The notes below the pieces were generated by a model. That model saw only the letters and a program-made list of their open reading frames with translations. It made no database searches and was not told the origin of the DNA. Shown here one piece after another: positions 1 through 26,243 of a stretch of 26,243 nt of DNA (position 1 is the first letter of the stretch; every line of letters begins with the position of its first letter). Position numbers and translations under genes: made by a program. This DNA is from a virus. The stretch lies in IMG/VR virus record IMGVR_UViG_3300046012_000232, positions 1 through 26,243 of that record, one strand, 5' to 3'.

Positions 1-1
1 G

Positions 2-427
2 GAGGTGGTCAAGGATGCGGTCGAGACCCTGGCCACCAAGAACGTCCCCCGGCTGGGCGAGACCTACGTGGCCTTCGTCCACCCTCACCAGAGCCGTCAG
101 CTGCGTGATGACCCGGAGTACATGGAGGTCACGAAGTACGCTGCCCCGGGTAACTTCATGCTCGGCGAGATCGGCCGGCTGAATGACGTTGTATTCATCG
201 AGACCACCCAGGTAACGAATAACTTCGTTTCCGGTTCCTCTGGCCCGATCTACTACAACGCCCTGGTGATTGGTGACAACGCCTTCGGCCACGCTATCTC
301 CCTCCCCGTGGAACTGCGTGACGGCGGTATTCTTGACTTCGGCCGTGAGCACGCTCTGGCATGGTACGCGATCTGGGGTCTCGGCCTCATCACTGACCAG
401 GCTGTTATCACTTGCTCCACGAACTAA
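2..427 (+). CDS. Major capsid protein, N4-gp56-like (C-terminal part)
   Basis: Partial gene: the reading frame is open from base 2, so the true start lies before the window. The visible 142 residues look like the C-terminal part of the N4-gp56 family of HK97-fold major capsid proteins, which build the icosahedral shell. Supporting segments are YVAFVHPHQSRQLRDD (the family's 'HPDQ..DLR.D' region), FMLGEIGRLNDVVFIET (the 'GEIG.I.GV.F.E' strand) and GPIYYNALVIGDNAFG near the end. Family assignment is from remembered motifs, not a search. The gene ends with TAA, and a short inverted repeat (CTAAC 424-428 with GTTAG 444-448) overlaps that stop. It heads the structural operon and is followed after 48 bases by the next gene. 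Confidence is high for capsid and moderate for the exact family. Confidence 0.7.
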   Translation, partial: EVVKDAVETLATKNVPRLGETYVAFVHPHQSRQLRDDPEYMEVTKYAAPGNFMLGEIGRLNDVVFIETTQVTNNFVSGSSGPIYYNALVIGDNAFGHAISLPVELRDGGILDFGREHALAWYAIWGLGLITDQAVITCSTN

Positions 428-475
428 CTTGCTGATCCGGCCGGTTAGCCACGAACAATAAACAAGGGAAACAAA

Positions 476-1057
476 ATGACTGATAGCCTCAACGGGAACT
501 TGTCCGTAACTGGCCGGGCCGTGAATCCCAATACGCCCCAGCGCACCAGGCGCAAGGCCCCCACGGACCTGACCGGCCGGAGGATGCAGGAACTTCAGGC
601 GCAGCACGCTGAGGAACTGCGTGAGCGCGAGAAGGAAATTGGCCTGGCTGCTGATCAGGCCAGGGCTGAGCGCGAGGGCACGGTGGTGGATTACACCAGC
701 AAGCCGGCGCCCCCGGTGACAGACCTGGAGCTGGAGCGCCAGCCTGTTGTGGTCGAGGAGCCAAACGTCCGTATCCGGGTGAATTATCCTCTTCCGGATA
801 TGACGTACGGCCGGTGGGTGTACCAGGCTGATGACCCGGATCACCCCCTGGCTGCTGAGCGTGAGGCGTGCGAGGACCGGCAGATCAGGGCCAACAAGGA
901 CACTGATAATTTCCGTCCCTCCCATGAGGAATGCGGCGCGCACGACGAGTCTTATGTGGGCAACCTGCGGACGTACGCCTTCGAGGAAGGCGTAGAGTAC
1001 CGGGTTCCCCGGGATCTGGCGCTGTACCTCGATAACAAGGGCTATGTCTGGCACTAA
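476..1057 (+). CDS. Hypothetical virion protein with charged helical N-half
   Basis: A 193-residue protein I do not recognise. Residues about 36-66 are rich in Glu, Gln and Arg with a heptad-like pattern (MQELQAQHAEELREREKEIG), so a short coiled coil is likely. A Pro/Val-rich linker follows. The C-terminal 100 residues are acidic and look folded, ending in VEYRVPRDLALYLDNKGYVWH, an ending type I associate with small phage structural proteins. The start is ATG, preceded by AAGGGAAAC. It sits directly after the capsid gene, so a capsid accessory or decoration role is possible. A scaffold is less likely because scaffolds normally precede the capsid gene. No catalytic motif, signal peptide or membrane segment is visible. 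Confidence 0.6.
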   Translation: MTDSLNGNLSVTGRAVNPNTPQRTRRKAPTDLTGRRMQELQAQHAEELREREKEIGLAADQARAEREGTVVDYTSKPAPPVTDLELERQPVVVEEPNVRIRVNYPLPDMTYGRWVYQADDPDHPLAAEREACEDRQIRANKDTDNFRPSHEECGAHDESYVGNLRTYAFEEGVEYRVPRDLALYLDNKGYVWH

Positions 1058-1069
1058 GGAGATACGCAC

Positions 1070-1591
1070 GTGGCCGGACAGATTGCAGAATTCGGGGCAG
1101 CACATTTAGCAAACGCGTTAACAGGTGCGGCGATCCCGGTGGTACAGGGAACTGCCCCTACCTGGTTCCCCGGGCTGTACTGGGTTGACACTTCTTCGGG
1201 AAACGCAGTAAAGACCTGGAACGGCTCAGCCTGGGTTACCGGGGCTGGCTCTCGTTTCCTGGCACTGCTGAGCGCCGACCCGGTGGCAGCTAACGCAGTG
1301 AACATCAGTGACCTGACGGAGATTACCACTGCCGGGTACGCCCGGCAGTCCGTCACCTTCGCACACGCTTCCACGGCTTATCCCTCTGCCGCAGCTAATT
1401 CCGGTCTCATCACGTTCGGGCCGATGTCAGCCGGGATGACCCAGGCCGTGCAGTGGATTGCGATGGTCACCGTCGCTTCCGGCACGACAGGGTACTTCCT
1501 GGAGTCCTGGCTGATGCCCACTGCCCTTCAGGTTAATGCCAGCGAGGTTATCCAGATTGGCATTGGCGAGCTTGAGACAGAGGTCCAGTAG
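1070..1591 (+). CDS. Putative minor structural (head or fibre) protein
   Basis: A 173-residue protein with a GTG start, chosen because AAGGAGA lies 7 bases upstream and no better start exists. Residues about 30-55 carry a short linker motif, GLYWVDTSSGNAVKTWNGSAWV, of the kind used between fibre domains. The rest is a small beta-rich domain (LALLSADP..., ISDLTEITTAGYARQSVTF, then alternating hydrophobic strands to the end). This resembles the small beta-sandwich domains common in minor tail or decoration proteins of actinobacteriophages, and I infer a virion-surface role. Its stop codon is followed immediately by the next ATG. No enzymatic motif is seen. The specific function is unknown. Confidence 0.6.
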   Translation: MAGQIAEFGAAHLANALTGAAIPVVQGTAPTWFPGLYWVDTSSGNAVKTWNGSAWVTGAGSRFLALLSADPVAANAVNISDLTEITTAGYARQSVTFAHASTAYPSAAANSGLITFGPMSAGMTQAVQWIAMVTVASGTTGYFLESWLMPTALQVNASEVIQIGIGELETEVQ

Positions 1592-2149
1592 ATGACGCAG
1601 GTATCGGCTTCCGATCTCCAGTGGTATTTAACCAACCCGGGAGCAGTTACCGGTTTTTCCGGGGTGGGCACCCCGGGCAACTCCCTGGGTAAGTACTTAT
1701 CGACCACCCAGGTGTCAGGGACCCCCCTGAACAACCTTTTCCTGGACATCACCGGCGCGCAGAATGCTGCAAGCCAGGTAGATTACCAGTGCATCTTCCT
1801 GCTTAACGCCACCGCCACCGGAAACTCAGCACTGAATACCCAGGTGTTCATGCCGTCTGCTTCTGACGTAGCCGGCGGCGCGTCTTTTGCCTACGCCCTG
1901 GATACTCACGGCATAGTCGGTAAGACCCAGTCTCCCCAGCAGGCGATTGTCATCGCTAATTCCACCACTGCCCCAGGGGGTATTTCCTCCTGGACCGGGC
2001 CTTCTGCCACCATCGCAGGGGGCCTGACGATCGGTAATATCGCGCCAAATAACTGTATTGCCATCTGGCTGCGGCGCACTGCCGCAAACACCTCAGCTGT
2101 CAATAATGACGGCGGCGCGCTCCAGATAATATTCGACAGCAATGGCTAA
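1592..2149 (+). CDS. Putative structural protein, beta-rich
   Basis: A 185-residue protein, start ATG directly after the upstream TAG, with AGAGG in the preceding coding sequence as a likely ribosome site. It is rich in Ala, Ser, Thr, Gly and Asn and low in charge, with alternating hydrophobic stretches (NLFLDITGAQ, YQCIFLLNATATGN, NCIAIWLRRTAAN, GALQIIFDSNG). This suggests an all-beta domain such as a jelly roll. I do not recognise a named family. Its position between the capsid gene and the repeat proteins suggests a capsid-surface or fibre component, made together with the 1070-1591 product by termination-coupled translation. Confidence 0.55.
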   Translation: MTQVSASDLQWYLTNPGAVTGFSGVGTPGNSLGKYLSTTQVSGTPLNNLFLDITGAQNAASQVDYQCIFLLNATATGNSALNTQVFMPSASDVAGGASFAYALDTHGIVGKTQSPQQAIVIANSTTAPGGISSWTGPSATIAGGLTIGNIAPNNCIAIWLRRTAANTSAVNNDGGALQIIFDSNG

Positions 2150-2161
2150 GCTAAAATTAAA

Positions 2162-2177
2162 TCAGTATCGCTACTGA
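2162..2177 (+). promoter_or_regulatory. Short perfect hairpin in AT-rich intergenic gap
   Basis: The 43-base gap between two structural genes contains TCAGTA-TCGC-TACTGA, a perfect 6-bp stem with a 4-base loop, just after an AT-rich run (TAAAATTAAA). The ribosome site AAAGGA follows it. It could be a weak transcriptional pause, an RNA processing site, or nothing. There is no T-run after it, so it is not a standard terminator. Confidence 0.3.
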
Positions 2178-2192
2178 CCATAAAGGATTAAC

Positions 2193-2717
2193 ATGCCTGA
2201 CATCAACGGGATCCTCGGCATCTGCACGGTCCGTCTCTGGAATGCCTGGGGCGAGCTTGAGGTCGAGGATGTTTACAAGAACTTAGTCACGGACGCTGGT
2301 GACCTCTACTACGCAGGAATGGCTATCACGGGTGTTTCCCCCGCAGTAGCCGCTCACCCGACCTTCATTTCCGGGATGAAGCTGGGCACGGGCACCACTG
2401 CTGTCGCCAAGAACGGCGCCGGCGCTGCCCTGGCCACCTACCTGACAGCCTCCAACCAGGTATTCGACGCGACGTTCCCGCAGACTGCCAACCAGGGTGC
2501 CGGCAACGGCGTGCAGGCCGTCTACCAGGTGACCTACGCACCGGGTACGGCTACCTCCACGAACCTGAACGAGTGCGTCATCGTCAATGACGCAGCTTCC
2601 AACGCCACCAGCACCGCAGCCAACACCATCTCCCGTGTTGTATTCGCCTCTGCGTACAACAAGGGCTCCCTGGACACTCTGGCAATTACCTGGTCGCACC
2701 TGTTCAAGGGCCAGTGA
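2193..2717 (+). CDS. Putative minor tail/decoration protein, beta-sandwich type
   Basis: A 174-residue protein, ATG start with AAAGGA 8 bases upstream. The visible pattern is VYKNLVTDAGDLYYAGMA, then ISGMKLGTGTTAVAKNGAGAAL, a polar beta-rich middle, and a final strand (LDTLAITWSHLFKG). The 'lvTdaG...GtGtT' arrangement is familiar from small fibre and decoration proteins of tailed phages, where it forms a beta-sandwich attached to the virion surface. The assignment is by pattern recall. Lack of a signal peptide or catalytic motif fits a structural role. It is followed by a 55-base structured leader that precedes the large glycine-rich repeat protein. Confidence 0.55.
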   Translation: MPDINGILGICTVRLWNAWGELEVEDVYKNLVTDAGDLYYAGMAITGVSPAVAAHPTFISGMKLGTGTTAVAKNGAGAALATYLTASNQVFDATFPQTANQGAGNGVQAVYQVTYAPGTATSTNLNECVIVNDAASNATSTAANTISRVVFASAYNKGSLDTLAITWSHLFKGQ

Positions 2718-2739
2718 CCGGCTGACCGCTTTATTGCGG

Positions 2740-2775
2740 AAGGGGTAAGCCTAAAGCGAAAGCGGCTGCCGAATG
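2740..2775 (+). promoter_or_regulatory. Folded ribosome-binding region with GAAA tetraloop
   Basis: The only good ribosome-binding sequence before the ATG at 2773 is AAGGGG at 2740-2745, 27 bases away, which is too far. The spacer can fold into a hairpin: AGCC (2748-2751), bulged UAAA, GC, GAAA tetraloop (2758-2761), then GCGGCU (2762-2767). Folding reduces the effective spacing to about 7 bases. The same leader also contains competing pairs (CCGCTTT 2726-2732 with AAAGCGG 2759-2765; CGCTTTA 2727-2733 with TAAAGCG 2752-2758), so a switch between structures is possible. This is inferred from the sequence alone. Confidence 0.45.
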
Positions 2776-5127
2776 ACGACAGTACCCTTCACAACGGCAG
2801 GGACGACCCCATGGGTTGCCCCTGCCGGCGTGTATTCTGTTATCGCTGAGGGCTGGGGAGCAGGGGGAGGCGCTGGCTCCTCCAATGGCACCACCAATGC
2901 CGGCAACGGAGGTGGTGGCGGCGAATATGCCTCCCAGGTATTTGCTGTTACCCCCGGCCTGTCCTACAACGTGGTGGCTGGTGCCCCCGGGCAGGGAGCT
3001 ACTGCCTCGAACTCCACTGGCACGGCCGGCGGCGATTCCACTTTTACAGGTGACAACGGCACGTTAACTGCTAACGGTGGTTCCGGCGGGCCCGGCGGTT
3101 CCAGTTCAACAGCAGCACTGGGTGGCACGGGTTCGGCCAACACCACGCATTTCAACGGCGGTAACGGTGGTATCCGGAACGGCACCCAGACCGGAGGCGG
3201 TGGCGGTGGCGGTTCTGGTGGCAGTGCGTCAGCTGGTAATGCCGGGACAAATGGCACCACCACTGGTGGCGCAGGCGGTGTTGCCGTAACCGGCGGTGGA
3301 CCCGGAGGCGCCGGTGGTGGCGCTACTACCATCGGCAACCCCCCTGTCTCAGGTCCCGGCGGTGGTGGCGGTGGAGCCGGTCACCGGACTTCCGGCGGTG
3401 TCCTGGCCGGTGGTGACGGCTTTACCGGCCAGGTAGTGCTGACCTTCACGGCTGTGCCGTTTGTCCCCAATCCCCCTCGCCGGTCCTTGCGTTTCCTGCC
3501 GTACCGGCCCCGCAAGTCCTTCCTGCGCATGCGGTACTCGGAATTTGTGCGCAACGCGTTCCCCGACGCTGAGCAGCTTACAGATTTCCTGGCTATCTTC
3601 GAGACGCTGCCGTTCCGCACTGATACGGTCCCGGTCACGGACAGCGACAGCATTCGGCTCACGCTGCCCCGGTCAGACAATGAGCCGGTTACTGATGCAT
3701 ACAAACTCAGGGAGACCCTGCCCCGGTCTGACACCGCCGGGATCACCGAGACGTTCTCCAGCAAGGAGACCCTGCCCCGGTCAGATAACGAGCCGGTTAC
3801 TGACACCAGTAAGATCAGGCTGATTCTCCCACGGGCTGATAACGAGCCCATCACGGACTCGGCAAAACTACAGGAGACACTGCCCCGGGCTGACACCGCC
3901 GGCATTACGGACACGCTTGCCCAGAAGCTGGCACTGCCCCGGGCTGACAGCGAGCCGGTCACGGACTCGGTGACCTTCACCATCACCCTGCACGTGACGG
4001 ATACCCTCACTCTCCCGGACAACGTTGACGCCTCTCTTCCCGGTGTCAAGACATTCGTGGGTGACATGGGCTTGGTGGACTCGGTCCTGGTCACCAAATC
4101 CATCACGTTCGATGATTCAGCTGGCGTTACGGATACTGCCCCGAAAACCCTCCAGCACCCTGTCGCTGACAACGAGAACATCACGGACAAGGCAATCCGC
4201 AACATCATCTTCCGGGATGGTGTGCTGGTTAACGATGATCTCCGGGCCCGTCAGATTCTGCGCCGCAATGACATTGCATTTATCACGGATGAAATCAAGT
4301 CCTGGAAGGAGACCCAGGCTGACCGGGACACCGCCGGCCTGACGGACAAAATCACCATCCGGCTGTCCGTGCCTCTGACCGAGACGCTGCTGAATACCGA
4401 CCACGAACTGACAGCGCCCCTGCTGAAGTTCCCGCCGGAGCACGTGGTCCTCACGGACAAGAAGAAGCTGCGCGAGACGCATTCTGTCCGTGACAGCGTG
4501 ACGGTGACCGACCACGAAAAGACGGAAATCTTCCTCCAGGTTGCCACCAATGACCACTTCGCGCTGACTGAGAAGGTGCGGATCCGGGTTGACCCGTCTA
4601 ATAAAGCCGGTATCACCGACAAGCTGGGCCGGAAGCTAACGCATCCTATCCACGATTCAGCCGGCCTGACGGACAACCCGAACACTCTCACCAAGACCGA
4701 GACTCATCCCATCACTGATACCGTGCGTATCACGGATAAGGCCGGTCAGGCAGTAACCCGGGTGTTCCATGACTCTGTTGCTGTGACGGATACTCACACC
4801 GATCACTTCCGTAATTCCGTGACGGAATCCTTCACCTGGAAAGTCCGTGTCCAGGGAAGCGGCTCCCGGATGCTCACCTGGGAGACCAGGGCACTGGTAA
4901 GCAAGCTGACGTCCTTTACCTGGAACACGCGTGTCCAGGTTACGACGACCCGGGTATTCACCTGGAACACAGTTAAATCGTTCACAACGGTCAGGACATT
5001 CGGCTGGGATGTTCTCCAGAAAGCAGCCGCAACGCCTATTGCGATATCATGGAACACAGGAAATACCAAGCAGGTGTTCCACATCATCGTGCCAGTTGAG
5101 GGCGACGGCTACAGCATCATTGAGTAA
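2773..5127 (+). CDS. Glycine-rich tandem-repeat virion protein (fibre/adhesin-like)
   Basis: A 784-residue protein with three regions. Residues 1-225 form a glycine-rich domain (VYSVIAEGWGAGGGAG at the start, many GGGG stretches, ending GDGFTGQVVLTF), like the glycine-rich domains of phage receptor-binding proteins. A basic proline linker (PRRSLRFLPYRPRKSFLR) follows at about 232-250. Residues 281-406 are seven 18-residue units of the type PRxDxxxVTDxxxxxxxL. Degenerate units with the same D...(V/I)TD core continue to about residue 675. The last about 100 residues contain a tryptophan-spaced repeat (FTWNTRVQV, VFTWNT, ISWNT). No catalytic motif is visible. I infer an extended fibre or head-surface adhesin. 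Start ATG 2773 has a poor direct ribosome site but a hairpin-bridged one. Low-complexity composition means family assignment is not secure. Confidence 0.65.
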   Translation: MTTVPFTTAGTTPWVAPAGVYSVIAEGWGAGGGAGSSNGTTNAGNGGGGGEYASQVFAVTPGLSYNVVAGAPGQGATASNSTGTAGGDSTFTGDNGTLTANGGSGGPGGSSSTAALGGTGSANTTHFNGGNGGIRNGTQTGGGGGGGSGGSASAGNAGTNGTTTGGAGGVAVTGGGPGGAGGGATTIGNPPVSGPGGGGGGAGHRTSGGVLAGGDGFTGQVVLTFTAVPFVPNPPRRSLRFLPYRPRKSFLRMRYSEFVRNAFPDAEQLTDFLAIFETLPFRTDTVPVTDSDSIRLTLPRSDNEPVTDAYKLRETLPRSDTAGITETFSSKETLPRSDNEPVTDTSKIRLILPRADNEPITDSAKLQETLPRADTAGITDTLAQKLALPRADSEPVTDSVTFTITLHVTDTLTLPDNVDASLPGVKTFVGDMGLVDSVLVTKSITFDDSAGVTDTAPKTLQHPVADNENITDKAIRNIIFRDGVLVNDDLRARQILRRNDIAFITDEIKSWKETQADRDTAGLTDKITIRLSVPLTETLLNTDHELTAPLLKFPPEHVVLTDKKKLRETHSVRDSVTVTDHEKTEIFLQVATNDHFALTEKVRIRVDPSNKAGITDKLGRKLTHPIHDSAGLTDNPNTLTKTETHPITDTVRITDKAGQAVTRVFHDSVAVTDTHTDHFRNSVTESFTWKVRVQGSGSRMLTWETRALVSKLTSFTWNTRVQVTTTRVFTWNTVKSFTTVRTFGWDVLQKAAATPIAISWNTGNTKQVFHIIVPVEGDGYSIIE
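3613..3990 (+). repeat. Seven tandem 54-base units (18 aa each)
   Basis: In-frame tandem repeat inside the glycine-rich protein. The first unit begins FRTD, and the next six begin PRSD or PRAD and end in a leucine. Two alternating sub-types are visible at positions 4-9 of the unit: DNEPVT/DNEPIT and DTAGIT. At DNA level CCCCGG(T/G)C(A/T)GA recurs at the start of most units. The alternation suggests that the array grew partly by copying multi-unit blocks. Confidence 0.85.
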
Positions 5128-5138
5128 AGGATTACTTT

Positions 5139-5642
5139 ATGGCTCGTTTCTCCGGGGTTGTCGAGTCTGCCACCGCATTAGCTGCGGGTGTCAACTCCAA
5201 CTCAGCAACCGTGGGTGGCCTCTTCCTGAACTGGTACGCGACTTCTGCCACCACGGCTAAGCTGCGGCGCGTGACTATCGGCGTCCGGGCCGGCGCGTCT
5301 GCTCCTACTTCCCAGCAGATGTCCGTGGCTATTATCCGGTCCTCGGCCATCGGTGCCGGCGCCACTGCCCAGACCCCGAATAAGACAGACCCTAATTCAG
5401 CTGCCTCGAACTGCGCGTACTCTGGCGGAACCTGGTCCACCACCCCGACTTTGCCGGGAACAGCCGTGTCCAACTATATGTTCGATTGCACCTTCAATAC
5501 CCAGTCCGGGGCTGACCTCCCGTGGGAACTGCTGGAGGAACTGATCATCCAGGGCTCAAATAACGGGCTGGCGTTCTTCAATATCGGCAACGCGCTGCCA
5601 GCTTCCCACCTGTACACGGCAAGTATAGAATGGGAGGAATAG
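5139..5642 (+). CDS. Putative virion surface protein
   Basis: A 167-residue protein, ATG start with AAAGGA 8 bases upstream, starting 11 bases after the repeat-protein stop. Sequence is Ala/Ser/Thr/Asn-rich with beta-strand-like stretches: GGLFLNWYATSATTAKLRRVTIGVRA, MSVAIIRSSAIG, and a C-terminal LYTASIEWEE. The pattern suggests a small beta-sandwich of the kind that caps fibres or decorates capsids. Family unknown to me. Two cysteines (in SNCAY and FDCTF) could pair but nothing proves this. Its place directly after the repeat protein suggests they could act together, for example as cap or partner. Confidence 0.55.
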   Translation: MARFSGVVESATALAAGVNSNSATVGGLFLNWYATSATTAKLRRVTIGVRAGASAPTSQQMSVAIIRSSAIGAGATAQTPNKTDPNSAASNCAYSGGTWSTTPTLPGTAVSNYMFDCTFNTQSGADLPWELLEELIIQGSNNGLAFFNIGNALPASHLYTASIEWEE

Positions 5643-5674
5643 TGTAGCTGGGAAGAGTGAAGAGGAAGAGTGAG

Positions 5675-5803
5675 ATGGAAAACCTGAAATTTGTCCTGAG
5701 TATTGAGGCCGAGGCCGAGGTTATCCCCGGCCCGGAGACCCAGGCAAAATGGGCCCGGGAGTACATCCAGGCCAAGTACTCCCCAGAGGAGATCCCGGAA
5801 TGA
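5675..5803 (+). CDS. Small 42-residue protein, coupled to next gene
   Basis: A short gene of 42 codons starting at ATG 5675, after a long purine tract (GAAGAGGAAGAGTGAG) that is a strong ribosome site. The product (MENLKFVLSIEAEAEVIPGP..., ending YSPEEIPE) is acidic and ends in a helix-like segment WAREYIQAKYSPEE. Its stop overlaps the next start as ATGA (5800-5803), typical of translational coupling. The good ribosome site and the overlap are the main evidence that it is real. Function unknown. It could be a small virion linker or simply a coupling leader for the following gene. Confidence 0.6.
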   Translation: MENLKFVLSIEAEAEVIPGPETQAKWAREYIQAKYSPEEIPE

Positions 5804-6186
5804 CTGTAGGAATCAGCGCAGCCAACTTAGCCACCAAGTGGCTCAATATGCTGCGCGCCACGGCTTTCACTGCCCCCGCTGGCACATTCGTGGAACTGCA
5901 TATCGGTGACCCCGGGGCAGCCGGGACATCTAACCCGTCTGCTGTGACCACGCGTTCCAGCGCGACGTTCAACGCCTCGGCTGCGGGCTCAGCTTTATCC
6001 CTGTCCAATACCCCGTCCTGGTCCATGACAACTACGGAGACCATCAGCCATATCGCAGTATGGGATGCCTCCTCAGCGGGGACTTTCCTGTTCTCGGCTG
6101 CCCTGTCCGTCTCCAAGGCAGTAAATAACGGGGACACCCTGAACCTGACCACCCTGGGATTCTCTCTCACACCCCAGGCAGCATAG
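5800..6186 (+). CDS. Minor tail/fibre beta-domain protein
   Basis: A 128-residue protein. I use ATG 5800 because it overlaps the preceding stop as ATGA and gives the expected N-terminus MTVGISAANLATKWLNML. A longer in-frame start at 5749 lies inside the small upstream gene and looks spurious. The pattern FTAPAGTFVELHIGDPGAAGTSN, then TTRSSATF, ISHIAVWDASSAGTFLFSAAL, and NGDTLNLTTLGFSL closely matches a small beta-sandwich domain seen many times in minor tail proteins of actinobacteriophages ('L.vaLHtgDPG..Gt.nE ... ithvglwda..gG'). It is probably a virion-surface component. Recognition is by pattern, without a search. Confidence 0.7.
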   Translation: MTVGISAANLATKWLNMLRATAFTAPAGTFVELHIGDPGAAGTSNPSAVTTRSSATFNASAAGSALSLSNTPSWSMTTTETISHIAVWDASSAGTFLFSAALSVSKAVNNGDTLNLTTLGFSLTPQAA

Positions 6187-6187
6187 T

Positions 6188-6787
6188 ATGGGCGTAACCT
6201 CGTGGTCTGCGCCGTCATCCCCGCAGCAGGGTGACGCCAGCCTCACCACGTCCTCTTTCACCACGGCAACACTGACGGATATCTCCCCCGCTCCCTGCAT
6301 TATCCCGGGGGGAACAGTCATTTCCGGCACACGTATCCGGCTGCACGCCACCGGGAATTACACGGCAACAACCACGGCATCCGCATTAAAATGGGGCTTC
6401 TACCTGACCGCATCAGGGAGCGCCATTTCCGCTACTGCCTCTGCTGCGGTAGCGGAAACAGCATCCACTGCTGCTGTTGTTGCCACTGCGTGGCCGTTTA
6501 TCCTGGATTATTCCGGCGTGTTCAACGAGGTCTCCGTCTCCCAGAATGCGACATCCGGGAAAATCACCGGCCAGGGCTGGTCATTGCTGCCCGCTTCACT
6601 GACCACCTTTACCGGCCCTATCCCGATGCCCATGACCGCAGCGGCACGGACGGTTACCCAGTCCAGCACAATCACGGGCCTGAACACCCTGAACACCCTG
6701 ATCGCCATGCTCGGCATTACCGTGGCCACTAACACCGGGTTCTCCAATGTTGTCGTGGATGAGCTGACCTGCGAGCTGATCGGGTAA
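6188..6787 (+). CDS. Putative structural protein, beta-rich
   Basis: A 199-residue protein, ATG start one base after the upstream stop, with no strong ribosome site, so it probably depends on coupling to the previous gene. Sequence is poor in charged residues and rich in Thr, Ala and Ser. Strand-like stretches include GTRIRLHATGNYTATTTASALKWGFYLTASG and ITGLNTLNTLIAMLGITVATN. This looks like a jelly-roll or other all-beta virion domain. I do not recognise the family. It lies between the minor-tail-like protein and the 704-residue repeat protein. Its stop codon sits at the foot of a hairpin that hides the next gene's ribosome site. Confidence 0.55.
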   Translation: MGVTSWSAPSSPQQGDASLTTSSFTTATLTDISPAPCIIPGGTVISGTRIRLHATGNYTATTTASALKWGFYLTASGSAISATASAAVAETASTAAVVATAWPFILDYSGVFNEVSVSQNATSGKITGQGWSLLPASLTTFTGPIPMPMTAAARTVTQSSTITGLNTLNTLIAMLGITVATNTGFSNVVVDELTCELIG

Positions 6788-6788
6788 T

Positions 6789-6813
6789 CCCCCTTGGCCT
6801 GATCCGAGGAGGG
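6789..6813 (+). promoter_or_regulatory. Hairpin hiding the ribosome site of the 704-aa gene
   Basis: The gap after stop TAA (6785-6787) can fold as CCC-CCTTGG (6789-6797), loop CCTGAT (6798-6803), CCGAGG-A-GGG (6804-6813): nine pairs, one of them G-U, with one bulged A. The 3' arm is the ribosome site GAGGAGGG of the gene starting at 6824. A ribosome finishing the upstream gene would cover the 5' arm and open the stem, so translation of the two genes is probably coupled. Structure inferred by eye. Confidence 0.5.
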
Positions 6814-6823
6814 CGGTTAGCCA

Positions 6824-8938
6824 ATGGCTGTAGCCTTTGACGCCGCAGGCCCGTCCTCAGCCGGTACTGTGTTCACCACCTCACCGGGTACGTGGACGCA
6901 TGTCAATGGCGGTAACGGGATCCTGATCGGCGTCACCACGTTCACCGGCACAACTAACGTTGTAACCGGTGTGACCTACGGTGGCACAACTATCCCGTTA
7001 CTGGGATTCGTCCGGTCAGCTAACGATACTGTCGGCGGCGTGGCACTGTACGGCCTGATTGGGCCGACCTGCCCGACCGGCAGCAACACCGTCTCCGTTG
7101 CGGTATCCGACGCAAATAACCATAACGCCGGGTCTATCTCTGTAACCAGCGGCGCGTCACTGGGTACTCCGGTTACTAATTTCTCGGCCGGTGCAGCCGC
7201 AGGGATCAGCGCCTCTGTCACGGGCACTACGTCCGGCGGCCTGGTTATCTCCGTGGTCTGCCAGGGCTCGGGTGGCACATTCACCGCAACAGCACCGAAC
7301 GTGCTGCAAATAGCAAGGCAGACCACGGCAAACTCCGGGTCTGACAACCTGGCAATGGGCACTGACCCATCCACCGGGAGCACGGTCGCGCCTGCGTGGA
7401 CAATCGCCGGATCTGATTTCTGGGGCATTGTCGCAGTGGAGGTGCTCCCAGCCGGCGGCTCGGCGCCGAGCCCCACCGACAAGATGATGTACGGTCCGGG
7501 ATGGCATCCCGGGCGTGGTCTCCCGGGCATGCCCGGAGGAATCCCGTTCTATTCCCCGGCAAAGAGCGCCGCTCTTACGCTCACGGCTGTGACGTCCTCT
7601 GCTGACTCGTCCCTTGCTGTCACAGCCGGCATCACCGCTGGCGCACTCAATACGGCAGCCGCTAATACTTCCCTGGCAGTAACAGCAGGAATTACCTCTG
7701 CTGCGGCTAATACTGCCTCGGCTAACTCCTCCCTGGCAATTACGGCAGGAATTACTGCCGCAATGAGCAGAACAGTTTCAGCTGACAGCTCCCTTGCTGT
7801 CACAGCCGGCATCACCGCTGACTCAGCCAGGACAGTCCCGTCAAATACCTCCCTGGCTGTCACCGACACCATTACTGCTGCCGCAGTCAATACCACATCT
7901 GCTAATACCTCAGTGACCATATCCGCCGGCATCACTGCGGCAGTCACGGAGACAGCCTCCGCTAACAGCGCTGTAGCGGTCACAGCAGGGATTACAGCGG
8001 CAGTCGCACGTACCGTACCCTCGGACACATCCCAGGCCGTTACAGCCGGCCTGAGCGCCGCAGCAGCCAAGACCGGCAGCCTCTCGGCATCGGCTGCTGT
8101 CACGGCCGGGATAACAGCCAGTGCGCAGCTGAATCCTGCCTCGGCAGCAGCGAGTGAGATAGTCACGGCAGGTATTTCTGCTGCGGTCACGGAACTGGCG
8201 TCAGCAAATACATCCCTGACGGTCACTGCTGGCATCACTTCCTCCATGGCACTGGTCCGGCACGGTGATATCTCCCTGGCAGTGACGGCCGGGGTAACCG
8301 CTACAGCCGTGGCAGTGACCTCTGACAGCGCGACCCCGGTGGCAGTAACTGCCGGCATCACGGCCAGCGCCAGCGCGACGTACCCAGCAGCAGCCACCGT
8401 CTCAGTGACGGCCGGCATCACCGGGACTGCAAGCGTGGGCATTGCAGCGGCCCGGCCGGTTACTGCGGCTATCATGGCGTCCGCAGCAGTAACCGGCGCT
8501 GCCGGTGCATCCCAGATTGTTACTGCGGGGCTCAGTGCAGCTGCCCAGCACGTTGCCCCTGCCGGTTCAGCTGTCACTGCCACCGCCGGTATTACTGCCG
8601 GCGTGCAGCTTACCCTCAGTGCGGGGGCAGCTGTCACTGTTACGGCAGATGTTCTTGCCGGCTCGAATTACTACGGGAATATCGGCACATCACTGGCAAT
8701 TGCTGCCGGGATAACCAGCACAGTCGGTTTCCCGTCCACCCTTACCGTGACACTTGCAATAGAATGGAATACAGAAGCGCTGCATGCGCCTTCCTCTACA
8801 TTGCTGGCAAGTCACTGGAAGTCCATGACAAACGATCACCGGCTGGCGCCCCGGTCAGGGGTTAAGTACATGACGAACGACACCAGGGGTTCCGTGAAGG
8901 ACGGGGTTAAGTACATGACGAATGGCGGTTACGCGTAA
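6824..8938 (+). CDS. Ala/Thr-rich tandem-repeat virion protein (fibre-like)
   Basis: A 704-residue protein. Residues 1-215 form a beta-rich globular domain (VAFDAAGPSSAGTVFTT..., ILIGVTTFTG, ending FWGIVAVEVLPAGG). A Gly/Pro-rich linker (GPGWHPGRGLPGMPGG) follows at about 226-245. Residues 259 to about 640 are about 19 units of roughly 20 residues with the core SLAVTAGITA. The C-terminal 65 residues include AIEWNTE and three copies of K-x-M-T-N. Overall layout (globular head, linker, short-period repeats, tryptophan-containing tail) mirrors the 784-residue protein upstream, with different units. I infer an extended fibre or capsid-surface protein. No signal peptide, cysteine pairs or catalytic motif is visible. 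The start is ATG 6824 with GAGGAGGG 10 bases upstream, inside a hairpin. Confidence 0.65.
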   Translation: MAVAFDAAGPSSAGTVFTTSPGTWTHVNGGNGILIGVTTFTGTTNVVTGVTYGGTTIPLLGFVRSANDTVGGVALYGLIGPTCPTGSNTVSVAVSDANNHNAGSISVTSGASLGTPVTNFSAGAAAGISASVTGTTSGGLVISVVCQGSGGTFTATAPNVLQIARQTTANSGSDNLAMGTDPSTGSTVAPAWTIAGSDFWGIVAVEVLPAGGSAPSPTDKMMYGPGWHPGRGLPGMPGGIPFYSPAKSAALTLTAVTSSADSSLAVTAGITAGALNTAAANTSLAVTAGITSAAANTASANSSLAITAGITAAMSRTVSADSSLAVTAGITADSARTVPSNTSLAVTDTITAAAVNTTSANTSVTISAGITAAVTETASANSAVAVTAGITAAVARTVPSDTSQAVTAGLSAAAAKTGSLSASAAVTAGITASAQLNPASAAASEIVTAGISAAVTELASANTSLTVTAGITSSMALVRHGDISLAVTAGVTATAVAVTSDSATPVAVTAGITASASATYPAAATVSVTAGITGTASVGIAAARPVTAAIMASAAVTGAAGASQIVTAGLSAAAQHVAPAGSAVTATAGITAGVQLTLSAGAAVTVTADVLAGSNYYGNIGTSLAIAAGITSTVGFPSTLTVTLAIEWNTEALHAPSSTLLASHWKSMTNDHRLAPRSGVKYMTNDTRGSVKDGVKYMTNGGYA
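7598..8735 (+). repeat. About 19 tandem ~60-base units (about 20 aa each)
   Basis: In-frame repeat array with core (S/T)LAVTAGITA, unit length 18-22 residues. Early units are the most alike: an exact 31-base match occurs at 7610-7640 and 7790-7820, exactly three units (180 bases) apart, pointing to recent block duplication. Units after about 8300 are more diverged and vary in length. Confidence 0.85.
8858..8922 (+). repeat. Exact 20-base direct repeat, 45 bases apart
   Basis: GGGGTTAAGTACATGACGAA occurs at 8858-8877 and again at 8903-8922. It encodes two copies of GVKYMTN at the C-terminus of the 704-residue repeat protein. A related third copy (KSMTND) lies just upstream. Confidence 0.8.
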
Positions 8939-9759
8939 TGCTGCTCAGTGATGCCATCGGCCGTGTGCGGAGGGATATCGGTGACCCCCTCCAGAACTTC
9001 CGCACGACCACGACCGGGGACGGCCTGATCACCTGGTTCGACCTGCCCCGGCAGAACGTGGATCCCGACACCCTGGTTGTGGAGATCATCAACAGCGGTT
9101 CCTCCGTCACCACTTTGCACACGCCAGCTGATTACACCCTGGATTCAGTCAACGGCCAGCTGGCCCTCAACGTGCCTGTCCCCAGTGGCTCTACCCTCCA
9201 GGTGATCGGCAATTCCTGGTCCCTGTTCACCGATGCTGAGCTGACTGATATCGTCACGGATTCGGTTTACCAGCATGTGTTCGGGCACACCTTTACCGAC
9301 CGTCACCGGGACGCGCTGACCGGGGCGATCACCTACAAAAATCAGCGCGTGACCCTGGACACCCTGCCGGTGATGGAGGAACCCCTCATCGTCATGCTGT
9401 CCGACATCAACGCGCTGTGGATCCTGGCTACTGACGCAGCCACGGATGTCAATATCCAGACAGCTGAGGGCACGAATGTGGACCGGAGCGCCCGGTACAC
9501 CCAGCTGATGGGGCATATCCAGGCGCTGTCAGGCCGTTACCAGGAGTTCTGCGGCCAGCTCAATGTCGGGCTGTTCAGGATGGAGACCCTGAATCTCCGG
9601 CGTGTTTCCAGGACCACTGGCCGGCTCGTCCCGATCTTCACCGACCGGGAGTATGACGATCACCGCTGGCCGCAGCGGCAGCTGCCTCAGATCGACACCC
9701 GGAATGAGGATATCTCCGGGATTCCTTCACCTTTGTGGAATGGGTCCTGGGGCCCGTAA
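8938..9759 (+). CDS. Probable head-tail connector/adaptor protein
   Basis: A 273-residue protein, ATG 8938 overlapping the upstream stop as TAATG. The N-terminus MLLSDAIGRVRRDIGDPLQNF is helical. Next comes a beta domain (ITWFDLPRQNVDPDTLVVEIIN..., YTLDSVNGQLALN) and then a helical part (FTDAELTDIVTDSVYQHVFG..., MEEPLIVMLSDINALWILATDAA). The C-terminus is charged (TDREYDDHRWPQRQLPQ). 'Short helix, small beta domain, helical bundle' is common in adaptor proteins that bind under the portal. Being followed by two other short probable neck genes before the sheath supports a connector role. I do not recognise an exact family, so this is an inference from context and layout. Confidence 0.5.
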   Translation: MLLSDAIGRVRRDIGDPLQNFRTTTTGDGLITWFDLPRQNVDPDTLVVEIINSGSSVTTLHTPADYTLDSVNGQLALNVPVPSGSTLQVIGNSWSLFTDAELTDIVTDSVYQHVFGHTFTDRHRDALTGAITYKNQRVTLDTLPVMEEPLIVMLSDINALWILATDAATDVNIQTAEGTNVDRSARYTQLMGHIQALSGRYQEFCGQLNVGLFRMETLNLRRVSRTTGRLVPIFTDREYDDHRWPQRQLPQIDTRNEDISGIPSPLWNGSWGP

Positions 9760-9777
9760 TTAATCAAGGAGACAGTT

Positions 9778-10053
9778 ATGGCAGCATCAGATCACCTGGG
9801 CCCGCAGTTCGGCAGCACGCGCGATCCCCAGGGTTCCAGTTATTCCCCGAAGCACTCGGAGTGGAGCATGGAAGGCGGTTCCGGCTCGCACGGGAAGGCA
9901 GGGCGCTCGGGTCGCGCGCCGGATAAGGGTTTCTACAACCCCCAGCACACTTCCCCTGACGCCGGGTATGTCGGCAAGCATGCCTCGGACCGCAAGAGCC
10001 GGATCGGCGCTGTCCTCAAGGGCGCACGTAAGATGATCCGGGGCCACGCGTAA
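9778..10053 (+). CDS. Small basic hypothetical protein
   Basis: A 91-residue protein, ATG start with AAGGAGA 7 bases upstream, a strong site. Composition is Gly/Ser/His/Lys/Arg-rich: 14 Lys/Arg against 7 Asp/Glu, plus 6 His. The first 75 residues look disordered. The C-terminal part (SRIGAVLKGARKMIRGHA) could form a basic amphipathic helix. Positive charge suggests possible contact with DNA or an acidic virion protein. It lies between two probable connector genes, so a head-completion or neck accessory role fits, but nothing in the sequence identifies it. Confidence 0.55.
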   Translation: MAASDHLGPQFGSTRDPQGSSYSPKHSEWSMEGGSGSHGKAGRSGRAPDKGFYNPQHTSPDAGYVGKHASDRKSRIGAVLKGARKMIRGHA

Positions 10054-10067
10054 TAAGGAACCGTACT

Positions 10068-10577
10068 GTGAGCAGGCTGGACTGGAAGCGGGGCGCATTC
10101 AACCCCGACTCAGAAACCGAGCGTATCTTCGCCGGCATGGAAGGATGGCGCGAGGTTCACGGTGACTGGATTTACTATTTCCGGTTTAACCCGAACGCGT
10201 CGGTTATGGATGATGTTTATGACGAAGCTGCTGGTGCTGGCCGGGTGTACGACGGCCCGATCCGGGTGCCTGCAATCCACGTTGCTCATATTCAGGGGGC
10301 CAACGAGTATGGTGACATGGGTTTTTATTACAACGATGAATTAACTGCGACGGTATCCTTTGATCAGCTTTCAGCTGTCGGGTTAACCTACGCTGACGTG
10401 ACAGCCGGGCAGTATTTAAAAGACCGGTTGCTGTATAACGACCAGATTTACCGCATCATGCAGATCAGTTCCCGGGGGAAGATCCAGGAACGATCCGTCA
10501 TCGTCACGATCACGGCTTCGCAGATGAAGCCTGATGAGCTGATTGATGATGCTCAGTTCAAGAACTGGAGCGCTTAG
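10068..10577 (+). CDS. Probable neck / head-closure protein
   Basis: A 169-residue protein with a GTG start at 10068; TAAGGAA precedes it by 9 bases. The mid-part (YYFRFNPNASVMDDVYDEAAGAGRVYDGPIRVPAIHVA) is a pattern I associate with small head-tail joining proteins of phages ('DplYdEa...rvy.gPi.v.a'). The following segment (LTATVSFDQLSAVGL, then YLKDRLLYNDQIYRIMQISSRG, SVIVTITASQMKPDEL) resembles the beta-barrel of neck and stopper proteins, with a conserved-looking 'D.i.y.g..Y.I....' step. I infer that it seals the head or forms the upper tail interface. The gene ends three bases before the tailspike start. Confidence 0.55.
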   Translation: MSRLDWKRGAFNPDSETERIFAGMEGWREVHGDWIYYFRFNPNASVMDDVYDEAAGAGRVYDGPIRVPAIHVAHIQGANEYGDMGFYYNDELTATVSFDQLSAVGLTYADVTAGQYLKDRLLYNDQIYRIMQISSRGKIQERSVIVTITASQMKPDELIDDAQFKNWSA

Positions 10578-10579
10578 CA

Positions 10580-12085
10580 ATGCCTTTACCCAACCAGGGC
10601 GATCTCAACTGGGCGCCTCCTCTCAATGACTACATCCTCAACACCGTGGGTGCTGAGGCTGACAGTGCGAAGTCCCTGATTGTCACGCATGAATCCACTA
10701 GTGACGCGCACGGGGACCGGGCGTTCGCCTCCGGGCTGATCACGGGTATCACGGCTAATTACGGCATGCCCAATGGCGTGGCCCAGCTGGGCGGTGATGG
10801 CCGGCTCAAGTCCACCCAGGCCCCTCCTGGCGGCGGTGTCACGAATTTCTACGATGTCATCCTGGATTTCGGGGCAGTCGGCAACGGCACCCACGATGAT
10901 GCCCCGGCTATCAATGCGGCGCTGACAGCAGCTGCGGGTGCCGGCGGGGGAGAAGTATGGATCCCGGACGGCACCTTCGCTATCGGCTCCTCCCTGGTCA
11001 TCGGCGCTAACACCTGGCTGAACCTTTCGCCCGGGGCGAAGATCTCCCGTATCGCCAATCCCACCCCGCCGGCCACCATGCTGGCTAACTACACGCCTTC
11101 CACTCTCCCGGCAGCCGGCAATGTCCACGTGTCCGGCGGGCAGTGGGATGCGCTGAACGGATCCATCACCCAGGCGTGCAATGTATTTGCTTTCTTTGAC
11201 GCCGGGTTCTGCCTGTTCGAGCAGACGAAGATCACCGGGCCGGAGAACAGCACCGGCATTCTGCTGGCCGGCTGCTCAGCCATGGTTGTGGACAAGATCC
11301 AGTTCGCCGGCGTAGTTCCCACCCACGCACGCTCCTTCAACGCTAATACAGCGTGCATCCGGATGGAGCCCTCAAACTCCTCGGTGGTTTCCGGCCTGCT
11401 GCCGGGCACCTACACCGGCCTGGGCTGCAACCTGATCGCCGTGACGCACTGCATTCAGGTGGCTTCTACGGCCTCGGATGTCTCCGGGCCCTACACCAAG
11501 TACAATTACATGCTGGCCACCTACGTGTCCGGGGTAACGCATTCCAACATTGAATTCAACTTCAATTACGGCAACGCGTTCGCCAACAACGCGCTGAACC
11601 CGTCCACCTGGGCAACGGTCACGGTTATCGGGAACCAGTTCACCAACTCCGGCACGTCTGTCAACATCACCGGGATCTCCGATCTCCAGGCGACGTCCAA
11701 CTCCCCCGGCACGGGCGCTGTTACCTCCGGCTGGACCCCCCTGACCCTGCTGAACGGATGGGCCCCCGTCGCCGGGGAAATGAAGCCCTCCTACCGGGTG
11801 TCCCCCACCGGCGACACGGAAATTGCGGGAACAGCCTCGGGTGGCTCGGCGAACAGCAACACCATCTTCGCCACTTTGCCGGCCGGGTTCTTCAATACCA
11901 GTGCGGGCTGCCGGCTGGTAGCTTCCCAGACCGGGACAGTCTCTGTCGGGTTCGGCGGCGCGACGATGTCCTGGCCGTATATCGAGATTGATACCTCCGG
12001 TAATATCCGCCTTCGCAACTTCCAGTCCTCTCCCGGGCAGATATCTTTTGCCGGAACCGTGTACAAAACAATCACAAGTGGCTGA
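10580..12085 (+). CDS. Tailspike with pectate-lyase-like beta-helix
   Basis: A 501-residue protein. Residues 1-60 (MPLPNQGDLNWAPPLNDYIL... and ESTSDAHGDRAFASG) look like a virion-attachment segment. From about residue 94 the sequence matches the start of the Pectate_lyase_3 superfamily: DFGAVGNGTHDDAPAINAAL, then GGEVWIPDGTFAIGSSLVIG and LNLSPGAKI. A right-handed beta-helix to about residue 375 fits the short strand repeats. Such proteins bind or cleave surface polysaccharides. I cannot identify catalytic residues, so activity is unproven. Residues 385-501 form a separate module (W.PL.LLNGWAPVAG ... IEIDTSGNIRLRNF) that reappears in the spike gene at 21744-22658. Start ATG 10580 has GGAG 9 bases upstream. 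Its place among neck genes is unusual for a receptor-binding gene. Confidence 0.75.
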   Translation: MPLPNQGDLNWAPPLNDYILNTVGAEADSAKSLIVTHESTSDAHGDRAFASGLITGITANYGMPNGVAQLGGDGRLKSTQAPPGGGVTNFYDVILDFGAVGNGTHDDAPAINAALTAAAGAGGGEVWIPDGTFAIGSSLVIGANTWLNLSPGAKISRIANPTPPATMLANYTPSTLPAAGNVHVSGGQWDALNGSITQACNVFAFFDAGFCLFEQTKITGPENSTGILLAGCSAMVVDKIQFAGVVPTHARSFNANTACIRMEPSNSSVVSGLLPGTYTGLGCNLIAVTHCIQVASTASDVSGPYTKYNYMLATYVSGVTHSNIEFNFNYGNAFANNALNPSTWATVTVIGNQFTNSGTSVNITGISDLQATSNSPGTGAVTSGWTPLTLLNGWAPVAGEMKPSYRVSPTGDTEIAGTASGGSANSNTIFATLPAGFFNTSAGCRLVASQTGTVSVGFGGATMSWPYIEIDTSGNIRLRNFQSSPGQISFAGTVYKTITSG

Positions 12086-12188
12086 TGGTAAACTGATTTT
12101 GCGAAGTACAACTGCTCATACGGGTTTCTGGGCTGATGCCCCTTTGTTGCTATGGGCAGAGCCACCCGTTAAATACTGAGCAGGTTGT
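12086..12188 (+). other. Non-coding gap with nested inverted repeats
   Basis: This 103-base gap is the longest non-coding stretch in the window. It contains ACGGGT (12120-12125) pairing with ACCCGT (12164-12169). Inside these are TCTG (12127-12130) with CAGA (12157-12160) and a small hairpin GGGC-TGAT-GCCC (12130-12141) followed by CTTTGTT. A competing GGC-AGA-GCC (12155-12163) is also possible. It could be a leaky terminator, an RNA processing site or a leader before the tail genes. No clear promoter boxes or tRNA fold were found. Confidence 0.35.
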
Positions 12189-12905
12189 ATGCCCTGGTTG
12201 CGCAACGAGGATGCTAGCCTCAAATTCAAATTGCAGGGTCTCCTCGTTAATGACCCGAACGCCCCTAATGGCGGGCGTCCGGTGAAAGTGCGCTACCGGC
12301 TGCCCGAAACTGAGTTAGCTAACCTGGATTACCCGATCATCGTCATCGAGCACGTAGGGCTTTTCCCTGCTCCCGAGCGCGAGCACCGTGGGTATATCCA
12401 GTACCCGTATGCCCCGGAAGGCTACGCCACCTGGTGGAGGGAAGGCGTAGATCTTTCCTACGACCCTTCCCTTTCTCCTTACCGGCAGTATTTCCCCCTT
12501 CCCTATAATTTCGATTACCAGGTCACGCTCTACGCGAGAAATATGCCCGAGCATGTGCAGCCACTGGTTGCGCAGCTGGCCACGGAAAATTACCTGCCCT
12601 ACCATTTCGGCTATCTCAATGTGCCGCAGGACCGGACGGTCCGGACCATGCAGCTCCTGGGAGGACCGGAGTTCACTCAGTCCAAGGACAACGACGGCAA
12701 GCGCCGGTTCGAGGTCCGTTACCGGGTGCGCGTGTTCTCCGAGCTGGTTCCCCCGATTCTTCCCATCGTCCCGGCCACCGATATCCACGTGGACCTCTCG
12801 GTCTACGAGGACGTGGCTGACCTGCAAATCAAGGACCTCACCCAGTCGTTCGACATCAAGGCGGCTGGTATCGGCTTCGGCTGGAACACTGCCAGCAACT
12901 TATAG
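12189..12905 (+). CDS. Probable tail terminator / neck protein
   Basis: A 238-residue protein, ATG start preceded by AGCAGG. It lies immediately before the sheath gene, where contractile-tailed phages often encode the tail terminator or tail completion protein. Visible features are PIIVIEHVGLFPAPEREHRG, then LPYNFDYQVTLYARNMPEHVQPLVAQL, which resembles the strand-helix step of terminator proteins ('p..y.l.y.i.iyar...h.q.L...l'). A beta-rich segment (RRFEVRYRVRVFSEL) follows, then an extended C-terminus. T4 gp15 and the sheath-terminator group are the functional comparison; direct homology cannot be claimed from sight. The preceding 103-base gap suggests that a new transcript or processed mRNA segment may begin here. 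Confidence 0.5.
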   Translation: MPWLRNEDASLKFKLQGLLVNDPNAPNGGRPVKVRYRLPETELANLDYPIIVIEHVGLFPAPEREHRGYIQYPYAPEGYATWWREGVDLSYDPSLSPYRQYFPLPYNFDYQVTLYARNMPEHVQPLVAQLATENYLPYHFGYLNVPQDRTVRTMQLLGGPEFTQSKDNDGKRRFEVRYRVRVFSELVPPILPIVPATDIHVDLSVYEDVADLQIKDLTQSFDIKAAGIGFGWNTASNL

Positions 12906-12913
12906 GAGCGTCA

Positions 12914-14440
12914 ATGACCACCTACCACCGGCCTGGTATTTACATCCAGGAGAACCTGAACCCGTTAGCTAACAGCTTCCTGGGTATTTACGGGGAGGCG
13001 ACCCCGTGCTTCGTGGCTGCCTACAACATCGGGCCGAATGTCCCCGTCCTGATTAACAGCTGGAAGCAGTACACCCTGCTGTACGGTGACTTCACCGTTG
13101 CCGGCGGGAATTACCTGCCCTTCGCCGTGTACAACTTCTTCCTGCATGGGGGCCAGTCCTGCTTCATCCTGCGGGTAGAGAACACTGATGCTGTTCCCGG
13201 GCACATCACCCTCCAGGACATCAATACCCCGTCCCCGGACAACATCATGACCATCACGGCCATTTACCCGGGGGCATTCTCTGACAACATTTTCATTGAG
13301 GTCACCACAGCCGGCCAGCCCGGCAGGTTCAACATCAATGTTTACAATGGCTCGGCCCAGCGCGCCTCCCTGGTGGAGTCCTTCATCGATATGAGCGTGA
13401 ATCCGGCCGATCCCCGGAATGTCGTGTCGATCCTGTCCTCGCCCCTGGGAGGCAGCAAGTACGTCACCATCACCGAGGCGCTGCCCGGCGGTGTGTACGT
13501 GCCCGGCACCACGGACCCGGCCCTGATCGCGCCCACAGCCCTGACCGGCGGCGTGGACGGCAGCTCAGCTCCCAACCTGGGGCTCACGGTGCCCACGCGC
13601 CTGGATTACCTCCAGAACCAGATCCTGAATGTCAACCTGCCGGGATACACCGACATCACCACGCTGTCCACTATCAACGAGTGGGCCCAGAACCGTGAAG
13701 ATGTCATGGTGTTCCTGGACGGGCCGGCACCTAACTTCCCGGAGACCAGCGCGCAGGTAGTGACCAACTACCAGAACATGGTCAACGGTGGGCTGTTCCT
13801 GACGACCTTCGCCGCTATCTACGCGCCGTGGATCCTGGTCAAGGACCCCAGCTCTGCTGTGCCCACAGCCACTAAGTGGATTCCCCCCTGCTCGGCTGTC
13901 CTGGCTAACGCGCAGAAGGCCGACACCCTGGTCGGCGCGCAGCAGCCCCCGGCCGGTATTAATTACGGCACGGTCAACTGCGTGGCACTGGAGACCAGCT
14001 TCACCACCACGGACCTGGATACCCTCAACGATTCCCAGATCAATGCGATCAAGAATGTCCCGGGATTCGGCATCAAGATCTTCGGTGTCCGCACTCTGCA
14101 CTTCGGCTACCCGGACCGGTACGTTTCCGTCCGGCGCGTGCTGATGAAGCTGGGGCATGACTTCCAGAACATCCTCCTGTATGCCCTGTTCGAGCCAAAC
14201 GACGAGAAGCTATGGAAGTCCATCTCGACCACGCTGGAACAGTACCTGACTATCCAGATGCAGATGGGCCTGCTGGGCGGCGCCACCCCGGCTCAGTCCT
14301 TCGCAATTATCTGCGACTCCAGCAATAACCCCCCATCCTCGGCTCAGTCAGGAATCGTCAACGTCAGCGTGGCTGTCGCCTTGCTGTCCCCGGCTGAGTT
14401 CATCGTCATCGAGATCAGCCAGCTCACTGCTAGCAGCTAA
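12914..14440 (+). CDS. Contractile tail sheath protein
   Basis: A 508-residue protein, ATG start with AGGAG 6 bases upstream. The N-terminus (TTYHRPGIYIQE) is the classic sheath opening, 'y..PGVYveE'. The middle includes GGQSCFILRVEN ('nGG..cyvvRV') and an acidic, strand-rich domain. The C-terminal domain carries the family signature: GIKIFGVRTLH, YVSVRRVLMKLGHDFQNILLYALFEPNDEKLW, then TPAQSFAIICDSSNN and LLSPAEFIVIEISQL. This is the phage tail sheath family (T4 gp18 / P2 FI-like). It polymerises around the tube and contracts to drive it through the envelope. Length is usual for a two-or-more-domain sheath. The tube gene follows after 13 bases, the standard order. Confidence 0.95.
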   Translation: MTTYHRPGIYIQENLNPLANSFLGIYGEATPCFVAAYNIGPNVPVLINSWKQYTLLYGDFTVAGGNYLPFAVYNFFLHGGQSCFILRVENTDAVPGHITLQDINTPSPDNIMTITAIYPGAFSDNIFIEVTTAGQPGRFNINVYNGSAQRASLVESFIDMSVNPADPRNVVSILSSPLGGSKYVTITEALPGGVYVPGTTDPALIAPTALTGGVDGSSAPNLGLTVPTRLDYLQNQILNVNLPGYTDITTLSTINEWAQNREDVMVFLDGPAPNFPETSAQVVTNYQNMVNGGLFLTTFAAIYAPWILVKDPSSAVPTATKWIPPCSAVLANAQKADTLVGAQQPPAGINYGTVNCVALETSFTTTDLDTLNDSQINAIKNVPGFGIKIFGVRTLHFGYPDRYVSVRRVLMKLGHDFQNILLYALFEPNDEKLWKSISTTLEQYLTIQMQMGLLGGATPAQSFAIICDSSNNPPSSAQSGIVNVSVAVALLSPAEFIVIEISQLTASS

Positions 14441-14453
14441 GGAGAATTGACTC

Positions 14454-15011
14454 ATGGCAGTTAAGGAGACCAGCTCGCTGTCTCATCTGGCGACGGACCC
14501 GTTACGGAACTTCAAGTTCGTGGTAACGATCCAGCCGTCCGGCGGCCAGTCCCCCATCAACATGGGGTTCATGTCCGTATCCGGGCTGAACATGACCGTG
14601 GACGTTATCGCCTACCGTGAGGGCGGCTATAACACCACCACGCAGAAGATGCCCGGGCAGGCAGACTTCTCCCCTATTACCTTCTCGCACGGGGTTATGG
14701 TGGGGAACGCCCCTGACATTGACTGGATGCGGATGCTGTTCGTCGCTATCCAGGGCACCGGCACCTCGTCCCCGGGCACGGATTTCCGTCGCACGGTCCT
14801 GGTGCAGATCCTGGATCACCCGGTTGTGACGGCCTCTAACCCGATCAAGGCGCAGTTCAAAATCTACAACGCCTGGCCCACTTCCATCGCGTGGTCCGAC
14901 CTGGACGCCGGCGCCAACCAGCTGTTCATTTCCCAGCTGGCCCTGGCCCACGAAGGCTTTGACTACACTATCGCTAAGTCGATTGGTGCGTCTGACGCTC
15001 CCAATCCCTAA
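14454..15011 (+). CDS. Tail tube protein, T4 gp19-like
   Basis: A 185-residue protein, ATG start with AAGGAG 10 bases upstream. The N-terminal pattern TDPLRNFKFVVTIQ, then MGFMSVSGLNMTVDVIAYREGG and TTTQKMPGQADFSPITFSHGVM is the hallmark of the T4-like tail tube family ('dPl...nF.v.i.g....f..vsGl..e.d...yReGg......k.pG.....vtl..G'). The C-terminal half gives VLVQILDH, FKIYNAWPTSIAWSDLDAGANQLFISQLALAHEGFDY, again typical. The protein forms stacked hexamers making the inner tube through which DNA passes. Location directly after the sheath gene agrees. Confidence 0.95.
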   Translation: MAVKETSSLSHLATDPLRNFKFVVTIQPSGGQSPINMGFMSVSGLNMTVDVIAYREGGYNTTTQKMPGQADFSPITFSHGVMVGNAPDIDWMRMLFVAIQGTGTSSPGTDFRRTVLVQILDHPVVTASNPIKAQFKIYNAWPTSIAWSDLDAGANQLFISQLALAHEGFDYTIAKSIGASDAPNP

Positions 15012-15046
15012 ATAAAGATCCTCGCCAGTAACTGGAGAACAAAGAC

Positions 15047-15922
15047 GTGACAGCAACCCGCACCGGCCGGCCTCGCCCGGCGGCCGAAGCAAAGAACCCA
15101 CTGAACGACCCAATTGCGGCAAACAGGGAAATCGAGGAAGTTCTCAAGAACACCATCGCTGACTACCCCACGCCGGATCTGCCTCCCGATGACCTGGTTC
15201 TGCTCCCGGCCGGCCTGCTGACTGGCCAGGATCTGACGAAGTCCGTGGTCGTGCGGGAACTGACCGGCGAGGACGAGGAAGCCTTAGCGCGCGCTGTCCA
15301 GAACAACAACGTGTTCCACTACGTGGACACCATCCTGGAGCACGGCACCGTAAAGATCGGGGACACCGATCCCGAGGACATCCGCAAGAACCTCAGGAAC
15401 CTGCTGATCGGTGACCGGGACGCTGTTCTCCTGGGCATCCGGCGCGCCACGTACGGGGATGAGATCTCCATCCCGGAGTGGGTGTGCCCTGCCTGCGGGG
15501 AGCTGGCTGACATCTCCATGACCCTGGAGGACATCCCTGCCAGGGAAATGGATGACCCGGCCGAGTCCTCGGTGTTCACCGTCAAGCTGCGCCGTGGCCG
15601 GTCAGCGCGCGTGCGACTGGCTAACGGGCATGACCAGGCAGCGGTGTTCGAGAACCCCAAGCTCTCCCAGGCTGAGCGGGACACCGTCCTGCTCTCGCGC
15701 TGCGTGCTGACACTCACCTATGAGGATGGCTCAGAGCGCAACCTGGCCGGCTTCCCGTCCCTGGCCCGGGGAATGTCCATGGCTGACCGCAAGACGATCC
15801 TGCGCGAGCTGGCAGAGCGTCAGCCCGGCCCCCGGTTCACCGATATCAAGCACACGCACGGCGCGTGCGGGAAAGAGGTAAGCATCGCCGTTGATATCGG
15901 CACCTTGTTTCTCAACTCCTGA
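15047..15922 (+). CDS. T4 gp26-like baseplate / tail assembly chaperone protein
   Basis: A 291-residue protein with GTG start 15047 (TGGAGAA upstream). The middle matches the T4 gp26-type base plate family by pattern: LPAGLLTG, VVVRELTGEDEEALARA, LLIGDRDAVLLGIRRATYGDEI, then VCPACGE. Cys147 and Cys150, with His269, His271 and Cys274 near the end (HTHGACGKE), look like a zinc-binding set. Proteins of this family lie between tube and tape measure genes and are often annotated as tail assembly chaperones, helping tube assembly around the tape measure. It stops at TGA (15920-15922) directly after codon TCC. A conserved-looking sequence continues in the +1 frame, so a longer frameshift product (340 residues) is likely. 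Confidence 0.75.
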   Translation: MTATRTGRPRPAAEAKNPLNDPIAANREIEEVLKNTIADYPTPDLPPDDLVLLPAGLLTGQDLTKSVVVRELTGEDEEALARAVQNNNVFHYVDTILEHGTVKIGDTDPEDIRKNLRNLLIGDRDAVLLGIRRATYGDEISIPEWVCPACGELADISMTLEDIPAREMDDPAESSVFTVKLRRGRSARVRLANGHDQAAVFENPKLSQAERDTVLLSRCVLTLTYEDGSERNLAGFPSLARGMSMADRKTILRELAERQPGPRFTDIKHTHGACGKEVSIAVDIGTLFLNS

Positions 15923-16070
15923 GAAATACGCCAGTTACCGCAACGACCTGCACGTCCTGGTCAGCCTGACTTCCTGGACTTTCGCAGACATCAGCAAGCT
16001 GGCCGTCCGGGAGCGTAAGTACTGGACCCGGTGGATGACTGTACGGGCAGAGCGGAGGCGTGGTGGCTAG
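15921..16070 (+). CDS. Downstream half of tail assembly chaperone, probable +1 frameshift extension
   Basis: Forty-nine codons in the +1 frame relative to the upstream gene, ending TAG 16068-16070 and overlapping the tape measure start. The product (EKYASYRNDLHVLVSLT, SWTFADISKLAVRERKYW, TRWMTVRAERRRGG) has the helical, Trp/Arg-rich 'LH.L......sy.di..m.vrer.yW' pattern known from the second half of tail assembly chaperones. There is no ATG or GTG start before the conserved part. The frame is open only from 15882, and the sole alternative is TTG 15891 with a ribosome site 12 bases away. A +1 slip at UCC-UGA would give ...FLNS-EKYASY.... Coding is well supported; the expression route is inferred. 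Confidence 0.6.
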   Translation, partial: EKYASYRNDLHVLVSLTSWTFADISKLAVRERKYWTRWMTVRAERRRGG

Positions 16071-19000
16071 GGAGCGCGACAACGATGAGGGGCTCGGCGC
16101 GTTTTCCGGCGCGCCGAGTTCTTCTCTGCCCAGCTGGGGTGCGGGCTCACCGGCTGCGGCCGGCTCTTTGCTGGGCACCAACATGCTCCAGCAGTCCATT
16201 GATGCCAACACCCGGGCGTTAAGCGCAGCTGCCTCTGCCTTTGCCCGGGCATCAGGCCAGGCAGCACCCGGCTCGGGGTCGGGTGTTCCCTGGGTTCACC
16301 CCACAATGGCCGGGCTGGCTGCTGGTGCATTCCCCCGTCCCCAGAGCACCTTGTACGATTTCCGGTCCGGGCAGATGCCCCAGGGCCCCACCTCTGCTTA
16401 CCCCCAGCAGGGAGGCGTCCCCTGGGTCTCCCCGGCCCTGGCCGGCCGGGGGCGCCAGTACGGTCCCCAGCCCGGCCCGGGTGGTTTCCCGGGTGTTGTC
16501 AACAACATGTCCCCGCAGGGCCCATACTCCTCAGTGAACAGGTTCGGGGGCGGCCCGGTCAACTGGAGCACCTCCATCGGCCCGGCAGTCATCAACCCGT
16601 TCATGAACGGGCAGCAGCCTCCTATTGTCGGCCCGACAGCGCAGAAGCTGCCCTCCGGGCAGGTCATCACCTCCCCAGGACCGGCCGGTGGCCCTCCTGC
16701 CGTGCCTCCCCGGGGTTATATGGGCGCACTGCCCGGTACTCCCCCCCGCAATTACACCGGGCTGAAAGTCATGGGCGGCACGCTGGGCGCTGTGGCCGCA
16801 GCGTCGGTGCTCTTTGGCCGGGGAATGCTGGATGACCAGGTAGTGGCGAACGCCTACACCTCAGCTGCAACGACAGCCGCACCCCTGGGCGCCAACCCGT
16901 CCTCCATCAACTCCCTGGCGCGCTACCAGGCGTTCGGCACGGCCGGGCGCAACCTTAACAGCGTCTCCTTCAACACCCAGGATGCTGCCCAGGGTGCCGC
17001 TTCCCTGGCGTACATCGGCGGCTACGTCCCAGGCATGCAGATGGGCGCTAACGGGCGCGCTGTCAATTCAGCGTTCAACGCCATCGGCCTTGCCAACCCC
17101 GGGCTAGGCGCAGCCGGGTCTGCTGCACTGACCGGCCAGGTGTACTCCCAGAGCACGGCACTGCGCATGCAGCAGCTGGGTTACCGCACGACGCCCAGGA
17201 CCATGAACGGTGGCTGGAATAATATGGCCACCAATGTTCAGTCCCTGCTTCAGCGCTGGTACGGGTCAAAATCAGTTGACCAGAAATCCCTGGTTGCCAG
17301 CTTGTCAGCTGGCGGCGTGGGCGCCTACAACCTCCAGGCCCTGGGGTACAACCCCCAGCAGATTCAGCAGCTGACCCCGGTTATCGAGACCTATAACAAG
17401 CTGTCCAACGCCGGGCTGTCCAATGACCGGGCTAATTCCCTGATCCAGCGCGCTACCCGGGGGTCGCAGTCCTCCATGCTGGCTGCCCAGGATGAGCTGG
17501 CTTCCAAATACGGGATCCAGAAGTCCGATCTCCAGGCGCTGAAGGACAAGAGCGCTGTGCGCACCGGCAATCTGTCCGATATCTCCGGCGGTTACAACTC
17601 CGCACTCCAGGAAAGCGTCAAGCTGCTGGGCCAGTTCAACCAGATGCTGAATGACATCATGCGCACTACCCACACCACGGGCCTGCTGGGCGGTGCAGCA
17701 GGAGTCGGGGGAGCGCTGTCCACTATCGCCCACGGAGGGGAACTGGCTGGAGGCGCTTACGGTGCACTGCGCATCGCCTCCCTGCTCAAGGGAGGCGGCA
17801 AGTTGCTGGAGGGCAAGGGCGCTGCTGACACCCTGGGCAGCGCCGGGGGGAAGCTGAGCGCCCTGCTGAAAGGCAGGCTGCCCGGTATCTTCGGCGGTGC
17901 AGCTGAGGGAGGGGCGGCAGCAGCGGAGGGAGGCGCCGCAGCAGCTGGCGCTGAGGGATTAGCAGCAGGTGCGGGTCCCATTGGCCTGGGCGCGCTGACT
18001 GTGTTCGGCCTGGGCAAGTTCCTGCTGGATCACACCGACCCTAATACGGCACCGCCCCCCGGGTTCTCGGCCCGGTTCGGGCCCGGTGCCTGGGGTGGCA
18101 CACGCAGCCAGCGCGTGAACGTCGGGGGCGGCGCCGGGCCTTCCACGCAGAACACGAACAAGACCAAGCAGAATCCGGGGAAAGGCAACAAGCAGACAGT
18201 CGGGGGGTCTGTCTCCGGCCCGGCGCGCAGTGCCGTCAATGCAGCCGAGACCCGTCTTGGTGACCCGTATGTGTTCGGCGCTGACGGCCCCAACGCCTTC
18301 GACTGCTCTGGTCTGGTGGAGTGGTCCTACAAGCAGGCCGGCGTGCAGCTGCCCCGTACGTCCCAGGGTCAGTGGTTCGGCCTGAAAGACCGGCGTGTTT
18401 CCCTGAACAACGTTCAGGAAGGTGACATCGTATTCGCCGCCGGCTCGGACGGCACGTCCACGAGCCCTGGCCATGAGGCCATGATGATCAACCAGAGGAT
18501 GATCATCGAGGCATCACACACGGGCGCCCCGGTAGCTGTGCGGCCATTCAACCCGCACGAGTGGATCGGCGCTGCGCGCCCCCGTGGCTCAGTAGCCGGC
18601 CAGGGCGGTCCCAGGGGAGGAGGACCCGGCACATCCAACCAGTCCGGGAGCGGCATCCAGGGCAACACCGGGCGGGGGGGCCTGATGGGGGGAGGCGTTG
18701 GCTTCGGCTCCACGGAGGCAACCACCCTGGGTTCGGCTATGTCCGAGTCCGAGATGCTGGCCGGGGGCGGCACTTTCGCCGGCTCCCTGGGCAATGTGGT
18801 GAGCAACAATAACGGAGGCGGCTCGTCCACAGGTGGGGGCACCGGCCCGGGTGGCGGCAGGATCAATCACGGGCGCACCGGGAACCTCAAGGGCAACCGG
18901 GCCATCATGAACAAATGGGCCTCCAAGTACGGCTGGGGAACAGGGAAAGAGTGGGGCGCCCTGGTTACCCTGGAAATGCACGAGGCAGGATTCAATAACC

Positions 19001-19548
19001 TGGCGCAGAATCCGAGGTCCACAGCGTTCGGGATGGGCCAGTTCCTGGACAGCACCTGGGCTTCTGTAGGCGGCCACAAGACCTCCGACCCCAACCTCCA
19101 GTCCGATTACATGATGCGCTACATAAAGCAGCGCTATCACGATCCTGTGCGCGCCTGGGCCCAGTACTACAACCATGCCGGGGGCGTTGGGTGGTACGGG
19201 CACGGTGGCAAGATGCGCGCCGGCGAGCTGGCCCTGGTTGGTGACCGTGGCCCGGAGCTGGTGGCTGCCGGCAAGGACGGCGCAACGGTGATGAGCGCAG
19301 CCCGTACCTCTGAGCTGCTCTCAGGTTCTAATTCCATGACCCAGCAGATGGGCTCCCTGAACACTAAGAGCCACCACGCAGGGTCCAGTGTCACGCTGAA
19401 TTTCGGGCCCGGCTCGGTGGTTCTGGGAACTGTCAACGGAAGTTACAACGACAGCGCCAACGCAGCGCGCGTGTTCATCCGCAAGCTGCGCAAGGAGCTG
19501 GAGAACGAGCACGTCTACATGGTGATTGCTGAAGGAGGCAAGAACTGA
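16060..19548 (+). CDS. Tape measure protein with NlpC/P60 and transglycosylase domains
   Basis: A 1162-residue protein with adjacent GTG codons (16060, 16063); GGAGG lies just upstream, so 16063 may be the real start. Residues 1-230 are Gly/Pro/Gln-rich. Hydrophobic stretches near 237-252, 541-557 and 633-656 suit a tape measure that contacts membrane. Residues about 721-850 are an NlpC/P60 peptidase domain: Cys749 in DCSGL, His805 in GHEAMMI, with His820 a possible third catalytic residue. Residues about 945-1050 resemble a lytic transglycosylase: Glu975 in MHEAGF, then AFGMGQFLDSTW and RAWAQYYN. The C-terminus has AGELALVGDRGPELV, typical of tape measures. The protein sets tail length and probably loosens peptidoglycan during entry. 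The central region is the likely ruler. Enzyme activity is inferred from motifs. Confidence 0.9.
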   Translation: MVARERDNDEGLGAFSGAPSSSLPSWGAGSPAAAGSLLGTNMLQQSIDANTRALSAAASAFARASGQAAPGSGSGVPWVHPTMAGLAAGAFPRPQSTLYDFRSGQMPQGPTSAYPQQGGVPWVSPALAGRGRQYGPQPGPGGFPGVVNNMSPQGPYSSVNRFGGGPVNWSTSIGPAVINPFMNGQQPPIVGPTAQKLPSGQVITSPGPAGGPPAVPPRGYMGALPGTPPRNYTGLKVMGGTLGAVAAASVLFGRGMLDDQVVANAYTSAATTAAPLGANPSSINSLARYQAFGTAGRNLNSVSFNTQDAAQGAASLAYIGGYVPGMQMGANGRAVNSAFNAIGLANPGLGAAGSAALTGQVYSQSTALRMQQLGYRTTPRTMNGGWNNMATNVQSLLQRWYGSKSVDQKSLVASLSAGGVGAYNLQALGYNPQQIQQLTPVIETYNKLSNAGLSNDRANSLIQRATRGSQSSMLAAQDELASKYGIQKSDLQALKDKSAVRTGNLSDISGGYNSALQESVKLLGQFNQMLNDIMRTTHTTGLLGGAAGVGGALSTIAHGGELAGGAYGALRIASLLKGGGKLLEGKGAADTLGSAGGKLSALLKGRLPGIFGGAAEGGAAAAEGGAAAAGAEGLAAGAGPIGLGALTVFGLGKFLLDHTDPNTAPPPGFSARFGPGAWGGTRSQRVNVGGGAGPSTQNTNKTKQNPGKGNKQTVGGSVSGPARSAVNAAETRLGDPYVFGADGPNAFDCSGLVEWSYKQAGVQLPRTSQGQWFGLKDRRVSLNNVQEGDIVFAAGSDGTSTSPGHEAMMINQRMIIEASHTGAPVAVRPFNPHEWIGAARPRGSVAGQGGPRGGGPGTSNQSGSGIQGNTGRGGLMGGGVGFGSTEATTLGSAMSESEMLAGGGTFAGSLGNVVSNNNGGGSSTGGGTGPGGGRINHGRTGNLKGNRAIMNKWASKYGWGTGKEWGALVTLEMHEAGFNNLAQNPRSTAFGMGQFLDSTWASVGGHKTSDPNLQSDYMMRYIKQRYHDPVRAWAQYYNHAGGVGWYGHGGKMRAGELALVGDRGPELVAAGKDGATVMSAARTSELLSGSNSMTQQMGSLNTKSHHAGSSVTLNFGPGSVVLGTVNGSYNDSANAARVFIRKLRKELENEHVYMVIAEGGKN

Positions 19549-20291
19549 TGGCAACCATGTACATCCAGGCTCCCTTCGAGCCGGAAATTGCCTCCAACCT
19601 GCACTGGCCGCTTAACCAGAGCAAGGAGCGCCTGCGCCGGGGGTACATGATCTGGGATAAAAGCCAGATGCCACCGGGGTACAGCTCCCCGGCGCAGGTT
19701 AATTTCCTGTACAACCCATCCGAGATCAGCGCGTCGTACACCATGCAGTATGCGGCGTCTGCGACCCAGCAGTTCCGTAATCCGGGGGACACTGCCAATC
19801 TTGTCGTGCCCATGCAGCAGGCCGTGTCCTTCACCCTACTGTTCGACCGGACTTACGCGTTCTGGAACAGCATCCAGGGAGAGCTGTCCGAGTTCGGGGT
19901 GGATGTTGATGTGCGCGCGATGAAGCAGTTCACCGGGATGTTCGTGGATAATGACGGCCAGGCTAATGCCACGGGCCAGGCAGCAGGTCTGTTCCAGGGT
20001 GTCATGGGGCGCGTCAATTCCTACCTGCATTTCGCCCAGGGACGGCAGGGCCTGTCCTATTACGGGTACGTGGATTCCTGGGATGTCACCTATACGCATT
20101 TCAGTAATAACATGATCCCCATGCGCTGCTCCATGGACGTGTCGTTCACGCTGCTGCCCCCTCCGCAGCAGCAGAACAACAAAACTGGCCTGGGTTCGCC
20201 TATCACCCCAGGTGGCGGCAATCTTTCCGGTGGCCTGCCCACGCGCCCGGGCCCCGGGCCCACACCATTCGGGAGTGTAGGTGGACGGTAG
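19548..20291 (+). CDS. Baseplate hub/tube adaptor, CIS-tube (gp54/Afp7-like)
   Basis: A 247-residue protein, ATG overlapping the tape measure stop as TGATG, with AAGGAGG upstream. The key pattern is VNFLYNPSEISASYTMQYA, followed by VSFTLLFDRTYAFWN, LSYYGYVDSWDVTYTHFSNNMIPMRCSMDVSFTLL. This fits the contractile-injection-system tube protein family ('f.fNP.e......w ... l.f.L.fd ... f.g.v.s..v.yt.f...g.P.ra.v...l'). In Afp/PVC particles that domain joins the tube to the hub. The C-terminal 45 residues are Pro/Gly/Asn-rich and disordered-looking. The next gene encodes a separate LysM-like part, so the Afp7-type two-part protein appears split here. Family recognition is by pattern. Confidence 0.75.
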   Translation: MATMYIQAPFEPEIASNLHWPLNQSKERLRRGYMIWDKSQMPPGYSSPAQVNFLYNPSEISASYTMQYAASATQQFRNPGDTANLVVPMQQAVSFTLLFDRTYAFWNSIQGELSEFGVDVDVRAMKQFTGMFVDNDGQANATGQAAGLFQGVMGRVNSYLHFAQGRQGLSYYGYVDSWDVTYTHFSNNMIPMRCSMDVSFTLLPPPQQQNNKTGLGSPITPGGGNLSGGLPTRPGPGPTPFGSVGGR

Positions 20292-20572
20292 TGATCGACG
20301 CTGACTCCAGGTATTCCCAGTCCACCATCATCCCGGTTGTCACCGGGAAGCGGGTGCGGTTCGTCATTGTCCCGGGCGAGCAGAGGAACTACACCTTCAA
20401 TTACCAGTTCTACCAGGTTATTGACGGGGATCGTATTGACAACCTCGCATTCCGGTTCTACGGGGACTCGTTGCGGTGGTGGGTTATCGCTGACGCCAAT
20501 CCCCAGCGCCTGGACTGGAGCACCCTGATCCCGGGAGAGGTTATCCGTATCCCGATGGTGGTGCAGCAGTGA
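20291..20572 (+). CDS. LysM-like / gp53-like baseplate protein
   Basis: A 93-residue protein with a GTG start overlapping the upstream stop as TAGTG. The N-terminal strands (VRFVIVPGEQRNYTFNYQFYQV) lead into a LysM-like core: IDGDRIDNLAFRFYGDSLRWWVIADANP, then LIPGEVIRIP. This is the 'gDrld.lA.r.yGd..lWw.IadaN......l.pG..l.iP' pattern of T4 gp53 and of tail protein X / LysM baseplate proteins, which bridge hub and wedge. It lies between the tube adaptor and the gp27-like hub gene, the expected position in contractile injection systems. It ends overlapping the next start (GTGA). Confidence 0.8.
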   Translation: MIDADSRYSQSTIIPVVTGKRVRFVIVPGEQRNYTFNYQFYQVIDGDRIDNLAFRFYGDSLRWWVIADANPQRLDWSTLIPGEVIRIPMVVQQ

Positions 20573-21747
20573 GGCAGCCCGTTCTCCCGGCGATCTACAA
20601 CACCTACTTCAATGAGCGCCAGGTCCGGGAGCAGAATTACCTGCGTGACATGGAGCTGCGCCAGCGCTTCGGCCATCACGACATCATGTTCCTGCGCTTT
20701 GAGTTTCCTATGACCTACACCAACCCGGACCGGATCAAGGTGTTCCCGGCGAACACCCCGGTGCGCGTGGTCTGGGGACGCAAGCCGGACCTGAACATCT
20801 GGTACGGGTATGTCAACCACAAGGAGATGAACTCCGACGCTGACTCCTCCACCAGCCAGTTCCAGCTGACCTACACCTGCATCGGCACCAGCCGTATCCT
20901 GAATATTGACAAAACCCGCACGTGGGGACAGGTCACCCCCACCTATATCGCCAAGAAGATTGCCAAGGAGAACGGCTTCCGGTGCGTGGTGACCTCGGTC
21001 AACTGGGTGCTGCCGTATGAGGTCCAGGCTGCCGAGTCGGATTTCCGGTTCCTGAACCGGGTTGCGGATAAAACAGGCATGCGGTTCTGGTGCTCGGGGG
21101 GCACCCTGTATCTCATTGACCCGGCCGTGGCCATCTACGGATCCTCCAGGATTGCCGTGCCTAAATTCCAGCACGACAAGTTCTCCTACCAGCTGGATAC
21201 CCTACGCTACGTGGAGCTGATGGACGGGTACAACCTGCCGGGTACTGTACTGGCTAACCGCAAGCTGCATGGCATAGACAAGTACTCCGGTCAGCTGTTT
21301 ACAGCTGTCACCAAGCCGGGGCAGGCTACTGATATTGACTACGTCAACGATTTCCGGCGCGTCGATAATTACCACGAGGCAAAGAAGATAACTGATGCGT
21401 GGCACAATGTGTCCCAGCATTTCACCGGTACCCGGGCCGAGGTGTTCGGCAACTCCCTGCTGTACCCGGGAAAGCTGGTCAATTTCCAGGGCCGGGTACT
21501 TATGGACGACACCCGTGGCTACTGGCTTGTCACCCAGGCCAAGCACACCATCCGGGCTTCCAACTTCACCCAGTCCACACTGGATTCCTACACCACTGAG
21601 CTGGATGTGATGCGCAACACCCCTCAGAAAGACGTCAAGCTGAAGGGTATCCAGCCCGTTCAGCCGGAGATGCTGGGCATGACCCTGGCCGGCCCCAAAT
21701 GGAAGTCCGGCAATACCTCCGTGATCGTGGATGGGAGGCGCACGTGA
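20569..21747 (+). CDS. Baseplate hub protein, gp27 / gpD-like
   Basis: A 392-residue protein with GTG 20569 overlapping the upstream stop as GTGA. The first 130 residues are a beta-rich domain (IMFLRFEFPMTYTNPDRIKVFPANTPVRVVWGRKPDLNIWYGYVNHKEM). The middle has the hub signature TPTYIAKKIAKENGFRCVV ... QAAESDFRFLNRVADKTGMRFWCSGGTLYLIDP, seen in phage late control gpD and the gp27-like part of VgrG. The last third includes TRAEVFGNSLLYPGKLVNFQG and YWLVTQAKHTI, also typical. It forms the trimeric hub that holds the central spike at the tube end. It is followed directly by the OB-fold spike gene, overlapping by four bases. Confidence 0.85.
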   Translation: MRQPVLPAIYNTYFNERQVREQNYLRDMELRQRFGHHDIMFLRFEFPMTYTNPDRIKVFPANTPVRVVWGRKPDLNIWYGYVNHKEMNSDADSSTSQFQLTYTCIGTSRILNIDKTRTWGQVTPTYIAKKIAKENGFRCVVTSVNWVLPYEVQAAESDFRFLNRVADKTGMRFWCSGGTLYLIDPAVAIYGSSRIAVPKFQHDKFSYQLDTLRYVELMDGYNLPGTVLANRKLHGIDKYSGQLFTAVTKPGQATDIDYVNDFRRVDNYHEAKKITDAWHNVSQHFTGTRAEVFGNSLLYPGKLVNFQGRVLMDDTRGYWLVTQAKHTIRASNFTQSTLDSYTTELDVMRNTPQKDVKLKGIQPVQPEMLGMTLAGPKWKSGNTSVIVDGRRT

Positions 21748-22658
21748 AAGACCAGCGCTATCTGGGCACGGCCGGTGTCCCTGCTGCCCGGCAGTGGCAC
21801 GGGGTGTACATGGCCAAGGTAGTCAACGTCATGGACCCGCTCCAGGCTAAGAGAATAAAGATGCGCGTGCCCCAGGTACTGGGGACGGCGATCAGCAACT
21901 GGGCGCCGCCGGTATTCAACCCCAATCTGGCTGTTCCTGCGGTAGGGACCCTGGTCAATGCCGTGTTCCAGGGCGGTGACATCAACGCGCCCCTGTATTA
22001 CCCACCGTTCCGGGTGCCGGTGACAGGTGACTGGCAGCTGATCACGCCGTTAAATGGCTGGGCCAATGTCGCCGGGCTGATCAAGCTCCAGGCCCGCACG
22101 ACTACCAGCAGCGCCGTGGAGATCGTCGGGAACCTGTCCGGCGGCACCGTGACGGATAACACGATCATCGGGACACTTCCAGCGGGTTATTTCTCTGCTA
22201 CTGCCGGTCATTATTTTCCCTGCGAAGCAGTGGCCGGGGCGGCCACCGTCTCTAACCCGGTGACTACCGGTTTCACCTCCGCAACCTCCGGTGTGCTGAC
22301 GGACCTCACCGGCTCACTGAACAACATCCATGGCGGCGTTGACTCCGGCACCCAGATCCCGACTGGCAACTTCACTATTACCTCCGGCTCCCTGCCGTTC
22401 CAGTTCGGCCCCGGCGGGCAGCAGTTCTCCAACAACGCCGGCGCTTCCACCATCACCCTGACATCCGGGGCCCTGACCCTGAACAACGGGAACGTGAACG
22501 TGTCCGGTGCATCCGTTGGCGCGCAGACAACAACTATCGACTACAACACCCCGTGCATTAAGATTGATACGAGCGGTAATCTTCGCGTTTTCAACCTGAA
22601 CTCGCACGTCTCGCAGATTTCCTTTACCTGCCCATCCATCCCGCTGAACACCTTGTAG
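21744..22658 (+). CDS. Central spike protein, gp5/VgrG-like OB fold with extra C-terminal module
   Basis: A 304-residue protein. I chose GTG 21744 because it overlaps the upstream stop as GTGA and has GGGAGG 5 bases before it; a longer frame to 21699 lies inside the hub gene. Residues 15-92 match the baseplate spike OB domain: HGVYMAKVVNVMDPLQAKRIKMRVPQVLG, SNWAPPV, VPAVGTLVNAVFQGGDINAPLYYP. Residues 97-304 are a different module: W..ITPLNGWANVAG near its start and CIKIDTSGNLRVFNLNSHVSQISF near its end, similar to the tailspike C-terminus. Between them is an insertion of roughly 80-90 residues rich in Gly, Ser, Thr and Asn. The usual beta-helical needle repeats of gp5/VgrG are not evident. 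The protein probably caps the tube tip; the module's role is unknown. Confidence 0.75.
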   Translation: MKDQRYLGTAGVPAARQWHGVYMAKVVNVMDPLQAKRIKMRVPQVLGTAISNWAPPVFNPNLAVPAVGTLVNAVFQGGDINAPLYYPPFRVPVTGDWQLITPLNGWANVAGLIKLQARTTTSSAVEIVGNLSGGTVTDNTIIGTLPAGYFSATAGHYFPCEAVAGAATVSNPVTTGFTSATSGVLTDLTGSLNNIHGGVDSGTQIPTGNFTITSGSLPFQFGPGGQQFSNNAGASTITLTSGALTLNNGNVNVSGASVGAQTTTIDYNTPCIKIDTSGNLRVFNLNSHVSQISFTCPSIPLNTL

Positions 22659-22663
22659 GAGAA

Positions 22664-23071
22664 ATGGCAACTGAGATCAAGATGCCCTTTGCCCTGGGCC
22701 GGGATGGTGCAGTGGTTCATACCGAAACACCTGACGTGCAGACCGAGCAGCATTTGGAGGCCCTGGTTACCACCCAGCCCGGCTCACGGGTGATGCTGCC
22801 TACCTATGGTGTGCCGACGATGCCAATGGTATTCCGGGCCGGGGATAAAGTAGTTCAGGGCGAGCTGGTGGATGATGTCAAGCAGGCGTGCGCAACCTGG
22901 GAGCCCAATGTCACCATCAGGTCCATCGCGCCCATCCCGTCCCAGATTCATGACTACGGCACGGCGTCCGTGGAGATTGACTGGATCCAGGGTGCGGTGG
23001 CGGCATTCAGCCAGGTTAACACGGCAACCATTCTGGTCGGCGGAACAGTAGTAGAGGATCTACCCACATGA
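22664..23071 (+). CDS. Baseplate wedge protein, gp25-like
   Basis: A 135-residue protein, ATG with GGAGAA directly upstream. The sequence fits the gp25/gpW lysozyme-like wedge family: MPFALGRDGAVVHTET, EQHLEALVTTQPGSRVMLPTYGVPTMPMVF, then DDVKQACATWEPNVTIRSIAP. 'L.t..GeR.m.p.yG.....l' is the family core, here TTQPGSRVMLPTYG. This protein joins baseplate wedges to the sheath start and is conserved in all contractile systems. It overlaps the gp6-like gene by four bases (ATGA), as often found. Confidence 0.9.
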   Translation: MATEIKMPFALGRDGAVVHTETPDVQTEQHLEALVTTQPGSRVMLPTYGVPTMPMVFRAGDKVVQGELVDDVKQACATWEPNVTIRSIAPIPSQIHDYGTASVEIDWIQGAVAAFSQVNTATILVGGTVVEDLPT

Positions 23072-24624
23072 GCGGAACACAGGCTAGTTTCACTAGCCCC
23101 ACGGTGCCTTTCCCGACCACGGTCTACCCCCTGCCTATTGCCTACCCGGTTCTGACCATCCCGACGAATATTGACTACACGTCCAAGGACTACTCCGGGT
23201 TCCTGACGTCCATGCTGACGTTCGCCTCCCAGATTCTCCCGGACTGGAACCCCACCTCTGAGGGTGACTTCGGGCGCGTTCTGGTCGAGCTGTTCTGCTA
23301 CGCAGCCGACATCCTGTCTTACTATGGCGACCGGATTTCCCAGGAAGCCTATCTCCCCACGGCCCAGCAGCGCCTGTCCCTGCTGAACATCGCCCAGCTG
23401 CTGGGCTACATTGCCTCCAACGGCGTGCCCGCTTCGGGATCGGTGACCTTCCAGACCTCCAACCCGGGCGTGGCTGTGGATATCCCGGCCGGAACCCAGG
23501 TGCAGACTTCCTTCGGTGTCACCGGCCTGGATCAGCCGGTGGTCTACGAAACCCAGACCGACATCCTGGTTCCTGCCAACGGGGGCACGAACACCACTGA
23601 TGTTATCCAGGGGGAAACGCAGACCCTGGTGGAGCTGGGCGTCTCTGACGGCACGGCCGGTCAGCAGTTCACCATCCCTCAGACCGGGGTTATTGACGGC
23701 TCGGTGTCGGTATTTGTCCAGACGGCCACGGACAATGAGCTGTGGACTGGCGTGCAGTTCCTGGTGGATTCCCAGAACACGGACAAGACATACTCCATCC
23801 TCACCGATGCGCTGGGCAACACCATCATCACGTTCGGGGATAATATCAACGGGGAGATCCCCGGCATCGGCCTGGCTGTGTTTGCCACCTACCGGATCGG
23901 CGTGGGCGCCAAGGGAAATGTCGGCGAGGGCCTGGTCGGGGTTATCGTAGACAACATCGAGGGCGTGTTCATCCCCACCGAGGCTGACGGGATCACCTTC
24001 CTGTCCTCTGCCATGGTGGGGGGAACGGATGCGGAAACCAACGACCAGATCAGGGCTAATGCACCTGCGGCATTCCGGACCCAGTACCGGGCCGTGTCCC
24101 CGGCGGACTACGGGGATCTCGCCCTGGCTGTACCAGGGGTTATTGCGGCGAATGCCGTGGCTAATCATTCAACATCTGTGTCCGTGTATATCCTGGGACC
24201 CGGGGCCTCTATACCAGATGATGGTCTCATTCAGGCAACACTCACCTACTTTGAGTCCCGGATGCTGGCAGGGGTATCGCTCTCCGTGCTCCCTCCTAAC
24301 CTGATTAAGGTAGACGTAGGATCCTCCGGTAACAATGTTCAGCTTGCTGTCAAGGACCGGTTCGCCCAGGCGAATGTCATCCCCAATGTCCAGAAAGCAC
24401 TGAACTCCCTGCTGTCCCCACCCAATGTCGGGTTCGGCCAGCTGCTCAATGTTTCGGATATCTACAACGCCATACTGTCCGTAGACGGTGTAGCCTGGGC
24501 CCTGATCCCGTTGTTCACGCGCGAGGATGTCGTCAAGACGGACAACGTTGCTATCCAGTTCCGGGCCAGTGAGGTCCCCGTCCCGGGCACGTTCTTCATC
24601 TCGGCATCTGGCGGGTTCATCTGA
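23068..24624 (+). CDS. Baseplate wedge protein, gp6 / J-like
   Basis: A 518-residue protein, ATG 23068 in an ATGA overlap with the gp25-like gene. The N-terminal pattern IDYTSKDYSGFLTSMLTFASQILPDWNPTSEGDFGRVLVELFCYAADILSYYGDRISQEAYLPTAQQRLSLLNIAQLLGY is typical of gp6/J-like wedge proteins. The middle has GSVTFQTSNPGVAVDIPAGTQVQT, TITFGDNINGEIP, VGGTDAETNDQIRANAPAAFRTQYRAVSPADYGDLALAVPGV, also hallmark segments ('GG.D.Es.e.ir..ap...rt..RavT..DYe.la...pgv'). The protein forms the wedge core of the baseplate ring. Its stop overlaps the following HNH gene's start as TGATG. Confidence 0.92.
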   Translation: MSGTQASFTSPTVPFPTTVYPLPIAYPVLTIPTNIDYTSKDYSGFLTSMLTFASQILPDWNPTSEGDFGRVLVELFCYAADILSYYGDRISQEAYLPTAQQRLSLLNIAQLLGYIASNGVPASGSVTFQTSNPGVAVDIPAGTQVQTSFGVTGLDQPVVYETQTDILVPANGGTNTTDVIQGETQTLVELGVSDGTAGQQFTIPQTGVIDGSVSVFVQTATDNELWTGVQFLVDSQNTDKTYSILTDALGNTIITFGDNINGEIPGIGLAVFATYRIGVGAKGNVGEGLVGVIVDNIEGVFIPTEADGITFLSSAMVGGTDAETNDQIRANAPAAFRTQYRAVSPADYGDLALAVPGVIAANAVANHSTSVSVYILGPGASIPDDGLIQATLTYFESRMLAGVSLSVLPPNLIKVDVGSSGNNVQLAVKDRFAQANVIPNVQKALNSLLSPPNVGFGQLLNVSDIYNAILSVDGVAWALIPLFTREDVVKTDNVAIQFRASEVPVPGTFFISASGGFI

Positions 24625-25055
24625 TGAAAACCTGTACTAAGTGTGGCCTGGAAAAGGAATTAACATCTTTTCCTAAGCATCCTAATGGAAGAGATGGCAG
24701 AAATTCCTGGTGCCAGGCATGTGCAAATGCTCTGAGTCTTGCTTGGTATCACGCTCTGACTCCAGAACAGAAGTTCCGCAGAAATCTTCGGGGAAAGGCT
24801 GTAGCTTACGGCCTTGATCCGGACATCATTGAAGCTCACTGGAACACTCATAACGGTGTGTGCGATATCTGCCAGCAGCCGCCCTCCGGAAGTCGCCGGT
24901 TATCTATTGAACACGACCACACCACAGGAAAGTTCAGGGGTATCACATGTGACTCCTGTAATAATGGGTTAGCCAGATTCAAGGATGACGTTAAACTACT
25001 GGAGGCGGCCATCAATTACCTGATCAGGGCGCGCGATTCAGAAGAGGTGACTTGA
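24624..25055 (+). CDS. HNH endonuclease, endonuclease VII type (probable homing gene)
   Basis: A 143-residue protein, ATG in a TGATG overlap with the gp6-like gene. The N-terminus has two CxxC pairs (Cys4/Cys7, Cys30/Cys33), likely a zinc knuckle. The C-terminal half is an endonuclease-VII-type His-Me finger: Cys80/Cys83 (CDIC), IEHDHTTGKFRG with His97, Asp98, His99, then Cys109/Cys112 and Asn113 (CDSCNN), and a closing helix AINYL. Such enzymes cut DNA; free-standing copies between structural genes often behave as homing endonucleases. Base use is unlike its neighbours: bases 24661-24720 have 26 G+C of 60, whereas 23461-23520 have 39 of 60. That supports recent arrival. A resolvase role in DNA packaging is less likely given its place in the baseplate operon. 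Confidence 0.88.
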   Translation: MKTCTKCGLEKELTSFPKHPNGRDGRNSWCQACANALSLAWYHALTPEQKFRRNLRGKAVAYGLDPDIIEAHWNTHNGVCDICQQPPSGSRRLSIEHDHTTGKFRGITCDSCNNGLARFKDDVKLLEAAINYLIRARDSEEVT

Positions 25056-25741
25056 TGGCAGCCGTATACCCCAACACCACGTTCTCCTGGACGAACCGGG
25101 TGGACAATGTCAATGTCGTGTTCGCCAACGACCCGAACAGCATTGTCGCTGAGGTTATCGCTATCGAGCAGACCCTGGGCACCAACCCCCAGCAGGAGAA
25201 AGTGCCTATCCTGGGCACGACCCCGATCAATTACGCGTCCGTGGACGCGCGCATCTCCGATACCTTAGCCGGTTCCCAGAAGCCGGTGGTGGAGCTGAGC
25301 TGCCAGAACCTCCCCTGCCGTCCGGGCCAGTTGCTGTTCAACAGCTACCGGGCGCGCTTCGATCCTTTCCGGATGTACAACGGCAATGATGTTGTTGTGC
25401 CGGCAGATGGCTGGTGGATCATTACTGCTACCCAGCAGTGGGAGGAGCCAGTCGGCTTTCTCACCGGGTTCAGCCGGTGCGGGCTCATGCTCAACGGGTT
25501 CCTGGAGCACTTCCATGATTTCCGGTGGGACTTCCCCAACCGCACCCTGGTCCCGTTCGGCTTCCCCATCGGCGTGTTCGGGTACAACACCGTCACCTGG
25601 CAGGGACTGCTGCACAAGGGCGACCGGTTCCAGATCCAGTCCTGTAATGGCACGTTCTTCGAGCCTCACCACATCCTGACTGGTGACCTGAAGGCGTGCT
25701 GGATCCGTTCCGCAAATCCTACTGCCTTCATCTCTGGATAA
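25055..25741 (+). CDS. Tail fibre/adaptor protein with C-terminal jelly-roll-like domain
   Basis: A 228-residue protein. ATG 25055 overlaps the HNH stop as TGATG and has AGAGGTGA 4 bases upstream; TTG 25052 is in frame but unlikely. The N-terminus (TTFSWTNRVDNVNVVFANDPNSIVAEVIAIEQTLGTNPQ) is a helix-containing attachment segment I recall from actinobacteriophage distal tail proteins. From about residue 85 a beta-rich domain follows: LLFNSYRARFDPFRMYNGNDVVVPADGWWIITATQQWEE, GFSRCGLMLNG, WQGLLHKGDRFQIQSCNG, KACWIRS, resembling a C1q/TNF-type jelly roll. Before the HNH gene arrived it probably followed the gp6-like gene directly. A role in receptor binding or baseplate periphery is inferred. Confidence 0.6.
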   Translation: MAAVYPNTTFSWTNRVDNVNVVFANDPNSIVAEVIAIEQTLGTNPQQEKVPILGTTPINYASVDARISDTLAGSQKPVVELSCQNLPCRPGQLLFNSYRARFDPFRMYNGNDVVVPADGWWIITATQQWEEPVGFLTGFSRCGLMLNGFLEHFHDFRWDFPNRTLVPFGFPIGVFGYNTVTWQGLLHKGDRFQIQSCNGTFFEPHHILTGDLKACWIRSANPTAFISG

Positions 25742-25744
25742 CTC

Positions 25745-26243
25745 ATGGCTATTTACGGGTACTCCCCGTATGGTATTGACTCCCCGTTCTATGGAATCCA
25801 GGCGCCGGACGGGTATATTGTCGAGCCCTTTACCGCTCAGTCTGTTAACTACTCCACCATTCAGCTGAACTGGCAGCGTCCCACTGCCCAGTTCGCTGAG
25901 TTCCGGCTGATCAGGAACCGCTTCGGTTTCCCGGTGAACGAGACGGACGGGGAGATCCTGCTCCAGTCCGATACCTGGCCCGGCCAGCTGTTCAATGACA
26001 CCTCTGTTATTCAGGGGAATTATCACTACTACGGGATCTACCTGCTGGTTCTCTACGCTGACTTCTATGTCTGGGTGCGCTCGGGGGTTACTGCCTGCCT
26101 CGCCAACCAGGATTACGGGTCCGGTGCTTTCCTGTACGGCCTGATTCCCGACCACATGACCCAGATTGACCAGACTGAACTGACCTCAGACACGCTCGGC
26201 AACTCCTTCCTCAAGACATTCATGAACGTCATCGGCTGGGCCT
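25745..26243 (+). CDS. Tail protein, P2 gpI-like (N-terminal part)
   Basis: Partial gene: ATG 25745, three bases after the upstream stop, open to the end of the window (166 codons). The first 30 residues (MAIYGYSPYGIDSPFYGIQ) are aromatic-rich and extended. Residues about 30-120 look like a fibronectin-III-like or similar beta domain (INLxW-type strand STIQLNWQRPTAQFAEFRLIRNRFGFP, then YHYYGIYLLVLYADFYVWVRSG). From about residue 135 the pattern LYGLIPDHMTQIDQTELTSDTLGNSFLKTFMNVIGW resembles the start of the P2 tail protein I family ('ly..lP..yr..D.......l..fl.v.g'). In contractile phages this protein follows gp6/J, which matches the order here once the inserted gene is ignored. Confidence 0.6.
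   Translation, partial: MAIYGYSPYGIDSPFYGIQAPDGYIVEPFTAQSVNYSTIQLNWQRPTAQFAEFRLIRNRFGFPVNETDGEILLQSDTWPGQLFNDTSVIQGNYHYYGIYLLVLYADFYVWVRSGVTACLANQDYGSGAFLYGLIPDHMTQIDQTELTSDTLGNSFLKTFMNVIGWA

Follow-up and report, generated by a model that had tools for sequence, protein, structure and literature searches.

A probable +1 programmed frameshift at a conserved UUU_C or CUU_Y site in gp26-like tail chaperone genes of phages

By what route, and at which codon, would ribosomes reach the second reading frame that runs past the end of a phage tail chaperone gene? The question is raised by a metagenomic virus contig, a virus record of 26,243 bases analysed here over its whole length (the window). Its chaperone ORF ends AAC TCC TGA, with TCC at 15917-15919, and the +1 frame, open from 15882 (after a TAA at 15879-15881) to a TAG at 16068-16070, continues from GAG 15921 for 49 codons past the 0-frame stop. 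There is no ATG or GTG in this open stretch, in which TTG 15891 is the sole candidate start, and stop codons at 15967-15969 and 16036-16038 interrupt the -1 frame. These frames had been given in a preliminary description of the window, and they held when the letters were read again; the same description had proposed a +1 programmed frameshift at UCC-UGA. Tail chaperone frameshifts are usually -1.

The gene is a member of the T4 gp26 (PF12322) family. It matched this profile (T4 baseplate, gp26) with 37.4 bits (E 2.8e-9; curated cut-off 24.5) and PHROG 150 ("baseplate hub") with E 4.4e-13. An AlphaFold2 model of the chaperone, folded separately from the extension as a chain of its own, had a mean pLDDT of 89 and retrieved with Foldseek gp26 and T4-like baseplate hub assembly proteins (best E 1.6e-21), so that profile and fold both bear out the gp26-like label first given to the gene. 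The protein has two Cys-x-x-Cys-like motifs. The genes are arranged with the sheath upstream, followed by tail tube, chaperone and tape measure (Table 1), and the GTG start of the tape measure overlaps the last 11 nt of the +1 extension. In the tape measure itself there is a peptidase domain of the NlpC/P60 type, as well as a region resembling transglycosylases.

Table 1. Positions of the features discussed, in the window unless a locus is named
Feature	Position	Strand	Remarks
Tail sheath gene	12914..14440	+	PF17482; PHROG 23, E 3.2e-40
Tail tube gene (gp19-like)	14454..15011	+	PF06841, E 3.4e-26
T4-gp26-like tail (hub/tape-measure) chaperone	15047..15922	+	GTG start, TGA stop; 0-frame product 291 aa
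Putative +1 slip site TTT_C	15908..15911	+	P-site Phe UUU -> UUC; Phe288 of the chaperone
+1-frame extension, 52 codons (STPEKYASYR...AERRRGG) and TAG	15912..16070	+	Open in all homologues; pN/pS; fold; profile matches
0-frame TGA stop, ending the non-shifted product	15920..15922	+	Context varies among homologues; outside the conserved shift signal
Tape measure gene	16060..19548	+	ORF call; PF00877; PHROG tape measure matches
Small genes annotated in LuckySocke, GiJojo, BRock, Alone3 and SP-15	L002:3737-3892, L003:3722-3919, L004:3689-3871, L006:3737-3892, L208:35810-35929		

Searching phage records with tblastn, we found homologues in the Streptomyces phages BRock, LuckySocke, Alone3, GiJojo and pSt2308 (40-44% identity), with the same gene order. 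The last codons of the chaperone are GAA CTC in all five, followed by TGA or TAA, and the +1 frame runs directly on into a conserved domain. Viral contigs queried with the single window protein gave no relatives, whereas an alignment query did find them and yielded, from viral and bacterial contigs, a first set of 63 distinct loci (the window and two named phages counted in). A second scan added 37 further loci that served as a replication set. The total of 100 distinct loci falls into 33 single-linkage clusters of chaperones at 60% amino acid identity and, as the loci are not independent, the clusters are the proper unit for counting. Each of the 100 loci can be read in the +1 frame past the 0-frame stop without interruption, and into the same domain, which goes far past what chance would give. 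For the sequence beyond that stop, pN/pS was calculated over 242 pairs, and the values were 0.20 for the +1 frame, 1.87 and 1.54 for the two remaining frames. Judged by these substitution patterns, purifying selection acts on the +1 reading of the extension, and the early impression that this stretch codes for protein has been borne out, with the same domain in 100 loci.

What does not change near the end of these chaperone genes is a YUU_Y motif, present in 100/100 loci as UUU_C (75), UUU_U (2) or CUU_Y (23) and invariant across all 33 clusters. The invariant UUU codes in frame 0 for the Phe at the end of a Leu-Phe pair. In the 23 loci of what we call group B, where the chaperone ends L-L-F-G/S-stop, the invariant codon is CTT and the next base T or C. 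At the other Phe codons of the first-set genes with UUU_C (group A), TTT was used 48 times and TTC 200 times, and TTT followed by C occurred in 7/248 (3/264 in the CDSs of the window). The slip context of the window is TTT CTC, and the homologues have CGN, CTN, CAG, CAA or CCN as A-site codon; with respect to the UUU_CGN class typified by PA-X, the window thus has the P-site UUU followed by C and lacks the CGN in the A site. For group B (CUU_YUA) the assignment of the slip codon is less certain, because the bases flanking it are also invariant. The chaperone genes of this group (L043-L086) end in a near-invariant TGGGYCTCMCTTYTATTC, and none of the models considered here accounts for one of its bases, a synonymous C that precedes the slip codon.

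The site first proposed, UCC-UGA, would imply that ribosomes slip while a stop codon that is slow to be decoded occupies the A site, the mechanism of RF2, of antizyme and of the tail gene of Listeria phage PSA, and would predict the junction peptide EVSIAVDIGTLFLNSEK. UCC UGA does occur in the window, and PSA provides a precedent for a stop-adjacent +1 shift, there on a proline codon. However, the codon preceding the stop varies freely among the loci (CTC, CTG, GTC, GCC, TAC, TTC, GAG, GAT, CAG, GGC, CTA, TTA, ATC, CGC, TCC and others) and is often a non-slippery one (GAG, CAG, GAT, TAC, GGC). The stop sits 3-9 codons downstream of the invariant UUU_Y and, as described below, the constraint in the +1 frame starts upstream of it. 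Aligning homologues, the check that had been suggested, upheld the conservation of the +1 frame (100/100 loci) and went against that of TCC TGA, since TCC-stop is present in just 2/100. A shift at UCC-UGA is in our opinion improbable, and the site as first proposed very probably wrong. The stop-codon-mediated +1 class (RF2, antizyme, PSA tail) was rejected for these genes, as the stop does not adjoin the conserved slippery codon and stands in differing contexts. With it fall the parallels drawn to antizyme, PSA and SPP1; better analogues are UUU_CGU of influenza PA-X and TTT-CGC of the HF1-group haloviruses.

The constraint on the two frames indicates where the shift would fall; were it at the stop itself, the third positions of frame 0 should be free to vary from UUU_C up to that point. 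In the four loci that have seven codons from slip to stop, the third positions of frame 0 are invariant from the second codon after the slip onward, and the first positions of frame 0 (that is, the third positions of the +1 frame) vary. These four loci are a small set, and more weight should be given to the pooled third-position difference rate over all pairs, which was 0.43 upstream of the slip site and 0.16 between slip and stop. Dual-frame constraint starts adjacent to the slip codon, ahead of the 0-frame stop. Since the stretch from slip to stop is constrained in the +1 frame, the shift should come before the stop.

Another way to express the extension would be as a separate small protein, through internal or coupled initiation. 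This is what its relative DUF6760 suggests for the actinobacterial injection systems, where in most of the eCIS loci examined the ATG or GTG shares bases with the stop of the preceding gene (NTGA), in the -1 register, and the window does offer TTG 15891 in its +1 frame. However, when we scanned the +1 frame from 90 nt before the 0-frame stop (or from the upstream stop) to 21 nt past it, ATG, GTG and TTG were all absent in 60/100 loci, and ATG and GTG in 69/100, so that the lack of an ATG or GTG initially remarked on in the window extends to these homologues. Several loci have a +1 stop as little as 5-14 nt ahead of the slip codon, and in two of them (L020 and L041) the distance is 5 nt. With so few starts available and +1 stops so close upstream, separate initiation could not serve as the general mechanism. 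Besides, the starts annotated in LuckySocke, GiJojo and BRock fall inside the conserved domain, the NTGA overlap start is not seen in these three phages, and initiation of any kind leaves the invariant third base of UUU unexplained. We consider a separate protein very improbable.

The explanation that we favour, and hold to be highly probable from the comparative evidence, is that a +1 slip at UUU_C in the gp26-like gene gives products of 291 and 340 aa, a pair of the G/GT type. The majority of the ribosomes would stop at TGA 15920-15922 and produce the gp26-like chaperone of 291 aa. In a minority, the peptidyl-tRNA-Phe would move from UUU 15908-15910 to UUC 15909-15911, a re-pairing that would be favourable, as the G34:U3 wobble becomes G:C. 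Translation would then resume at UCA 15912, and the result would be a fusion of 340 aa (...VDIGTLF-STPEKYASYR...) carrying the 52-residue three-helix domain and having EVSIAVDIGTLFSTPEK as its expected junction peptide. In a one-base forward slip from UUU to UUY or from CUU to UUY, tRNA-Phe(GAA) or tRNA-Leu(GAG) can re-pair, and CUU is the slip codon of RF2 too. We found no enrichment of an upstream Shine-Dalgarno stimulator like that of RF2 (mean z about 0), and no consistent signal of a downstream RNA structure as stimulator in eight loci. The 0-frame A-site codons (CGC, CTC, CAG) are mostly common ones and count against the slip at UUU_C, as they would provide no drive for slippage.

The gene's place in the order tube, chaperone, tape measure, and the relationship of its extension with P2 E' and DUF6760, lead us to infer that the two products, short and long, work as a pair of the G/GT type that prepares the tape measure for tube assembly. 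The gene resembles such pairs in its location between the tail tube and tape measure genes, in its conserved slippery site (UUU_Y or CUU_Y in all loci) and in a second frame that is conserved, appears to be under purifying selection and has no start of its own. It departs from most known cases, which are -1, in that the register is +1 in all loci. The +1 programmed frameshift that had been put forward for this tail chaperone gene is, from the open +1 register in 100/100 loci and the pN/pS of 0.20, strongly supported.

That the window is a metagenomic contig might suggest a sequencing indel or a decaying pseudogene, which is hardly credible here and refuted by conservation, as the identical frame break is found in the isolated phages BRock, LuckySocke, Alone3, GiJojo and pSt2308 and in about 100 contigs under purifying selection. 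Slippage of the transcript rather than the ribosome, which the short T run at the site could bring to mind as a source of +1 messages, has a negligible probability, as most loci have only three T, part of group B has CTTC, and T runs this short are not known to us to support RNA polymerase slippage.

What the shift would add is a small domain, for which AlphaFold2 (41 sequences) predicted three helices with a pLDDT of 92, and which has the conserved core W-x-L-x-D-I-K-x-L-x-V-R-E-R-x-Y/H-W. With hhalign, the extension was similar to DUF6760 of actinobacterial injection systems (probability 90, score 34.0) and to E' of P2-like phages (probability 76, score 29.7). Both scores exceed all of those from 150 column-shuffled controls each, whose maxima were 19.3 for DUF6760 and 18.7 for P2 E', which places the extension with these proteins at the level of profile-profile similarity. 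At the Pfam cut-off of DUF6760 (PF20546) the window extension gave no match, and the best member of the set reached an E of 0.013. A structure search with the extension alone gave no significant match; its list of weak ones has proteins from the phages ctgXL3, LE4 and Special G, also present in the list of the chaperone, as well as a tape measure chaperone.

In the actinobacterial eCIS, the gene upstream of DUF6760 codes for a short gp26-like protein (probability 94), and both modules are homologous to those of the window and in the same order, except that DUF6760 is a separate gene with its own overlapping start. This start is often preceded by GGGGGA and, in L096-L103 and L108, the NTGA overlap with GGGGGA just upstream is a conserved coupled-initiation signal. 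One actinobacterial gp26-like gene (L127:1375-2124) closes, without any change of frame, with a helical segment that contains W and resembles the small domain; by inspection, it is apparently a natural in-frame fusion of a gp26-like protein and the small C-terminal domain. In phage P2, the E' part of gpE+E' is homologous to the extension by profile and also ends at an overlapping tape measure start, but it is added by a -1 shift, and gpE looks dissimilar to gp26 by inspection. The G and G-T proteins of phage lambda are likewise a short and a long chaperone encoded upstream of the tape measure; the two-product logic would be the same, although the shift is -1 and the likeness is one of gene position and product pair. 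A chaperone homologue (probability 97) is also encoded by the divergent Bacillus phage SP-15, whose layout agrees with that of the window: TTT TTT C precedes the stop by seven codons and the +1 frame is open. As a single sequence, the SP-15 extension was not significant against the extension profile.

Slipping by +1 at UUU_CGC itself has precedents, having been proposed in the HF1-group haloviruses and shown in influenza PA-X. For the tail assembly chaperones of the former (HF2, Hardycor2, HSTV-2) a +1 shift at TTT-CGC was proposed from few genomes, with a remark on the rare TTT codon (PMC7230728, PMC5009743), and for HSTV-2 it has been rated "very likely". Upon re-reading HF2 and HSTV-2 we found TTT CGC shortly before the stop and the +1 frame open; these sites in the chaperone genes are at L112:15470-15520 (HSTV-2) and L209:7341-7400 (HF2, minus strand). 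The order of tube, chaperone and tape measure, and the end of the first frame soon after TTT CGC, are as in the window. On the other hand, the hosts are archaea, the first products of HF2 and HSTV-2 are dissimilar to gp26 by inspection, and the HF2 extension, as a single sequence, has no significant match to our extension profile. This suggests a convergent use of one slip site by chaperones apparently unrelated to gp26. In influenza A virus, UCC_UUU_CGU was shown to support the +1 shifting that gives PA-X (PMC3498833), again from a P-site UUU_C and with no obvious stimulator, although on a eukaryotic ribosome and in an unrelated gene.

T4 gp26 is homologous to the window chaperone, and both gp26 and gp51 are listed as hub assembly chaperones. 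However, gene 26 of T4 directly adjoins gene 25, with gene 51 divergent; gp51, tried as a homologue of the extension, gave no significant match. A major review exempts T4 from the G-T rule, whereas relatives of T4 gp26 do seem to have a frameshift, of the +1 kind, at a minimal UUU_Y or CUU_Y that is invariant in all homologues examined. We would give about even chances to a family-wide reading, by which in bacteria an obligatory +1 slip at a bare YUU_Y, with neither a stop codon nor an evident stimulator, adds a domain of the P2-E'/DUF6760 type to chaperones of the T4-gp26 type in many phages. There would have been one ancestral two-module chaperone, which the various lineages would now express through a +1 shift, a -1 shift, an in-frame fusion or coupled genes; the pair 26 and 51 of T4 would have arisen by a later split. 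These genes would then be a natural and widely replicated bacterial system for forward slipping without stop codon, rare codon or visible stimulator, and the chaperones of P2 and of T4-type phages would be connected with those of injection systems by one small domain. A literature search with thin coverage of subscription journals and preprints returned neither a frameshift in the gp26 family and its conservation in bacterial phages, nor the CUU_Y variant, nor a connection between the extension and P2 E' or DUF6760, nor a description of DUF6760. Because most subscription journals and preprints fell outside the search, this absence is weak evidence.

The probable frameshift is missed by public annotations, in which the second frame is split or absent. 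In LuckySocke, GiJojo, BRock, Alone3 and SP-15 there is a small separate hypothetical gene that begins inside the +1 extension (Table 1), and the annotation of pSt2308 has no gene at all for it. In the window, a pectate-lyase-like tail spike gene (10580-12085) lies upstream of the tail sheath gene and not after the baseplate genes.
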